Assembly: GCA_015068765.1 (NCBI GenBank)
Contig: SVJY01000007.1
Coordinates: 1 to 58,836 of the forward strand
Origin: Oscillospiraceae bacterium
Lineage (GTDB): Bacteria > Bacillota > Clostridia > UMGS1883 > UMGS1540
Length of the DNA stretch: 58,836 bases
Direction of reading: 5' to 3'
Part shown: in pieces, positions 1 to 58,836 of the stretch
How positions within the stretch are numbered: position 1 is the stretch's first letter
Layout of the letters: the number at the start of each line of letters is the position of its first letter
Notes under the pieces: generated by a model
What the model saw: only the letters and a program-made list of their open reading frames with translations
Database searches by the model: none
Told to the model about the DNA's origin: nothing
Translations under genes and position numbers: made by a program

Positions 1-2
1 CT

Positions 3-737
3 TTGGTTTTTGCATGGATGAGTATGACAGGTGAAGAAAATCCATTCTATGAATACTACGATGAAATACTTGACATTTGCCGTGAATATGATGTGACAAT
101 TTCACTTGGGGATGCTTGCCGTCCCGGATGTCTTGCCGACGCAAGTGATGTATGCCAAATTGAAGAATTGGTAAGGCTCGGCGAGCTGACAAAGCGTGCG
201 TGGGGAAGGGATGTACAGGTTATGGTGGAAGGACCGGGACATATGCCCTTAGACCAGATTGAAGCAAATATGAAGCTTCAGCAGACAATCTGTATGGGCG
301 CACCTTTTTATGTGTTAGGACCAATCGTTACCGACATTGCTCCCGGCTATGACCATATTACCTCTGCAATCGGAGGTGCATTAGCGGCATCGGCGGGTGC
401 GGCATTCCTTTGTTATGTAACGCCTGCCGAACACCTTGCACTTCCGAATGTAGAGGATGTAAAGCAAGGGATTATCGCATCTAAAATTGCGGCGCATGCG
501 GCCGACATTGCAAAGAAGATTCCGCACGCAAGGGATATGGATGACAAAATGGCAGAAGCCAGGCGAACCTTCGACTGGGAAAAGCAATGGGAATGCTCCG
601 TAGATCCTGAAACCGCAAAGAAAATCCGTGATGACAGAAAGCCTGAAATCGAGGATAGCTGTTCCATGTGCGGTAAGTTTTGTGCAGTCAGAAGCATGAA
701 CAAAGCATTAAACGGCGAACATATTGATATTTTATAA
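3..737 (+). CDS. thiC: Phosphomethylpyrimidine synthase ThiC, C-terminal part (5' end outside window)
   Basis: Radical-SAM enzyme that turns aminoimidazole ribotide into hydroxymethylpyrimidine phosphate in thiamine synthesis. The reading frame is open from the window edge, so about 245 C-terminal residues are seen and the start lies upstream. Characteristic stretches are [25 protein letters not shown] and [12 protein letters not shown], followed by the C-terminal cluster-binding cysteines CSMCGKFC. That motif is CX2CX3C here, one residue tighter than the CX2CX4C of the E. coli and Caulobacter enzymes. A short hairpin with a T run follows the stop. No other thiamine gene is visible on this side. 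Confidence 0.96.
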
Positions 738-744
738 AAGTATT

Positions 745-765
745 CTTGCGGTAGAGCAAGTTTTT
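745..765 (+). terminator. Weak intrinsic terminator after thiC
   Basis: CTTGC (745-749) and GCAAG (756-760) form a 5-bp stem with a 6-base loop, followed at once by five T. The stem is short, so this is only a candidate; the stronger hairpin at 775-805 may do the work. Confidence 0.35.
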
Positions 766-774
766 CAACAGTCT

Positions 775-805
775 GTAAAGCGTAGCGGTTTTTGCTACGC
801 TTTAC
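775..805. terminator. Perfect 12-bp hairpin between convergent thiC and the MocR-type gene
   Basis: GTAAAGCGTAGC (775-786) pairs perfectly with GCTACGCTTTAC (794-805) around a 7-base loop. It lies between two convergent genes and contains the stop codon of the minus-strand regulator. There is no long T run on either side, so its strength as a terminator is uncertain. Confidence 0.5.
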
Positions 806-1893
806 TTATCTCTTAATGCCTGGCGGAGTTTTCTCCTGGTTCGGTTTATATGTCTTTCAAAATCGCCGTTGTTGATGAACTCTGCAAGTACATACTGCTC
901 GAATATCGGGACTGTACATGAATAACAGCCCATCTTGTCAAAAAAGGAAGCAACAAGCTCCTTCGGCAAAACCATATAGCCGATTCGCATGGAGGGAGCT
1001 ACTGTTTTGGTAAAAGTATTCATATATATTACACTACGCATTGGCTCAAGTGAAAAAACGGTATCCTCGTTTTTGGTTGAAACCGTGAATTCTGAATCGA
1101 AATCATCTTCAATAATGAACCCGTTTCTTTCCGCAGCCCACTGTATGTATTTGATTCGTTTTGAAGCACTTGCAGTCACACCGCTCGGAAAGCTTCGGAA
1201 TGGGGTTACGTGAAGGACGGTTGCCCGGGTTTTGTTGAGTTCGGAGGCAAGAACGCCGTCCTTCCCCAGTTTCAATAAATCACAAGCGGCTCCGTTCATT
1301 TTATATACAGAGTATATTTTTTCATATGACGGATCTTCGATCGCATAGATTTTGTCACGCCCTAAAAATTGCACGATGAGGCCGTATAAGTATTCAGCAC
1401 CGGAGCCGATGATAATCTGGTCGGTAGTAACATGTATACCCTTACCTCTGGCAAGATAATCAGAGATTGCTTTTCGCAGCTCATAACATCCTGCATTCGG
1501 TGATTTTATCAGAATTTGTTCACCGTACTTGGAGATTACATTTCGCATCGTTCTGGCAAACACCGAAAACGGAAATTCGTGGCTGTTATGATAATGCGTA
1601 TGACTGACAGATATATCATGTGGATCGGGTTCTGCGATGGGTACGAAATCATTTTCGCGATAGGTAACATAATAACCGCTACGCTCTTTTGATTCGATGT
1701 ATCCTTCATCACATAGTATACTGTATGCATGCTCTACGGTAATAACACTTGTCATGGCTTCATCGGCAAGCATTCGTTTTGAAGGAAGCTTGTCCCCGTA
1801 TTTATACACCGAAAGTATTATATCTTGCCTGAGTTGTTTATAAAGTTGGATATAGGCATTTTGTTTTGAATTAAAATCGATTGCGTACTTCAT
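802..1893 (-). CDS. MocR/PdxR-type GntR regulator with aminotransferase-like domain, C-terminally short
   Basis: Transcription factor with a GntR winged helix (residues about 10-75, typical LPSKRMLADE and EGYIESKERSGYYV) fused to a fold-type I aminotransferase domain (from about 105) that acts as an effector sensor. The PLP lysine is K296 in FTKTVAP. Members of this family often sense pyridoxal phosphate. The protein stops after 363 residues at a point where relatives usually continue for roughly 90 more; only about 60 bases separate its stop from thiC, so the missing part is not hidden in another frame. It is transcribed divergently from an ECF S component, the usual arrangement of a MocR regulator and its target. 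The ribosome site GAGGAG lies unusually far (about 16 bases) from the ATG. Confidence 0.85.
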   Translation of the reverse strand: MKYAIDFNSKQNAYIQLYKQLRQDIILSVYKYGDKLPSKRMLADEAMTSVITVEHAYSILCDEGYIESKERSGYYVTYRENDFVPIAEPDPHDISVSHTHYHNSHEFPFSVFARTMRNVISKYGEQILIKSPNAGCYELRKAISDYLARGKGIHVTTDQIIIGSGAEYLYGLIVQFLGRDKIYAIEDPSYEKIYSVYKMNGAACDLLKLGKDGVLASELNKTRATVLHVTPFRSFPSGVTASASKRIKYIQWAAERNGFIIEDDFDSEFTVSTKNEDTVFSLEPMRSVIYMNTFTKTVAPSMRIGYMVLPKELVASFFDKMGCYSCTVPIFEQYVLAEFINNGDFERHINRTRRKLRQALRDK

Positions 1894-1895
1894 CT

Positions 1896-1972
1896 GGTTA
1901 TATCAAAAACTCCTCAATTGGTAATTGTGATATAATCAGATTTATTATATACTATATACAGTAATTTGTAAA
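1896..1972. promoter_or_regulatory. Overlapping divergent promoters with an inverted repeat
   Basis: Minus strand: TTTACA (complement of 1967-1972), 17-base spacer, TATAAT (complement of 1944-1949), directed to the MocR-type gene. Plus strand: TTGTGA (1925-1930), 17-base spacer, TATACT (1948-1953), directed to the ECF S component. GGTTATATCA (1896-1905) and TGATATAATC (1928-1937) form an inverted repeat matching at 9 of 10 positions; the second copy overlaps the plus-strand -35. This is the likely operator for the MocR-type regulator, by inference. Confidence 0.65.
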
Positions 1973-1985
1973 GGGGTTTTAAAAA

Positions 1986-2489
1986 ATGAAAACAAAAACG
2001 CAGAAAACAGTTATAGCGGCCCTATTTGCGGCTCTCTGCTGTGTCGCAACAATGATTATCAAAATACCGTCTCCACTGAAAGGCTATTTGAATTTAGGGG
2101 ACCCGGTTGTCCTTCTTTCCGGGTGGCTTTTATCTCCGCTTTACGGTTTTTGGGCGGCAGGTCTGGGCTCAGCACTTGCAGATGTTTTTTCGGGTTACGT
2201 TATGTATGCACCTGCTACCTTTATCATTAAAGGACTAATGGCACTTATTGCGTACTACGGCTTTAAATTTCTCGGGAACAAAATCGGGAAGCTGCCGGCA
2301 AGAATAATTAGCGGCATCTTGGCTGAAGGAATCATGATTCTGGGCTACTTCATATTTGAAGGCTTTTTGTACGGCTTGATACCGTCAATCGTGAATATAC
2401 CCGCTAACGCTATGCAGGGTGCGGCAGGATTGATTTTTGGTACAATACTTATAAAGGTGTTTGAAAAAAATAAGATTTTAACGGACTGA
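1986..2489 (+). CDS. ECF transporter S component (vitamin-related)
   Basis: Substrate-capture membrane subunit of an energy-coupling-factor transporter, which pairs with shared EcfA/A'/T proteins encoded elsewhere. The 167 residues contain about six hydrophobic segments and a central LNLGDPVVLLSGWLL block typical of the COG4720-like S family. The start is the ATG after AAGGGG. The divergent MocR-type regulator suggests a vitamin B6 substrate; the neighbouring thiC makes a thiamine pyrimidine precursor the main alternative. The sequence does not settle which. A terminator follows at 2539. Confidence 0.85.
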   Translation: MKTKTQKTVIAALFAALCCVATMIIKIPSPLKGYLNLGDPVVLLSGWLLSPLYGFWAAGLGSALADVFSGYVMYAPATFIIKGLMALIAYYGFKFLGNKIGKLPARIISGILAEGIMILGYFIFEGFLYGLIPSIVNIPANAMQGAAGLIFGTILIKVFEKNKILTD

Positions 2490-2538
2490 TTTTGTAGTGA
2501 CAGAAACAAAGATTTATATTTGTAAACCTTAAAAATTG

Positions 2539-2573
2539 AGAGCTGACGGATTTTCGTTCGGCTCTTATTTTTT
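2539..2573 (+). terminator. Intrinsic terminator after the ECF S gene
   Basis: AGAGCTGA (2539-2546) pairs with TCGGCTCT (2558-2565), eight pairs including one G-U, and is followed by TATTTTTT. Confidence 0.7.
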
Positions 2574-2681
2574 ACATGAATTTTACACCGAAGTGATTAC
2601 GGATTTTACAGTAAAGCAGTAAAATAAAAATACATTGCAGGTGGAATAATACTGCAAAAGAATAAAAGGAGGTTTTTAAAA

Positions 2682-4430
2682 ATGGATGTTTTCGATGTAC
2701 TCACGCTCATAGGGGGATTATGCCTGTTTCTTTTCGGCATGAACCTTATGGGAGGTGCTTTGGAGAGAAGTGCCGGCGGAAAGCTGGAAACAATGATCGG
2801 TAAGCTGACATCGGGTAAGCTTGCGGGCTTAATGACCGGTCTTGGTGTTACGGCGGTCATACAGAGCTCATCGGCTACAACGGTTATGGTGGTTGGCTTT
2901 GTAAACTCGCGGTTAATGAGCTTAAAACAAGCAATTCATGTTATTATGGGGGCGAACGTCGGCACAACCGTTACGGCGTGGATATTAAGTTTAAGTGGTA
3001 TTTCCGGTACTAATATTTTCTTAAAATTACTTAAGCCCTCTTCTTTTACCCCGGTGCTTGCACTTATCGGCATCATACTCTTTATGTTCATAAAGAACAA
3101 CAAGAAAAAGGATATTGGCATGGTGCTTCTCGGCTTTGCCACGCTGATGTTTGGTATGGAAACAATGACCGGGGCTGTTTCGGGATTACGAAACATTCCG
3201 GCGTTCCAAGAATTATTCCTTATGTTCAAAAACCCGATTTTAGGTGTTCTTGCAGGTGCAATTTTTACCGCCGTTATTCAGTCAAGTTCCGCTTCTGTCG
3301 GCATTTTGCAGGCACTTGCGGCGACCGGTGCCGTTTCCTACGGTGCGGCCATTCCGATTATTATGGGACAGAATATCGGAACTTGCGTTACGGCGATGAT
3401 TTCTTCGGTGGGCACAACAAAGAATGCAAAGCGAGCAGCATTTGTGCATTTATTCTTTAATGTAATCGGAACGGCGATATGCCTCGGAGCGTTTTCAATA
3501 GGAAATGCCATATTTACGCCGGCGTTGTTAAATGAATCCGCTTCGTTTGCGGGCATCGCAACAGCACATTCTATTTTCAATATTGTCTGTACCGTTCTTC
3601 TTTTGCCTTTATCGGGACTATTGGAAAAGCTTGCCTATAAGCTGGTGCCGGATGCAAAGCTTCCTGAGAAGATTTCAGAGCTTGACGACAGACTTCTCGG
3701 CACTCCCGCTATCGCATTGGAATGTGCACATAACCTCACTTTTGATATGGCTAAGGTAGCAACCGATGCACTGAAAAACAGTCTCGAGTGTCTTACAAGT
3801 TATGATAAGCTAAAGGCACAGGCTATTCGTGATGCGGAGGATAAAACTGACCACTTTGAGGACATTATCGGCACGTACCTTGTTAAAATCAGTTCAAAAC
3901 AGCTGGGAGAAAGGGAGGGCGCAACGGCAACCATGTTGCTGAAATCAATCGGAGATTTCGAGCGTATTTCGGATCATGCTGTAAATATTCTTGAATCTGC
4001 CGAAGAAATGCGAGAGAAAGGCATCGTATTCTCCGACGGTGCAAAGGCAGAGATGGATTCGTTCTCGGCAGCAACGAATGAAATTGTCACACTGTCTTAT
4101 CTTGCATTTATAGAAGAAAATGCAGAACAAGCGAATCTCGTAGAACCGCTGGAACAGGTCATAGACAGGATGAAGGAAATTCTTCGCACAAGACACATTG
4201 ACCGCTTGCGCGAGGGTGATTGCGGCATTGAGGCCGGCTTTGTTTGGAGCGATCTCATCACCAACATGGAAAGAGTTTCCGACCATTGCTCCAACATTGC
4301 AGGCTGTATTATGGATGCGAAAGAGAAAAATATGAATCTGCATGAATCCCTTAAAATGCTGAGAAGCGACAGTGCGTTTTACAGAGAAAAATACACGGAA
4401 TATACAAAAAAATACCTTTCGTTTGTGTAA
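2682..4430 (+). CDS. Na+/phosphate symporter (NptA/PNaS family) with PhoU-like C-terminal domain
   Basis: Membrane phosphate transporter with two inverted PNaS repeats; each carries the QSSSA signature of the family (AVIQSSSATTVM near residue 60 and AVIQSSSASVGI near residue 200). After about residue 340 the protein becomes a soluble helical PhoU-like domain containing the repeated ERISDHAVNI and ERVSDHCSNI motifs. PhoU-type tails are linked with regulation of phosphate entry. The ATG follows AAAGGAGG at good spacing. The two-component system starts about 110 bases downstream with its own promoter; the pairing suggests phosphate homeostasis. Confidence 0.93.
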   Translation: MDVFDVLTLIGGLCLFLFGMNLMGGALERSAGGKLETMIGKLTSGKLAGLMTGLGVTAVIQSSSATTVMVVGFVNSRLMSLKQAIHVIMGANVGTTVTAWILSLSGISGTNIFLKLLKPSSFTPVLALIGIILFMFIKNNKKKDIGMVLLGFATLMFGMETMTGAVSGLRNIPAFQELFLMFKNPILGVLAGAIFTAVIQSSSASVGILQALAATGAVSYGAAIPIIMGQNIGTCVTAMISSVGTTKNAKRAAFVHLFFNVIGTAICLGAFSIGNAIFTPALLNESASFAGIATAHSIFNIVCTVLLLPLSGLLEKLAYKLVPDAKLPEKISELDDRLLGTPAIALECAHNLTFDMAKVATDALKNSLECLTSYDKLKAQAIRDAEDKTDHFEDIIGTYLVKISSKQLGEREGATATMLLKSIGDFERISDHAVNILESAEEMREKGIVFSDGAKAEMDSFSAATNEIVTLSYLAFIEENAEQANLVEPLEQVIDRMKEILRTRHIDRLREGDCGIEAGFVWSDLITNMERVSDHCSNIAGCIMDAKEKNMNLHESLKMLRSDSAFYREKYTEYTKKYLSFV

Positions 4431-4476
4431 TTGGATTCCCCGTGCGAAAAAAAGAAAAGCCCGGAGCTTAAATTAC

Positions 4477-4505
4477 TTGCAGTCGAGCGTGAAAACAGGT
4501 ATAAT
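4477..4505 (+). promoter_or_regulatory. Sigma-A promoter for the two-component operon
   Basis: TTGCAG (4477-4482), 17-base spacer, perfect TATAAT (4500-4505). It lies upstream of the chosen response-regulator start at 4545 and argues against an upstream TTG start at 4431. Confidence 0.75.
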
Positions 4506-4544
4506 ATAAATAGAATGACGGGCGTTTACAAAGGAGAAGTGGCT

Positions 4545-5219
4545 ATGATTTGGTGTGTTGATGATGATAGTACCATCCGTGAGATTGAAGTATATGCTTT
4601 AGAACAAATGGGATTGCAGGCACGTGGCTTTGCGGACGGTGTTACAATGCTTGAAGCACTCAAAAAAGAGAAGCCTGCACTGATTGTTCTTGATGTTATG
4701 ATGCCGGAGATGGACGGCATAGAAGTGCTTAAAAAGCTTCGGGCAGAACCGATTTATAAGGATATTCCCGTGATAATGGCAACCGCAAAAGGCACGGAGA
4801 TGGATAAAATCGGCGGGCTCAACTCCGGGGCAGACGACTATCTGGTAAAGCCGTTTGGGGTTATGGAAATGGTTGCGCGTGTTAAAGCAGTTCTTCGCCG
4901 CACAACAAAGGATGTTTCTTCTTTTGATTTAACAGTAGGTCTGGTTGTCTTGAAAGAAAAGGAGCATATCGTAATCGCAGACGGGGAAAAGGTGGAGCTC
5001 ACCCATAAGGAGTTTGATATGCTCAGACTATTTATGCAGAATCCGAATATTGTGTTTTCGCGGGATAAGCTCATGAACGAAATTTGGGGTACAGATTACA
5101 TGGGCGAAAGCCGCACGGTAGATATGCATATTAAAACCCTTCGACAAAAGCTTGGGAATGCCGGCGGTCAGATTAAAACTGTGATTGGCGTTGGCTACAG
5201 ATTGGAGAGTGGCATATGA
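4545..5219 (+). CDS. OmpR/PhoB-family response regulator
   Basis: DNA-binding response regulator of 224 residues. The receiver domain shows the acidic trio at residues 6-8, the phospho-acceptor D50 (VLDVMMPEMDG) and the conserved lysine in LVKPFG. The C-terminal winged helix runs from about 125 to the end (LTHKEFDMLRLF, SRTVDMHIKTLRQKLG, GVGYRLE). The ATG at 4545 is chosen because AAAGGAGA precedes it and a promoter lies just upstream. Its stop overlaps the kinase ATG as ATGA, so the pair is translationally coupled. Position behind a Na+/phosphate symporter suggests a PhoB/PhoP-like role, which is inference. Confidence 0.93.
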   Translation: MIWCVDDDSTIREIEVYALEQMGLQARGFADGVTMLEALKKEKPALIVLDVMMPEMDGIEVLKKLRAEPIYKDIPVIMATAKGTEMDKIGGLNSGADDYLVKPFGVMEMVARVKAVLRRTTKDVSSFDLTVGLVVLKEKEHIVIADGEKVELTHKEFDMLRLFMQNPNIVFSRDKLMNEIWGTDYMGESRTVDMHIKTLRQKLGNAGGQIKTVIGVGYRLESGI

Positions 5220-6868
5220 CAAAAAAGATATTTCGCTCGATCATTACGGTGGCCCTTACTGTCCTTCTTGCAAGCATCGCCATTGCAACGAGCTTTTTAT
5301 ATGAATATTTTAACACCGCTCAGGTCAATCGGCTACAATCAGCACTTTCCCTTGTTGCCGACACGGTTAATGAGGTAGATACTGCATATTTTGAAAATTT
5401 TGATTCTACCGCTTTCCGCTTTACGATGGTAGATGCGGACGGCACCGTGCTTTACGACAGCGAATCGGATGCGACACAAATGGAAAACCATGCAGACCGT
5501 GAGGAAATTGCCGAAGCCTTCCGGGAAGGGAAGGGGAGTAGTGCGAGAAATTCCGCAACGCTTACAGAAAAGACCTTTTACGAGGCAGTCTTACTTGAAA
5601 ATGGGGATGTGCTTCGTATCTCTGTCAGTCAATTAACGGTCGGCTCCTTGATAATTGGGATGCTTCCGGCAATCTGTGCTATTATTTTAATTGCCGCAAG
5701 TGTTGCACTGATTCTTTCCCACAAAATGGCAAAGAAAGTCACAGAGCCGCTGATGCATCTTGATTTTGAATATCCCTCCGAAAACAATGCTTACGAGGAA
5801 CTTGTGCCCATACTTAACAAAATTCATACGCAGCATGAGCAGATTCGGTCACAAATGGAAACGCTTCGCCGTAAATCAGACGAGCTGGAACAGATTATTT
5901 CCTCTATGAATGAGGGACTCGTTTTGCTCGATGAGCACGGTATGGTACTTAGCATGAATACGGCGGCGAAAAAGATATTTTCCGTACGAAAAGAGGATAA
6001 GAATATTGACTTTCTTCTGGTTGACAGAACAAGCAAGATGAGTAAAGCTGTTTGGAATGCACTTGCGGGCAATCACAGTGCATATGACGAGGAGAGAGGC
6101 GGCAACCGGTACCAATTTAATATTAACCCTATTACATCTGACGGAAAAACACTTGGCGTGGTTATTCTTGCCTTTGACATTACGGAAAAAGCCTTTTCCG
6201 AGCGTAACCGACAGGAATTTACCGCTAACGTTACCCATGAATTAAAAACGCCGCTACAATCCATTATCGGTTCTGCGGAGCTTTTGGAAAACGGTTTGAT
6301 AAAACCGGAAGATGTAGGCAGATTTGTGGGGAATATCCGCAAGGAAGCCACGCGTCTGGTCAGCCTTATTAACGACATCATCCGCCTGTCTCAGTTGGAT
6401 GAAAACCATGAGGCCGAAACCGAAGCAGTGGAGCTTACAGAGGTCGCAGAAGAGGTTTTGGATGTACTTGCTGTATCGGCGGCGAAAAAAAATATTACGC
6501 TAAACATTCAAGGGGAGAATTGCACGGTATACGGCGTTCGTCGCTATATTTACGAAATTATCTATAATCTTTGCGACAATGCGATCCGTTACAATGTGGA
6601 CGGCGGTGCGGTAACGGTTTCCGTTCAAAAGGAAGAAGACCGTACAGTCATATCTGTCAGTGATACCGGCATCGGAATTGCACCTGCGCATCAATCAAGA
6701 ATTTTTGAACGCTTTTACCGTGTAGATAAAAGTCACTCTAAAGAAACGGGAGGAACAGGTCTGGGTCTTGCGATCGTAAAACACGCAGCCGCGTACCACG
6801 ATGCTGAAATTTCGCTTGAAAGCACGAAAGGAAAAGGGACAAATATTAAAATTTCCTTCAAAGGATAA
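5216..6868 (+). CDS. PhoR-like sensor histidine kinase
   Basis: Membrane sensor kinase of 550 residues, partner of the preceding response regulator. It has a transmembrane helix at about 7-29, an extracellular loop to about 140, a second helix at about 143-167, a PAS-like domain at about 225-325, a HisKA domain with phospho-acceptor H341 (NVTHELKTPLQ), and a HATPase domain with the N box NLCDNAIRYN, DTGIGIAP and GGTGLGLAIVKH. The membrane-PAS-kinase order is that of PhoR. The signal is not readable from sequence. Confidence 0.94.
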   Translation: MTKKIFRSIITVALTVLLASIAIATSFLYEYFNTAQVNRLQSALSLVADTVNEVDTAYFENFDSTAFRFTMVDADGTVLYDSESDATQMENHADREEIAEAFREGKGSSARNSATLTEKTFYEAVLLENGDVLRISVSQLTVGSLIIGMLPAICAIILIAASVALILSHKMAKKVTEPLMHLDFEYPSENNAYEELVPILNKIHTQHEQIRSQMETLRRKSDELEQIISSMNEGLVLLDEHGMVLSMNTAAKKIFSVRKEDKNIDFLLVDRTSKMSKAVWNALAGNHSAYDEERGGNRYQFNINPITSDGKTLGVVILAFDITEKAFSERNRQEFTANVTHELKTPLQSIIGSAELLENGLIKPEDVGRFVGNIRKEATRLVSLINDIIRLSQLDENHEAETEAVELTEVAEEVLDVLAVSAAKKNITLNIQGENCTVYGVRRYIYEIIYNLCDNAIRYNVDGGAVTVSVQKEEDRTVISVSDTGIGIAPAHQSRIFERFYRVDKSHSKETGGTGLGLAIVKHAAAYHDAEISLESTKGKGTNIKISFKG

Positions 6869-6921
6869 AAATGTGGCAGGCGAGGATAAATTATTCCACA
6901 GAAAAGACGAATAATTTTATC

Positions 6922-6950
6922 TTGACAATTTTTACTGCGGACAGTACAAT
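6922..6950 (+). promoter_or_regulatory. Sigma-A promoter for the LacI-sensor/LuxR-HTH gene
   Basis: TTGACA (6922-6927), 17-base spacer, TACAAT (6945-6950). It lies inside the upstream extension of the reading frame, which supports the start at 6982 rather than 6871. Confidence 0.75.
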
Positions 6951-6981
6951 GAAAAGAGAATACATGAAAAGGAGGGAGAGC

Positions 6982-8070
6982 ATGAAGCGAAATAATAATG
7001 TTTTGCATTTTGTAAAATATAAATGGCCATCCCTGGATTCAAATGTTTGGAAAAGGTTTTGCACAATATGCCACCAAAACGGAATTGTTCCGGAAATTAT
7101 CGAGATTCAAGATGAATCGGATTTCTGCGGAATGCTATCTGATCCTTTTGTAATAAACTGGAATTTCTCCCATCCTTTTTTTGGACAAATAGATCATCTG
7201 CTTCCGATGCATCGCAGTATTCTTCTTACGGAAGGTGTAGAGCCATCCTCGCGGCGAATGAGTACGGTTTCCCCCGATCTCGCACAGATTGCACGTGAAG
7301 TCATCTCGTATCTTTCGGAAGCCGGAAGAGAAAAAATCGCTCTTTTTGCCTTTGACTTTTATCTAAAAAAGCATAAGGTGTTTTCAAAAGAGGCGGAGCA
7401 GATTGGGTGTATCATCCGGGAGGAAGATGTTTTTCTGAACGATGTAAACCAGATTTCCGACTGCTTCGCCCGTCTGCTTTCCCGAATAGATAAGTATAAT
7501 GCAGTGATCTGTGCCAATGATATGGCGGCACTGTACCTTATCACGGAGCTCGCAAAATTCGGCATTCGCGTCCCGGAGGATGTTTTTGTCGTCGCACAGG
7601 GCAATTCGCTCGTTACCCAAAGTACCGTCCCCTCCATCACCAGCATCGATCTTTTATCCGAACAGCAGGTGGAGCAGTGCATAGCACTTTGGAAGCATCT
7701 GAAAAGAAACCCGGATATCATACGTGCACAGATTACGATAGGACATCGATTGGTTGTAGGAGAGAGTACTGCCGGTTTTGAACAGAAGGATAAGTGGAGA
7801 GACAAACCGCTGTACACGTATAACGAAATAGAAGAACGCGGATACGGCGAACTGGTGAAGCTGAAGAATTTTCTGAAAAACACAGACGAAGTGGATAGGA
7901 AAATCCTCCATGCCATTGCTGAAAATAAGAAATACGAGGACATCGGTGCGGAAAATTTTATGACAGCCGGTGCCATAAAATACCGTATGCGGAAAATGCT
8001 GCAAAGCTTTGGAGCGAACGACAGGCAGGAACTATTGTCCGTGCTTCAGAAATATAATATCAAGCTTTAA
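6982..8070 (+). CDS. Orphan regulator: LacI/periplasmic-binding-like sensor with C-terminal LuxR-type HTH
   Basis: Protein of 362 residues. From about 95 to 270 it matches the sugar-sensor half of LacI/GalR proteins (AVICANDMAALYLITELAKFGIRVPED split into VICANDMAA and GIRVPEDVFV, then PSITSIDL and HRLVVGEST). It lacks the N-terminal LacI helix-turn-helix. Instead residues about 308-360 resemble a GerE/LuxR HTH (DRKILHAIAENKKYEDIG, then GAIKYRMRKMLQSFGANDRQE). The start is the ATG after GGAGGGAGAG, downstream of its own promoter. No sugar transport or catabolism genes adjoin it, so the ligand and target are unknown. DNA binding is inferred from the C-terminal domain. Confidence 0.75.
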   Translation: MKRNNNVLHFVKYKWPSLDSNVWKRFCTICHQNGIVPEIIEIQDESDFCGMLSDPFVINWNFSHPFFGQIDHLLPMHRSILLTEGVEPSSRRMSTVSPDLAQIAREVISYLSEAGREKIALFAFDFYLKKHKVFSKEAEQIGCIIREEDVFLNDVNQISDCFARLLSRIDKYNAVICANDMAALYLITELAKFGIRVPEDVFVVAQGNSLVTQSTVPSITSIDLLSEQQVEQCIALWKHLKRNPDIIRAQITIGHRLVVGESTAGFEQKDKWRDKPLYTYNEIEERGYGELVKLKNFLKNTDEVDRKILHAIAENKKYEDIGAENFMTAGAIKYRMRKMLQSFGANDRQELLSVLQKYNIKL

Positions 8071-8097
8071 GAGGATAAAGAATTAATATGCTTTCGA

Positions 8098-8116
8098 GAA
8101 AAAAATGATTTTTTTC
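8098..8116 (+). terminator. A/T-only hairpin after the orphan regulator
   Basis: G plus seven A, the loop TGA, then seven T plus C form a symmetrical hairpin 28 bases after the stop codon. It could act as a weak bidirectional terminator; there is no G+C-rich stem. Confidence 0.25.
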
Positions 8117-8126
8117 AGAAAAAGTC

Positions 8127-8155
8127 TTGACAAACGAATAAGAACGTGGTAACAT
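8127..8155 (+). promoter_or_regulatory. Sigma-A promoter of the infC operon
   Basis: TTGACA (8127-8132), 17-base spacer, TAACAT (8150-8155). Confidence 0.75.
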
Positions 8156-8161
8156 ATGTAA

Positions 8162-8264
8162 AGTAGCAAGCAGGGCAAAGCCCTCACCGTATCATTTATT
8201 TTGTGCATACGGTTAATATCCACCGATATAAGGGACGGTATTGCTTGTGCGATGCCGTTTTTTT
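8162..8264 (+). promoter_or_regulatory. infC-rpmI-rplT leader with attenuator (L20-leader-like)
   Basis: A terminator is formed by ACGGTATTGC (8235-8244), loop TTGT and GCGATGCCGT (8249-8258), ten pairs with two G-U, followed by a run of T. Upstream, GCAAGCA (8166-8172) can pair with TGCTTGT (8242-8248), which overlaps the terminator arm and loop, so the two structures exclude each other. A further hairpin, ACCGTAT with ATACGGT, lies between. In Firmicutes this operon is repressed by L20 through such a leader (Rfam L20_leader); matching this sequence to that model is inference. Confidence 0.7.
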
Positions 8265-8310
8265 ATATATAAAACACGAGGTGCTTATTTTACTTTAGGG
8301 GGTGCTGTAT

Positions 8311-8820
8311 ATCAGTAAAGAAGTTATGATCAATGAGGAGATTCGTGATAAGGAGATTCGGCTCATTGACAGCGACGGGACGCAGCTTGGCATTGTCAAT
8401 GCTAAGGATGCACAGAAAATTGCGTATAGCAAGAACATGGATCTGGTGAAAATTGCACCGCAGGCAAAGCCACCGGTCTGCAAGATTATGGACTATGGCA
8501 AGTATAAGTTTGAAGCGGCCAAAAAAGAAAAGGAAGCCCGTAAGAACCAAAAGATTGTGGCTTTAAAGGAAGTACGCCTTTCTCCGTCGATTGATGATCA
8601 TGATTTTCAAACGAAGGCCCGTAATGCGATTAAGTTTTTGACAGCCGGGGATAAGGTAAAGGTTAGCGTTCGTTTCAGAGGCCGTGAATTGCATCATGCA
8701 TCTTTGGGTGAGGAAATTTTGAAGCGTTTCGCAGAAACGGTGAACGAAGTAGGCACGGTGGATAAGCTTCCGAAGCTGGAGGGTAGAAGTATGACGATGT
8801 TCATACAGCCTAAAAACTGA
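8311..8820 (+). CDS. infC: Translation initiation factor IF-3 (probable AUC start)
   Basis: IF-3 binds the 30S subunit, keeps subunits apart and checks the initiator tRNA-start codon pairing. The N domain ([39 protein letters not shown] in part) and C domain ([26 protein letters not shown]) are complete. An AUC start at 8311 is preferred: AGGGGGTG ends 6 bases upstream, and the N-terminus then reads (M)[11 protein letters not shown], matching relatives. The GTG at 8302 overlaps the ribosome site, and the ATG at 8326 is over 20 bases from it. Rare start codons (AUU, AUC) are known for infC and allow IF-3 to limit its own synthesis. Confidence 0.93.
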
Positions 8821-8870
8821 TTGAAAGCCGAAAGGCTTTGAATATATTACTAATAAAAGGAGAGAGTAGA

Positions 8871-9068
8871 ATGCCGAAGTTAAAGACGCACAGAGGTGCG
8901 GCAAAGCGTTTTAGCCTTACGAAATCCGGCAAGGTAAAAAGAGGAAAGGCATACAAAAGCCATATTTTGAACAAGAAGTCCACAAAGCGTAAGAGAAGAC
9001 TTCGCAAGACGGCATACGCATCCATTCCCAATGCCGTAACAATCAAGAAGCTGATACCGTATAAATAA
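8871..9068 (+). CDS. rpmI: 50S ribosomal protein L35
   Basis: Small basic protein of 65 residues starting [14 protein letters not shown] and ending KKLIPYK, full length for L35. The ATG at 8871 follows AAAGGAGAGAG. It lies in the conserved infC-rpmI-rplT order, 50 bases after infC and 15 before rplT. Confidence 0.97.
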
Positions 9069-9083
9069 TAGGAGGAATAGGAA

Positions 9084-9437
9084 ATGGCACGCGTAAAAGG
9101 CGCTTTAAGCACAAGAAAAAGACGTAAAAAAATACTGAAGCTGGCAAAGGGTTACAGAGGACACAAGTCTAAGAACTTCCGTGTTGCAAACCAAGCTGTT
9201 ATGAAGTCTCTGGTATATGCCTACATAGGCAGAAAGCAGAAGAAACGCGACTTCAGAAGACTCTGGATTACCCGTATTTCTGCAGCGGCAAAGATGAACG
9301 GAATGAATTATTCTACATTCATGAACGGTCTTAAGAAAGCAAACGTTGCAATCAATCGTAAAATGCTTTCTGAAATTGCAATCAACGATGCAGAGGCCTT
9401 CAAGGCACTGGTAGAAAAGGCAAAAGCAAGCTTATAA
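9084..9437 (+). CDS. rplT: 50S ribosomal protein L20
   Basis: RNA-binding protein of 117 residues needed early in 50S assembly; [34 protein letters not shown] and [12 protein letters not shown] are diagnostic. The start follows TAGGAGGAATAGG. In Firmicutes L20 represses its own operon through the leader upstream of infC. A strong terminator follows. Confidence 0.98.
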
Positions 9438-9442
9438 GAACG

Positions 9443-9490
9443 AAAGCTGCTGCGAAGAGATGATACATCTGGCTTTGCGGCGGCTTTTTC
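9443..9490 (+). terminator. Intrinsic terminator of the infC-rpmI-rplT operon
   Basis: The arms 9443-9457 (AAAGCTGCTGCGAAG) and 9473-9487 (CTTTGCGGCGGCTTT) pair over 15 positions with several G-U pairs; an inner AGATGATACATCT can extend the hairpin. A T run closes it. An ATG at 9460 falls inside the loop and is therefore not taken as the ktrB start. Confidence 0.75.
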
Positions 9491-9504
9491 CATATGAGGA
9501 TAAA

Positions 9505-10854
9505 ATGCGAAGAATGAACTTTTGGTACAAGCTCAGGCATTTGAGCTCCGTAAGGATTATCATCGGCGGCTTCCTGCTTATCATTCTTTTGGGAGCCGCA
9601 ATACTGTCTTTGCCCATAGCCTACAAAGGAGAACCGCTTTCTATTTTGGACACGGTTTTTACCACAACGTCTGCAACGTGTGTTACAGGGCTTGTGGTAA
9701 CGGATACGGCTCAGCATTGGACAGTGTTTGGACAAGCCGTGTTACTGCTGCTGATTCAAGTTGGTGGACTGGGCTTCATGGCAGTGATTACGTTATTTTC
9801 CTTTATAGCACGGCGACGCATTACCCTAAAGGAACGACTGGTTATCAGCGAAGCACTCAGCGGTGTAGAGGTGGGCGGTATTGTGCACCTGATGAGGCGT
9901 ATTTTGTTTGGTACGCTACTTTTTGAATGTATCGGTGCGGTGCTGTTGTCCTTTGTTTTTATTCCGGATTTTGGCGTAGCTTCGGGCATCTGGAAAAGTA
10001 TTTTCATATCGGTTTCTGCTTTTTGTAATGCAGGCTTTGACGTGATGGGGGACACCCACGGTGCCTTTTCCAGTCTTGTACCCTATGCGGAAAATATATT
10101 GGTGAATTTCACCGTCTGCGGTTTGATTATCATGGGCGGACTTGGATTTTTCGTTTGGGGTCGTCCGACAAAAAAGAGGATGCCCCTGCACACAAAGATT
10201 GTCCTTTTCGTAACGGCGATACTGGTGGTGGGTGGTACGCTTCTGTATTATCTGCTGGAGAGGCAAAATCCTGCTACGCTTGGGAATTTGTCGGAAGGAG
10301 AAAGAGTACTTGCGGCTTTCTTCCAATCCGTTACCACCCGTACTGCAGGCTTTAATACCGTTTCCATCGCTGATTTAACAATACAGAGTAAGCTCCTTAC
10401 AATGCTGCTTATGTTTATCGGCGGCTCGCCCGGTTCCACGGCCGGCGGCGTAAAAACCGTGACGGTGTTTTTGGTATTTTGGGGAGCAATCTCTACGCTT
10501 CGGGGCTGTAAGGATGTTACGCTCTTTCACCGTCGGGTGTCGAGAACGGCTGTGCTCCGTGCTATGTCCGTTACAGCCGTTGCTTTTATGATTTCTATGG
10601 TTTCCGTAATTTTTTTCATTTGTTTTGGCGGTGGAGACCCCATAGACCTTGCCTTTGAAGTATTCTCCGCTTTAGGCACAGTGGGACTTGGTACAGGTTT
10701 AACACCTTTTCTCCCTCCAATCAGCAAGGTGCTCCTAATTATTCTCATGTTTGTCGGTCGGGTGGGAATCATGTCGCTGGCGGCCGCTGTATTGTTCAAG
10801 GAGGAAAAGACAAATGCCGTGCGAATGCCGGAAGAAAAGGTTATGTTAGGATAG
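9505..10854 (+). CDS. ktrB: Potassium uptake membrane protein KtrB/TrkH
   Basis: Pore subunit of the Ktr system, 450 residues with four M1-P-M2 repeats. The selectivity-filter glycines are seen in TSATCVTGLVV, SAFCNAGFDVMG, VTTRTAGFNTVS and SALGTVGLGTGLTP. The ATG at 9505 follows TGAGGA; the earlier ATG at 9460 lies in the preceding terminator loop. The gating subunit gene follows after 10 bases. No promoter was recognised. Members use sodium-assisted or channel-like K+ uptake, regulated by nucleotide binding to KtrA. Confidence 0.94.
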   Translation: MRRMNFWYKLRHLSSVRIIIGGFLLIILLGAAILSLPIAYKGEPLSILDTVFTTTSATCVTGLVVTDTAQHWTVFGQAVLLLLIQVGGLGFMAVITLFSFIARRRITLKERLVISEALSGVEVGGIVHLMRRILFGTLLFECIGAVLLSFVFIPDFGVASGIWKSIFISVSAFCNAGFDVMGDTHGAFSSLVPYAENILVNFTVCGLIIMGGLGFFVWGRPTKKRMPLHTKIVLFVTAILVVGGTLLYYLLERQNPATLGNLSEGERVLAAFFQSVTTRTAGFNTVSIADLTIQSKLLTMLLMFIGGSPGSTAGGVKTVTVFLVFWGAISTLRGCKDVTLFHRRVSRTAVLRAMSVTAVAFMISMVSVIFFICFGGGDPIDLAFEVFSALGTVGLGTGLTPFLPPISKVLLIILMFVGRVGIMSLAAAVLFKEEKTNAVRMPEEKVMLG

Positions 10855-10864
10855 GAGGAATAGT

Positions 10865-11506
10865 ATGAAACGATTCCTGGTTATAGGACTTGGTCGATTT
10901 GGAAACAGTGTAGCATTGATGCTTGCCAGACAAAACTGTGAGGTTATGGTTATTGACCGTAGGGAAGAGGCGATCAATTTAATCCGGGACGAAGTTACGT
11001 ATGCGGTTATCGGTGACAGTACAGACAGCGAGGTGCTGGAAAAAATCGGTGTCCGTAACTTTGATGCCGTCATTGTATGTATCAGCGGCAGTATGGAAGA
11101 CAGTATCATGACAACCGCCCTCCTTAAGGAGATGGGCGTGGAAAAGGTTATTACCAAAGGAAAGAATGACTTGCACGCAAAAGTGCTCCGCAAGCTTGGG
11201 GCGGATAAGGTGGTACAACCGGAACGTGATATGGGGATGCGTCTGGCACAAATGCTGAATGCTGAAAATGTTATGGATTATATTGAGCTTTCACCCACTC
11301 TTAGCATTATTGAACTTTCCATACCTTTGGACTGGGTGGGAAAATCCATTATAGACCTGGATGTACGAAAAAGATACAAGATTAATATTTTGGCAATCAA
11401 GAAGAAAAACGGTAGCGTGGATGCTACGCCGTCCAGTGGCACAGTATTTGAAAAAGAAGATATTATCGTTGTATTGGGCGAAAAGGATAGTTTGGAAAAA
11501 TTATGA
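10865..11506 (+). CDS. ktrA: Potassium uptake regulatory subunit KtrA (TrkA family)
   Basis: Cytoplasmic RCK protein of 213 residues. The N-terminal nucleotide-binding fold begins FLVIGLGRFGNSVA with the acidic VIDRRE end of strand 2; the C-terminal RCK_C domain runs from about 135 to the end. It forms an octameric ring gating KtrB. The start follows AGGAGGAATAGT and its stop overlaps the next ATG as ATGA. Confidence 0.94.
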   Translation: MKRFLVIGLGRFGNSVALMLARQNCEVMVIDRREEAINLIRDEVTYAVIGDSTDSEVLEKIGVRNFDAVIVCISGSMEDSIMTTALLKEMGVEKVITKGKNDLHAKVLRKLGADKVVQPERDMGMRLAQMLNAENVMDYIELSPTLSIIELSIPLDWVGKSIIDLDVRKRYKINILAIKKKNGSVDATPSSGTVFEKEDIIVVLGEKDSLEKL

Positions 11507-12255
11507 TTGAGATTATCAGTGCAGAAAATCGTATTATAAAGCATATTCGGAAGCTGTCCGGTCATCTGTGGCGTGCAAAGAGTGGCGAAACGGTGCTGGA
11601 GGGCGAACGAATTGTCAATGACAGTGTTGCTTACGGGGCGAAGCTGGAAGCAGTTCTTGTTCGGGAGGATTATACCGGCAGAATTCCTGCCTGCGACCGG
11701 ATTTATAAGGTGAAAACAGGTATATTTGACGCTGTTGCGGAAACAAAAACGCCACAGGGCATTATGGCTGTGTGTAAAGCTACCTACGAAAGTGTGGAAG
11801 CGTTAGCACGGGGCAACCTGATTATCCTGTGTGATCGGATACAAGACCCCGGAAATCTGGGTACAATTTTCCGAACTGCACACGCGGTTGGTGCAGACGG
11901 TGTCGTTTTGATCAAAGGATGCACAGACCCCTTTGCACCCAAAACAGTCCGTTCCTCTATGGGTTCTGTATTTGCTCTTCCCATTGCACTGGCAGATGAT
12001 TTTCCGACACTACCGGGATACACAACCTTCTGCGGAATGCTTTCCGAAAAGGCTGTGCCTTTATACGGGGCAAGCTTTCCGAAAGCTACTATGCTGGTAC
12101 TTGGGAATGAAGCAGGCGGCGTAAGCCGGTCCATCTATGAGAAGGCTGACAAGCATATTTTGATTCCTATGCCAGGTGGTGCAGAATCCCTGAATGTTGC
12201 GGCGGCAGGTGCTGTAATGATGTATGAATATTATAGGCAGGTGCACTATGTATAA
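11503..12255 (+). CDS. TrmH/SpoU-family RNA 2'-O-methyltransferase
   Basis: Knotted SPOUT methyltransferase of 250 residues with an N-terminal substrate-binding domain (1-100). The three family motifs are QDPGNLGTIFRTA, LVLGNEAGGVS and IPMPGGAESLNVAAA. The target (23S rRNA or tRNA ribose) cannot be read from sequence; the YsgA/RlmB-like branch is likely. Overlaps at both ends tie it to ktrA and the following methyltransferase. Confidence 0.92.
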   Translation: MIEIISAENRIIKHIRKLSGHLWRAKSGETVLEGERIVNDSVAYGAKLEAVLVREDYTGRIPACDRIYKVKTGIFDAVAETKTPQGIMAVCKATYESVEALARGNLIILCDRIQDPGNLGTIFRTAHAVGADGVVLIKGCTDPFAPKTVRSSMGSVFALPIALADDFPTLPGYTTFCGMLSEKAVPLYGASFPKATMLVLGNEAGGVSRSIYEKADKHILIPMPGGAESLNVAAAGAVMMYEYYRQVHYV

Positions 12256-12967
12256 TGCTTTTTCAAACATATACGACCTTGTGATGCGTGATACGCCCTA
12301 CAACAAGTGGGTGGAATTTTACGAGGCAGTTTTCAAAAAGTTCGGGAAGAAGCCGGAGCTCATCTTGGATATGGGCTGTGGTACGGGCAACATTACAACG
12401 CGAATGGCAGATCGCGGCTATGATATGATTGGACTGGATGCATCGGTGGGTATGCTTTCCCGTGCACGAGAAAAAAACAGCGATATCCTTTATCTCCACA
12501 TGGACATGACGGATTTTGAACTGTATGGGACGGTGGATGCCATTGTCAGTGCCTTGGACTGCATAAATTATGTCACAGAGGATATCGATAAGGTTTTTGC
12601 ACTGATAAAAAATTATCTGAATCCGGGTGGACTTTTTATTTTTGATATCAACAGTCCCTATAAGCTTCGGCATATTCTGGGAAATGAAACGATTATTTGC
12701 GATGAAGAGGACATCTTTTATGTGTGGGAAAATGAACTCGAAGATGTATTCTGTCATTTTGATATTTCATTTTTTATAAAGAATGAAAACGGACAGTACC
12801 ACCGCTGTGATGAGGTGCAAACCCAACGTATATATACGGTGGAGGAGCTTTCAGAAGCTGCCCGGCGTGCGGGGCTGAAGGTTTTGGGTGTCTACGGTGA
12901 TTTTCAAATGCAATCGCCGACCGAAGAAAGCGAAAGAATATTTTTTGTAATAGGTAAGGAGAACTGA
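12248..12967 (+). CDS. Class I SAM-dependent methyltransferase, substrate unknown
   Basis: Protein of 239 residues with a Rossmann methyltransferase core: ILDMGCGTGNITTRMADRG (motif I), GLDASVGMLSRA (motif II) and MDMTDF before a CINYVTED region. The ATG at 12248 begins 8 bases before the end of the TrmH-type gene. It resembles the small YqeM/Cfr10-type clostridial methyltransferases only in general fold; no substrate is claimed. Confidence 0.88.
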   Translation: MYNAFSNIYDLVMRDTPYNKWVEFYEAVFKKFGKKPELILDMGCGTGNITTRMADRGYDMIGLDASVGMLSRAREKNSDILYLHMDMTDFELYGTVDAIVSALDCINYVTEDIDKVFALIKNYLNPGGLFIFDINSPYKLRHILGNETIICDEEDIFYVWENELEDVFCHFDISFFIKNENGQYHRCDEVQTQRIYTVEELSEAARRAGLKVLGVYGDFQMQSPTEESERIFFVIGKEN

Positions 12968-12968
12968 T

Positions 12969-14201
12969 TTGCAGGTTTTAGTAATTGGCGGCGGACCGGC
13001 AGGTATCATGGCGGCCGGTATGGCAGCTGAAGCAGGTGCAAAGGTATATCTGGTTGAGAAAAACGATCGGCCGGGCAGAAAGCTTCGCATCACCGGCAAA
13101 GGTCGTTGCAACCTAACAAATAACTGTACCCATGAAGAACTGATTGAGAATACAGTTGTAAACGGACGGTTTTTGCACAGTGCCTTTCGGGCGTTTTCTA
13201 ATTTAGACCTTATGGAGTTCATGGAAAAGCTCGGTGTGCCATTGAAAACAGAACGAGGCGGTCGTGTATTCCCTGAGAGTGATAAGGCAACGGATGTGGT
13301 AGATGCACTGATGCGTTGGCTACGGGAAAAAGGCGTACGCATTGTCAAACTTAAAGCCGATAGCCTTATCGTGCGTGAGGGAAAACTCTGCGGCGTCCGC
13401 TTTGGAGATAAAGGGATAAGGGCAGACGCAGTCGTCCTTGCCACGGGCGGTATGAGCTATCCCCAGACCGGCTCTACGGGTGACGGGTATAAAATGGCAA
13501 AAGACTTAGGACATACTGTGGTTTCGGCAAGGGCATCCTTGGTTCCCCTTGTTTGTGAAGAACGCTTCGATTTAGCAGGGTTAAGCCTTAAAAATATCAC
13601 CTTGTCTGTGTGTACGGAAAAAGGCTGTGTATACGAAGAATTTGGAGAAATGCTGTTTACACATGACGGTATATCCGGTCCGGTGGTGCTAAGTGCCAGT
13701 GCACATATGCGAGAGCCCGGTCCCTACAAGGTGGCGATTGATCTAAAGCCTGCCCTTTCAAGGGAGGTTCTGGATAAGCGTCTTCTGCGTGATTTTGAAA
13801 AGTATGCTCGGAAGGATTTTTTGCACGCACTGGATGACCTTCTTCCAAAGCGGCTGATTGACACGGTGATTACAAGAACGGGTATACCGCCGCATAAAAA
13901 GACGGGACTGATTACAAAGGCGGAACGAGCGGTGATACTGGAAACGCTGAAGCATTTCACGCTTACTGTTACCGGATTTCGTCCCATTGCGGAGGCGATT
14001 GTTACCTCCGGCGGCATCAGTGTTGGGGAAATAAACCCTAAAACCATGGAAAGCAAGAAAATTCCCGGACTGTATTTTGCCGGTGAAATTATAGATGTTG
14101 ACGCCTATACAGGCGGCTTTAATTTGCAGATTGCATTTTCGACAGGTGCCAGCGCCGGAAGAGCAATCGGAGAAAGGGTGCTTTTGAATGAATGGGAGTA
14201 A
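12969..14201 (+). CDS. HI0933/BaiN-family FAD-dependent flavoprotein
   Basis: Protein of 410 residues with an N-terminal dinucleotide fold (VIGGGPAGIMAAG), GRKLRITGKGRCNLTNNC, LATGGMSYPQTGSTGDGY and the C-terminal FAD-contacting GLYFAGEIIDVDAYTGG. The family is widespread and mostly uncharacterised; BaiN homologues have been linked with bile-acid reduction, but conservation in many bacteria points to a general role. The start is taken as the TTG at 12969, after AAGGAGAAC and 1 base after the upstream stop. Confidence 0.92.
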   Translation: MQVLVIGGGPAGIMAAGMAAEAGAKVYLVEKNDRPGRKLRITGKGRCNLTNNCTHEELIENTVVNGRFLHSAFRAFSNLDLMEFMEKLGVPLKTERGGRVFPESDKATDVVDALMRWLREKGVRIVKLKADSLIVREGKLCGVRFGDKGIRADAVVLATGGMSYPQTGSTGDGYKMAKDLGHTVVSARASLVPLVCEERFDLAGLSLKNITLSVCTEKGCVYEEFGEMLFTHDGISGPVVLSASAHMREPGPYKVAIDLKPALSREVLDKRLLRDFEKYARKDFLHALDDLLPKRLIDTVITRTGIPPHKKTGLITKAERAVILETLKHFTLTVTGFRPIAEAIVTSGGISVGEINPKTMESKKIPGLYFAGEIIDVDAYTGGFNLQIAFSTGASAGRAIGERVLLNEWE

Positions 14202-14595
14202 AGAAGTAGCGACTTGCGCCATCCAAATGGCCATGACGCCGGACCGGGAAACCGAACAGACGATGAAGATAACTTGTAATCAAAACGATATTCTTGTTGC
14301 TGCTGCGGATTTTGGCGGGGAATTTATCACATCGGTAAACAAGCTGATTGAGAGAACGGTTGTGGCGGCTAGAAGAGAAGGTCTAATTAGTGGAAGCCAC
14401 GGCGACGAAGGTGCAGTGGCGGGTGCGGCTAGGGAGGCTGTTTCCCAGATTATGTCCAAAGCAATCGGGCTGAATGTAGGCGGTAAAATCGGTATTGCCA
14501 GAAGCGGCGAACACGTTTGCGTCTGCATGTTTTTTGGGATAGGACTTTTGCATCTGAACGAAATGGCGATAGGACTTGGCCATAGAGCATTATAG
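14188..14595 (+). CDS. HutP-family protein, orphan
   Basis: Protein of 135 residues assigned to the HutP family by VDFGGEF-like FGGEFITSVNKL, HGDEGAVAGAAREAV, GLNVGGKIGIARS and FFGIGLLHLNEMAIGLGHRA. Bacillus HutP is an RNA-binding antiterminator that needs histidine and Mg2+ and acts on the hut mRNA. No histidine-degradation gene is present here, and the gene sits inside a Ktr/flavoprotein/Hsp33 run, so the role is open. The ATG follows GAGAAAGGGTG and overlaps the flavoprotein gene by 14 bases. Confidence 0.82.
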   Translation: MNGSKEVATCAIQMAMTPDRETEQTMKITCNQNDILVAAADFGGEFITSVNKLIERTVVAARREGLISGSHGDEGAVAGAAREAVSQIMSKAIGLNVGGKIGIARSGEHVCVCMFFGIGLLHLNEMAIGLGHRAL

Positions 14596-14604
14596 GAGGA
14601 AAGT

Positions 14605-15477
14605 ATGAAGGATTATATTATACGAGCAGTGACGGCGGACGGCGCCGTGCGTGCTTCAGCGGCTGTTACAACCGAAATGGTAAATGAAGCACAGAAAATA
14701 CATGGAACAACGCCCACGGCCACAGCGGCATTAGGACGGCTTTTGACAGCCTGCTCTATTATGAGTGATATGATGAAGGGAGACAAGGACAGCCTAACGT
14801 TGCAAATTGACGGCGGCGGTCCGATTGGAAAGCTGATTGCCGTAGGAGACAGTAAAGCGAACGTAAAAGGATATGTGGCGAATCCTTTGGTGGATTTGCC
14901 GCTGAAGAACGGAAAGCTTGATGTAGGGGGTGCAGTAGGCACCGACGGAACACTTGGTATTATCCGCGACTTCGGTCTTAAGGAGCCATATATGGGACAT
15001 GTGAAGCTCTGCACCGGGGAAATCGGCGATGATATTGCACTGTATTATGCCCGGAGCGAGCAGATTCCTTCCGTGGTAGCACTCGGCGTACTTGTGGACC
15101 GGGATTATTCCGTAAAAGCCGCAGGCGGTATGATTTTACAGGTTATGCCGGAAGCCACCGAGGAGCAGATTATCCAGCTGGAGGCTATGGTCAAGGAAAT
15201 GCCGGCCATTACCACAATGCTCGAAGGCGGTGCCACACCGGAGGATATACTGGCCTTTGCACTGCGAGATTTTTCGTCCTATACTTTTGAAACCGCCGAA
15301 ACGGCATATCAGTGCGACTGTAGCAGAGAAAGAATTGAGCGTGCGGTACGCAGTCTTGGAAAAACAGAAATTCAGGACATTATCAATCAACAAATCAATG
15401 CGGAGCTGACCTGTCATTTCTGCAATAAAAAATACGTGGTAACGAAACAAGAGCTGGAGGCTATGCTTTCTGAATAA
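14605..15477 (+). CDS. hslO: Redox-regulated chaperone Hsp33
   Basis: Cytoplasmic holdase of 290 residues, activated by oxidative unfolding. The N-terminal domain contains VTAEMV-like start and LGIIRDFGLKEPYMG; the C-terminal zinc switch is CDC (near 245) and CHFC (near 270). The ATG follows TAGGAGGAAAGT, 9 bases after the HutP-family gene. Confidence 0.96.
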   Translation: MKDYIIRAVTADGAVRASAAVTTEMVNEAQKIHGTTPTATAALGRLLTACSIMSDMMKGDKDSLTLQIDGGGPIGKLIAVGDSKANVKGYVANPLVDLPLKNGKLDVGGAVGTDGTLGIIRDFGLKEPYMGHVKLCTGEIGDDIALYYARSEQIPSVVALGVLVDRDYSVKAAGGMILQVMPEATEEQIIQLEAMVKEMPAITTMLEGGATPEDILAFALRDFSSYTFETAETAYQCDCSRERIERAVRSLGKTEIQDIINQQINAELTCHFCNKKYVVTKQELEAMLSE

Positions 15478-15542
15478 TCCGCTCGGACAGGCACAAAATA
15501 TGTATGTTTTCTATACCTTGATAGGTGAAAGGAGATGTGCAT

Positions 15543-16583
15543 ATGAAAGAGAGGCATATGTTCGCGGGGGTTAATACGCCGCAGGGCTTTTTTTCCAGGT
15601 TTGACCACATCATGTCGGAAGGGGTAGACAGCCGGAAGATTTTCATAAAAGGTGGCCCGGGTATGGGGAAATCCACACTGATGAAAAAAATTGTAAAGCG
15701 GGCAGGAGAAGAAGGTCTGGATTGCGAGATTTTCCACTGCTCCTCTGACCCGTCATCTGTAGACGGTGTGCATATTCCTGCACTGAAAACAGCCATTGTG
15801 GATGCCACCGCACCCCATAACAGTGATCCGGTATACCCATGCATCGGCGGTGCGATTTTCGATGTTTCCGTGCATGTTGACAAGGAGAAGCTGCACCATG
15901 ATCCGGATGAGATTATCTTCCAGACGATGCGGAAAAAGCGTGCCTTTGCAAGAGGCTATCATTTCCTTGCCGCCGCATTGCCGCTTCTTCGCCAGTTGGA
16001 CAGCGAATATATGGAAAGCACCGATGTCCGTGGCATTTATGTAGCGGCAGAAAAACTGGCAAGCCGCGTGCTCGGAAGTGAAAATGGTGCGGGTGGTCAG
16101 CGACCTCGTGAGCTTTTTGTCAGTGCAATCACGCCGGAAGGATTTGTCAATTATGCAGACTCTGTTTTCGCAAACACTTACTGCATAGCAGTGAAAGGGA
16201 GCTTTGGCACATCGCTTTTTGTACGGCGTTTTGCAGAGCTTGCAAGGCTTCGTGGGTTTGAAACGGTTTGTTTTTACTGCCCGATGCGGCCGAACGATAA
16301 AATGGAGCATGTTTATATTCCGGCACTTCGCGTTTCGTTGACAACGTATGATTATTATACCCATGCATCGGCAGGCGAAATTGTGGAGCTTGATGAATAT
16401 ATAGAGCATATTTCCGGAATAGGAGATTTGCATACCTGTGCCGGTGCACTGATGCAACGGGCGATCGATGCTTTTGCGGAAGCAAAAACGGCACACAGCT
16501 TGTTAGAAAGTGTTTATGTGCCGGCGATGGATTTTGAGAGCTTGGAAACAAGAAGCCGTGCACTCATAGACTCTATTTTTTAA
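15543..16583 (+). CDS. P-loop ATPase of the PRK06851 type, function unknown
   Basis: Protein of 346 residues built of two related halves. The first has a clear Walker A, FIKGGPGMGKSTLMKK, and CSSDPSSVDGVHIPAL; the second repeats the plan with a degenerate P-loop (AVKGSFGTSLFVRR) and RPNDKMEHVYIPAL. Only the first site is likely to bind ATP normally. The family is common in spore-forming Firmicutes and lacks an assigned function as far as I know. The ATG at 15543 follows GAAAGGAG; the in-frame GTG at 15525 lies upstream of that site and is rejected. Confidence 0.82.
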   Translation: MKERHMFAGVNTPQGFFSRFDHIMSEGVDSRKIFIKGGPGMGKSTLMKKIVKRAGEEGLDCEIFHCSSDPSSVDGVHIPALKTAIVDATAPHNSDPVYPCIGGAIFDVSVHVDKEKLHHDPDEIIFQTMRKKRAFARGYHFLAAALPLLRQLDSEYMESTDVRGIYVAAEKLASRVLGSENGAGGQRPRELFVSAITPEGFVNYADSVFANTYCIAVKGSFGTSLFVRRFAELARLRGFETVCFYCPMRPNDKMEHVYIPALRVSLTTYDYYTHASAGEIVELDEYIEHISGIGDLHTCAGALMQRAIDAFAEAKTAHSLLESVYVPAMDFESLETRSRALIDSIF

Positions 16584-16595
16584 AGGAGCTTTTAC

Positions 16596-17375
16596 ATGAA
16601 GATTTCTGAAATTACAAATGTCATTGAACAATACGCACCGAAAGAACTTGCTTCGTCCTACGACAATGTTGGACTAATGCTTGGAGATGGTGAACGAGAG
16701 GTTTCTGCCGTGCTTCTGACGCTGGATGTGGATCTGGAAGTTGCGATGGAGGCAAAAGCGATGGGGGCGGAGCTGATTGTCAGTCATCACCCGTTGATTT
16801 TTAATCCGCTTAAGCAGATTACAACCGATACGCCGCAAGGAAAATGTCTGCTTTATCTTGCGGAAAACAAGATTGCGGTCTATTCGGCACACACCAATTT
16901 AGACAGTGCACTCGGCGGTCTGAATGATTTGGCAGCAGGCCTTCTGCGTCTTCATAAAACGGCACCGCTGGAGAAGGACGAAGGGCCCGGTATAGGTCGG
17001 ATTGGCGAGCTTCCTGTTTCTGTATCGCTTTCGTCTCTTGCGGCAGAAATAAAGCGTATTTATCGGCTGCCGTATATCCGATATATCGGAAACGCGGAAA
17101 GCCCGGTAAAACGGGTTGCACTGTGTACGGGAAGCGGCGGTGACCTTTTGGATACAGCACTAAAAAAAGGTGCGGATGTGTACATTACCGGGGACATTAA
17201 GTATAGCGTTGCCCGCGATGCGGCTGCTGCAGGGCTTTCTGTTATTGAACTGGGGCATTATGAAAGTGAGTATATTGTGGTAGATTTGCTGGAAAAAATC
17301 ATCTCCGATTACGCAGGAATTTCTATGCCGATTTATAAATCACGTGCCAATAAGAATGTTTTTGTCGGGTTATAA
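16596..17375 (+). CDS. Nif3-like dinuclear metal centre protein (YqfO/NIF3)
   Basis: Protein of 259 residues with metal-ligand stretches SHHPLIF (near 66), HTNLD (near 98) and GHYESE near the C-terminus. The family forms toroidal hexamers with two metals per subunit; some are annotated GTP cyclohydrolase I type 2, but the activity is disputed. It is last in the run that starts at ktrB. Its stop lies 3 bases from the convergent adenosyltransferase gene, with no terminator visible between them. Confidence 0.93.
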   Translation: MKISEITNVIEQYAPKELASSYDNVGLMLGDGEREVSAVLLTLDVDLEVAMEAKAMGAELIVSHHPLIFNPLKQITTDTPQGKCLLYLAENKIAVYSAHTNLDSALGGLNDLAAGLLRLHKTAPLEKDEGPGIGRIGELPVSVSLSSLAAEIKRIYRLPYIRYIGNAESPVKRVALCTGSGGDLLDTALKKGADVYITGDIKYSVARDAAAAGLSVIELGHYESEYIVVDLLEKIISDYAGISMPIYKSRANKNVFVGL

Positions 17376-17378
17376 AAT

Positions 17379-17882
17379 TTAATATTCTATTCCTTTTCGG
17401 GCTCCTAAACCGGAAGCATAAGGGTGACGGACATTTTTCATTTCCGTAATATAGTCAGCAAGCTTTATGAGCTCCGGCGGAGCGTTTCGTCCTGTGCAAA
17501 CTATTTCACAGTTTTTGTGCCGCAAAAGCTCTAAAAGCTGACTGCGGCACAAAAGAGACAGAGAATATGCCGAGATGATTTCGTCCAGGATCAAGAGACC
17601 TTCGCCTTTTTGCGCGAAGGATAATGCTTCGGACATAAGACGGTTATGCTCTTCGATAACGGCTGACGTTTGTTTAAAGGGATAAAAACCGTAATTTTTA
17701 GAAAGCCGTTTGACGGAAGCACCAAGCTTTTCCAGCAAAGGTATTTCCCCTGAAGGCGAGCCCTTCATAAATTGCAGTATAAGGACACGACCGCCTCCCG
17801 AAAGGAAACGCAAGGCAAGCCCCATGCAAGCTGTTGTTTTCCCTTTTCCGTCTCCTGTATAAATATGCAGACAGTTTGTCAT
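17379..17882 (-). CDS. Cob(I)yrinic acid a,c-diamide adenosyltransferase (CobO/BtuR/CobA type)
   Basis: Enzyme of 167 residues that adds the 5'-deoxyadenosyl group to cobalamin. The P-loop GDGKGKTTAC, LDEIISAY and TGRNAPPELI are diagnostic. ATG at 17882 follows GGAGGTAAAGATA; the GTG at 17897 would include the ribosome site. No other cobalamin gene is in the window, so it probably serves salvage. It is downstream of dtd by 41 bases and likely shares its promoter. Confidence 0.93.
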   Translation of the reverse strand: MTNCLHIYTGDGKGKTTACMGLALRFLSGGGRVLILQFMKGSPSGEIPLLEKLGASVKRLSKNYGFYPFKQTSAVIEEHNRLMSEALSFAQKGEGLLILDEIISAYSLSLLCRSQLLELLRHKNCEIVCTGRNAPPELIKLADYITEMKNVRHPYASGLGARKGIEY

Positions 17883-17923
17883 TATCTTTACCTCCACACA
17901 ATTAACCGTTACACCCTTATATA

Positions 17924-18361
17924 TTATCGCTCAAGTGTAACCGTGAACGGACCGTCGCAGGTCATGTCAATATCCATATGTGCACCGAACACACCTGTTT
18001 CCGCCTTTGGGAATACCTGGCGGCATTTTTGGACAAAGTACATATATAACTCGTTTGCAAGGACGGGCGGTGCCGCATCGGTAAAGCTGGGGCGGCTACC
18101 TTTTCTGCAATCGGCGTACAATGTAAACTGAGATACAACGAGAAGGGAACCGCCCGCATCAAGTGTGGAAAGGTTCGTTTTTCCGTTTTCATCTTCAAAG
18201 AGACGAAGAACAGAAAGCTTATTGATGAGCCAGTCTGCATTATCTGTTGTATCGCCTTCACCAACCCCTAAAAGAACTAAAAGTCCCCGTTCAATCTGTC
18301 CGACCACCTTGCCTTCCACTGATACGGCGGCATGGCGGACTCTCTGTATAACCAGTTTCAT
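17924..18361 (-). CDS. dtd: D-aminoacyl-tRNA deacylase
   Basis: Proofreading enzyme of 145 residues that removes D-amino acids (and glycine from tRNA-Ala) from tRNA. The SQFTL active-site motif is present, and the Gly-cisPro motif reads CDGPFTV, where most members have NXGPVT. The start follows AAAGGAGTACGACC and a sigma-A promoter lies at 18411-18439. Confidence 0.94.
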   Translation of the reverse strand: MKLVIQRVRHAAVSVEGKVVGQIERGLLVLLGVGEGDTTDNADWLINKLSVLRLFEDENGKTNLSTLDAGGSLLVVSQFTLYADCRKGSRPSFTDAAPPVLANELYMYFVQKCRQVFPKAETGVFGAHMDIDMTCDGPFTVTLER

Positions 18362-18410
18362 GGTCGTACTCCTTTCGCGTGTGGGTAGTTTTACAAAAGC
18401 TAATGGTCAC

Positions 18411-18439
18411 ATCTTATCATATACGCTAAATAATGTCAA
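18411..18439 (-). promoter_or_regulatory. Sigma-A promoter for dtd and the adenosyltransferase gene
   Basis: Minus strand TTGACA (complement of 18434-18439), 17-base spacer, TAAGAT (complement of 18411-18416). Confidence 0.75.
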
Positions 18440-18487
18440 GAAATAGAACCAAATTTAAACCGAACGGTCATTTTTGGGTTGTAGCTG

Positions 18488-18496
18488 TGTTATAAT
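18488..18496 (+). promoter_or_regulatory. Extended -10 promoter for the MaoC-fold gene
   Basis: TGTTATAAT is an extended -10 element; no good -35 is seen 17 bases upstream. It lies 47 bases before the MaoC-fold start. Confidence 0.5.
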
Positions 18497-18543
18497 TGAT
18501 GTATGCGGAATTTTTCTATAAAATATAAAATGGGGATGATAAA

Positions 18544-18981
18544 ATGTATTTTGAAGAGTTTGTATTGGGAACGGAAATGAAGCTTGCACCTGCCATTATC
18601 CATGAAGAGGATATGCTTGCTTTTGCAATGAAGTATGATAACATCCCCCTGCACACCGATGCGGAATATGCAAAATCCACTTTTTTCGGCAAGTGCATTG
18701 CCCCGGGTGTTATGTCCTTTATGTCGGTATGGGCAAAATATCTTGAAATGGATTTGGCGGGCGAGGAGCTAATCGCGGGGAAATCAACCAAAATTGAATG
18801 GGTAAAGCCCGTTTTTGCCGGAGACGAGTTGACCGGCACCTGCACCGTATCGGGTCTTACAAAACGAAACGGAAAAAACGGAATGGTTGAACTCACCTTC
18901 ATGGTACATAACCAAAACGGCGAGCTTGTGCTTACGGATGTTACGGAAATGATTGTTAAATGTAAGCCTTGTGGGGCGTGA
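18544..18981 (+). CDS. MaoC-like hotdog-fold dehydratase
   Basis: Protein of 145 residues of the (R)-specific enoyl-CoA hydratase type: YDNIPLHTDAEYAK carries the expected Asp/His pair, followed by FFGKCIAPGVMSFMS. Substrate unknown; members act on acyl-CoA or acyl-ACP thioesters. It appears monocistronic, with an extended -10 promoter upstream. Confidence 0.88.
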   Translation: MYFEEFVLGTEMKLAPAIIHEEDMLAFAMKYDNIPLHTDAEYAKSTFFGKCIAPGVMSFMSVWAKYLEMDLAGEELIAGKSTKIEWVKPVFAGDELTGTCTVSGLTKRNGKNGMVELTFMVHNQNGELVLTDVTEMIVKCKPCGA

Positions 18982-19170
18982 GATTTATACGATTTATTAC
19001 AAAAACGGAAACAAGGTGAGAATGCAAGGATACTAAGGTCTTTATGGTATATTTTTAGCATAAAATCCTCGGCAAATCAAGAATAAGTATCCTTTTGGAG
19101 TTTACACAAAATCAGGGGAATACCCGCACCAAACCTATTTTGAAGGCATATACTTTTTGGGGGAGGTGAT
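18982..19170. other. Intergenic region before yunB
   Basis: No gene seen. AAGGATACT (19026-19034) and AGTATCCTT (19086-19094) form a 9-bp inverted repeat with a 51-base spacer, followed by TTTTGG; it may be a weak terminator of the MaoC-fold gene or chance. GGGGAGGTGAT just before 19171 is the yunB ribosome site. Confidence 0.35.
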
Positions 19171-19866
19171 GTGTTGCGTCAATGTAGGAAAAAAAGATAC
19201 AAAAAACGCAAATTTATTCCGTTTCTCCTTTTTCTTATTACATGTCTTGCGATCATAATCGTTTTTGAAACAAGAATTCGTCCCGTAATCAGTCAGGTGG
19301 CAGTTGCACAGGCACAGAGCGTTGCTGTCAGTGCCATCAATGAAGAAGTCAACCGAATTATTGCGTCCGAAAGCATACAGTACGGCGACCTTGCAAATTT
19401 ACAAATGGACCGGAACAACCGAATTTCTGCCGTGACAACAGATATTGTGGAAATCAACCGGCTAAAATCTGCTTTTTCACGCAGCATTCAGGACAGGATG
19501 TGGTCCATTGACAGAATGACTATACGTATTCCCTTAGGCACGCTCCTGTCTAACAGCATTTTTACCGGCTACGGTCCGAAAATACCGGTACGGCTTACCT
19601 CTGTAGGCAGGGCGACAGTGGAAATTGAGGATAGCTTTCTGGAAGCCGGCATCAACCAGACCCGGCACGAAATTCACCTTTCCGTCACGGCAAAAATGAG
19701 CGTATTGATGCCGGGTGGCTCTGCGGTTGCAGAGATCAATACGGCAATTCCCATCGCGCAGTCCGTGATCGTGGGCGAGGTACCGGAGAGCGTTACAAAT
19801 GTTTCCGGCGTCACAAGTGAACCGCAGGATACAGTTTTGAATATGCTTGATGGACCGGGCCACTGA
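19171..19866 (+). CDS. yunB: Sporulation protein YunB
   Basis: Membrane-anchored protein of 231 residues with a basic N-terminus, one transmembrane helix at about 16-33, then a soluble domain containing VSAINEEVNRII, YGDLANLQMD, IPLGTLLSNSIFTGYGP and ISLTAKM-like HLSVTAKMSVLMPG. In Bacillus yunB is a sigma-E gene needed for efficient sporulation. The start is GTG 19171 or TTG 19174 after GGGGAGGTGAT; the TTG has better spacing. It converges on spoIVA. Confidence 0.92.
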   Translation: MLRQCRKKRYKKRKFIPFLLFLITCLAIIIVFETRIRPVISQVAVAQAQSVAVSAINEEVNRIIASESIQYGDLANLQMDRNNRISAVTTDIVEINRLKSAFSRSIQDRMWSIDRMTIRIPLGTLLSNSIFTGYGPKIPVRLTSVGRATVEIEDSFLEAGINQTRHEIHLSVTAKMSVLMPGGSAVAEINTAIPIAQSVIVGEVPESVTNVSGVTSEPQDTVLNMLDGPGH

Positions 19867-19927
19867 CGTGTCAGAGCTTCAAAACCGAAAAAACTTTCAT
19901 ATTTCACGAAAGAGCATAACACAGTTT

Positions 19928-19968
19928 GGGGACGGGACAGTTTTCGTATAAAAGACTGCCCCGTCCCC
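19928..19968. repeat. REP-like imperfect palindrome between yunB and spoIVA
   Basis: The arms 19928-19943 (GGGGACGGGACAGTTT) and 19953-19968 (AGACTGCCCCGTCCCC) pair over 16 bases with one A-C mismatch and one G-U. GGGGACGG...CCGTCCCC palindromes recur in Clostridia and are reminiscent of REP elements tied to RAYT transposases; only one copy is in this window. It could also end both convergent transcripts, though no T run follows. Confidence 0.55.
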
Positions 19969-19989
19969 ATTTGCCGCAAATACGGTTTT

Positions 19990-20023
19990 ATCATTTCTGT
20001 CACTTATTTTGCTACAGAATGAT
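19990..20023. terminator. Hairpin overlapping the spoIVA stop
   Basis: ATCATTTCTGT (19990-20000) and ACAGAATGAT (20014-20023) pair with one bulged T. The right arm covers the spoIVA stop codon. No T run, so a terminator role is uncertain. Confidence 0.3.
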
Positions 20024-21481
20024 ACAAATCAGTCCGCCGCTACCCTCGTTAATAATTCGCTCCAATGTTTCCCTAAGCTTTCCCTGTGCCGCTTCCGGCA
20101 TACGGTAGAGTTTATTATGCAGACCTTCGTTGACCAGTGCGTGCAGGGATTTGCCGAAAAGGTTGGATTCCCAGATTTTTTTTGGATCCACCTCAAATTC
20201 GCTGAGGAGATACTGGACCAGCTCCTCGGACTGCTTCTCCGTACCGACAATGGGGCTGACCTCTGTTTCCACGTCCGCCCGAAGCATATGGATGGAGGGA
20301 GCACTCGCTCTGAGACGTATACCAAAGCGTCCGCCGTGGCGTACAATTTCCGGCTCTTCCAAGTGAAGGTCATCAATGTCCGGAGTGACGATGCCGTAGC
20401 CGGTTTCCTCCACTTCGTGTAAAGCAAATTCCAGCTTGTCGTATTTTCGTTTCGCGGCCGCCAATTCCTGCATTACCTTCATGAGCATTTCTTCGCCGCT
20501 GATTGTAAGACCGGTGGCACGGCTGAGAACTTCATAGAATAAACCCTTCGGTGCCGTAACCGAGAAACGGACGTGGCCGTTCCCTAAATTAATTTCTTGT
20601 ATTCTAGCTTCCTCTGCGTACGGACACTCGATAATTCCTTCTAACATTTTTTCCATGTGCCGAACCCGTGTTACGCCGTCCATGCTGTCTCTGATTGCAG
20701 AAATGAGTGCAGCTTTAATTTCATCATCCTCCGGCAATCCGTCCACCCAGCCTGGCAAGTCAATAGCAATTTCGGCGAGTGGGAATTCGTAAAGAACACG
20801 TTCAATCATGCGTTCGATGTCTTCCCGGTCCAGCATGGCACAGTTTAAGGGAAGGACGGGCACGCCGTATTTTTCTTCCATTTCCTCACGTAGGGTCTGG
20901 CAAGCGATACTGTGGGGCTCGGTGCAGTTTAGAACAACAATAAAGGGCTTACCCATTTCGGATAATTCTTCAATAACTCGTTCCTCTGCCGGGATATAAT
21001 TTTCTCGATCTATTTCAGTGATCGAGCCGTCCGTGGTAATGACAAGACCAATAGTCGAGTGCTCCCGGATTACCTTCTGTGTGCCGATTTCTGCCGCCTG
21101 ATCAAAGGGGATTTCCTCAGCGTACCAGGGCGTTTTTACCATGCGCATTTCGCCGTCCTCTGTGCTGCCCAGTGCACCTGCTACCATGTAGCCTACACAG
21201 TCAATCATTCGTACCTTTAGATTTGCACCGCCGTCCAGATGGATTTCTACCGCTTCATTCGGAATAAATTTCGGTTCCGTTGTCATAATGGTTCTGCCGG
21301 CAGCACTTTGGGGCAGTTCGTCCTGTGCCCGTTCTCTGCGGTGTTCGCCCTCAATGTTGGGAAGCACCAGTAAATCCATAAATTTTTTGATAAACGTAGA
21401 TTTACCCGTGCGGACAGGTCCGACAACGCCGATATAAATATCACCGTCCGTCCGCTTTGCAATATCCTCGTATATGTGCAT
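20012..21481 (-). CDS. spoIVA: Stage IV sporulation protein A, spore-coat morphogenetic ATPase
   Basis: Self-assembling ATPase of 489 residues that forms the base layer of the spore coat on the forespore outer membrane. Walker A GPVRTGKSTFIKKF, the sensor region GRTIMTTEPKFIPNEA and the conserved C-terminus GGLICIIL, needed for membrane targeting, are all present. The ATG at 21481 follows GAAGGAGGC; length matches Bacillus SpoIVA (492). A sigma-E-like promoter lies just upstream. Confidence 0.98.
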   Translation of the reverse strand: MHIYEDIAKRTDGDIYIGVVGPVRTGKSTFIKKFMDLLVLPNIEGEHRRERAQDELPQSAAGRTIMTTEPKFIPNEAVEIHLDGGANLKVRMIDCVGYMVAGALGSTEDGEMRMVKTPWYAEEIPFDQAAEIGTQKVIREHSTIGLVITTDGSITEIDRENYIPAEERVIEELSEMGKPFIVVLNCTEPHSIACQTLREEMEEKYGVPVLPLNCAMLDREDIERMIERVLYEFPLAEIAIDLPGWVDGLPEDDEIKAALISAIRDSMDGVTRVRHMEKMLEGIIECPYAEEARIQEINLGNGHVRFSVTAPKGLFYEVLSRATGLTISGEEMLMKVMQELAAAKRKYDKLEFALHEVEETGYGIVTPDIDDLHLEEPEIVRHGGRFGIRLRASAPSIHMLRADVETEVSPIVGTEKQSEELVQYLLSEFEVDPKKIWESNLFGKSLHALVNEGLHNKLYRMPEAAQGKLRETLERIINEGSGGLICIIL

Positions 21482-21511
21482 TTTTTTGCCTCCTTCGCAA
21501 AATGTTTGTAC

Positions 21512-21540
21512 AGTATATGGACGAATTATACCTTTTATGC
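21512..21540 (-). promoter_or_regulatory. Sigma-E-like promoter of spoIVA
   Basis: Minus strand GCATAAA (complement of 21534-21540), 14-base spacer, CATATACT (complement of 21512-21519). This fits the sigma-E consensus KMATATT-N14-CATACAMT closely, and spoIVA is a known mother-cell sigma-E gene. The predicted start of transcription is about 15 bases before the ribosome site. Confidence 0.65.
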
Positions 21541-21636
21541 CGCAAAGTTTAAAATATATCGAGCCCCTCATAGAAACGGAAGAGAGGTAAATGAAGAGAA
21601 AAAGATGTATATATTGTAAAATTTCTCATAGAAGAC

Positions 21637-21666
21637 TTGACAGACGCATATAATTTCGGGTAAAAT
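21637..21666 (+). promoter_or_regulatory. Sigma-A promoter for hisS-aspS
   Basis: TTGACA (21637-21642), 18-base spacer, TAAAAT (21661-21666). The leader is only about 55 bases, too short for a T-box. Confidence 0.65.
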
Positions 21667-21727
21667 ATATGATATTATCAAAGCAGTGTGCCTTTTTTCG
21701 GCACTGCGAATGAAGGAAGGAAAACTT

Positions 21728-22978
21728 ATGGCAATTAAAGCACCCCGTGGCACGGCAGATATTCTGCCGCAGGATGCCGCATTATGGCGTTTTGTGGAAA
21801 AGACAGCGGCGGAAACAGCACGCAATTTCGGATACGAAGAAATCCGCACGCCTGTTTTTGAGCATACAGAGCTTTTCCAGCGTGGCGTCGGTGATACCAC
21901 CGATGTTGTACAGAAGGAAATGTATACATTTAATGATAAAGGAGACAGAAGTATTACACTCCGCCCGGAGGGTACGGCTTCGGCGGCACGTGCCTATATT
22001 GAACATTCCATGCACGCATTGCCCCAGCCGGTGAAGCTTTATTACTGTGGTGCATGTTATCGGTACGAAAAACCGCAGGCAGGCCGTCTTCGGGAGTTTC
22101 ACCAGTTTGGCATTGAAGCCTTCGGCAGTACGGACCCGGCACTGGATGCGGAAATTATCGCACTGGCTTCCACCATTTTTAAAAACCTGGGTGCAACGGG
22201 TTTGGAACTAAACATTAACAGTATAGGCTGTCCGGAATGTCGAAAAAAATATAATGAAGCATTGACGGCATATCTCTCTTCCCACAGCGAGACCCTCTGC
22301 GAGACCTGTAATACCCGTCTTGGAAAAAACCCCATGCGTGTATTGGATTGTAAAAGCCCGGTCTGCAAAGAGGTAGCGGCAGGAGCACCGCAGATTTTAT
22401 CGTATATCTGCGAGGATTGCCGTGCGCATTTTGAAATGGTGCAGCAGTATCTGCACGCTATGGATATTCCCTTTACAATTGATGCTTCTATCGTCCGTGG
22501 TCTGGATTATTATACACGCACAGTATTTGAATTTGTTTCCACCCAAATCGGTGCACAGGGTACGGTTTGCGGCGGCGGACGGTATGACGGACTTCTCGAA
22601 GAGCTTGGTGGCAATCCTGGTCCGGGTATGGGCTTTGCCATGGGTATTGAACGTATTATTTTAGTGCTTCGTGCCATGGGACTTGTAAAGGAAGAGAAAA
22701 ATTCACCCCGCTTGTTTGTGGCTTCTATCGGGCAGACCGAGGCGGCACTGGCACTTTGCCAGAAGCTTAGGGGCTATGGGGTATATGCCGTTTGCGATGT
22801 GGCCGGCAGAAGTCTGAAGGCACAGATGAAAAATGCGGACCGTGAAGGTGCGAAATTCTCTCTTGTTTTGGGAGACGAGGAAGTACACAGCGGCGAAGCA
22901 CAGCTGAAGAATATGGAAACAGGCGAAAAGATAACGGTGTCACTGGGTGACATTCCGGCACTTGTCGCTTTAATCTAA
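21728..22978 (+). CDS. hisS: Histidyl-tRNA synthetase
   Basis: Class II synthetase of 416 residues: motif 2 YRYEKPQAGRLREFHQFG, the histidine-specific VRGLDYYTRTVFE and GGGRYDGL, and motif 3 GFAMGIERI, followed by an anticodon-binding domain. ATG at 21728 follows GAAGGAAGGAAAACTT. aspS follows after 14 bases, an order shared with many Firmicutes. Confidence 0.98.
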   Translation: MAIKAPRGTADILPQDAALWRFVEKTAAETARNFGYEEIRTPVFEHTELFQRGVGDTTDVVQKEMYTFNDKGDRSITLRPEGTASAARAYIEHSMHALPQPVKLYYCGACYRYEKPQAGRLREFHQFGIEAFGSTDPALDAEIIALASTIFKNLGATGLELNINSIGCPECRKKYNEALTAYLSSHSETLCETCNTRLGKNPMRVLDCKSPVCKEVAAGAPQILSYICEDCRAHFEMVQQYLHAMDIPFTIDASIVRGLDYYTRTVFEFVSTQIGAQGTVCGGGRYDGLLEELGGNPGPGMGFAMGIERIILVLRAMGLVKEEKNSPRLFVASIGQTEAALALCQKLRGYGVYAVCDVAGRSLKAQMKNADREGAKFSLVLGDEEVHSGEAQLKNMETGEKITVSLGDIPALVALI

Positions 22979-22992
22979 GGAGGAGAAAAGGA

Positions 22993-24765
22993 ATGGAATT
23001 CAAAAGAACACACAGATGCACAGAGCTTTCGGCAAAAAACGTTGGCGAGACAGTTGTGATTATGGGCTGGGTACAGAAGGTCCGTGATTTGGGACATCTG
23101 ATTTTCGTGGATCTCAGAGACCGCAGTGGTATTCTGCAGCTGGTGATGAATGCCGATAAAACTGAAATCTACAAGACGGGACAAAGCCTGCATCAGGAAT
23201 ATGTCATTGAAGCGAAAGGCGTTGTTTGTCACAGAGCCGAGGGCATGACCAATGCGAATATGAAAACAGGAGAAATCGAAATTGATGTTTCCGCAATCAA
23301 TATTCTTTCCGCCGCCGATACACCGCCCTTTGTGGTTTCGGAGCAAACGAAAGTAAACGACGAAATGCGGCTTAAATACCGTTATCTGGACCTTCGCAGA
23401 CAGAGCGTGATGCAGCCTCTGGAGGTGCGGCATAAGGTGGCATTTCTGACGAGACAGTATTTTGCGGAAAATGGGTTCTGGGAAATTGAAACGCCTATGC
23501 TCACAAAGAGTACGCCGGAGGGTGCAAGAGACTATCTTGTGCCCAGCCGTGTGCATCCCGGCAGTTTTTATGCCTTGCCCCAGTCACCGCAGCAATATAA
23601 ACAGCTTTTAATGGTATCGGGCATGGATCGGTACTTCCAGATTGTAAAATGCTTCCGGGACGAGGATTTGCGTGCTGACCGTCAGCCGGAATTTACGCAA
23701 ATAGACTTAGAAATGTCTTTTGTGGATGTGGACGATGTTATTAGGGTGAATGAAGGATACATTGCCCGGTTGATGAAGGAAATCCGTGGCGTAGATATTC
23801 CGCTTCCGCTTCCGCGACTGCCGTATAGCGAAGCTATGCGTCGGTTTGGGTCGGACAAGCCGGACACCCGTTTCGGTATGGAACTGTTTGACCTTAGTGA
23901 AACGGTACGTGGCTGTGGCTTCTCCGTGTTTGCTTCTGCCATTGAAGCGGGCGGCAGTGTCCGCGGCATCACGGTAAAGGGCGGAGCAGAATTCTCCCGT
24001 AAGGAAATTGACGCACTGGGCGAATATGTGAAAACCTACCGTGCAAAGGGTCTTGCTTGGATTAGTCTTGGCGAGACGGTCAAGAGCCCTATTGCAAAAT
24101 TCTTCTCGGAAGAGGAACTGCAAGCGATTATTAAGGCTGCAGGTGCAGAAAACGGCGACCTGATTCTTATGGTTGCTGATAAGAATACGGTTGTATTTGA
24201 TTCCCTCGGCAATCTCCGTGTTCATGTTGCCAAGAAAATGAATTTATTGGATGAAAATAAATGGAACTTCCTCTGGGTGACAGATTTCCCGCTTCTCGAA
24301 TACAACGAGGAAGAGGGGAGATATACGGCAATGCACCATCCCTTTACCTGTCCGCGCGATGAAGATGCGGAGCTTTTGGAAACGTCTCCGGAGAAGGTAC
24401 TGGCAAAAGCCTATGATATCGTTTTAAATGGCGTAGAAGTAGGTGGCGGCAGTATTCGCATCCACCGCAGTGATATGCAGGCGAGAATGTTTAAAGTCAT
24501 CGGCATGAGTCAGGAGGAAGCAGAAGAACGCTTTGGCCACCTTTTGGAAGCCTTCCGCTTTGGCACACCGCCCCACGGCGGACTTGCCTATGGCCTTGAC
24601 AGACTGGTAATGCTCCTTTGCGGCTGTAGCTCTATCCGTGACGTTATTGCATTCCCGAAGGTACAGAATGCATCGGAACTAATGACAGCGGCACCCTCTC
24701 CTGTGGATGACAAACAGCTGGAGGAGCTTTGCATTGCACTTGTCAAAAACGAGAAAACAGAGTAA
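22993..24765 (+). CDS. aspS: Aspartyl-tRNA synthetase
   Basis: Bacterial-type class II synthetase of 590 residues: N-terminal OB-fold (VIMGWVQKVRDLGHLIFVDLRD in part), catalytic motifs RYLDLRR, FRDEDLRADRQPEFTQID, the GAD insertion, and motif 3 GGLAYGLDRLVML. Whether it is discriminating (Asp only) or also charges tRNA-Asn cannot be settled by eye. Starts after AAGGAGGAGAAAAGGA. Confidence 0.98.
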   Translation: MEFKRTHRCTELSAKNVGETVVIMGWVQKVRDLGHLIFVDLRDRSGILQLVMNADKTEIYKTGQSLHQEYVIEAKGVVCHRAEGMTNANMKTGEIEIDVSAINILSAADTPPFVVSEQTKVNDEMRLKYRYLDLRRQSVMQPLEVRHKVAFLTRQYFAENGFWEIETPMLTKSTPEGARDYLVPSRVHPGSFYALPQSPQQYKQLLMVSGMDRYFQIVKCFRDEDLRADRQPEFTQIDLEMSFVDVDDVIRVNEGYIARLMKEIRGVDIPLPLPRLPYSEAMRRFGSDKPDTRFGMELFDLSETVRGCGFSVFASAIEAGGSVRGITVKGGAEFSRKEIDALGEYVKTYRAKGLAWISLGETVKSPIAKFFSEEELQAIIKAAGAENGDLILMVADKNTVVFDSLGNLRVHVAKKMNLLDENKWNFLWVTDFPLLEYNEEEGRYTAMHHPFTCPRDEDAELLETSPEKVLAKAYDIVLNGVEVGGGSIRIHRSDMQARMFKVIGMSQEEAEERFGHLLEAFRFGTPPHGGLAYGLDRLVMLLCGCSSIRDVIAFPKVQNASELMTAAPSPVDDKQLEELCIALVKNEKTE

Positions 24766-24777
24766 GGACTGATTTGT

Positions 24778-25701
24778 ATGATTGAAGTATCTCATCTTTC
24801 CAAGCTTTACGGGACAAAGCGGGCTGTTGACAACATCAGCTTTTCTGTTAAACCTGGTGAGATTGTAGGCTTTCTCGGTCCTAACGGTGCCGGGAAATCC
24901 ACCACAATGAATATGCTGACCGGTTATATCTCCGCCACAGCCGGCTCTGTTACCGTTGACGGCTACAATATTCTGGAAAAGCCCAGAGAGGCGAAACGGC
25001 GTATCGGCTATCTGCCGGAGCTTCCGCCTTTATATTTGGATATGACGCTGGATGAATACCTTGATTTTGTGTACGAACTAAAAGGAGCAACCCAGCCAAG
25101 GCGCAAGCATTTAAACGGTATTAAAGAGCTGACCAATTTGGAAGACATGGGCGGTCGCCTGCTCCGGAATTTTTCTAAAGGGTACCGGCAACGTGCCGGT
25201 CTTGCGCAGGCCCTTGTGGGCGATCCGCCGGTGCTGATTCTGGACGAACCCACCATTGGTTTGGATCCTACCCAGATTATAGAGTTTCGTAATGTGATTT
25301 CCACGCTGGGGAAAACTACGATCTTAAGTACCCACATTCTTTCCGAGGCCAGTGCCCTATGCTCCCGGATGCTGATTATCAATCGCGGCAAACTGATTGC
25401 AAGCGGCGACAAGAGCGAAATGGTAGGTGCAAATGAGTTCCGCTATACGGTAGAGCTTAGTGCCGGTGCCGAGACTGTGCGGGCTTTGCTGACCGATATA
25501 GAAGGTATACAGAAGTTGGAAATCGAGGAAGAGACAGAGACGACAGTTACCATTTGTTTGGACTGCGTAAAGGACGTACGTCCGGCGATTTGTCAAGCAT
25601 TATTCAATGCACAGGTGCCTATTCTGACGCTGAAGAAAGCCGTGCCGACCCTGGAGCAGATTTTCCTCCAGGCTGTTTCGGGTGCGAGAGGGGAGGAATG
25701 A
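24778..25701 (+). CDS. ABC transporter ATPase, GldA-like
   Basis: ATPase of 307 residues: Walker A GPNGAGKSTTMN, signature FSKGYRQRAGLAQAL, Walker B VLILDEPTIGLDP and H-loop LSTHILSEAS; the C-terminal 80 residues are the accessory domain common in this branch. It begins 12 bases after aspS and overlaps the permease region. With the next two genes it matches the GldA-GldF-GldG arrangement known from Bacteroidota gliding and from many Firmicutes where the substrate is unknown. Confidence 0.92.
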   Translation: MIEVSHLSKLYGTKRAVDNISFSVKPGEIVGFLGPNGAGKSTTMNMLTGYISATAGSVTVDGYNILEKPREAKRRIGYLPELPPLYLDMTLDEYLDFVYELKGATQPRRKHLNGIKELTNLEDMGGRLLRNFSKGYRQRAGLAQALVGDPPVLILDEPTIGLDPTQIIEFRNVISTLGKTTILSTHILSEASALCSRMLIINRGKLIASGDKSEMVGANEFRYTVELSAGAETVRALLTDIEGIQKLEIEEETETTVTICLDCVKDVRPAICQALFNAQVPILTLKKAVPTLEQIFLQAVSGARGEE

Positions 25702-25703
25702 AG

Positions 25704-26408
25704 ATGAAAGCAATCTTTTACCGTGAACTGCGGGCGTATTTCCAGACCCCGGTAGGCTACATATTTATTGGCATGTTTTTGGCGGTATCCGGTTACTTTT
25801 TTGCCGTATCTAATCTACTGACTAAATCGCCGGATTTGGGACAGGTGCTCTCCAATATGATGATGATGTTTCTGTTTCTCATTCCGATTCTGACCATGCG
25901 TCTTTTAAGTGAAGAAAAAAACAGCCGGACGGATCAGCTTCTGCTCACGTCACCGGTTTCGGTGCGAAGCATTGTGCTTGGCAAATTTGCTGCCGCCGCC
26001 ACGATTTATCTTCTCACGTTGGGCATCACACTCCTCTACCTTCTGGTACTGCGGATTTGCGGTGCACCCAGCTATGCAAAGATTTTCTGCAATTATCTGG
26101 GATTTGTACTTATTGGTTTTGCATTTATTTCTGTGGGACTTTTCATTTCGTCACTGACGCAGAATCAGTCGTCTGCCGCTATGGCCACTTTTGCAGCCCT
26201 GCTTCTTTTGTATGCTGTGGAATGGTCAAGAGGAATGGTACACAGTCCTTTTCTTTTGGCAATTATTGATTGCCTCAGTATTACAAAATGGTACAGTGAA
26301 TTTGAGCTGGGTGTTCTCAGTGTGCCGGCGATTATTTATTATATCAGTTTTACGGCCGTTTTGCTCCTGTGTACAATGCACACGGTAGACAAACGGCGTT
26401 GGAGCTGA
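25704..26408 (+). CDS. ABC transporter permease, GldF-like
   Basis: Membrane protein of 234 residues with about six transmembrane segments, starting MKAIFYRELRAYFQTPVGY, typical of ABC-2 permeases of the GldF type, with LLSEEKNSRTDQLLLTSP. The ATG at 25704 has GGGAGG 7 bases upstream; the ATG at 25698 is too close to it although it would give an ATGA overlap. Confidence 0.9.
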   Translation: MKAIFYRELRAYFQTPVGYIFIGMFLAVSGYFFAVSNLLTKSPDLGQVLSNMMMMFLFLIPILTMRLLSEEKNSRTDQLLLTSPVSVRSIVLGKFAAAATIYLLTLGITLLYLLVLRICGAPSYAKIFCNYLGFVLIGFAFISVGLFISSLTQNQSSAAMATFAALLLLYAVEWSRGMVHSPFLLAIIDCLSITKWYSEFELGVLSVPAIIYYISFTAVLLLCTMHTVDKRRWS

Positions 26409-26424
26409 GAAGGGAGAGGGAACT

Positions 26425-27831
26425 ATGAAGATAAAGAATAAGACAAAACGTACCCTCTCATCGGTCGCTTTTTTGGCGGCCTCTATCGCCGCTATTGTTC
26501 TTTTCAATATGATTGTAGGTGCGGCAACAGATAAGATACAGTTACGCTGGGACCTGACGGAAAACAATCTGTATGCACTGACGGACGAGACGAAAGCAGT
26601 TCTTGATGGCCTGACAGAGGATGTAACGCTGTATTATTTTGTTTCACCGGGGCAGGAGGAAGCACAGTTTGTCCGGGTACTGGATATGTACCGGGTGGCT
26701 TCCGATAAACTGAAAATCGTACAAATTGACCCCAATAAGAATCCTATTGATGCTCGTCGGTTTACTGAAAAAGGTATTTCGATTCAGCAGAATACCCTTG
26801 TTTTGGAACGGGGGACACGTTGCAAGGGGATTGCACCCCAGGACATGTATAAAAGCTATACCACACAAAGTGGTGAAACGTGGAACAATGCTTATTTTGC
26901 TATGGAAGGGGTCGTTACCCGTGCAATTGCTTATGTGGCGGCATCGGACACCAGAAAGGTTTATTTTACGGAAGGACATGACGAGGCAAATTACTCTGCC
27001 GTGGCTAAGCTTCTGCTGGACGAGAATATAGAAGCTTATACGGTGGACCTTAAAACGGAGGATATTCCTTCTGATGTAGATGCACTGTACATTTTGTCAC
27101 CCATGACGGACTTCACAGAGGAAGAGATTTTGAAGCTTGAGGCATTTCTTTCTACAGGAAAAGGGACACATATTACTTTTGATGCAAACAATGATGTTTT
27201 GCCTCGTTTTGAAAAATACCTCCAGGAGTTCTGGGGTGTAACCATGTATCATGATGTGGTTTTAGAAACGGATTCCTCCCGGATTTTAAACTATCATTAT
27301 ACATTTATTCCCGACCTTTACGCCCATGCCGTAACGGCATCGCTAATGGAAGGAAACCGTGGTATGATTTATATGTTCGCACGGAGTATTGGACTTACAC
27401 AGATGGAAGATGTATCAGTATCTGTGCTTGCGGCAACAACCGGTGCCGCCATTTCCCGCCACGGCTCGGACCCGAATGTGACGGAGAATATCCGAGAAGG
27501 AAAACTGCCGGTATCGGCGGCATTGGAGCGTGTATCTAAGGAAGGCTATAGGAGAGGACGTCTCGTGGTTTCCGGTTCCAATCATATTTACGAATCCACG
27601 CTTTTGGAGGAAGGCTCTATCGCAAACCGTTCCTTTTTATACGGAACAACCAATTATATAAGCTATGAAGAGGACGCACCGCTTTCCATTTCGCCAAAGA
27701 GCCTGATGATGCGTTTTCTGGTACTGAGTGACGGTATGACAACGTTTTTTATAATTGTCGTCTGTATTTTACCTGCACTGATTTTCTTTGTGGCAGGCAT
27801 TTTGAAATGGAGAAGGAGGCGGCACCTGTGA
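26425..27831 (+). CDS. GldG-like ABC transporter auxiliary protein
   Basis: Protein of 468 residues with an N-terminal transmembrane helix (about 12-32), a large extracytoplasmic domain beginning WDLTENNLYALTDETK and ending before a C-terminal transmembrane helix (about 438-460, FFIIVVCILPALIFFVAGI) and a basic tail. The ENNLYALT start and FTEGHDEANY are typical of ABC_transp_aux/GldG proteins. Confidence 0.88.
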   Translation: MKIKNKTKRTLSSVAFLAASIAAIVLFNMIVGAATDKIQLRWDLTENNLYALTDETKAVLDGLTEDVTLYYFVSPGQEEAQFVRVLDMYRVASDKLKIVQIDPNKNPIDARRFTEKGISIQQNTLVLERGTRCKGIAPQDMYKSYTTQSGETWNNAYFAMEGVVTRAIAYVAASDTRKVYFTEGHDEANYSAVAKLLLDENIEAYTVDLKTEDIPSDVDALYILSPMTDFTEEEILKLEAFLSTGKGTHITFDANNDVLPRFEKYLQEFWGVTMYHDVVLETDSSRILNYHYTFIPDLYAHAVTASLMEGNRGMIYMFARSIGLTQMEDVSVSVLAATTGAAISRHGSDPNVTENIREGKLPVSAALERVSKEGYRRGRLVVSGSNHIYESTLLEEGSIANRSFLYGTTNYISYEEDAPLSISPKSLMMRFLVLSDGMTTFFIIVVCILPALIFFVAGILKWRRRRHL

Positions 27832-29180
27832 GAAAATGGGGTATCATTGTTTCGTTTGTACTCATATTCGCTATTTTGGGTACGGCCTATTTTTTCCTGA
27901 CGCGTCCCGATGCACCGGAAAAGCCGGCGGAAGCCACGGGAAAACCGGTAATATCTGTGCTTTCCTATGCACCGGAGCAGGTGCTCCAGATTGAAATTCA
28001 AAGCAGGGACAGTCGGCTTGCCTTTGTACGGGACGGAGAGACCTGGCTTGTGAAGAATGAACCAGATATTGAAATTCACGCTGTTCGCGTGGAATTGCTG
28101 TGTGTCAGTGCAGCGACACTTTCTGCGGAATCGCTTGTTGCCGGGGATGCAAAGGATTTGCATGCATATGGGCTCTCGTCACCGCAGGCGGAAGTCAAAC
28201 TTTCCCTTGCAAACGGAGAGACGGAAGCAATTTTAGTGGGTGATCCGGCTCCCGGCGGCGACGGGTACTATGCATGTCTTGCCTCATCGACGGATGTTTA
28301 TCTGATTTCCGGCAGTACGGGGAATCAGTTTCTGCAAACCCTTGCGGATTACCGTGTGTTGACAGTTACGGCACTCAATTCCATGGATGTCCGTGCTGTT
28401 TCTATTACCAAAAACGGGCAGGTATTCAAACTGGAATATGAAGAAAAGGCAAAAGACGATGGATTTTCATCTTCCTGGCATATCACAAGTCCCATCATAA
28501 GAAATGCGGACGACAGTCTGGTGCAGGAGAAAATTTTAACGCCGCTGTGTACCTTGATCGCCGTCGATGTTGCAGCAGATAAGGCGGAGGATATCCATCC
28601 CTTTGGTTTTGAAGGAGACGGTGTGGAAATACGCACCGCACATGAAACCGTTCGCCTGTCTGTAGGCACGGCAGACGGTATCGACTATGTCATGCGGGAG
28701 GACAAGCCTGCGGTTTATATGATGGGGAGCGGTGCACTTTCCTTTATGAATATTGGTGCTTTTGATGTTCTGGAACGGATGACCAATCTGATTTCCATCG
28801 ATACCGTGGATACCATAGACATCACGTTGCCGGGCATCGCCGCCACGATGGATGTAGATTTTGAAGGCGAGACCATGCACTACTTTGTGAATGATATACC
28901 GGCAGATGAGACGGCGTTTAAGGATATGTATGTGGAACTGATTGCACTGGAGGTTGACGGCGAGGTTGTTGCACCGGTTCATATTGACGGACAAAAGCCG
29001 AGTGCGTCTATCGTATTTACGCTGACAGACGGCAGCACCACCACGCTTGCGTACTATCCCTACGATGAATTTAATTATGCCGTATATGAAAACAGTGAGT
29101 GTACATTCTATATGAAGAAGACAAAGCTGACGGAGTTGGGAGAAAAACTTCGTACATTTGTGCAGAATACAAAGGGGTAA
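27828..29180 (+). CDS. DUF4340 membrane-anchored protein
   Basis: Protein of 450 residues with a cytoplasmic start, one transmembrane helix at about 5-24, and an extracytoplasmic region with two repeated DUF4340-like halves (VLQIEIQSRDSRLAFVRD near 45; VRAVSITKNGQVFKLEYE near 185). GTG at 27828 overlaps the GldG-like stop by 4 bases and has AAGGAGG upstream. DUF4340 proteins usually accompany GldG-type genes; their function is unknown. No terminator is obvious after it. Confidence 0.87.
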   Translation: MRKWGIIVSFVLIFAILGTAYFFLTRPDAPEKPAEATGKPVISVLSYAPEQVLQIEIQSRDSRLAFVRDGETWLVKNEPDIEIHAVRVELLCVSAATLSAESLVAGDAKDLHAYGLSSPQAEVKLSLANGETEAILVGDPAPGGDGYYACLASSTDVYLISGSTGNQFLQTLADYRVLTVTALNSMDVRAVSITKNGQVFKLEYEEKAKDDGFSSSWHITSPIIRNADDSLVQEKILTPLCTLIAVDVAADKAEDIHPFGFEGDGVEIRTAHETVRLSVGTADGIDYVMREDKPAVYMMGSGALSFMNIGAFDVLERMTNLISIDTVDTIDITLPGIAATMDVDFEGETMHYFVNDIPADETAFKDMYVELIALEVDGEVVAPVHIDGQKPSASIVFTLTDGSTTTLAYYPYDEFNYAVYENSECTFYMKKTKLTELGEKLRTFVQNTKG

Positions 29181-29244
29181 AGAATAGATTTTCTGTTCCG
29201 GGACAAAGTTTTTTGCCACAAAAGGGAAATTTTTAAAAAAAGAA

Positions 29245-29273
29245 TTGACAAGTCCCGGTATTTGTGATATCAT
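29245..29273 (+). promoter_or_regulatory. Sigma-A promoter of rpsO
   Basis: TTGACA (29245-29250), 17-base spacer, TATCAT (29268-29273). Confidence 0.7.
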
Positions 29274-29280
29274 ATCATAG

Positions 29281-29347
29281 ATAAACCTGTAGCTTGGCTT
29301 TGGGAGTAACCGACCCTGGGCTATGCTGCATGGGGATATAAGCGAAC
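29281..29347 (+). promoter_or_regulatory. Structured rpsO leader, possible S15-binding site
   Basis: TAGCTTGG (29290-29297) pairs with CTGGGCTA (29316-29323), eight pairs with three adjacent G-U, and an inner GGG/CCC can extend the helix. G-U/G-C pairs in a leader helix are a known feature of S15 autoregulatory RNAs. The assignment is inference from position and structure. Confidence 0.45.
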
Positions 29348-29362
29348 AAGGAGGTGAAAGAT

Positions 29363-29626
29363 ATGCAGAAAGATGTGAAAAGCGAAATCATCAGCACCTA
29401 TAAAGTGCACGAAACCGATACGGGCTCCCCTGAAGTACAGGTTGCACTCCTGACAGAGCGCATCAATCACTTAAATGAGCATCTGAAGATTCACAAAAAG
29501 GATCATCATTCCAGACGCGGTCTTCTGATGATGGTTGGTCAGCGGCGCGGTCTTTTGAATTATCTGATGAAAAAGGATATCGAAAGATATCGTGAGCTCA
29601 TCGCAAAGCTTGGTCTGAGAAAGTAA
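29363..29626 (+). CDS. rpsO: 30S ribosomal protein S15
   Basis: Primary 16S rRNA-binding protein of 87 residues: [45 protein letters not shown]. The ATG at 29363 follows AAGGAGGTGA; the GTG at 29354 is part of the ribosome site. It is followed by a strong terminator and then pnp, the classical rpsO-pnp order. Confidence 0.98.
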
Positions 29627-29632
29627 CAGTAT

Positions 29633-29668
29633 GGCTTGCCGCAGAGGAAACTTTGCGGCAAGCCTTGT
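29633..29668 (+). terminator. Intrinsic terminator of rpsO
   Basis: GGCTTGCCGCA (29633-29643) pairs perfectly with TGCGGCAAGCC (29654-29664), followed by TTGTTATT. It may allow partial read-through into pnp, for which no separate good promoter was seen. Confidence 0.85.
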
Positions 29669-29723
29669 TATTCTATCAAAACGTTTGGTGCATACTAAGT
29701 GTACCGTGGGCTGTCGGCGGTTT

Positions 29724-29775
29724 AGCGTTTATATAAGTGTTTTCCCGGAAGCATTTATATAAGTGCTAGACCCGA
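29724..29775 (+). repeat. Imperfect 26-base tandem duplication in the pnp leader
   Basis: AGCGTTTATATAAGTG (29724-29739) recurs as AGCATTTATATAAGTG (29750-29765), 15 of 16 identical, and similarity continues through CCCGGA versus CCCGA. The period is 26 bases. Copy two can also fold on itself (AGCA...TGCT). Confidence 0.7.
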
Positions 29776-29778
29776 TGG

Positions 29779-29802
29779 CCAAAAAATACAAATATTTTTT
29801 GG
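29779..29802 (+). promoter_or_regulatory. Hairpin at the pnp ribosome binding site
   Basis: CCAAAAAATA (29779-29788) pairs perfectly with TATTTTTTGG (29793-29802) around the loop CAAA. The last two G belong to the pnp ribosome site GGAGGA (29801-29806), so folding would partly mask it. Confidence 0.55.
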
Positions 29803-29814
29803 AGGAATTTTGTA

Positions 29815-31896
29815 ATGGAAAAGATTTTTTCGACCACACTGGCAGGGAGAACCCTGACCTTTGAAACCGGTAAGCTTGCACAGCTTGCCAGCGGCTCGGT
29901 GCTCGTCCGCTACGGAGACACGGCCGTTATGGCAACAGCAACCATGTCTGCAAAGCCCAGAGAGGGAATTGACTTTTTTCCGCTGTCTGTAGACTATGAG
30001 GAAAAGCTGTATGCCGTAGGTAAAATCCCCGGCGGTTTTATCCGCAGAGAGGGAAAGCCCTCTGAAAAGGCGATTTTGGCATCTCGTGTTATTGACCGCC
30101 CGATCCGTCCGTTGTTTCCCTCTGACCTTCGTAACGATGTTACGGTGATTACCACCGTTATGAGCGTTGAACAGGACAATTCTCCTGAAATTGCCGCTAT
30201 GATTGGTGCATCTGCCGCTATCAGCATTTCCGACATTCCTTTTGCAGGCCCGATCGCCGGTGTGCAGGTAGGTCTTGTTGACGGTGAACTCATTATTAAC
30301 CCCACACTGGAGCAGAGAGAAAAGAGCACGCTGCAGCTCACCGTTGCAGGTACAGCCGAAAAGGTAAACATGATTGAAGCCGGTGCCCATGAAGTGCCGG
30401 AAGATGTGATGATGCAGGCAATCCTCATGGCGCACGCCGAAATCAAGAAGGTTTGTGCCTTCATCAGCGAGGTTGCTGCAGAAATCGGTAAGCCCAAGCG
30501 TGAATATCAGCGTATCGTTGTGTCGGAATCGCTCTTTGAAGAAATCCGAGCAGAATTTTCCGATAAGGTAAAGGCGGCACTGGATACCAACGATAAAACA
30601 GAACGCGACGAAAGACTAAAGCCCGTTTACGAAGAAGTATACACAAAATATGCAGATACCGAAATTACCCCTGAGGAAATTGACGGTGTAATGTACAAGC
30701 TGCAGAAATATATTGTACGCCGCTGGATTTTAGACGAAGGTCGCCGCGTGGACGGCAGAGGTCTGAACGATATTCGTCCTCTGGCCGCCGAGGTTGCACT
30801 CCTGCCCCGGGTGCACGGCTCCGGCCTTTTCACCCGTGGACAGACCCAGGTTATGTCGATTGTTACTTTAGGCGCAATGGGCGACCAGCAGATGCTTGAC
30901 GGTATTGACACAGAAGAATATAAGAGATATATGCATCACTATAACTTCCCGTCCTACAGCGTAGGTGAAACAAGACCCTCTCGCGGTCCCGGCCGTCGTG
31001 AAATCGGTCACGGTGCACTGGCAGAACGTGCACTGGAGCCGGTCATTCCTACAGAAGAAGAATTCCCCTATGCAATCCGTGTGGTTTCCGAGGTTCTGTC
31101 CTCTAACGGTTCCACCTCACAGGGTAGCGTTTGCGGTTCCACCCTGGCACTGATGGACGCCGGTGTGCCGATTAAGGCACCGGTTGCCGGTATTTCCTGC
31201 GGTCTTGTGACGGAAGGCGATAGATTCATCACTATGACAGATATCCAGGGCCTGGAAGACTTCTTCGGCGATATGGACTTTAAGGTGGCCGGTACGAAAA
31301 ACGGTATCACCGCCATTCAGGTGGACATTAAGATTGATGGTCTTACCCCCGAAATTATTGAACGTGCACTTATGCAGACGAGAGAGGCACGCATTAAGAT
31401 TTTGGACGAAATTATGCTGCCCTGCATCGGTGAGGCACGCGAAACGCTGTCTCCGTACGCACCGAAGATTATGACCATGACCATCGAAGTAGATAAAATT
31501 CGTGAGGTTATTGGCACAGGCGGTAAGGTTATTCAGAAGATTATTGCTGAAACAGGCGTTAAGATTGATATTGAAGATGACGGAAGAGTATATATTGCCA
31601 CCGTGGATCAGGAAGCCGGCGAAAAGGCAATGCGTATTATCAAGGGCATTGTTAGCGATGTAGAACCCGGTCAGGAATTTACCGGTAAGGTTGTTCGTAT
31701 TATGGACTTTGGTGCATTTGTTGAATTTTTGCCCGGCAAAGATGGTCTCGTGCACATTTCCAAGCTTGACCGCAAGCGTGTTAACAAGGTGGAAGATGTG
31801 GTACAGGTTGGAGACACCATTGATGTACGCGTAATCGAAATTGACAGAATGGGCAGAATCAATCTGGCAAGAATTTTACCGAAGGAAGAAAACTAA
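29815..31896 (+). CDS. pnp: Polynucleotide phosphorylase
   Basis: 3'-5' phosphorolytic exoribonuclease of 693 residues: two RNase PH domains ([20 protein letters not shown] in part, SDLRNDVTV; second with [25 protein letters not shown]), a helical linker, KH domain ([10 protein letters not shown]) and S1 domain ([20 protein letters not shown]). A degradosome and quality-control enzyme. E. coli pnp autoregulates through its leader; the leader here has its own repeat and hairpin. Confidence 0.98.
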
Positions 31897-31897
31897 G

Positions 31898-33115
31898 TTG
31901 TTAAATCTTACACTGAAAAACGGCCTGCGTATTGTGGGTGAAGAGATGCCCCATGTCCGATCCGTATCGGTGGGATTATGGGTTGGCGTCGGCTCCCGTG
32001 CCGAAACAGCGGCGGAAAACGGCATAAGTCATTTTATGGAGCATATGCTGTTTAAGGGGACCGCTAAGCGTACCGCCGGGCAGATTGCCTGCGAAATGGA
32101 CGCTATCGGCGGCAACCTGAACGCCTTTACCACAAGGGAATACACCTGTTATTATGCAAAATGCGTGGATACAGATGTAGAAACCGTATTTGACATTCTA
32201 TCGGATATGTACACAGGTTCACTGCTGGACGAAGCGGAGACGGAGCTGGAGCGGGGCGTCATACTGGAAGAAATCAGTATGTACGAGGATTCACCGGAGG
32301 ATGTGGCACAGGAAATGCTGGCCGCACTTGTCTGGGGAAATGATCCCTTGGGCTACGGTATAGCCGGTACCAGAGACACCGTACAGGCGATTTCGTCCGG
32401 TGACCTGCGACGTTTTCGGGAAAAATATTATACCGCCCGGAATACGGTTTTGTCCGTGGCAGGCAGTTTTGACGAAAGAAAAATTATAGAACTGGCAGAG
32501 CAGTACTTCGGTACTGTTTCTGTCGGCACACCGCATACAGATTACGGGCAGGTCTCTTTTTGTACGGGAAGACGCAACAAGGAAAAGGATATAGAACAGA
32601 CCCATATCGCCATTGGCTATCCGGGCATTGAACAAAATAGCCCGTCTCGGTATGATATGGCGGCTTTCTGCGGTGCACTGGGCGGCGGTATGTCCTCCCG
32701 TCTTTTCCAGAAAATCAGAGAAGAGAAGGGATTGGCGTACACGATTTATGCCGCACCGGAAAGCTTCAAGAATGCAGGAATGCTGAACATCTATGCAGGC
32801 GTATCGCCGGAGAATGCGGACCATGTTTCCGCTCTGATCCGCAAGGAAATTGAGGATATCCTGCAAAACGGGCTGACGGACACAGAGGTTGCTCGCAGTT
32901 TGTCCCAGATGCGGGCAAGCTACATAATGGGACAGGAGAGTGTCAGCGGCAGAATGCAGAATCTGGGAAGAAATATGCTTTTGTACGGTAAGATATATTC
33001 CCCCGATGAAATCCTTGGGGGAATCGAGCGTATCAGCCGAACAGGTATAGAAGCCTTAGCACATCAGCTTCTTAGCGACGAATGGGCAGAGGTTCGCGTT
33101 TGCCCCTTACCATAA
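31898..33115 (+). CDS. M16-family zinc peptidase (YmxG/MPP-like)
   Basis: Protein of 405 residues. The inverted zinc motif HFMEH is near residue 44, with the third ligand in the ELERGVILEEISM region and R/Y substrate motif around GGGMSSRLFQKIREEKGLAY. The start is a TTG at 31898, one base after the pnp stop, with GAAGGAAG 9 bases upstream; no nearby ATG fits. The position next to pnp is conserved in many Firmicutes. The substrate is unknown. Confidence 0.93.
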   Translation: MLNLTLKNGLRIVGEEMPHVRSVSVGLWVGVGSRAETAAENGISHFMEHMLFKGTAKRTAGQIACEMDAIGGNLNAFTTREYTCYYAKCVDTDVETVFDILSDMYTGSLLDEAETELERGVILEEISMYEDSPEDVAQEMLAALVWGNDPLGYGIAGTRDTVQAISSGDLRRFREKYYTARNTVLSVAGSFDERKIIELAEQYFGTVSVGTPHTDYGQVSFCTGRRNKEKDIEQTHIAIGYPGIEQNSPSRYDMAAFCGALGGGMSSRLFQKIREEKGLAYTIYAAPESFKNAGMLNIYAGVSPENADHVSALIRKEIEDILQNGLTDTEVARSLSQMRASYIMGQESVSGRMQNLGRNMLLYGKIYSPDEILGGIERISRTGIEALAHQLLSDEWAEVRVCPLP

Positions 33116-33151
33116 CAATTTGAAGGATTTATATAGGAAGGAAAGAATACC

Positions 33152-34540
33152 ATGGAAAACACGAAGAAAACAATGGAAAAAATCGTAAATCTTTGTAAAG
33201 GCAGAGGATATGTATATCCCGGCTCTGAGATTTACGGCGGTCTTTCCAACGCCTGGGATTACGGCCCGTTGGGCGTGGAGTTTAAAAACAACATTAAGCG
33301 TGCGTGGTGGCAGAAGTTCATCATGGAATCCCCGTATAACGTAGGCCTTGATGCAGCTATTCTCATGAATCCGCAGACATGGGTTGCAAGCGGTCACGTG
33401 GGTGGTTTTTCAGACCCGCTTATGGATTGTCGTGAATGTAAGGCACGCTACCGTGCAGACAAACTTATCGAAGATTATATGGCGGAGAACGGTGAAAGCG
33501 AAACTGTTGACGGCTGGTCCAACGAAAAGATGCTGGCTTATATCCATGAAAAAAATATTCTTTGTCCCAAATGCGGCAAGCATGATTTTACCGATATCCG
33601 CAAGTTTAATCTGATGTACAAAACCTATCAGGGCGTTACCGAGGATTCCAGCTCCGAGCTGTATCTCCGTCCGGAAACGGCACAAGGTATTTTTGTAAAC
33701 TTTAAAAACGTACAGCGGACTACTCGGAAAAAGGTACCCTTTGGTATCGGACAGATTGGTAAGTCCTTCCGTAACGAAATTACACCGGGTAACTTTATTT
33801 TCCGTATCCGTGAATTTGAGCAGATGGAGCTTGAATTTTTCTGTCGTCCCGGCGAGGATTTGGAATGGTTTGCATACTGGAAGGATTTCTGCAAGAACTG
33901 GCTTTTGTCCCTGGGTATCCGGGAAGAAAATCTTAAGCTTCGTGACCATTCCCAGGAAGAGCTTTCCCACTACTCCAATGCCACTACCGACATTGAATTT
34001 ATGTTCCCCTTCGGCTGGGGCGAACTCTGGGGTATTGCTGACAGAACAGACTTTGACCTCAAGCAACATGCCCAGCATTCCGGTGAAAATTTGGAATATA
34101 TGGACCCGATTACGAATGAAAAATATGTACCGTACTGCATAGAACCGTCCCTCGGTGCTGACCGTGTGACACTGGCATTTTTAGTAGATGCTTATGATGA
34201 AGAGGAACTGGAAGGCGATACTCGTGTGGTTCTACGCCTTCACCCGGCACTGGCACCCATTAAGGTTGCCGTTCTGCCGCTTTCCAAAAAGCTGGCAGAT
34301 GGAGCAGGGGAGCTGTACGCAAAGCTTTCCAAAAAGTTTATGTGTGAATATGACGAAGCCGGTAGCATCGGTAAACGGTATAGAAGACAGGACGAAATCG
34401 GTACGCCCTTCTGCATCACCTATGACTTTGACAGCGAAACAGACGGTAGCGTAACAATCCGTCATAGAGATTCTATGCAGCAGGAAAGAATAAAAATTGA
34501 GGATTTGGATGCATATTTTGCGAATGCATTCACATTCTAA
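33152..34540 (+). CDS. glyS: Glycyl-tRNA synthetase, dimeric (alpha2) type
   Basis: Class II synthetase of 462 residues of the archaeal/eukaryote-like single-chain type: [32 protein letters not shown], motif 2 [20 protein letters not shown], motif 3 [10 protein letters not shown], and a C-terminal anticodon-binding domain. CRECKA and CPKCGK probably bind zinc. No T-box is present upstream, where only 36 bases separate it from the peptidase gene. Confidence 0.97.
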
Positions 34541-34555
34541 GAACAGGTAAATGAT

Positions 34556-34584
34556 ACAGGCATAAGAGTGTTTCTTATGCCTGT
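34556..34584 (+). terminator. 12-bp perfect hairpin after the glycyl-tRNA synthetase gene
   Basis: ACAGGCATAAGA (34556-34567), loop GTGTT, TCTTATGCCTGT (34573-34584). No T run follows, and the next ribosome site is 8 bases away, so it may be an mRNA-stability or processing structure rather than a true terminator. Confidence 0.5.
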
Positions 34585-34603
34585 ACTGGTAGAAAGGAAG
34601 AGT

Positions 34604-36301
34604 ATGTATTTAGAAAAATATAATGCGTGGCTTGCATATGATAAACTCGATGATGAGATTAAACTGGAGCTCATGGCAATCGGTGACGATGAGCAGGAAA
34701 TTCGTGAACGCTTTCTTTCGGATTTGAAATTCGGCACAGGCGGTCTCCGTGGTATTTTAGGGGCAGGAACAGACCGGATGAATATTTATACCGTTCGCCG
34801 GGCAACACAGGGTCTTGCTCTTTATATCAAAGAGCAGGGGGGTGCAGACCGTGGTGTGGTCATTGCCTATGACAGTCGCCACTATTCACCGGAATTTGCA
34901 CTTTGCGCGGCACGGGTACTGGCAGGTAATGGAATTCGCGTATACCTTTTCACCGAGCTTCGCCCCACACCCGAACTCAGCTTTGCAGTGCGACATCTGG
35001 GCTGTGAAGCCGGCATTGTAGTAACGGCAAGCCATAATCCGGCGAAATATAACGGCTATAAAGTGTACGGTCGTGACGGCGGACAGGTGGCAAATGAAGC
35101 GGCAGATTATATCTTCGAGAAAATGCAAAGCATTGATATTTTTGGCGATATTCCGGAAAGCGAACCGGACTCGCCCTTAATCCGCATGATTAACGAAGAA
35201 GTGGATGAACCCTATTATGAAGCTGTGCTTTCGCAAAGAATTCATAAAGATTTAGGGCAGACAGCGGCTGACCTGAAAATCGTATATACGCCTTTTCACG
35301 GTGCCGGTGCCACTGCGGTTAAAGAAGTGCTTCGCAGAGCCGGTTTTCGTAAGGTTTATGTTGTACCGGAGCAGGAAGCACCGGACGGGGCATTTCCCAC
35401 AGTGAAAAGCCCGAATCCCGAGGATAAAGAGGGCTTTGCTCTGGCGATTGAGCTTGCCAATAAAATGGAAGCTGACTTGATTATCGGCACAGACCCGGAT
35501 TCTGACCGTGTAGGCGTTTTAGCACGTGAATCGGACGGAAGCTTTGTGGCACTTACCGGGAATATGACCGGCGTACTTTTGACGGAGTATATTCTCTCTC
35601 AAAAAACGGGACTGGGACTTTTGCCGGAGAATCCGTATGTAATTAAAACCGTGGTCACTTCCGAAATGGTACGGTGCATTACTGACCGCTATGGCGTAGA
35701 GCTGGTGGACGTTTTGACAGGGTTTAAATATATTGCAGACACCATTTTAGACCACGAAAAAGCCGGCGATATGAACTTTGTTCTGGGCTTTGAAGAGAGC
35801 TACGGTTATTTGGTTGGAGATTATGCCAGAGACAAGGACGGTGTTTCGGCTTCGCTTATAATTGCCGAAATGGCGGCATGGTATCAGACGAGAGGTATGA
35901 GCCTTTGCGACATGATGCGTGAGCTATATGCCAAATACGGCATCCATAAGGAATGGGCAAAGAATATTTATTTTGAAGGAACCGACGGCATTGAGAAAAT
36001 AAAAAATATTATGGAAAAGCTTCGTAATGATATTCCGAAAACGTTGGGCTGGTCCCACGTTGTGGCGTATACAGATTATTCCATCGGCGTGCGTCGAGAC
36101 CTTGTGACCGGCATGGAGAAGAAGGTAGACCTTCCCTCCTCGAATGTATTGCGGTTTGAACTGGAGGACGCAAGCTGGGTGGCATTTCGTCCCTCCGGCA
36201 CTGAGCCGAAATTTAAAATATATGCAGGCGTTACCCGGGGAAACCTGGAAGCGAAAATTGATGCGATTGCCGAAAGCGTGAATACGCTTTTGGAAGTATA
36301 A
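34604..36301 (+). CDS. Phosphoglucomutase/phosphomannomutase (PgcA-like)
   Basis: Alpha-D-phosphohexomutase of 565 residues. Active-site serine S143 in TASHNPAKYNGYK, metal loop GTDPDSDRVG, sugar-binding FEESYGYLVG and phosphate-binding RPSGTEPKFKIY are intact. Interconverts hexose 1- and 6-phosphates for cell-wall and glycogen precursors. ATG at 34604 follows GAAAGGAAG; the ATG-like start at 34568 lies within the hairpin. Confidence 0.95.
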   Translation: MYLEKYNAWLAYDKLDDEIKLELMAIGDDEQEIRERFLSDLKFGTGGLRGILGAGTDRMNIYTVRRATQGLALYIKEQGGADRGVVIAYDSRHYSPEFALCAARVLAGNGIRVYLFTELRPTPELSFAVRHLGCEAGIVVTASHNPAKYNGYKVYGRDGGQVANEAADYIFEKMQSIDIFGDIPESEPDSPLIRMINEEVDEPYYEAVLSQRIHKDLGQTAADLKIVYTPFHGAGATAVKEVLRRAGFRKVYVVPEQEAPDGAFPTVKSPNPEDKEGFALAIELANKMEADLIIGTDPDSDRVGVLARESDGSFVALTGNMTGVLLTEYILSQKTGLGLLPENPYVIKTVVTSEMVRCITDRYGVELVDVLTGFKYIADTILDHEKAGDMNFVLGFEESYGYLVGDYARDKDGVSASLIIAEMAAWYQTRGMSLCDMMRELYAKYGIHKEWAKNIYFEGTDGIEKIKNIMEKLRNDIPKTLGWSHVVAYTDYSIGVRRDLVTGMEKKVDLPSSNVLRFELEDASWVAFRPSGTEPKFKIYAGVTRGNLEAKIDAIAESVNTLLEV

Positions 36302-36319
36302 CGCCATAAGGAGAAAACC

Positions 36320-36565
36320 ATGCGTATCGATAAATTTTTAAAGGTCTCACGACTGATTAAAAGAAGAACAGTGGCCAATGAAGCCTGCACGGCGGGAAGA
36401 GTGAAAATCGGTGGAAAGCCGGTTAAAGCCGGTGCAGAGGTAAAAGTTGGTGACAGGGTGGAAATCGGCTTCGGTGAACGGACAGTATCTCTTGAGGTTT
36501 TGTCTTTAAAGGAGCACGTTACCAAGGATGATGCCGCCTCCATGTATAAAATACTGGGAGAATAA
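36320..36565 (+). CDS. rqcP: S4-domain RNA-binding protein RqcP (YabO/Hsp15 family)
   Basis: Protein of 81 residues, nearly all one S4 domain: MRIDKFLKVSRLIKRRTVAN is typical of Bacillus RqcP, which helps RqcH add alanine tails on stalled 50S subunits. It ends AASMYKILGE like its relatives. Starts after AAGGAGAAAACC, 18 bases after the mutase. Confidence 0.92.
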   Translation: MRIDKFLKVSRLIKRRTVANEACTAGRVKIGGKPVKAGAEVKVGDRVEIGFGERTVSLEVLSLKEHVTKDDAASMYKILGE

Positions 36566-36622
36566 AACGGCGAGTGATTTACGCTATTTTTACATTTTCT
36601 GGAAAAAAACCAGTATCTTCTA

Positions 36623-36652
36623 TTGACAAATTTCGTGCGGAAATGATATAAT
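36623..36652 (+). promoter_or_regulatory. Sigma-A promoter of the abrB-like gene
   Basis: Perfect TTGACA (36623-36628) and TATAAT (36647-36652) with an 18-base spacer. Confidence 0.8.
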
Positions 36653-36699
36653 ACAGAAAAGAGCACATAAGAATCTAAATATACAAGGAGAAAAAGCAT

Positions 36700-36939
36700 A
36701 TGAAATCTACGGGTGTTGTTCGTCGGATTGACGAGCTGGGCAGGCTGGTTCTGCCGGCAGAGCTTCGGAAAACCTTTAATATTGAGGAAAAGGACGCACT
36801 GGAGGTATATACAGAAGGCGATACCATTATTTTAAAAAAATATGAGCCTGCCTGCATTTTCTGCGGTGACGCCCGTGATGTTGTGGTATTTAAGGGAAAA
36901 AACGTTTGCACAAACTGCATTAAGGAATTGCATTCGTAA
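36700..36939 (+). CDS. AbrB-family transition-state regulator with Cys4 tail
   Basis: DNA-binding protein of 79 residues. The N-terminal swapped-hairpin domain (MKSTGVVRRIDELGRLVLPA, ELRKTFNI, DTIILKKY) is that of AbrB/SpoVT. The C-terminal half has two CXXC pairs (CIFCG and CTNC), likely a zinc site, common in clostridial AbrB proteins. Strong own promoter and terminator make it monocistronic. Confidence 0.93.
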   Translation: MKSTGVVRRIDELGRLVLPAELRKTFNIEEKDALEVYTEGDTIILKKYEPACIFCGDARDVVVFKGKNVCTNCIKELHS

Positions 36940-36944
36940 TGGAG

Positions 36945-36984
36945 CATCAAAAAGGAGCTGTAATCGTACAGCTCCTTTTTGATG
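36945..36984. terminator. Strong bidirectional terminator
   Basis: Seventeen perfect pairs: 36945-36961 (CATCAAAAAGGAGCTGT) with 36968-36984, loop AATCGT. A and T runs inside the stem let it serve both the abrB-like gene and the convergent rho-radA transcript. Confidence 0.9.
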
Positions 36985-36990
36985 TGAAAA

Positions 36991-38349
36991 TCATGATTTA
37001 AGATGAGATAGTGCCTCACGTACCGTACCGGCACTGATAAGACGTACAGAACTGTCTGCCACGTGCAGGGACTTGGCATTCGCCTGGGGAAGAACAATTT
37101 CCCGAAACCCCATTCGGATAGATTCCGTAACACGTTTTTCTATATGGGAAATGGAACGAAGCTCCCCTGTCAGCCCAATTTCGCCGAGAAAAACCATATG
37201 GGGCGGAATGGTAATTCCTTTGCAGCTGGAAACAATGGCGGCGGCAACAGAAAGGTCGGCCGCTGTCTCGTCAATACGGATTCCCCCGATAATATTCACA
37301 TATACGTCCTGATTTTGCAGATTAAGCCCTACTCTCTTCTCTAAAACGGCAATCAGCAGATTTACCCGTCCCAGGTCAATGCCGGAGGACATCCGTCTCG
37401 GTATCCCGAATCCGGTAGGCGTTACCAGTGCTTGCACTTCGGCAAGAAGCGGACGGGAGCCTTCAAGTGAGCAGAGCACCGCCGAGCCGGGGACGCTTTC
37501 CGGTCTTTCGGAAAGAAGCATGGCGGAAGGGTTTAAAACCTCGGTAAGTCCGTTTTCACCCATGTCAAATACACCGATTTCATTCGTGGACCCAAATCGG
37601 TTTTTCACAGCACGTAAAATACGATAGGATTGGTGGCGGTCGCCTTCAAAATACAAAACACAGTCCACCATATGCTCCAGTACTCTGGGGCCGGCAATCG
37701 CACCGTCTTTTGTCACATGCCCCACCAAAAAGACGGTTGTGCCTGTTTCCTTGGCAAACCGCATCAGCCGGAGCGTGACCTCTCGTACCTGCGAAACACT
37801 TCCACTGGCACTGGAAATTGAAGGGGTAAACATAGTTTGCACCGAATCCACAATCAGAACACGAGGGGATAGGGTCTTGATATGTACCATGGCGGCATCT
37901 ATGCTAGTTTCGCTTAAAACATAAAGAGAATCGGTGTGGATAGAAAGCCGGTCTGCACGCATTTTCAGTTGCCGTTCCGATTCCTCACCGGAGATATACA
38001 GAATGTTTCCGTGTGTGGAAAGGGCAGCACAGATTTGTAAAAGAAGGGTGGATTTGCCGATACCCGGTTCGCCGCCCACCAGAACGAGGGAGCCTGTTAC
38101 TGCACCGCCGCCAAGCACCTGATCCAGCTCTCCGATGCCCGTTCCCAGACGTGTGCCCTCCGAGTCGGCGGTAACTGCACTGATGGACATCGGCTTTGCA
38201 CCCGTCGTAAACAGAGAATCGCCGGCAGAAGAGGGAGCAAAGCTTTCTTCCAGCATGGTATTCCAGTTTTCACAGCCCGGACATTTTCCGAGCCATTTTG
38301 GTGATGTATATCCGCACTCCTGGCAGACAAAAGTTGTTTTTGTTTTCAT
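36991..38349 (-). CDS. radA: DNA repair protein RadA
   Basis: RecA-like helicase of 452 residues for branch migration in recombination. N-terminal zinc finger CQECGY...CPGCENW, Walker A GGEPGIGKSTLLLQ, the family motif KNRFGSTNE, and a C-terminal Lon-like domain. Its ribosome site TAGGTG overlaps the rho stop codon; only 5 bases separate the two genes. Confidence 0.97.
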   Translation of the reverse strand: MKTKTTFVCQECGYTSPKWLGKCPGCENWNTMLEESFAPSSAGDSLFTTGAKPMSISAVTADSEGTRLGTGIGELDQVLGGGAVTGSLVLVGGEPGIGKSTLLLQICAALSTHGNILYISGEESERQLKMRADRLSIHTDSLYVLSETSIDAAMVHIKTLSPRVLIVDSVQTMFTPSISSASGSVSQVREVTLRLMRFAKETGTTVFLVGHVTKDGAIAGPRVLEHMVDCVLYFEGDRHQSYRILRAVKNRFGSTNEIGVFDMGENGLTEVLNPSAMLLSERPESVPGSAVLCSLEGSRPLLAEVQALVTPTGFGIPRRMSSGIDLGRVNLLIAVLEKRVGLNLQNQDVYVNIIGGIRIDETAADLSVAAAIVSSCKGITIPPHMVFLGEIGLTGELRSISHIEKRVTESIRMGFREIVLPQANAKSLHVADSSVRLISAGTVREALSHLKS

Positions 38350-38354
38350 AGCAC

Positions 38355-39746
38355 CTACTCATTCGTATATGACGCTTTAATCGTCATTTCAATAAATTCC
38401 TCATTCGTTTTTGTGGAGAGAAGCCGTTGCAGGATTGTTTCGGTAACTTCCGCAGTGGAGAGGTTACTGAAGGCTTTCCGGATAGCCCATACCGCCTCCA
38501 GCTCCCGAATGGAGAGGAGGAGCTCTTCTCGCCGTGTTCCGGATTTGTTTATATCAATGGCGGGGAATATCCGTTTTTCACTCAGACGGCGGTCCAGGTG
38601 TATTTCCATATTGCCCGTACCCTTGAATTCCTCAAAAATCATGTCGTCCATGCGACTGCCGGTTTCAATCAGTGCCGTCGCTAAAATGGTGAGACTGCCA
38701 CCGTTTTCAATGTTCCGTGCGGCACCGAAAAAACGCTTCGGTTTATGGAGAGCACCGGGGTCAAGCCCGCCGGACAAGGTTTTGCCTGTCGGCGGAATCG
38801 TCAGATTATACGCACGGGAAAGACGGGTAATGGAATCCAGAAGTATAACAACATCCCTGCCGTGCTCCACCAGCCGTTGTGCCCGTTCCAGCACCATTTC
38901 CGCTACCTTGATGTGGTGCTCCGGCGGCTCGTCAAAGGTGGAATAGACAACCTCGCCGTCGATGCTCCTTTGCATATCGGTAACCTCTTCCGGACGCTCA
39001 TCGATTAAAAGCACAATCAGTTTTACATTTTTATTGTTGGAAACGGCTTTCGCAATATTTTTCAAAATAGTTGTTTTTCCGGCTTTGGGCTGTGCGACAA
39101 TCAGACCCCTCTGTCCGTAGCCGATTGGTGCAACCAAATCCACAAGCCGCATGGAAAAATCATTTTGCCCAGTCCCTAAAGAAATTCTGGTATCCGGAAA
39201 AATAGGGACAAGCGTCTCAAAGGGACGGCGACGAATGGCTTTGTCCACACCGTCACCATTGACGGTTTCCACGAAAATGAGTGCCTGGAATTTTTCGCCG
39301 TCTTTATGGAATTTTGCCCGTCCGACAATATGGTCACCGGTTTTTAAATTAAATCTGCGGATTTGTGTGGGGGATACATAAATGTCTTTTGTACCGGTTA
39401 ATGGATTTGCACAGCGTAAGAAACCAAATCCGTCCGGCAATATTTCCAGCACACCTTCTGCCGGGTCTATACCGGAAGGGACTTCCCGCTTCGGCGTGTT
39501 TTCCGTAGCTTCTCCTGTGGAATTTTGCTTTACAGTATGGGCGTTTTCTGTTTTCTTTCCCTGCGTTTTCACGTCGTTTTGGGAAATCGGTTTACAGTGG
39601 ATGTCTGTTTTCTCCTTTTTTAACGCCTCGGAAAGAAGCGTCAAAAGTTCATTTTTTCGGTAAGTGGAGTAGCTTTTGATTTTAAGCTCTTTTGCAATCC
39701 TCTGTAATTCAGACAAGGTTTTTCCTTCTAATTCAAACTTGGTCAT
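38355..39746 (-). CDS. rho: Transcription termination factor Rho
   Basis: Hexameric RNA-dependent ATPase of 463 residues. N-terminal Rho_N helical domain ([13 protein letters not shown]), a lysine/glutamate-rich linker, RNA-binding DGFGFLRCA, Walker [15 protein letters not shown]-loop [17 protein letters not shown] and R-loop region [11 protein letters not shown]. The ATG follows GGAGGATTCA. Forms an operon with radA. Confidence 0.98.
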
Positions 39747-39829
39747 TGAATCCTCCGTTACATGATTTTGCCGAATGGGACGGCAAATAAATAAAAAAGA
39801 AAATAAAGATAATGAACTATGATACTATT

Positions 39830-39857
39830 ATTATATCATACGAATGGAAAAAATCAA
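39830..39857 (-). promoter_or_regulatory. Sigma-A promoter for rho-radA
   Basis: Minus strand TTGATT (complement of 39852-39857), 16-base spacer, TATAAT (complement of 39830-39835), giving a leader of about 75 bases. Confidence 0.6.
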
Positions 39858-39962
39858 CTCTTTTTCAAAAAAAATCCTTCCGACGGATGCGTGTGCGGTA
39901 CCGCTTGCCGATTTTTTGCATAATCCGTAAATAATTTGAAAAACTAAGAACGGTGATGATGT

Positions 39963-40103
39963 ATGCGGAAAATGAAGTATGTTATTTTCGTTTTTTGTCT
40001 CCTTGTCATCCTGGCAATATGCTTTGTCGGAGGAAAGAAAAGCGAAAAAGAGGAAAAAACGGTTTTTGTAAAGGAGATAGTATATGCAGAAAACAGAATA
40101 TAA
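39963..40103 (+). CDS. Possible single-pass membrane microprotein ahead of spoVAC
   Basis: Open frame of 46 codons starting MRKMKYVIFVFCLLV with a hydrophobic helix at about 6-22 and a charged tail (KKSEKEEK). It overlaps the spoVAC start by 20 bases, and the spoVAC ribosome site AAAGGAGATAG lies inside it, which would allow coupling. Its own ribosome site (CGGTGATG) is weak. No family recognised; a chance frame is possible. Confidence 0.4.
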   Translation: MRKMKYVIFVFCLLVILAICFVGGKKSEKEEKTVFVKEIVYAENRI

Positions 40104-40518
40104 GAAGTTTGCACAAAAACACACGCCGGATTCCCCTATGGGGAAAAACCTTGTTTGGGCATTTTTGGTAGGCGGTGCAATCTGTACCCTCGGTCAGCTT
40201 CTGGGCGATTTTTTCCGTTCCCGCGAGATGAGCACAGACGCTGTTTCTGCCGCCGTCAGTATTTCGCTAATTTTTCTAAGCATTCTCCTTACGGGGCTTG
40301 ACCTTTATGACGGACTTGCAAAACACGCCGGTGCCGGCACACTTGTACCCATTACGGGCTTTGCCAATGCGGTGGCATCCCCGGCAATCGAGTTTAAAAC
40401 GGAAGGCTATATTCTTGGTGTGGGTGCAAAAATGTTTGTGGTGGCAGGACCGGTTATCACCTATGGCGTTATTTCGTCCGTGGCGGCAGGCATACTGTAT
40501 TATTTGTTTTTGATGTAG
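40084..40518 (+). CDS. spoVAC: Stage V sporulation protein AC
   Basis: Membrane protein of 144 residues with about four helices: YKKFAQKHTPDSPMGKNL, GGAICTLGQLLGDFF and ITGFANAVASPAIEFK are diagnostic. In Bacillus SpoVAC is the mechanosensitive channel of the forespore inner membrane that handles dipicolinic acid movement. Starts after AAAGGAGATAGTAT. Confidence 0.96.
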   Translation: MQKTEYKKFAQKHTPDSPMGKNLVWAFLVGGAICTLGQLLGDFFRSREMSTDAVSAAVSISLIFLSILLTGLDLYDGLAKHAGAGTLVPITGFANAVASPAIEFKTEGYILGVGAKMFVVAGPVITYGVISSVAAGILYYLFLM

Positions 40519-40528
40519 GAGGAAGGAA

Positions 40529-41539
40529 ATGAGTCAGACCAAAAGACTTGGCGGACAAACTGTGGAATTTATCACTAGGCCGACGATACTCGGCTGTGGT
40601 GTCGTTGTAGGACCGAAGGAGGCGGAAGGACCGCTGGGAGAGGATTTTACCTGTGCGGAAACCGACCCGATGCTGGGACAGGATAGCTGGGAGAAGGCAG
40701 AAAGTATGCTGTTTACAAAAGCAGTGTCGGAATGTCTAAAGAAAAGTGCACTGTCACCCGGTGATGTGAATTATATGATTGCAGGGGACCTTTTAAACCA
40801 GTGTACGGCATCCAGCTTTGGGTTGCGGACGCTCGGTGTGCCGTACCTGGGCATATACGGGGCGTGTTCGACCATGGCAGAGGGTTTATCCATTGGAGCT
40901 ATGCTTGTGGACGGCGGATATGCATCAAAGGTGATTGCTGCAGCCGGCAGTCACTTCTGTTCGGCTGAAAAACAGTATAGATTTCCGCTGGAATACGGTG
41001 GACAAAGACCGCCGGGGGCACAGTGGACAGTGACGGGGTGCGGTGCGGCGGCAATCGGATACGGCGGCAATATAAAAATCACCCATACAACCACGGGACG
41101 AATTGAGGATATGGGTATTCGGGATGCAAATAATATGGGAGCTGCAATGGCACCGGCTTTCGTTTCCACCGTAAAGGCACATTTTGCTGATACGGGACGC
41201 ACCCCAAACGATTACGACCTGATTGTTTCGGGAGACTTGGGTGCTGTTGGCAGAGAAATTGCGGCAGAGCTTCTTGATAAGGAGGGCTTTGCCTTCGGTG
41301 ATAACTACAAGGATTGCGGCATGATGATTTTTGACAGCAAAAAACAAGATACCCACGCCGGCGGCAGTGGGTGTGGATGCAGTGCATCCGTGCTCTGCGG
41401 GCATATTTTGCCGAAGATGGAACAGAAAAAAATAAGCCGGTTACTTTTTATCGCAACCGGCGCATTGTTATCGCCTACCACAACGCTGCAGGGAGAAAGT
41501 ATTCCTGCTATTGCCCACGCCGTTTCGATGGAGATTTGA
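40529..41539 (+). CDS. spoVAD: Stage V sporulation protein AD
   Basis: Thiolase-fold protein of 336 residues that binds dipicolinic acid at the forespore inner membrane: TILGCGVVVGPKEAEGPLG, GDLLNQCTASSFGLR, YGACSTMAEGL and GCGCSASVLCGH. Starts after AGGAGGAAGGAA, 10 bases after spoVAC. The usual third gene, spoVAE, does not follow; the 3' end overlaps a convergent gene by 32 bases. Confidence 0.96.
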   Translation: MSQTKRLGGQTVEFITRPTILGCGVVVGPKEAEGPLGEDFTCAETDPMLGQDSWEKAESMLFTKAVSECLKKSALSPGDVNYMIAGDLLNQCTASSFGLRTLGVPYLGIYGACSTMAEGLSIGAMLVDGGYASKVIAAAGSHFCSAEKQYRFPLEYGGQRPPGAQWTVTGCGAAAIGYGGNIKITHTTTGRIEDMGIRDANNMGAAMAPAFVSTVKAHFADTGRTPNDYDLIVSGDLGAVGREIAAELLDKEGFAFGDNYKDCGMMIFDSKKQDTHAGGSGCGCSASVLCGHILPKMEQKKISRLLFIATGALLSPTTTLQGESIPAIAHAVSMEI

Positions 41540-42329
41540 TGATGAAAGTACTGTCATAGCCCAAAAAGAAAACAAGGAAGAGAAAGGAAAGTGCAATAAA
41601 GATAACCCCTGTCAGAATATCTCCCCAAGCAAATACCATGGTGAACCCACGCAGAATGCAAACGCAAATCAGTGCACGGTTTAGTATAAGCCCGAAGCGA
41701 GTGCGATAAAGAAGCTGATGCCACGCTACCGTTACTGTCATAGTATAAAGAACTACGCAGAAAATGTGAACAAACAGGTGTGGAACATGCGGAACGGCTA
41801 CGATGGTTGCCACGCTGGAAAGAAGAAGTATGAGACTTTCTGCCGAAAGTAAGGGAACAGTCACATACGCATATAAAATGTATAGTATCCGGGCAAGACG
41901 GCTATCCGTCCGTAAAATAAACTCTTCATCGGTTTCCTTAGATACGTCTGCATCAGGGCTGGGAGCCGCAGCTTCTTTCGTGTCAGCCGTTTTCGGTACA
42001 GAAACATCATCCGATACGACTTGTGCTGTGAGCGTTTCTTCCGGCAGTTGAACGGCTTCCCGGATTTCTACGGGTATCGGCACTTCCGAAAGAGGGGACG
42101 CAGCCTGCATCAAGTTAGGTTCGGCCGTTTCCGCCTCATTGCATGACTCCTTTTCTTCGGTGGTCTGGGATTCTGCCGCCGCAGTGTCATTTCCACCGCC
42201 TAAAGCCGCCATAAATGCGGCGCGGGCTTCCCGCAGTTGTTCACGGGAATACTCTTTTCCGGGACGCATGGAAATAATCGGGGTCAGTTCGTCCAGCGTC
42301 ATATTTGCGAAATCAGTGGATTTAGACAT
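41508..42329 (-). CDS. Hypothetical membrane protein with acidic N-terminal linker
   Basis: No family recognised. The 273 residues begin MSKSTDFANMTLDELTPI, a short conserved-looking region to about 45, then a low-complexity Glu/Ala/Pro/Thr stretch to about 125, then four or five hydrophobic helices. ATG at 42329 follows GGAGGTGCACC. It has a near-perfect sigma-A promoter at 42449-42477 and its end overlaps spoVAD by 32 bases. Confidence 0.75.
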   Translation of the reverse strand: MSKSTDFANMTLDELTPIISMRPGKEYSREQLREARAAFMAALGGGNDTAAAESQTTEEKESCNEAETAEPNLMQAASPLSEVPIPVEIREAVQLPEETLTAQVVSDDVSVPKTADTKEAAAPSPDADVSKETDEEFILRTDSRLARILYILYAYVTVPLLSAESLILLLSSVATIVAVPHVPHLFVHIFCVVLYTMTVTVAWHQLLYRTRFGLILNRALICVCILRGFTMVFAWGDILTGVIFIALSFLFLVFFLGYDSTFIIKSPSKRRGQ

Positions 42330-42397
42330 GGTGCACCTCCGTCTGTGGGAATTTGCCGGGTATAAACGAGACTGTGTTCTTTTCATGTAGCTTAAAG

Positions 42398-42432
42398 ATA
42401 CCGCCTCAACTTGTTTGCGGTGGTATTTTTTT
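42398..42432 (+). terminator. Plus-strand intrinsic terminator with no plus-strand gene beside it
   Basis: ATACCGCC (42398-42405) pairs with GGTGGTAT (42419-42426), eight pairs with one G-U, followed by seven T. On the minus strand the stem has a mismatch and no T run, so it is oriented for plus-strand transcription, about 860 bases after spoVAD. Confidence 0.6.
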
Positions 42433-42448
42433 GAGAAGATTTTCTATG

Positions 42449-42477
42449 ATTATACCAAAAAAATATTTTTTTGTCAA
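42449..42477 (-). promoter_or_regulatory. Consensus sigma-A promoter for the hypothetical membrane protein
   Basis: Minus strand perfect TTGACA (complement of 42472-42477), 17-base spacer of A and T tracts, perfect TATAAT (complement of 42449-42454). The leader is about 110 bases. Confidence 0.85.
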
Positions 42478-42496
42478 GCATAACCGCAGGAACGGT

Positions 42497-43237
42497 CTAT
42501 CCGATAGGCTCCGGAGGGAAAAGGGGTGAACGGCAGTTTTTCAAACCGGAGGTTGAGGCAGGCTCACCGCCTGCATATAGGTGTGAAATATCTCCGATAC
42601 CTGCAAAGTGTGCCAGTGCAATGGGTTTTTCCGAACAATGCTGTTCCAGATATACGGTTGTTACAGAGGTGGGGGGAAGGAATACGGTGTGCCACCAAAG
42701 TGGTGTTGCAATGCCTGCAAGATGAGAAAGAAGCGTATTGCCAAGCCCCATATGACAGAACAAGGCGATTGTTTCCGTACTGCTTTCATATCCGGGCAGT
42801 ATTTCAAAGAGGCGACCTATATGCCGGAAGCCATGGGAGAGGAGAAGTGCGTCCAGCTCCGTTTCAACCATTTTTACCCGTTCTCCGATGGGTGCACTGT
42901 CGTAAATACTGTACCGTGCCCAATTCTCTTTGTCGTCTGCGGCAGGATTTTCTGTCCAGACATGGGGATAAATGTCCCAAGGTGACACACGCTTATCAAC
43001 CATATTGTAATGGATGTCTATTTCCTTTAGCCAGGGAAGTGTTTCGATCGTAAGCCCGATTTTTTCGGCTGTGGGTGCGGCTGTATCCTGTGCTCGTCCT
43101 AAGGGAGAACAGTATATTTTATCTATTTTTTCGTTTGCAAGCCGATCTGCTAAAAGCCTAACCTCTCGTTTTCCTTTTTCTGTTACGGTGTCGTTTGCAT
43201 AATCGGGATCACCGTGGCGTATAAGTAAGATGCGCAT
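42497..43237 (-). CDS. Histidine phosphatase (phosphoglycerate-mutase-like) family protein
   Basis: Protein of 246 residues: catalytic RHG at 7-9, CSPLGRAQDTA, and the second histidine in ALFCHMGLGN. The substrate is not predictable. It begins 1 base after the end of the AraC-type gene, whose 3' end carries its ribosome site AAGGAG, so the two are coupled. The C-terminal 40 residues after the catalytic domain look non-conserved. Confidence 0.88.
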   Translation of the reverse strand: MRILLIRHGDPDYANDTVTEKGKREVRLLADRLANEKIDKIYCSPLGRAQDTAAPTAEKIGLTIETLPWLKEIDIHYNMVDKRVSPWDIYPHVWTENPAADDKENWARYSIYDSAPIGERVKMVETELDALLLSHGFRHIGRLFEILPGYESSTETIALFCHMGLGNTLLSHLAGIATPLWWHTVFLPPTSVTTVYLEQHCSEKPIALAHFAGIGDISHLYAGGEPASTSGLKNCRSPLFPPEPIG

Positions 43238-43238
43238 G

Positions 43239-44132
43239 TCATTTTTCTCCTTCGTCTGTATGATATCGGTACCGAGCCGGCGTGGTTCCGGTTAACTTTT
43301 TAAAGCATTGGTAAAAATGCTTCATATCGTTAAACCCACAGGCAAGTGCTATATCTGTAACCGTTCTGTCCGAAGTGGAAAGAAGGCGGCATGCCTCCTC
43401 GATTCGTAGCTTTTGCAGAAAGGCGGAAACAGTAACACCGGTGGCATCTTTAAAAAGATGCCCAAAATAATCCTTGCTTAAAAAAGTCCGTGCGGCAAGA
43501 TCGCCGAGGGTAATACGAGAATCAAAATTATCCTTAAGATACGCTACCGCCTGCGTAACAATCTGATACTGTTTTTCCGAAATGCTACGGCGGCGATCCT
43601 TTTCCAGATAGCGGAAGAGCTTTGTGATAAGCTCTATGCCGTAAGCACGTATGAGTGCAATATACCCTTTATCCTGTCCTTTGTATTCTCTGTAAATCTT
43701 ATCAAAGAGATCTGCAAACTCCACGCTGGCGGCAGAAGAAAGCTGTACATCCGAGCCTAAGGGCGTTTCTTCGGGAAACAGAGAATAAAAAAGAAAGGAA
43801 CTGGAGAGAGCGTCAAAACTGTCACCGGGCAGGGCAGAGGCATCAAAAAAATCAGGTGTGAACATAAAGTCATACGCAGAAAAATTTGTAGAAGGCTGAA
43901 ACATATGGGGTGTATCGTAATTGATGATAACAACATCTCCCTTTCTGACAGCATAGCGGTTTTCGCCGACAATGTGTTCTGCCTCGCCTTGGAGAACATA
44001 AACGATTTCGATAAAACGGTGTTTATGGGGTACGCCGATAAAACCCGGGAACTGCTCTGAACGGTGAATGTACACCGACTCTCCGGGCCTGAAAAATTCT
44101 TCACCTGTAAAAACCTTGATTTCCTGTGGCAT
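43239..44132 (-). CDS. AraC-family regulator with cupin sensor domain
   Basis: Protein of 297 residues: N-terminal cupin (HKHRFIEIVYVLQGEAEH, GDVVIINYDTPH) and C-terminal double HTH (ITLGDLAARTFLSKDYFGHLF, LSTSDRTVTDIALACGFND, PARYRYH). Typical of sugar-responsive regulators. ATG at 44132 follows GAGGTG. The divergent neighbour is glgB, the linked downstream gene a histidine phosphatase. Confidence 0.92.
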   Translation of the reverse strand: MPQEIKVFTGEEFFRPGESVYIHRSEQFPGFIGVPHKHRFIEIVYVLQGEAEHIVGENRYAVRKGDVVIINYDTPHMFQPSTNFSAYDFMFTPDFFDASALPGDSFDALSSSFLFYSLFPEETPLGSDVQLSSAASVEFADLFDKIYREYKGQDKGYIALIRAYGIELITKLFRYLEKDRRRSISEKQYQIVTQAVAYLKDNFDSRITLGDLAARTFLSKDYFGHLFKDATGVTVSAFLQKLRIEEACRLLSTSDRTVTDIALACGFNDMKHFYQCFKKLTGTTPARYRYHTDEGEK

Positions 44133-44157
44133 ATAAACACCTCGTTTTATCAGTACT

Positions 44158-44186
44158 ATTTTACAGGGTTTCCCCATGAAAGTCAA
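44158..44186 (-). promoter_or_regulatory. Sigma-A promoter of the AraC-type gene
   Basis: Minus strand TTGACT (complement of 44181-44186), 17-base spacer, TAAAAT (complement of 44158-44163). The spacer contains GGGG-AAA-CCC symmetry. Confidence 0.7.
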
Positions 44187-44235
44187 GCGTTTTTTTGCCC
44201 GGCCCATAGGAAATGGAAAAAAATGGAAATATTAT

Positions 44236-44264
44236 TTGACGCACATACAGAGTTATGATATACT
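44236..44264 (+). promoter_or_regulatory. Sigma-A promoter of glgB
   Basis: TTGACG (44236-44241), 17-base spacer, TATACT (44259-44264). Confidence 0.75.
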
Positions 44265-44289
44265 GGAAATAAAAAGAGAGGAGTGTTCT

Positions 44290-46131
44290 ATGAACGAGTT
44301 TCTGCAAAAATTCCAATCGGAAATTTGTACAAAAGCGTACCGCTATTTAGGTTGTCACCCCGGAGGGAAGGGGTATGTGTTTCGGGTTTGGGCACCGCAC
44401 GCACGCGAGGTTGATATCGTAGGAGATTTCACAATGTGGGATACGGCGGCCATTCCCATGCATCCCATTGGAAGTGGTATCTGGGAAGGCTGGGCGGAAA
44501 ATGCAGAAGTATACGATAATTATAAATACCGAATAAACAGAAGCATCTATAAAAGTGATCCGTATGCCTTCCATGCCGCTACCCGTCCGGAAACGGCAAG
44601 TAAAATATATGATATTTCCGGCTTCATATGGACAGATGCGGTATACAGAGAGAAGAAAAGAAGCTGCGATCCCTTTTCGCTTCCCATGAATATTTATGAA
44701 GTACATCTTGGCTCATGGAAAAAGAAGGAAGACGGCAACTTTCTGAGTTACCGAGAAAGTGCAGATGCTCTTGCGGATTATGTGGAAAATATGGGATATA
44801 CCCACGTGGAAATCATGCCTGTGGCAGAGTATCCCTTCGACCCTTCCTGGGGGTACCAGGTCACGGGATATTTTGCCCCCACCTCCCGGTTCGGCACGCC
44901 GGCGGATTTTGCTTATCTTGTCAACACATTGCATGAAAGGGAAATCGGTGTAATTTTAGATTGGGTAGGGGCACACTTTCCGAAGGATGCCCACGGCCTG
45001 GCTTGCTTTGACGGCGGATTTTGTTACGAATATGCCGATACGCTAAAAAATGAACACCCGGAATGGAATACCCGGATTTTTGACTATGGGAGACGGGAGG
45101 TAATGTCCTTCCTCATTTCCAATATTATATTCTGGATGAAGGAATACCATATTGACGGCTTCCGCGTGGATGCCGTTGCCTCTATGCTTTATCTCGACTA
45201 CGGCAAGCGGGATAAAGCATGGCGACCAAACCGGTACGGGGACAATAAGAACCTGGAGGCCATACATTTTCTGCAAGAACTCTGCACTGCGGCGTTTGAG
45301 GAGAACCCATCCGTGTTGATGATTGCGGAAGAATCCACCGCCTTTCCCATGATTACGAAACCGCCTTATGACGGCGGTCTCGGCTTTAATTTTAAGTGGA
45401 ATATGGGCTGGATGAACGATATGCTTGCCTATATGTCTGCCGATCCCCTTTTTCGGAAGGGAATGCATAATCACCTGACATTTTCGCTGACCTACGCTTT
45501 TTCCGAAAACTTTATTCTACCGCTGTCTCACGATGAAGTAGTGCACGGAAAACGCTCCATGATTGAAAAGATGCCGGGATGCTATGAAGACAAATTCAAA
45601 AATTTACGTGCTTTTTATGCCTATATGATGGCACACCCCGGGAAAAAACTTACATTTATGGGCAGTGAGTTTGCCCAGTTTATTGAATGGGATTTTAAGA
45701 AGGGGCTGGACTGGCATCTTATGGCGTACCCTATGCATCGGAAGATGCAGACATTTGTGCGGGAGCTAAACCGGTTTTATCTCGATAACAAGCCTTTTTG
45801 GGAAAACGATTCGGATTGGGATGGCTTTCGCTGGATTGCCAACGATGATGCCGGCCAGAGTGTGATCGCCTTTCGCCGTATTGACAGAGATGGAAGGGAA
45901 ATTATTGTCGTTTGCAATTTTTGTCCTGTTTTGCGACAGAAGTACCGTGTCGGTGTGCCGAAAGGAGGCAATTATATATGTACATTTTCTACCGATCGAA
46001 AAAAATACGGCGGGGAAGGACATCGCCTACCGCGGGTGCGGGCCATGGCAAAATCCATGCACGGCCTCCCCTGGAGCATCGGGCTTACTTTGCCGCCTCT
46101 ATCGGTTCTGTATTATGAAAGGGAGGCCTGA
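44290..46131 (+). CDS. glgB: 1,4-alpha-glucan branching enzyme
   Basis: GH13 enzyme of 613 residues that makes alpha-1,6 branches in glycogen. CBM48 domain (YVFRVWAPHAREVDIVGDF), MPVAEYPFDPSWGYQVTGYF, nucleophile in GFRVDAVASM, acid/base in MIAEESTAFP, and LPLSHDEVVHGKRSM are intact. ATG at 44290 follows AGAGAGGAG and lies downstream of its promoter. It stands alone here without glgA, glgC, glgD or glgP. Confidence 0.97.
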   Translation: MNEFLQKFQSEICTKAYRYLGCHPGGKGYVFRVWAPHAREVDIVGDFTMWDTAAIPMHPIGSGIWEGWAENAEVYDNYKYRINRSIYKSDPYAFHAATRPETASKIYDISGFIWTDAVYREKKRSCDPFSLPMNIYEVHLGSWKKKEDGNFLSYRESADALADYVENMGYTHVEIMPVAEYPFDPSWGYQVTGYFAPTSRFGTPADFAYLVNTLHEREIGVILDWVGAHFPKDAHGLACFDGGFCYEYADTLKNEHPEWNTRIFDYGRREVMSFLISNIIFWMKEYHIDGFRVDAVASMLYLDYGKRDKAWRPNRYGDNKNLEAIHFLQELCTAAFEENPSVLMIAEESTAFPMITKPPYDGGLGFNFKWNMGWMNDMLAYMSADPLFRKGMHNHLTFSLTYAFSENFILPLSHDEVVHGKRSMIEKMPGCYEDKFKNLRAFYAYMMAHPGKKLTFMGSEFAQFIEWDFKKGLDWHLMAYPMHRKMQTFVRELNRFYLDNKPFWENDSDWDGFRWIANDDAGQSVIAFRRIDRDGREIIVVCNFCPVLRQKYRVGVPKGGNYICTFSTDRKKYGGEGHRLPRVRAMAKSMHGLPWSIGLTLPPLSVLYYEREA

Positions 46132-46182
46132 ATTTGGGAACTTTACAAACTATTTACAATTTATTCACTGTGGGGAAGCATC

Positions 46183-46200
46183 TTTTCAGTATACTGAAAA
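46183..46200. promoter_or_regulatory. Perfect 18-bp palindrome upstream of the alarmone synthetase gene
   Basis: TTTTCAGTATACTGAAAA is fully self-complementary. It contains TATACT, a possible -10, but no -35 lies at the right distance. It sits 37 bases before the start codon and could be an operator. Confidence 0.5.
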
Positions 46201-46236
46201 TAAAACTGTATATTACGGAATGAAAGGAGACTTCTC

Positions 46237-46935
46237 ATGCTTACAGCAGACGGAGCGGAACAAAGGATCAAAGAACTGATTGCACCGGAAAATTTCTGGA
46301 TTACCCAACGATTTATACTGCAGTTTCGCAAGGTGATGGCATATTATCGTTGTGCCATGATGGAAATTGAAACAAAATGTAATGTGCTGAATGAAGAGTT
46401 TTCTCTGCAGTATGACCGCAATCCCATAAACGGAATGAAAACAAGACTGAAATCTATGGAAAGTATTCGTCAGAAGTTGGAGCGAAAGGGCTTGCCGATG
46501 GCGCCGGAGACGGTGGAGGAACACATACATGATGTGGCAGGGGTACGTGTCATCTGCGCCTTTCCCGAGGATGTTTATCGGATAGCAGATGCACTTTTAG
46601 CCCAGGACGACATCGTTCTCCTAAAGAAAAAGGATTATATCCAAAATCCAAAACCGAACGGCTATCGGAGCTTGCACCTGATCGTTTCTGTACCGATATT
46701 TTTGGCACGGGAAAAGCGAATGATGAAGGTGGAAATTCAGCTCCGTACCATTGCTATGGATTTTTGGGCAAGCCTGGAGCACCAGATGCGATACAAAAAA
46801 ACAGCAGATTTTTCGGATGGTCTCATAAAGGAACTGAAAATCTGTGCAGAGCTGAGTGCAGAGCTGGACGCAAGAATGGACAAAATCCGTGCCAGTGTTC
46901 AGCCAAAGGAAGAAAAGGCGGCATCGGACACTTGA
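46237..46935 (+). CDS. Small alarmone synthetase (RelQ/RelP-like (p)ppGpp synthase)
   Basis: GTP pyrophosphokinase of 232 residues with only the synthetase domain: KTRLKSMESI, HDVAGVRVIC, KPNGYRSLHLIV and EIQLRTIAMDFWASLEHQ. There is no hydrolase, TGS or ACT domain. The C-terminal helices fit the tetramerisation tail of this class. Starts after AAAGGAGACTTCTC. Whether it is allosteric (RelQ) or not (RelP) cannot be read. Confidence 0.92.
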   Translation: MLTADGAEQRIKELIAPENFWITQRFILQFRKVMAYYRCAMMEIETKCNVLNEEFSLQYDRNPINGMKTRLKSMESIRQKLERKGLPMAPETVEEHIHDVAGVRVICAFPEDVYRIADALLAQDDIVLLKKKDYIQNPKPNGYRSLHLIVSVPIFLAREKRMMKVEIQLRTIAMDFWASLEHQMRYKKTADFSDGLIKELKICAELSAELDARMDKIRASVQPKEEKAASDT

Positions 46936-46960
46936 CAAAGCGAAAAACATCAGATATAAT
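46932..46960 (+). promoter_or_regulatory. Sigma-A promoter of ftsY
   Basis: Perfect TTGACA (46932-46937), 17-base spacer, TATAAT (46955-46960). The -35 overlaps the stop codon of the alarmone synthetase gene. Confidence 0.85.
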
Positions 46961-46984
46961 ATACGGGAAAGTGAGGAAGAATAC

Positions 46985-47926
46985 ATGGAAGAACAAAAAG
47001 AAAAGAGAGGCTTTTTTTCAAGACTGAAAGAAGGTCTTACGAAAACGAGAGAATCGCTTTCACAGCATGTGGACAATGTGTTCAAGGCGTTTGTGAAGGT
47101 GGATGAGGAACTGTTTGAAGAACTGATGGATGCCCTTGTGCTTGCAGATATGGGTGCAGAAACGGCAATGGAAATCGTGGACGATTTGCGTGACCGGGTT
47201 AAGACGAAGAGGATTACCGACGGGCAGGAGGTTAAAAGCGAGCTGGCGGACCTCATTGCGGAAAAACTGGGGGAAGAAACACCTACGCTGGAGCTTTCGG
47301 GGAGCCCGGCTGTTATTTTCGTCATCGGTGTAAATGGCGTCGGCAAAACTACAACCATCGGAAAAATTGCTTCACAGCTAGAGAAAAGTGGGAAGCGGGT
47401 ACTTCTCGCGGCGGCGGATACCTTCCGTGCGGCGGCGATTTCTCAGCTTGAGGTCTGGGCAGACCGTGTGGGCTGTGAAATTGTGAAGGGCGGCGAGGGT
47501 GCTGACCCTGCCTCGGTGGTCTATGATGCCTGTACTGCGGCGAAAAAGCGTAACGTGGACGTTCTGATTTGCGATACCGCCGGAAGACTGCATAATAAAA
47601 AGAATCTGATGGACGAACTGGCAAAAATGTATCGGGTTATCGACCGGGAATTACCGGGTGCGTCCAAGGAAAGCCTTCTCGTTTTGGACGCGACAACCGG
47701 GCAGAATGCCGTAAGCCAGGCAGAGCTTTTCGATAAGGCCGTACCCCTTACGGGACTGGTGCTTACAAAGCTGGACGGCACGGCAAAAGGTGGTATTGTG
47801 ATTGCAATTTGCACACGGCTTGGCATACCGGTGAAGTTTATTGGTGTAGGCGAGGGGATTGACGATTTACAGGCGTTTTCGCCGGCAGAATTTGCCGCCG
47901 CACTTTTCGATTTCACAAAAGAATAA
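46985..47926 (+). CDS. ftsY: Signal recognition particle receptor FtsY
   Basis: SRP GTPase of 313 residues at the membrane. The acidic A domain is minimal; the NG domain starts at about 15. G1 GVNGVGKTTTIGKIA, DTFRAAAISQLEVW, G3 DTAGRLHNKKNLM and G4 TKLDGTAKGG are present. ATG at 46985 follows GAGGAAG. The partner ffh is not in the window. Confidence 0.97.
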   Translation: MEEQKEKRGFFSRLKEGLTKTRESLSQHVDNVFKAFVKVDEELFEELMDALVLADMGAETAMEIVDDLRDRVKTKRITDGQEVKSELADLIAEKLGEETPTLELSGSPAVIFVIGVNGVGKTTTIGKIASQLEKSGKRVLLAAADTFRAAAISQLEVWADRVGCEIVKGGEGADPASVVYDACTAAKKRNVDVLICDTAGRLHNKKNLMDELAKMYRVIDRELPGASKESLLVLDATTGQNAVSQAELFDKAVPLTGLVLTKLDGTAKGGIVIAICTRLGIPVKFIGVGEGIDDLQAFSPAEFAAALFDFTKE

Positions 47927-47950
47927 TAAAATAATGGAGTGAACATATAG

Positions 47951-48244
47951 ATGACAGGAAAACAACGGGCATATCTTCGAGGACTTGCAAACAGCATAGA
48001 AGCCAAATACCAGATTGGCAAGGGCGGCATTGATACGCCCACGGTGCGTATGATTGATCTTGCACTGGAGGCGCGGGAACTGATTAAAGTGAAGGTACTT
48101 GAAAACGCAATGCTGGACGTGCGTGCGGCTTGCGGAGAAATTTGCGAAAGAACCGGTGCAGAACCGATTCAGTGTATTGGCAATAAATTTGTGATTTATC
48201 GGCAGTCTGTGAATAACAAGACGATCGAAATCCCTCGCCGGTAG
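47951..48244 (+). CDS. YhbY-family (CRM domain) RNA-binding protein
   Basis: Protein of 97 residues: MTGKQRAYLRGLAN, YQIGKGGI, ALEARELIKVKVLENA and IGNKFVIYR. YhbY proteins associate with pre-50S ribosomes. Starts 24 bases after ftsY. Confidence 0.92.
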   Translation: MTGKQRAYLRGLANSIEAKYQIGKGGIDTPTVRMIDLALEARELIKVKVLENAMLDVRAACGEICERTGAEPIQCIGNKFVIYRQSVNNKTIEIPRR

Positions 48245-48253
48245 GAGGCTAAT

Positions 48254-49705
48254 GTGCTGCGAACAATATTTTCCGAAACGAAATTCTGGCGGTCTATGCT
48301 GACGCTTGCGATTCCCATTGCCGTGCAGAATCTGCTGACCAGCTCCTTTGCTCTCATCGATACGCTCATGGTGGGCCAGCTTGGAGACATCAGCCTTGCT
48401 GCCGTAGGCATGGCAGGACAGTGGGGCTGGCTTTTGAATATGGTGACCTTCGGCATCTGCTCCGGGGCCGCCGTATTTTTCGCCCAGTTTTACGGCGAAG
48501 GGAATAAGCGAGGCTTCCTTCATACATACGGTCTTGCTATGGCCATTGGGCTTTGCTTTGCACTACTTTTTATGGCGGTAGGTCTCTTTGCTCCGGGGAC
48601 GGTTCTTCGTTTTTTTAATCGAGACCCGGCGGTGCTGGCGTCCGGATCAAAGTATCTGAAAATTGCGGTATTTTCCTATCCGGCCATTTTAATAAATATG
48701 CTCATAAACATGGTGCTTCGTTCTACAAAACGTGTAAAGCTGCCCATGTTTGTTTCTCTTTTTACCACGGGACTCAATGCCGTGCTGGATTACGGACTGA
48801 TTTTCGGGGCTTTCGGCCTTCCGCGGCTCGGTATTGAAGGGGCGGCGATCGCCACCGTAATTTCTGCCTGGTCCGGTCCGGTGATTATTTTTATTATTAC
48901 CGCAATTCTCAGAGACGATATTTTCTTTGCTCCGGTTAAAACGCTTTTTGGGTTTGATAAGACTTTTGCGGTGACGTTTATAAAGCGTGCCTGTCCGGTT
49001 ATTTTGAATGAAACCCTCTGGGGACTTGGCACAGTGGTATATAATGCAATCTTTTCAAACCTTGGGTATGAATACACGGCGGCGGTTTCTATTCAGCGGA
49101 CTTTTGAAAATATATCCTATGCCTTTTTTGCCGGACTTATTAATGCGGCAAGCGTTATTATCGGGCAGGATATCGGCAGGGGAGAAATGGAGAAGGCCAC
49201 CCGAAATGCAAATCGGTTCATGGTCGTTGTGCCGCTGATGGGTCTTGTCATCGGTGCCCTCTTACTTCTTTTCCGTGGTAGCCTGATTTCTCTTTTTAAT
49301 ATGGGCGGTACAATTTCGGATAAAACCATCAGTGCAGCACGGGGGATTGCGACAGTGTATGCCGTAGAGCTTTGTGTGCGGAATGTACCGTATGTTGCTA
49401 TTGTAGGCGTGTTCCGTGCCGGGGGCGATACGAAAAAGGGTATGTTTTATGAGATGGTGAGCCTTTGGGCCGTTTCCGTGCCCGTGACGTTCCTTGCGGC
49501 ATTTGTCTTTGAACTGCCCTTTGTGGCGGTGTTTGCCTGTAGCTATTTTTGCGAAGATTATCTGAAAGCGTTTCTTTGCGTCAAATACTTCCTGACAAGA
49601 CGCTGGATTAAACCGGTGACAAAGACGGGGCAGGCGGCACTGGAAGCATTCCTGAATAAAAAAGAATGCCGAAAAGAAAATGAAGGTTCGCTAAAAAGAA
49701 CTTGA
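48254..49705 (+). CDS. MATE-family efflux transporter
   Basis: Membrane protein of 483 residues with about 12 helices in two MatE repeats (IPIAVQNLLTSSFALIDTLMVGQLG; second half from about 240, CPVILNETLWGLGTVVYNAIF). Cation-driven drug/metabolite exporter; substrate unknown. GTG start at 48254 follows TAGGAGGCT. Last gene of the ftsY unit. Confidence 0.93.
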   Translation: MLRTIFSETKFWRSMLTLAIPIAVQNLLTSSFALIDTLMVGQLGDISLAAVGMAGQWGWLLNMVTFGICSGAAVFFAQFYGEGNKRGFLHTYGLAMAIGLCFALLFMAVGLFAPGTVLRFFNRDPAVLASGSKYLKIAVFSYPAILINMLINMVLRSTKRVKLPMFVSLFTTGLNAVLDYGLIFGAFGLPRLGIEGAAIATVISAWSGPVIIFIITAILRDDIFFAPVKTLFGFDKTFAVTFIKRACPVILNETLWGLGTVVYNAIFSNLGYEYTAAVSIQRTFENISYAFFAGLINAASVIIGQDIGRGEMEKATRNANRFMVVVPLMGLVIGALLLLFRGSLISLFNMGGTISDKTISAARGIATVYAVELCVRNVPYVAIVGVFRAGGDTKKGMFYEMVSLWAVSVPVTFLAAFVFELPFVAVFACSYFCEDYLKAFLCVKYFLTRRWIKPVTKTGQAALEAFLNKKECRKENEGSLKRT

Positions 49706-49730
49706 CAAGTATAGAAAATTAGTATATAAT
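49702..49730 (+). promoter_or_regulatory. Sigma-A promoter for serC-serA
   Basis: Perfect TTGACA (49702-49707), 17-base spacer, TATAAT (49725-49730). The leader is too short for a T-box or riboswitch. Confidence 0.85.
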
Positions 49731-49765
49731 GATTTAAATTGATAAATTTTATGGAGGTAGTTACA

Positions 49766-50854
49766 ATGGCAAAAGAAAGAGTCTACAATTTTTCTGCAGG
49801 TCCGTCCATGCTTCCTGAAGAAGCCCTCAAACAGGCGGCAGAAGAAATGCTTTCATACGGCGATGCCGGCATGAGTGTAATGGAGATGAGCCACCGTTCA
49901 AAGCCTTACGAAGCAATTATTGAGGCGGCAGAGGCAATTTTGCGTAAGCTGATGCATATTCCCGATAATTATAAGGTACTGTTTTTGCAGGGCGGTGCAT
50001 CCACCCAGTTCGCAATGGTTCCCATGAATCTGCTGAAGAAAAGCGGAAAGGCCGACTATATTATTACCGGTCAGTTTGCAAAGAAGGCGGCAGAAGAGTG
50101 TGAGAAGTTCGGTAAGGTAAACCGTGTAGCTTCCAGTGCGGATAAAACCTTCTCCTACATCCCGAAGCTGACGAAGGCAGACTTTGATCCCGAAGCGGAT
50201 TATTGTCATATTACATATAATAATACCATTTTCGGCACCCGGTATACCTACATCCCGGATACAGGTGATGTGCCGCTGGTAGCTGATATTTCTTCCATCA
50301 TCCTGTCCGAAGAAATTGATGTTACAAAGTTCGGTCTCCTGTACGCAGGTGCCCAGAAGAACATGGGCCCGGCAGGTCTAACGGTTGTCATCATCCGTGA
50401 AGACCTCATCGGTGACCCGATTGCAGGCACACCGACTATGCTGACATATAAGATTCATGCAGAAAACGGCTCTATGTACAATACACCCCCCACATACAGC
50501 ATTTATATGTGCAAACTGATTCTGGAATGGCTGGACAGAATGGGTGGTATTTCTGCAATCCAGAAGATTAACGAAGAAAAAGCAGCCATTTTGTATGACT
50601 TCCTGGATTCCAGCGTGCTCTTTAAGGCACCTGTTGAGAAGGAAGACCGTTCACTTATGAACGTTACCTTCGTTACAGGGGACGCTGATTTAGATGCCGC
50701 ATTTGTAAAGGCAGCAGCGGCAGAAGGTCTTGTAAACCTGAAGGGTCACCGCTCCGTGGGCGGTATGCGTGCCAGCATTTACAATGCAATGCCGATTGAA
50801 GGCGTCAAGAAGCTCGTAGCATTCATGCAGGCGTTTGAAAAAGATAATAAATAA
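49766..50854 (+). CDS. serC: Phosphoserine aminotransferase
   Basis: PLP enzyme of 362 residues converting 3-phosphohydroxypyruvate and glutamate to phosphoserine. YNFSAGPSMLPEEAL, FLQGGASTQFAMVPMNLL, the PLP lysine in YAGAQKNMGPAG, and GHRSVGGMRASIYNA are diagnostic. ATG at 49766 follows GGAGGTAGTTACA. serA follows after 14 bases; no serB is visible here. Confidence 0.97.
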   Translation: MAKERVYNFSAGPSMLPEEALKQAAEEMLSYGDAGMSVMEMSHRSKPYEAIIEAAEAILRKLMHIPDNYKVLFLQGGASTQFAMVPMNLLKKSGKADYIITGQFAKKAAEECEKFGKVNRVASSADKTFSYIPKLTKADFDPEADYCHITYNNTIFGTRYTYIPDTGDVPLVADISSIILSEEIDVTKFGLLYAGAQKNMGPAGLTVVIIREDLIGDPIAGTPTMLTYKIHAENGSMYNTPPTYSIYMCKLILEWLDRMGGISAIQKINEEKAAILYDFLDSSVLFKAPVEKEDRSLMNVTFVTGDADLDAAFVKAAAAEGLVNLKGHRSVGGMRASIYNAMPIEGVKKLVAFMQAFEKDNK

Positions 50855-50868
50855 GAAGGGTGAAGAGA

Positions 50869-52029
50869 ATGTTTACTGTTAAACCTTTAAATAAAATTGC
50901 AGATTGCGGTCTCGGCCTTTTTAAGAGTGATAATTATACCGTTAATACAGAATGTGATAATCCCGATGCCATTATTCTTCGTAGCTTCTCCATGCATGAA
51001 ATGGAAATGCCGGATAATTTAAAGGCAATCGGCCGTGCCGGTGCCGGCGTAAACAATATTCCGGTTGACAAGTGCACGGAAAAAGGCATTGTGGTTTTCA
51101 ATACCCCAGGTGCCAATGCCAATGCAGTTAAAGAGCTGGTTATCACCGGTATTCTTCTCGCATCCCGCAAGGTAGTGGACGGGATTAACTGGGCAAGAAC
51201 GCTGGAAGGCAATGGGGCAGAGGTTGCCAAAATGGTAGAGAAAGGAAAATCTTCCTTTGTCGGACCGGAAATCGAAGGGAAAAAGCTTGCCGTTATCGGT
51301 CTTGGTGCAATCGGTGCTATGGTGGCAAACACGGCATACGCACTGGGCATGGAAGTTGTGGGATATGACCCCTACCTGTCTGTAAAGGCTGCACTGAGTC
51401 TTTCCCGTCACGTGCACGTTGTCGGCACAATCGAAGAAGCTCTTTCTGTTGCAGATTATATCACGTTACACGTGCCGCTGTTAGACAGCACTAAGAATAT
51501 GATTAACGCCTCTACGATTGCAAATATGAAAGACGGGGCACGTCTTTTGAACTTTGCCCGTGGCGGTCTTGTAGACAATGCGGCAGTTGGTGCGGCACTG
51601 GAGGACGGAAAAGTCTCCGTGTATGTCACCGACTTCCCCAGTGACGAAGTGCTCAGCATGAAGAATGTCATTCCCATTCCGCATCTCGGTGCATCCACAC
51701 CGGAATCGGAAGACAACTGTGCAGTGATGGCGGCAAAGGAACTGATTAATTTCTTAGAAAACGGAAACATCAGTAACTCCGTAAACTTCCCCAACTGCGA
51801 ATGTGCCAGAGCAGGTGTTATGCGAATTACGGTTGCACATAAGAATGTACCCAATATGCTCAGCCAGTTCCTAGGTCTTCTCCAGGATAAAAATGTGGAA
51901 AATATGGTCAATAAGAATAAGGGTGAATGGGCATATACCATTATTGATACAGCTGTGGAAGTGCAGGATGAAACCATTGAAAAGCTTGCGGCTATTGACG
52001 GGGTTTTAAGAGTTCGTGTAATTAAATAA
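50869..52029 (+). CDS. serA: D-3-phosphoglycerate dehydrogenase
   Basis: First enzyme of serine synthesis, 386 residues. NAD fold VIGLGAIGAMVANTA, catalytic arginine in NFARGGLVD, catalytic histidine in PIPHLGASTPE, and a C-terminal ACT domain (from about 310, VNFPNCECARAGVMRITV onward) that could confer feedback control. ATG at 50869 follows GAAGGG. Confidence 0.96.
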   Translation: MFTVKPLNKIADCGLGLFKSDNYTVNTECDNPDAIILRSFSMHEMEMPDNLKAIGRAGAGVNNIPVDKCTEKGIVVFNTPGANANAVKELVITGILLASRKVVDGINWARTLEGNGAEVAKMVEKGKSSFVGPEIEGKKLAVIGLGAIGAMVANTAYALGMEVVGYDPYLSVKAALSLSRHVHVVGTIEEALSVADYITLHVPLLDSTKNMINASTIANMKDGARLLNFARGGLVDNAAVGAALEDGKVSVYVTDFPSDEVLSMKNVIPIPHLGASTPESEDNCAVMAAKELINFLENGNISNSVNFPNCECARAGVMRITVAHKNVPNMLSQFLGLLQDKNVENMVNKNKGEWAYTIIDTAVEVQDETIEKLAAIDGVLRVRVIK

Positions 52030-52065
52030 GGAACGCATCCCCTTTTTTGAGATGAAGGGAGAAAA

Positions 52066-52458
52066 ATGGCAGATTTAGAAAAAGTAAAGTCTTTTTTTCG
52101 CGGCGATACCTTTGCAATGAATATGGGCATAGAAATTGTACAGGCGGATGCAGAGGAAAGTGTCTGCGCCATGGAAATAACGCCTGACCTTTATAATGCA
52201 GGAAACACTGTACAGGGTGGTGCGATTTTTACCTTGGCAGACCTTGCTTTTGCGGTGGCGGCAAATTGCGAAGGGAAGCGAACGGTGACCCAGAACGCTA
52301 CCGTAACCTTTTTAAAACCCGGGACGGGCAAAAAGCTCATTGCAACCGCTACAAAAATTTTTGTAGGTAGACGGACTTGTCATTACAGCGTCCGGGTTAC
52401 GAATGAGCAGGATGTGCTCGTTGCAAATCTTACGGTAAACGGGTTCACAGTGGAATAG
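52066..52458 (+). CDS. PaaI-family hotdog thioesterase
   Basis: Protein of 130 residues: LYNAGNTVQGGAIFTLADLAFA carries the family glycine pair and Asp, and TQNATVTFLKPGTGKKLIA follows. Acyl-CoA substrate unknown. 36 bases after serA after GAAGGGAGAAAA, so probably co-transcribed. Confidence 0.92.
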   Translation: MADLEKVKSFFRGDTFAMNMGIEIVQADAEESVCAMEITPDLYNAGNTVQGGAIFTLADLAFAVAANCEGKRTVTQNATVTFLKPGTGKKLIATATKIFVGRRTCHYSVRVTNEQDVLVANLTVNGFTVE

Positions 52459-52491
52459 ACCCCGAAAAACTTTGGAAAGGGTGGATGAGCA

Positions 52492-53349
52492 GTGAAATTA
52501 TCCGTAAGTACTTATAGCTTTCAGCAGGCAATCCGGGAAGGACGCATGACCCAGCTTGACTGCATATCCAAAGCGAAAGAACTTGGCTTTGAAGGCATAG
52601 AATTTTCCGAGCTGATCCATGATGCGTCCGTCACGGATGCGGAATATGCTGAACAAATTCGCGAAGAAGCAAAGCGTGTGGGCGTTGCGATTACCGCCTT
52701 TTTGCTCTCCGCAGATTTTTTAAAGGAACAGACGCCTTATCTGGAGCAGGAAATTGCCAGAGTTCAGCAAATGATTGATCTGGCGGAAATTATGGGGACA
52801 AAAGTTGTCCGCCATGACGTATCCCGTGGTGACGGACACACAACCTTTCCCGAAGCACTGGACATTTTTGCCCGTGCCTGCCGGGAGATTACGGCATACG
52901 CAGAGAAAAAAGGTATTCGCACTTGTGTGGAAAACCATGGCTTTTTCTGCCAAGGCGGAGAGAGAATGGAAGCTCTTTATAATGCAGTTTCCCACAAGAA
53001 TTTCGGACTTTTGGTAGATATGGGTAATTTTGTTTGTACAGATGACTGTCCGGCAACAGCCTGTGCACGGACAGCACCCTATGCCATTCACGCCCACGCA
53101 AAGGATTTTTATATTCGTGCGGCTTCTTCGCCGAATCCGGGACAGGGCTTTTCGTTTCAGTCCACCAGCGGAAATTATATTCGCGGTGCGATTGTGGGAC
53201 ATGGTGACATCGATGTGGTGCACTGTATTCGTGCCCTGCAAAGAGGAGGCTACGACGGATACCTTGGTTTGGAATTTGAGGGCATAGAGGACTGTATGCT
53301 GGGAATTACGATAGGACTGGAAAACTTAAAGCGGTATCTTGGACAATAA
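52492..53349 (+). CDS. Sugar phosphate isomerase/epimerase-like TIM-barrel protein
   Basis: AP-endonuclease-2-like barrel of 285 residues. Likely metal ligands are the Glu in CVENHG, Asp in LVDMGN, His in AHAKD and Glu in LGLEFEG. Family members act on sugars, inositols and hydroxypyruvate, so the substrate is open; a link to the serine genes upstream is possible. GTG start at 52492 after AAAGGGTGGATGA. Ends just before a bidirectional terminator. Confidence 0.9.
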   Translation: MKLSVSTYSFQQAIREGRMTQLDCISKAKELGFEGIEFSELIHDASVTDAEYAEQIREEAKRVGVAITAFLLSADFLKEQTPYLEQEIARVQQMIDLAEIMGTKVVRHDVSRGDGHTTFPEALDIFARACREITAYAEKKGIRTCVENHGFFCQGGERMEALYNAVSHKNFGLLVDMGNFVCTDDCPATACARTAPYAIHAHAKDFYIRAASSPNPGQGFSFQSTSGNYIRGAIVGHGDIDVVHCIRALQRGGYDGYLGLEFEGIEDCMLGITIGLENLKRYLGQ

Positions 53350-53352
53350 ATT

Positions 53353-53398
53353 AAGACCTGCTAAATAAAATCTCACTTGACTTTATTTAGTAGGTCTT
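53353..53398. terminator. Bidirectional intrinsic terminator
   Basis: AAGACCTGCTAAATAAA (53353-53369) pairs with TTTATTTAGTAGGTCTT (53382-53398), 17 pairs with one G-U, between convergent genes; T and A runs flank it. Confidence 0.85.
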
Positions 53399-53401
53399 TC
53401 C

Positions 53402-54241
53402 TTATATTGTATTATCCGAAGTGAATTTCCTTGGCGTCATCCCTGTTACCGCCTTGAAGCTACGATAAAAGGTGGTATAATCTTTAAAGCCTGCCGCGGT
53501 GGCAGCGTTTGTTGCGGAGACGCCGCCGGCAATTAGGGACTGAACATGAATAATCCGTTTCATGCGAATGTAATCGCTTAAAGTATATCCGGTTTGCTCT
53601 CGGAAAATATGTTGCAGATGATTGGCACTGATATAAAATTTATCACAAATTGCTTTGTGCCTGAGGTCCTCGGAAATATGCGTGTCAATATATTTAATGA
53701 TTTCAGAGACAATGGAGTGGGAATGGAAGTCCACGCCTTGTGCAGCGTCACAGTTATCCGCCACCTTCAGTAGCATATTCGCAAATACAAGACGAATTTG
53801 TGTCCGTGCGGAGGGGGTATCCAGCTTGCAAAGCTCCCCGATGTGGAGTAAATCCTCTACCACGCCGATTTTTTGAACAACCTCTGCCGGGATTTTGTTT
53901 GCAGTCCCCAGCTTTCGCCGCCCCAAAACAGCAAAAGGATTATATTCTTCCGTGATAACAAAGGGGACAAACTGCGGCGTAAAGGAAACACAGATACGTT
54001 CCGGCAGTTGGTCGGAATCATATTCCGGCTTGTGAATTTCCATATGGTTTGTAAAAATTAAATCATAGGGTTCAAGCTTATACTGGTTGCCGTCCACTGT
54101 GTATGTGCCGGTACCGGATAAAAGCACAAAAAATTCATACCAGTCATGATAATGCATGGGAATGGATATGGGCTTTTCGTGCTGTCTTCTATTGTATAAA
54201 AATAAAACATCATCCTTCTGGTCGGCAACGGAGTAGAGCAT
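53402..54241 (-). CDS. AraC-family regulator with cupin sensor domain
   Basis: Protein of 279 residues: cupin part (IPMHYHDWYEFFVLLSGTG) and C-terminal AraC domain (DLRHKAICDKFYISANHLQHIF, GYTLSDYIRMKRI, GFKDYTTFYRSFKAVTGMTP). ATG at 54241 follows GAGGTGG; the in-frame GTG at 54256 includes that ribosome site. Target unknown; no operon partner. Confidence 0.9.
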   Translation of the reverse strand: MLYSVADQKDDVLFLYNRRQHEKPISIPMHYHDWYEFFVLLSGTGTYTVDGNQYKLEPYDLIFTNHMEIHKPEYDSDQLPERICVSFTPQFVPFVITEEYNPFAVLGRRKLGTANKIPAEVVQKIGVVEDLLHIGELCKLDTPSARTQIRLVFANMLLKVADNCDAAQGVDFHSHSIVSEIIKYIDTHISEDLRHKAICDKFYISANHLQHIFREQTGYTLSDYIRMKRIIHVQSLIAGGVSATNAATAAGFKDYTTFYRSFKAVTGMTPRKFTSDNTI

Positions 54242-54260
54242 TAGATTCCACCTCACGTTT

Positions 54261-54290
54261 AGTATAGCATGTTCCGATAGGCTGTGTCAA
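54261..54290 (-). promoter_or_regulatory. Sigma-A promoter of the second AraC-type gene
   Basis: Minus strand perfect TTGACA (complement of 54285-54290), 18-base spacer, TATACT (complement of 54261-54266). Confidence 0.75.
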
Positions 54291-54331
54291 GCATCACGCG
54301 GAATTATTTTCATCCTCAATTGTAAACGGAA

Positions 54332-54399
54332 ATGCAATACCTGTTCATGTGATTTATAACTTTAAGTATATGAATTATAGATGCAGGCAGGTATTGCAT
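54332..54399. repeat. 12-bp perfect inverted repeat with 44-base spacer
   Basis: ATGCAATACCTG (54332-54343) and CAGGTATTGCAT (54388-54399) are exact inverse complements in the AT-rich intergenic space upstream of the TetR gene. It could be a paired operator or the edge of an inserted segment. Confidence 0.6.
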
Positions 54400-54451
54400 G
54401 TTGTTTTGCAAAAAAAATATCTCGAAAAGTTCTGAATTTAGTGTAATTATA

Positions 54452-54480
54452 TTGACAATATTGCAAAAATAATTTATAAT
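54452..54480 (+). promoter_or_regulatory. Sigma-A promoter of the TetR-type gene
   Basis: Perfect TTGACA (54452-54457), 17-base spacer, perfect TATAAT (54475-54480). Confidence 0.85.
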
Positions 54481-54519
54481 TGTACTTGTACTAAAACGGA
54501 AACGAGGAGATGATTATAA

Positions 54520-55221
54520 ATGCTTAACAGCATTATCGAAAGACATAGTATGATTACCCCCTTGTCTGATACGGAAATTAAGGTTATAAGAAGTGCGACA
54601 AAGCTGTTTTTGACGCAAGGCTTTTCAAAAACAACGCACAGGCAGATTGCAGAGGAATCGGGCATAGGACTTGGAACCATAACATACCATTATAAGGTTA
54701 AGGAAGATTTGCTCCGTGTTCTTGTTGAGGAGCTTATGGATTTCCACTTGGACGTTATTGATGATTCACAGGCAAAATCAAATGACAGTCTTTTCTCTTA
54801 TGCAATAGAAATTGCCGTACAGCTTGCCTTATGCGAAACCGATGATAAAGCGTATGACTTGTACTATTCGGCATACAGACATCCTGCTACCTTTGATTAT
54901 ATAAAGGATTGGGCTGCAAAGAAAAACTATCACCTGCTGAAAAGCAAGCTGCCCGATTGGACGGAGGACGATTTCAGGAGAGTGGAAAATGTCACAAGCG
55001 GGATTGAGCTTGCAGCATTTACGGCTCCCAAAAACAGATACTTTTCGCTTAATGACAAAATCAGCTTGTTTTTAGATTCAATGATGAAAATATATGGTAT
55101 TCCGGAGAGCGACCGTAAACAAACCATTGATAAGGTTATTGCCCTAGACTGTGAGAAAATTGCAAAAGAAATGTTTGGAAAGTTTGTAAGTCGTCTTGAT
55201 GGTGAGTTGCAAAACCAATGA
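54520..55221 (+). CDS. TetR-family regulator
   Basis: Protein of 233 residues with an N-terminal HTH (ATKLFLTQGFSKTTHRQIAEE, then GIGLGTITYHYKVKEDLL) and an unassigned helical ligand domain. Starts after GAGGAGATGATTATAA behind a strong promoter. Base composition is more AT-rich than most of the window. It precedes the SLH nucleotidase by 76 bases and probably controls it, by inference. Confidence 0.9.
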   Translation: MLNSIIERHSMITPLSDTEIKVIRSATKLFLTQGFSKTTHRQIAEESGIGLGTITYHYKVKEDLLRVLVEELMDFHLDVIDDSQAKSNDSLFSYAIEIAVQLALCETDDKAYDLYYSAYRHPATFDYIKDWAAKKNYHLLKSKLPDWTEDDFRRVENVTSGIELAAFTAPKNRYFSLNDKISLFLDSMMKIYGIPESDRKQTIDKVIALDCEKIAKEMFGKFVSRLDGELQNQ

Positions 55222-55297
55222 TAACAAATTCCACAAGGAACTATAACAGAATTTGAAACTAATAACGTAAATTTATAATTTAAAAGAAGGCGATTTT

Positions 55298-58267
55298 ATG
55301 AAATTCAAAACAAGATTTAACAAATTAACAGCGAGGCTATTGGTGGCAGTTATGCTTATAACATTACTTCCGGTAACTGCTCTTGCGGCAGATGAAACAC
55401 CGTACAGCAAAAATGCAACTGTTCCTGGTGCACCGATAATTACAGAGCTTATCGAAGAAGACAAAACTATCGCAGTTTCGTGGAAAGCACCCCGAAATGA
55501 TGGCGGTGCGAAAATCATCGGCTATGAAATAGAGTGCTGGCCTGAAGGCTCAACTGATGGAAACGGCGGTATGACAATAGCGGTAGATGCGGATGTTTTT
55601 TCCTATACCGTTGATAAACTGCCTGATGAGAATATAAACTATGATATTAAAATCTGTGCGATCAACCCTGTCGGCAGAGGCGAATACGGAATTTTTGGAA
55701 ATGCACCCGAAATTACGGGAATATCATTCAAAACGGACAACGTTGCGTACAATGAAGAAACAAATACATATACTGTGTCGCAAACCGTACCTTTTGTTGT
55801 GTATCTCACGGGTGTAAATCTTGAAAATATTGATGAAAGCTTTTTTAATGAGGTACATTTTGGTTTTATTCCGTCAGTTGAAAATTCGGAAAATGCACTC
55901 GGTGCATCCCTTTCTAAATTTGCGGAAATCGGTATTTCGATAGCTGTTGACAGCAACGAAAACAAGATAACCCTTACCTTTGACTATGCTGCGATAACCG
56001 GATTTCTCGGTGACGAGAGTGCTTTTGAGGGTATTGGATACGGTGATATCAATTCTTTCAAGGAAGATGATATAAAGGCGGTAAATATCACTGCCCAAAA
56101 GCCGGATTCGACTTTGAAGAAAGAATTTGAGGATGTTCACCCTATAAACCATTGGGCAACGGAAAATATTGATTATGTTTACACAAACGGCTTAATGAAC
56201 GGAATAGATGATGCACACTTTGCTCCCGATATGCCATTAACAAGGGCAATGCTGGTTACAATCCTTTACAGGCTTGAGGGTGAGCCGAGAGTATCGGGAA
56301 TAACAAGCTATGCGGATTTGGAACCGGGACAATACTACCTTGATGCAGTGTGCTGGGCACAGATAAACGGTATCGCCAACGGCATAACTGAAACCGAATT
56401 TGCACCCAATGACAATATCACCCGTGAACAGATTGCAGCAATAATGTTCAGATATGCAAGGTATAAGGAAACTGCTCCCACAGGTGCATGGGCAATCAGG
56501 CTTGATTATGCTGACCTTGCAGAGATTTCCGACTATGCATTGGAAGGCGTTATGTTCTGCAAGCTGAAAGGCATTATGCAGGGCAAGGGCGAAAATAACT
56601 TTGCACCAAAGGATAATGCAACAAGAGCCGAAGCTGCGGCGATTCTGGAAAGACTTATAAAATCAGATTCTGAAGCCGAAGAACACGAATGTGAAGAAAT
56701 AGCAATTCTTTATACAAATGATGTTCATTGCGGAATTGAAGATAATATCGGTTATGCAGGACTTGCGGCATATATAAAAGAAACAGAAGCTCTTTATGAA
56801 TATGTAACCCTTGCAGACTGCGGCGATGCAGTTCAGGGCGATTTTGTAGGAACTGTATCAAGCGGTGAATATATCGTTGATATTATGAATGAAGTGGGAT
56901 ATGATTTTGCGGTTTTGGGAAATCACGAATTTGATTACGGAATGGAGCAACTTTCAAGTCTTATCGAAAAATCAAATGCACAGTACCTCGGCTGTAATAT
57001 AAGCTATACAGGGAAGAATACAAATCTGCTTGAAGCGGTAAAGCCCTATGAAATAGTGGAATACGGAGATACAAAGGTTGCCTTTATAGGTGTTACAACA
57101 CCTGAAAGCTACACTAAGTCAACTCCTTCATACTTTATGGAGGACGGCGTGTATGTGTATGACCTCGAAAGAGGAAATGACGGAAAAGACCTCTATGCTA
57201 ACGTCCAAAAATATGTTGATGAATGTGAAAATCAGGGTGCAGATTACATAATCATTTTAGCACACCTCGGCGATGCAGAGGAATCCTCTCCCTATACATC
57301 GGTTGAACTGATTGAAGCAACAGACGGCATCGACGTTGTGCTTGACGGACATTCGCACAGTGTAATCGAAAGCCGTATTGTAGATAATATAAACGGCGAG
57401 GATGTTGTTCTTTCTTCCACGGGAACAAAGCTTGAAAATATAGGAAAGCTTGTTATCTGCGATGACGGTACAATTACAACCACACTTATATCGAACTACA
57501 CAGCAAAAGATGCAGCGTGTGATGAGTTTATCGGAAGCATCAAGGCAAAATATGCCGAGGAAATGGATAAGGTTATAGCAGCCTCAGACATTGCTCTCTC
57601 CTGCTCAACCGAAGACGGAATCCGCCTTGTAAGAAATCGGGAAACCGTAATCGGTAATTTCTGTGCAGACGCATACAGAGCCATCGGGAATGCAGATATC
57701 GGCGTTGTAAACGGCGGTGGTATAAGAGCAGACCTTCCGAAAGGCGATATAACCTATGCCGATATACTTGCGATACATCCCTTTGGCAATAGCCTTTGCG
57801 TGGTAAAGGCAACAGGTCAGGAAATTATAGATTTGCTTGAGACGGCTTGTATGCACACAAAGGCTGAATTTAAAGAAAACGGAAATGCAGTCGGCGAAAA
57901 CGGTGGATTTATGCAGGTGTCAGGGCTCAAATTCACAATTGATACATCAATCCCGTCGCCCGTGGTTCTTGATGAAAATGATAACTTTGTTAAGGTTTCG
58001 GGTGAGCGCCGCGTGAAGGATATTACAGTCCTGGGAGATAACGGAGAATACGCTCCGATTGAAACTGATAAAATTTATACACTTGCTTCTCACAACTATC
58101 TGTTAAGAGACGGCGGAGATAACTATACAAAGTTTACCGATAACGAGTTTATCATAAGCGAGGGAATTTCAGATTATCAGGTCATCACGGAATATATTAC
58201 AAACGTTCTCGGCGGAATCTTAAGTGAGAAATATGCCGTGACAGAAGGAAGAATCACAGTAAAATAA
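55298..58267 (+). CDS. Secreted SLH-domain 5'-nucleotidase with FN3 domain
   Basis: Surface protein of 989 residues. Signal peptide 1-31 (basic start, hydrophobic core, TALA before ADE); fibronectin III-like domain at about 41-130; unassigned domain at about 131-275; three SLH repeats at about 278-320, 338-385 and 402-455 (NHWATENIDYVYTNGLMNG, FAPNDNITREQIAAIMFRYA, FAPKDNATRAEAAAILERL); metallophosphatase domain from about 466 (LYTNDVHCG, GNHEFDYG, DGHSHS); and C-terminal nucleotidase domain with NGGGIRADLPKGDITYADIL. SLH repeats bind pyruvylated wall polymers; the enzyme half hydrolyses extracellular nucleotides in relatives. SLH repeats in mid-protein are unusual. Ribosome site AAAAGAAGGCG. 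Confidence 0.9.
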   Translation: MKFKTRFNKLTARLLVAVMLITLLPVTALAADETPYSKNATVPGAPIITELIEEDKTIAVSWKAPRNDGGAKIIGYEIECWPEGSTDGNGGMTIAVDADVFSYTVDKLPDENINYDIKICAINPVGRGEYGIFGNAPEITGISFKTDNVAYNEETNTYTVSQTVPFVVYLTGVNLENIDESFFNEVHFGFIPSVENSENALGASLSKFAEIGISIAVDSNENKITLTFDYAAITGFLGDESAFEGIGYGDINSFKEDDIKAVNITAQKPDSTLKKEFEDVHPINHWATENIDYVYTNGLMNGIDDAHFAPDMPLTRAMLVTILYRLEGEPRVSGITSYADLEPGQYYLDAVCWAQINGIANGITETEFAPNDNITREQIAAIMFRYARYKETAPTGAWAIRLDYADLAEISDYALEGVMFCKLKGIMQGKGENNFAPKDNATRAEAAAILERLIKSDSEAEEHECEEIAILYTNDVHCGIEDNIGYAGLAAYIKETEALYEYVTLADCGDAVQGDFVGTVSSGEYIVDIMNEVGYDFAVLGNHEFDYGMEQLSSLIEKSNAQYLGCNISYTGKNTNLLEAVKPYEIVEYGDTKVAFIGVTTPESYTKSTPSYFMEDGVYVYDLERGNDGKDLYANVQKYVDECENQGADYIIILAHLGDAEESSPYTSVELIEATDGIDVVLDGHSHSVIESRIVDNINGEDVVLSSTGTKLENIGKLVICDDGTITTTLISNYTAKDAACDEFIGSIKAKYAEEMDKVIAASDIALSCSTEDGIRLVRNRETVIGNFCADAYRAIGNADIGVVNGGGIRADLPKGDITYADILAIHPFGNSLCVVKATGQEIIDLLETACMHTKAEFKENGNAVGENGGFMQVSGLKFTIDTSIPSPVVLDENDNFVKVSGERRVKDITVLGDNGEYAPIETDKIYTLASHNYLLRDGGDNYTKFTDNEFIISEGISDYQVITEYITNVLGGILSEKYAVTEGRITVK

Positions 58268-58334
58268 ATTTTTCCAAGGGCGTGTCTCAATAAGTGCTTT
58301 TTCAAGCCGCAGGGCGAATTTGGGGGTTTTGGTC

Positions 58335-58363
58335 TTGACTTTTTTATGTAAATATGATATAAT
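58335..58363 (+). promoter_or_regulatory. Sigma-A promoter of the last gene
   Basis: TTGACT (58335-58340), 17-base spacer, perfect TATAAT (58358-58363). Confidence 0.8.
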
Positions 58364-58398
58364 AATCCATCATTTAAAAGAATGTGGGGCATAGGGGA

Positions 58399-58836
58399 AT
58401 GATTGTGTCGGACAACTGGAAAGAATATGCACTTTTAGAGGCTGCGGAGGGGGAAAAGGTAGAACGCTGGGGCAATTTTATTCTGCGTCGGCCGGACCCT
58501 CAGGCAATCTGGAAGTATGACAGACCGCTTACGAAGAAGGTGGACGGGTTTTATCACCGTAGCCGTTCGGGCGGCGGAAGTTGGGAGTTTTTTACCAAAA
58601 TGCCGGAACGGTGGACCGTTTCGGTGGACGGGCTCTCTTTCTATGTGCGTCCCACAGGCTTTAAGCATACAGGTCTTTTTCCGGAGCAAGCGGCAAACTG
58701 GCAGTATATCCGGCAGCGGTCTAGGGAAGGGAATAAAGTTCTGAATTTGTTTGCCTATACAGGCGGTGCCACCTTGGCGGCTCTATCCGGCGGTGCAGAT
58801 GTTGTACACGTGGACGCATCCAAAGGAATGGTGGCA
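58399..58836 (+). CDS. Class I SAM-dependent rRNA methyltransferase-like protein, N-terminal part (cut by window end)
   Basis: The first 146 codons are seen. They match the PF10672/RlmI-like group: KVLNLFAYTGGATLAALSGG is methyltransferase motif I, VVHVDASKGMV motif II, and FKHTGLFPEQAANW precedes them. ATG at 58399 has GGGG just upstream; GTG at 58405 is an alternative. The catalytic part lies outside the window. Confidence 0.85.
   Translation, partial: MIVSDNWKEYALLEAAEGEKVERWGNFILRRPDPQAIWKYDRPLTKKVDGFYHRSRSGGGSWEFFTKMPERWTVSVDGLSFYVRPTGFKHTGLFPEQAANWQYIRQRSREGNKVLNLFAYTGGATLAALSGGADVVHVDASKGMVA

Follow-up and report, generated by a model that had tools for sequence, protein, structure and literature searches.

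The open reading frame at 55298-58267 of the window (the whole 58,836-nt stretch of the Oscillospiraceae bacterium contig that was analysed) and the TetR-type gene immediately upstream likely form one small operon, consisting of a repressor and a surface protein under its control. Comparison of the sequences suggests that the locus is probably an autoregulated, exchangeable surface-cargo operon, carrying a 5'-nucleotidase in this genome. The enzyme, the anchor and the regulator are members of known families, and the operon type is the part worth following. Features of the locus and of the loci compared with it are collected in Table 1.

Table 1. Positions of features in the window and, where a locus or record is named, in other stretches.
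Feature	Position	Strand	Remarks
Promoter TTGACA-17-TATAAT	54452..54480	+	12/12 consensus positions; predicted from consensus
Candidate operator-like repeat TTGTACTTGTACTAA	54480..54494	+	directly after the -10 box
TetR-type regulator, 233 aa	54520..55221	+	TetR_N 1.8e-9; all-helical model, mean pLDDT 89.5; Foldseek
Surface protein, 989 aa	55298..58267	+	starts 76 bp past the TetR stop
Putative signal peptide, residues ~1-31	55298..55390	+	read by eye
FN3 domain, residues 55-130	55460..55687	+	Pfam fn3 5.9e-8
Stretch without Pfam match, residues 136-275	55703..56122	+	no confident fold either
SLH repeat 1, residues 277-317	56126..56248	+	PF00395 34.6 bits
SLH repeat 2, residues 338-380	56309..56437	+	PF00395 33.8 bits
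SLH repeat 3, residues 404-447	56507..56638	+	PF00395 43.8 bits
Metallophos domain, residues 470-688	56705..57361	+	PF00149 1.4e-9
5_nucleotid_C domain, residues 775-947	57620..58138	+	PF02872 1e-35
Split second TetR/LRR pair	PV036458.1 62940-64300 (L278 about 3990-5370)	both	as if ~1.2 kb inverted
G292 and G237 cargos	L224 1045-11055; L242 6938-16957		
~1,700-aa mid-SLH proteins, own genome	L164 2861-7966; L165 2873-8011; L114 4458-9506; L166 5095-10329		

The surface gene is an unbroken frame with an ATG start, and its product runs from a signal-peptide-like start through an FN3 domain, a stretch without a family and three SLH repeats to a complete UshA/CD73-type 5'-nucleotidase. Pfam matches were counted only above curated cut-offs; the SLH block scored 4.3e-28 over three stretches, and Metallophos and 5_nucleotid_C both exceeded their cut-offs and followed each other in the order that defines a 5'-nucleotidase. 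By profile match, this is the only 5_nucleotid_C gene in the genome. The motifs DxH, GD, GNHE, GHSH, NGGGIR and DGGD were seen by eye in the enzyme part, and we take these to be the metal/catalytic and substrate motifs of UshA/CD73-type enzymes. Judged from sequence, the C-terminal enzyme should clip phosphate off nucleotides, an activity that is predicted. No NCBIfam equivalog model attained its cut-off, the best being Nt5e_LPXTG (NF040549) with 205 bits against a cut-off of 1050. In the AlphaFold2 model, ten-residue blocks from residue 281 onward mostly had confidence values of 80-98, with dips at residues 391-400, 451-470 (the junction of the SLH block and the enzyme), 511-520 and 861-870, while residues 1-270 were modelled without any confidence. 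The nearest solved structures to the enzyme model, found with Foldseek, were the T. thermophilus 5'-nucleotidase 2z1a and human CD73. The original prediction of a surface nucleotidase with an FN3-bearing N-terminal half and three SLH repeats in mid-chain was thus confirmed. Outside this genome, residues 136-275 had only two weak matches in 391 genomes, one of them within a TetR-paired cargo in genome G160; kinship to that cargo was considered and set aside, because a phmmer comparison of the N-terminal half with all 25 TetR-paired cargo proteins returned nothing at E<=1.

Three tandem SLH repeats with the expected Gly and Arg positions are present, and by eye the Gly of GIIxG and the Arg of TRAE have counterparts in all three. 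In SpaA, the equivalent Gly and Arg positions bind pyruvylated wall polymer (PMC6081394). A csaB-like pyruvyl transferase gene, which the original prediction had led us to look for, is represented in this genome by one PF04230 match (7.6e-38), an assignment at the family level only, and the same family was matched in 8 of 14 control genomes. The repeats do not stand at one end of the chain, as is customary for SLH wall proteins, since 276 residues precede them and 536 follow. The domain order is consistent with the original suggestion that both ends may project from the wall anchor.

To describe how unusual this position is, we kept the best 80 of 590 nucleotidase loci, among which 68 had no SLH repeats (at least one of these frames, L070, ends at a contig edge), 10 had them at the C-terminus and two had them inside the chain. 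In L063, whose frame is no shorter than 2241 aa, the repeats precede the enzyme; in L073 they lie between two phosphoesterase parts. The architecture is therefore rare among these nucleotidases and not confined to a single protein. In this genome, which has 117 SLH matches, 51 distinct frames were read from the stretches fetched, a subset of the matches in which seven frames touch a stretch end; by crude cut-offs, 21 were C-terminal, 13 N-terminal, 11 middle (including ORF 55298-58267) and 6 other. Because 11 of the 51 frames read are of the middle type, mid-chain SLH repeats are not foreign to this genome. The earlier statement that SLH repeats usually sit at one end hence holds for the related nucleotidases and applies only in part to this genome, and a mid-chain SLH block taken alone is a modest architectural variant. 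As a separate observation, this genome encodes four proteins, each about 1,700 aa long, in which SLH repeats near residues 680-860 are followed by some 750-840 residues; in the three of them that were scanned, Pfam found nothing but SLH.

An artefact of assembly, in which an SLH protein was joined to a separate nucleotidase gene, would also produce such a chain, and the assembly is fragmented (57 contigs). We regard this explanation as very improbable. The frame is open across the junction, and L063, from a different assembly, has the same order and aligns over the SLH-enzyme junction (query 276-988, 44% identity, with a short linker), which together make misassembly at the junction unlikely; L073 also carries SLH repeats within a nucleotidase chain, and GC3 is low in both the N-terminal and the enzyme parts (0.356 and 0.363).

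The simplest account of the mid-chain block, as read from the sequences, is that it looks like a former C-terminal anchor onto which a nucleotidase was fused, so that an enzyme would have been joined to a protein already ending in an SLH anchor. In 18 of the 21 C-terminal SLH frames of this genome the chain stops 2-7 residues beyond the last repeat, and in ORF 55298-58267 the enzyme begins about a dozen residues beyond it. The closest SLH block in the DNA compared, which was enriched in TetR neighbourhoods, ends a 570-aa cargo protein of G340 that likewise follows a TetR of this type (72% over 181 aa); the best match in the genome itself reached about 50%, and nothing above 51% was found among 60 relatives. 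In a tree of 83 enzyme rows, the enzyme clusters with five stand-alone forms in a supported group, and the three proteins with middle SLH repeats require three separate changes.

The upstream gene encodes a TetR/AcrR-type regulator, as indicated by its TetR_N DNA-binding domain and all-helical fold, and the Foldseek matches of its model are TetR-type repressors. We do not propose a ligand: fold and profile searches gave many TetR-type repressors at similar low scores, and the PDB profile matches listed covered mostly the DNA-binding end. The surroundings of all 27 other TetR matches (E<=1e-12) were read; in two of them the contig continues for no more than 183 and 85 bp past the TetR gene, leaving 25 readable loci. 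Cargo was taken as the longest same-strand frame beginning no more than 450 bp downstream, a choice that slightly favours the pairing reading, and "secreted-looking" denotes a signal-like N-terminus by one simple rule. All 25 readable loci had a secreted-looking frame next on the same strand, beginning within 110 bp of the TetR gene in 24; the exception was G292, where it follows a 114-aa ORF. Cargos were at least 300 aa long in 22 of the 25, and four were cut by a contig end. When this rule was applied to the 189 remaining same-strand neighbours at these loci, 40 were secreted-looking, and 17 of the 189 were both secreted-looking and 300 aa or longer. Six of the genomes also supplied ten unrelated TetR genes, which were read by eye: one had a secreted neighbour of 300 aa or more and one a 248-aa lipoprotein, and a secreted frame 522 bp away was left uncounted. 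In G059, a weak partial TetR relative (37%, outside the E<=1e-12 set) stands beside an ABC-transporter-like neighbour.

The cargo proteins were diverse. SLH repeats end 7 of the 25, and four carry sortase-like tails by eye. Pfam, run on 18 of the 25 (three of the remaining seven are cut by a contig end), identified InlB-type repeats, GLUG, beta-helix, Cthe_2159, VWA and isopeptide domains, two mutually related alpha-amylases, and GH53. The nucleotidase had no match at E<=1 among the 25 other cargo proteins, indicating that it is the cargo of one copy and not the regular partner of the TetR. The earlier view of the locus as an accessory module for nucleotide scavenging was therefore half right: the nucleotidase is the cargo here, and none of the 25 other cargos matches it. 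Further observations concern individual loci. The cargos of G292 (3,336 aa) and G237 (3,339 aa) share 75% identity along their full length, and the TetRs preceding them are 89% and 28% identical to that of 54520-55221, so that one cargo is found with two very different regulators. The 114-aa ORF between TetR and cargo occurs in G292 only (L224 11108-11452), and its product resembles a four-helix-bundle protein. By eye, some cargos without SLH repeats have a similar ending, GDKIM...P.C...I (at the C-termini of L225, L228 and L229, and in L191 9317-10525), which by its sequence is perhaps another surface-attachment domain.

The -35 and -10 boxes before the TetR gene are kept in the TetR relatives compared, and the predicted promoter would serve the TetR gene and, probably, the surface gene as well. 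The repeat TTGTACTTGTACTAA has one exact copy in the 1.73 Mb of this genome that was searched, located before the TetR and surface genes, and two more places match with one mismatch. Among five sequences (this locus and four relatives), the 15-base repeat is 96% identical pairwise, against 39% upstream and 34% downstream; these sequences were chosen for the site and aligned on it, and the point is its fixed place after the -10 box amid diverged DNA. At the same place in other close relatives, TAGAACATGTAC was found where the recognition region is near that of the 54520-55221 TetR type (2 sequences), TCGGT..ACCGA where it is LRQGTIAYH (2 sequences), and a TAGTAT..ATACTA-like repeat where it is V(K/R)xGNITYY (3 sequences). 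The type of repeat thus tracks the type of recognition helix, which is the behaviour expected of an operator, and TTGTACTTGTACTAA is the candidate operator of this TetR. A palindrome test on 13 close sequences pooled gave 142 against a shuffle mean of 122.6 (sd 4.8), exceeding 300 of 300 shuffles. Tested singly, the sequences gave P values from 0.05 to 0.80 (0.72 for this locus), and in several of them, this locus included, the best 14-mer was another site; distant relatives pooled gave 142 against 131.5, with a largest shuffle of 148, and were not clearly above chance.

These results bear on an unlikely alternative, that the TetR gene is a chance neighbour controlling something else, and that the nucleotidase gene has its own promoter and serves the ordinary scavenging of phosphate or purines. 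It would fit with the fact that the TetR relatives examined are not paired with nucleotidases, and with a weak promoter-like stretch, spaced by 15 nt, which was seen by eye between the two genes and makes a separate promoter for the surface gene possible. Against it stand a secreted neighbour at the same place in 25 of 25 readable relatives and the 76-bp gap between genes on the same strand; moreover, the sole exact operator-like site in the part of this genome that was searched precedes these two genes, and the promoter with all 12 consensus positions stands before the TetR gene. We favour the reading of the two genes as one operon.

Acquisition of the module had been suggested from its composition. 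The TetR gene is indeed AT-rich (GC 0.401, rank 10 of 243 genes from the low end), the 243 background genes being a non-random draw from the window and from stretches picked around SLH genes. GC and GC3 are low at the locus, yet the codon log-probability is in the mid-range (rank 110 of 243), so codon usage was dropped as proof of acquisition; composition would not decide the matter. Relatedness weighs more than composition, and supports horizontal movement of the TetR as judged from the sequences. Relatives of the TetR (E<=1e-12) are patchily distributed: of the 391 genomes sampled from the class, 22 carry the gene, this genome included. The nearest are in G374 (90%) and G292 (89%), both of another family, followed by G161 (75%), G069 (70%) and G096 (70%), and RpoB identities to this genome are 73.2% for G374, 72.7% for G292, 72.4% for G161 and 73.8% for G069; RpoB was looked for in G096, G002 and G104 and not found. 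A TetR identity of 90% against an RpoB identity of 73% indicates horizontal transfer of the TetR. Among closer relatives, congener G001 (RpoB 93.0%) yielded no match to the TetR, congener G002 has two (53% and 30%), and family member G004 (RpoB 87.9%) has one at 27%; the locus thus differs among close relatives, and the suggestion of acquisition is supported. At E<=1e-60, the nucleotidase is absent from both congeners and from three other family members examined, and among the 28 genomes of the order it passes this cut-off in two, one of them this genome, with weaker relatives (30-36%) elsewhere in the order. These absences are provisional, as most of the genomes are incomplete assemblies.

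The TetR type also has a distant relative in phage DNA. Four records in a phage collection matched the TetR, and one of them was counted as a phage: the Oscillospirales gut phage PV036458 (75,312 bp), which carries a 26% TetR relative and, 3 bp further on, a 1235-aa secreted-looking frame. MT836789, MT839755 and MT839177 ("Bacteriophage sp.") each have a secreted-looking frame behind the TetR, and were rejected as phages, being unannotated and bacterial-looking by eye. Adjoining the first pair in PV036458 is a second pair, of a TetR and an LRR protein, whose parts are divided between the two strands: the + strand has the beginning of the TetR and the LRR_5 protein part, and the - strand has the rest of the TetR and the signal-peptide start of the secreted protein. 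The phage record annotates a DNA invertase. As read from this arrangement, an inversion that interrupts the TetR and its cargo gene alike might turn a phage-borne surface protein on and off; a single orientation was observed, L284 and L285 being identical over the stretch compared. Scans of IMG/VR with the PV036458 TetR gave three loci on two contigs, and those with the 54520-55221 TetR and the TetRs of L224 and L193 gave no relative. A plasmid search gave four partial TetR matches only, with coverage of 29-60%.

Taken more broadly, the TetR type would be a horizontally exchanged surface-cargo switch, with cargo varying among genomes. A fuller version, which we consider evenly poised between right and wrong, is that it forms the unchanging part of a mobile switch for surface display, which moves among Clostridia-type bacteria, with at least one gut phage included, and swaps secreted cargo (adhesin-like, glycosidase, nucleotidase), with an operator matched to the recognition helix and a second phage copy split by a short inversion as an on/off state; ORF 55298-58267 would be an SLH-ended cargo that gained a nucleotidase. 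At the present locus, binding of a TetR dimer to the GTAC..GTAC repeat at the promoter of its gene may block transcription of that gene and of the surface gene, until a small molecule releases it from the DNA. The surface protein would then be exported, its three SLH repeats would hold pyruvylated wall polymer, and its C-terminal enzyme would strip phosphate from extracellular nucleotides, allowing uptake of nucleoside and phosphate, while the FN3-bearing N-terminal half would stay free for another contact.

It is conceivable that this last part is the main one, and that the protein is chiefly an adhesin or receptor acting through the FN3 domain and the N-terminal half, with the enzyme secondary or used for signalling, such as CD73-like production of adenosine near host cells. 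Much of the other cargo looks adhesin-like (InlB-type repeats, GLUG, beta-helix, VWA), an FN3 domain is present, and the enzyme has the CD73 fold. Some of the cargo is clearly enzymatic, however (alpha-amylase, GH53); FN3 is the one binding domain recognised in the N-terminal half, and that half has no relatives among the 25 cargo proteins. We consider a primarily adhesive role improbable, and favour the display of a nucleotidase as the function of this copy.

Several known systems resemble parts of the locus. SLH-carrying 5'-nucleotidases of Oscillospiraceae and relatives (Papillibacter L076, Sinanaerobacter L090) have the same enzyme family and kind of anchor, but their SLH repeats follow the enzyme, whereas the enzyme of ORF 55298-58267 groups with stand-alone forms and not with them. 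L063 (Bacillota MAG SUG1728) and L073 (Oscillospiraceae MAG SIG498) likewise carry SLH repeats inside the nucleotidase chain, with separate origins on the tree; L063 differs in its N-terminal part and length, and in L073 enzyme parts flank the repeats on both sides. The LPXTG-anchored 5'-nucleotidases (Nt5e_LPXTG) are also surface-anchored ecto-5'-nucleotidases, with a sortase signal in place of SLH repeats. Autoregulated TetR/AcrR repressors such as QacR, FadR and RolR have the same DNA-binding domain and fold, and as in those systems an operator at the own promoter is probable here, but the gene beside the 54520-55221 TetR encodes a secreted protein, where those repressors have an efflux pump or catabolic gene. 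In the titles and abstract openings of the open-access literature searched, we found no description of a TetR that goes with surface cargo, whether of the SLH kind or another.

If our reading is true, hard-to-place giant surface proteins of gut-type Firmicutes would be tied to one recognisable regulator and operator, and the signal for expression of such proteins could be sought and their cargo compared. Surface traits such as adhesion, digestion of starch and galactan, and use of nucleotides would then be swapped behind a constant switch, partly perhaps by phages.
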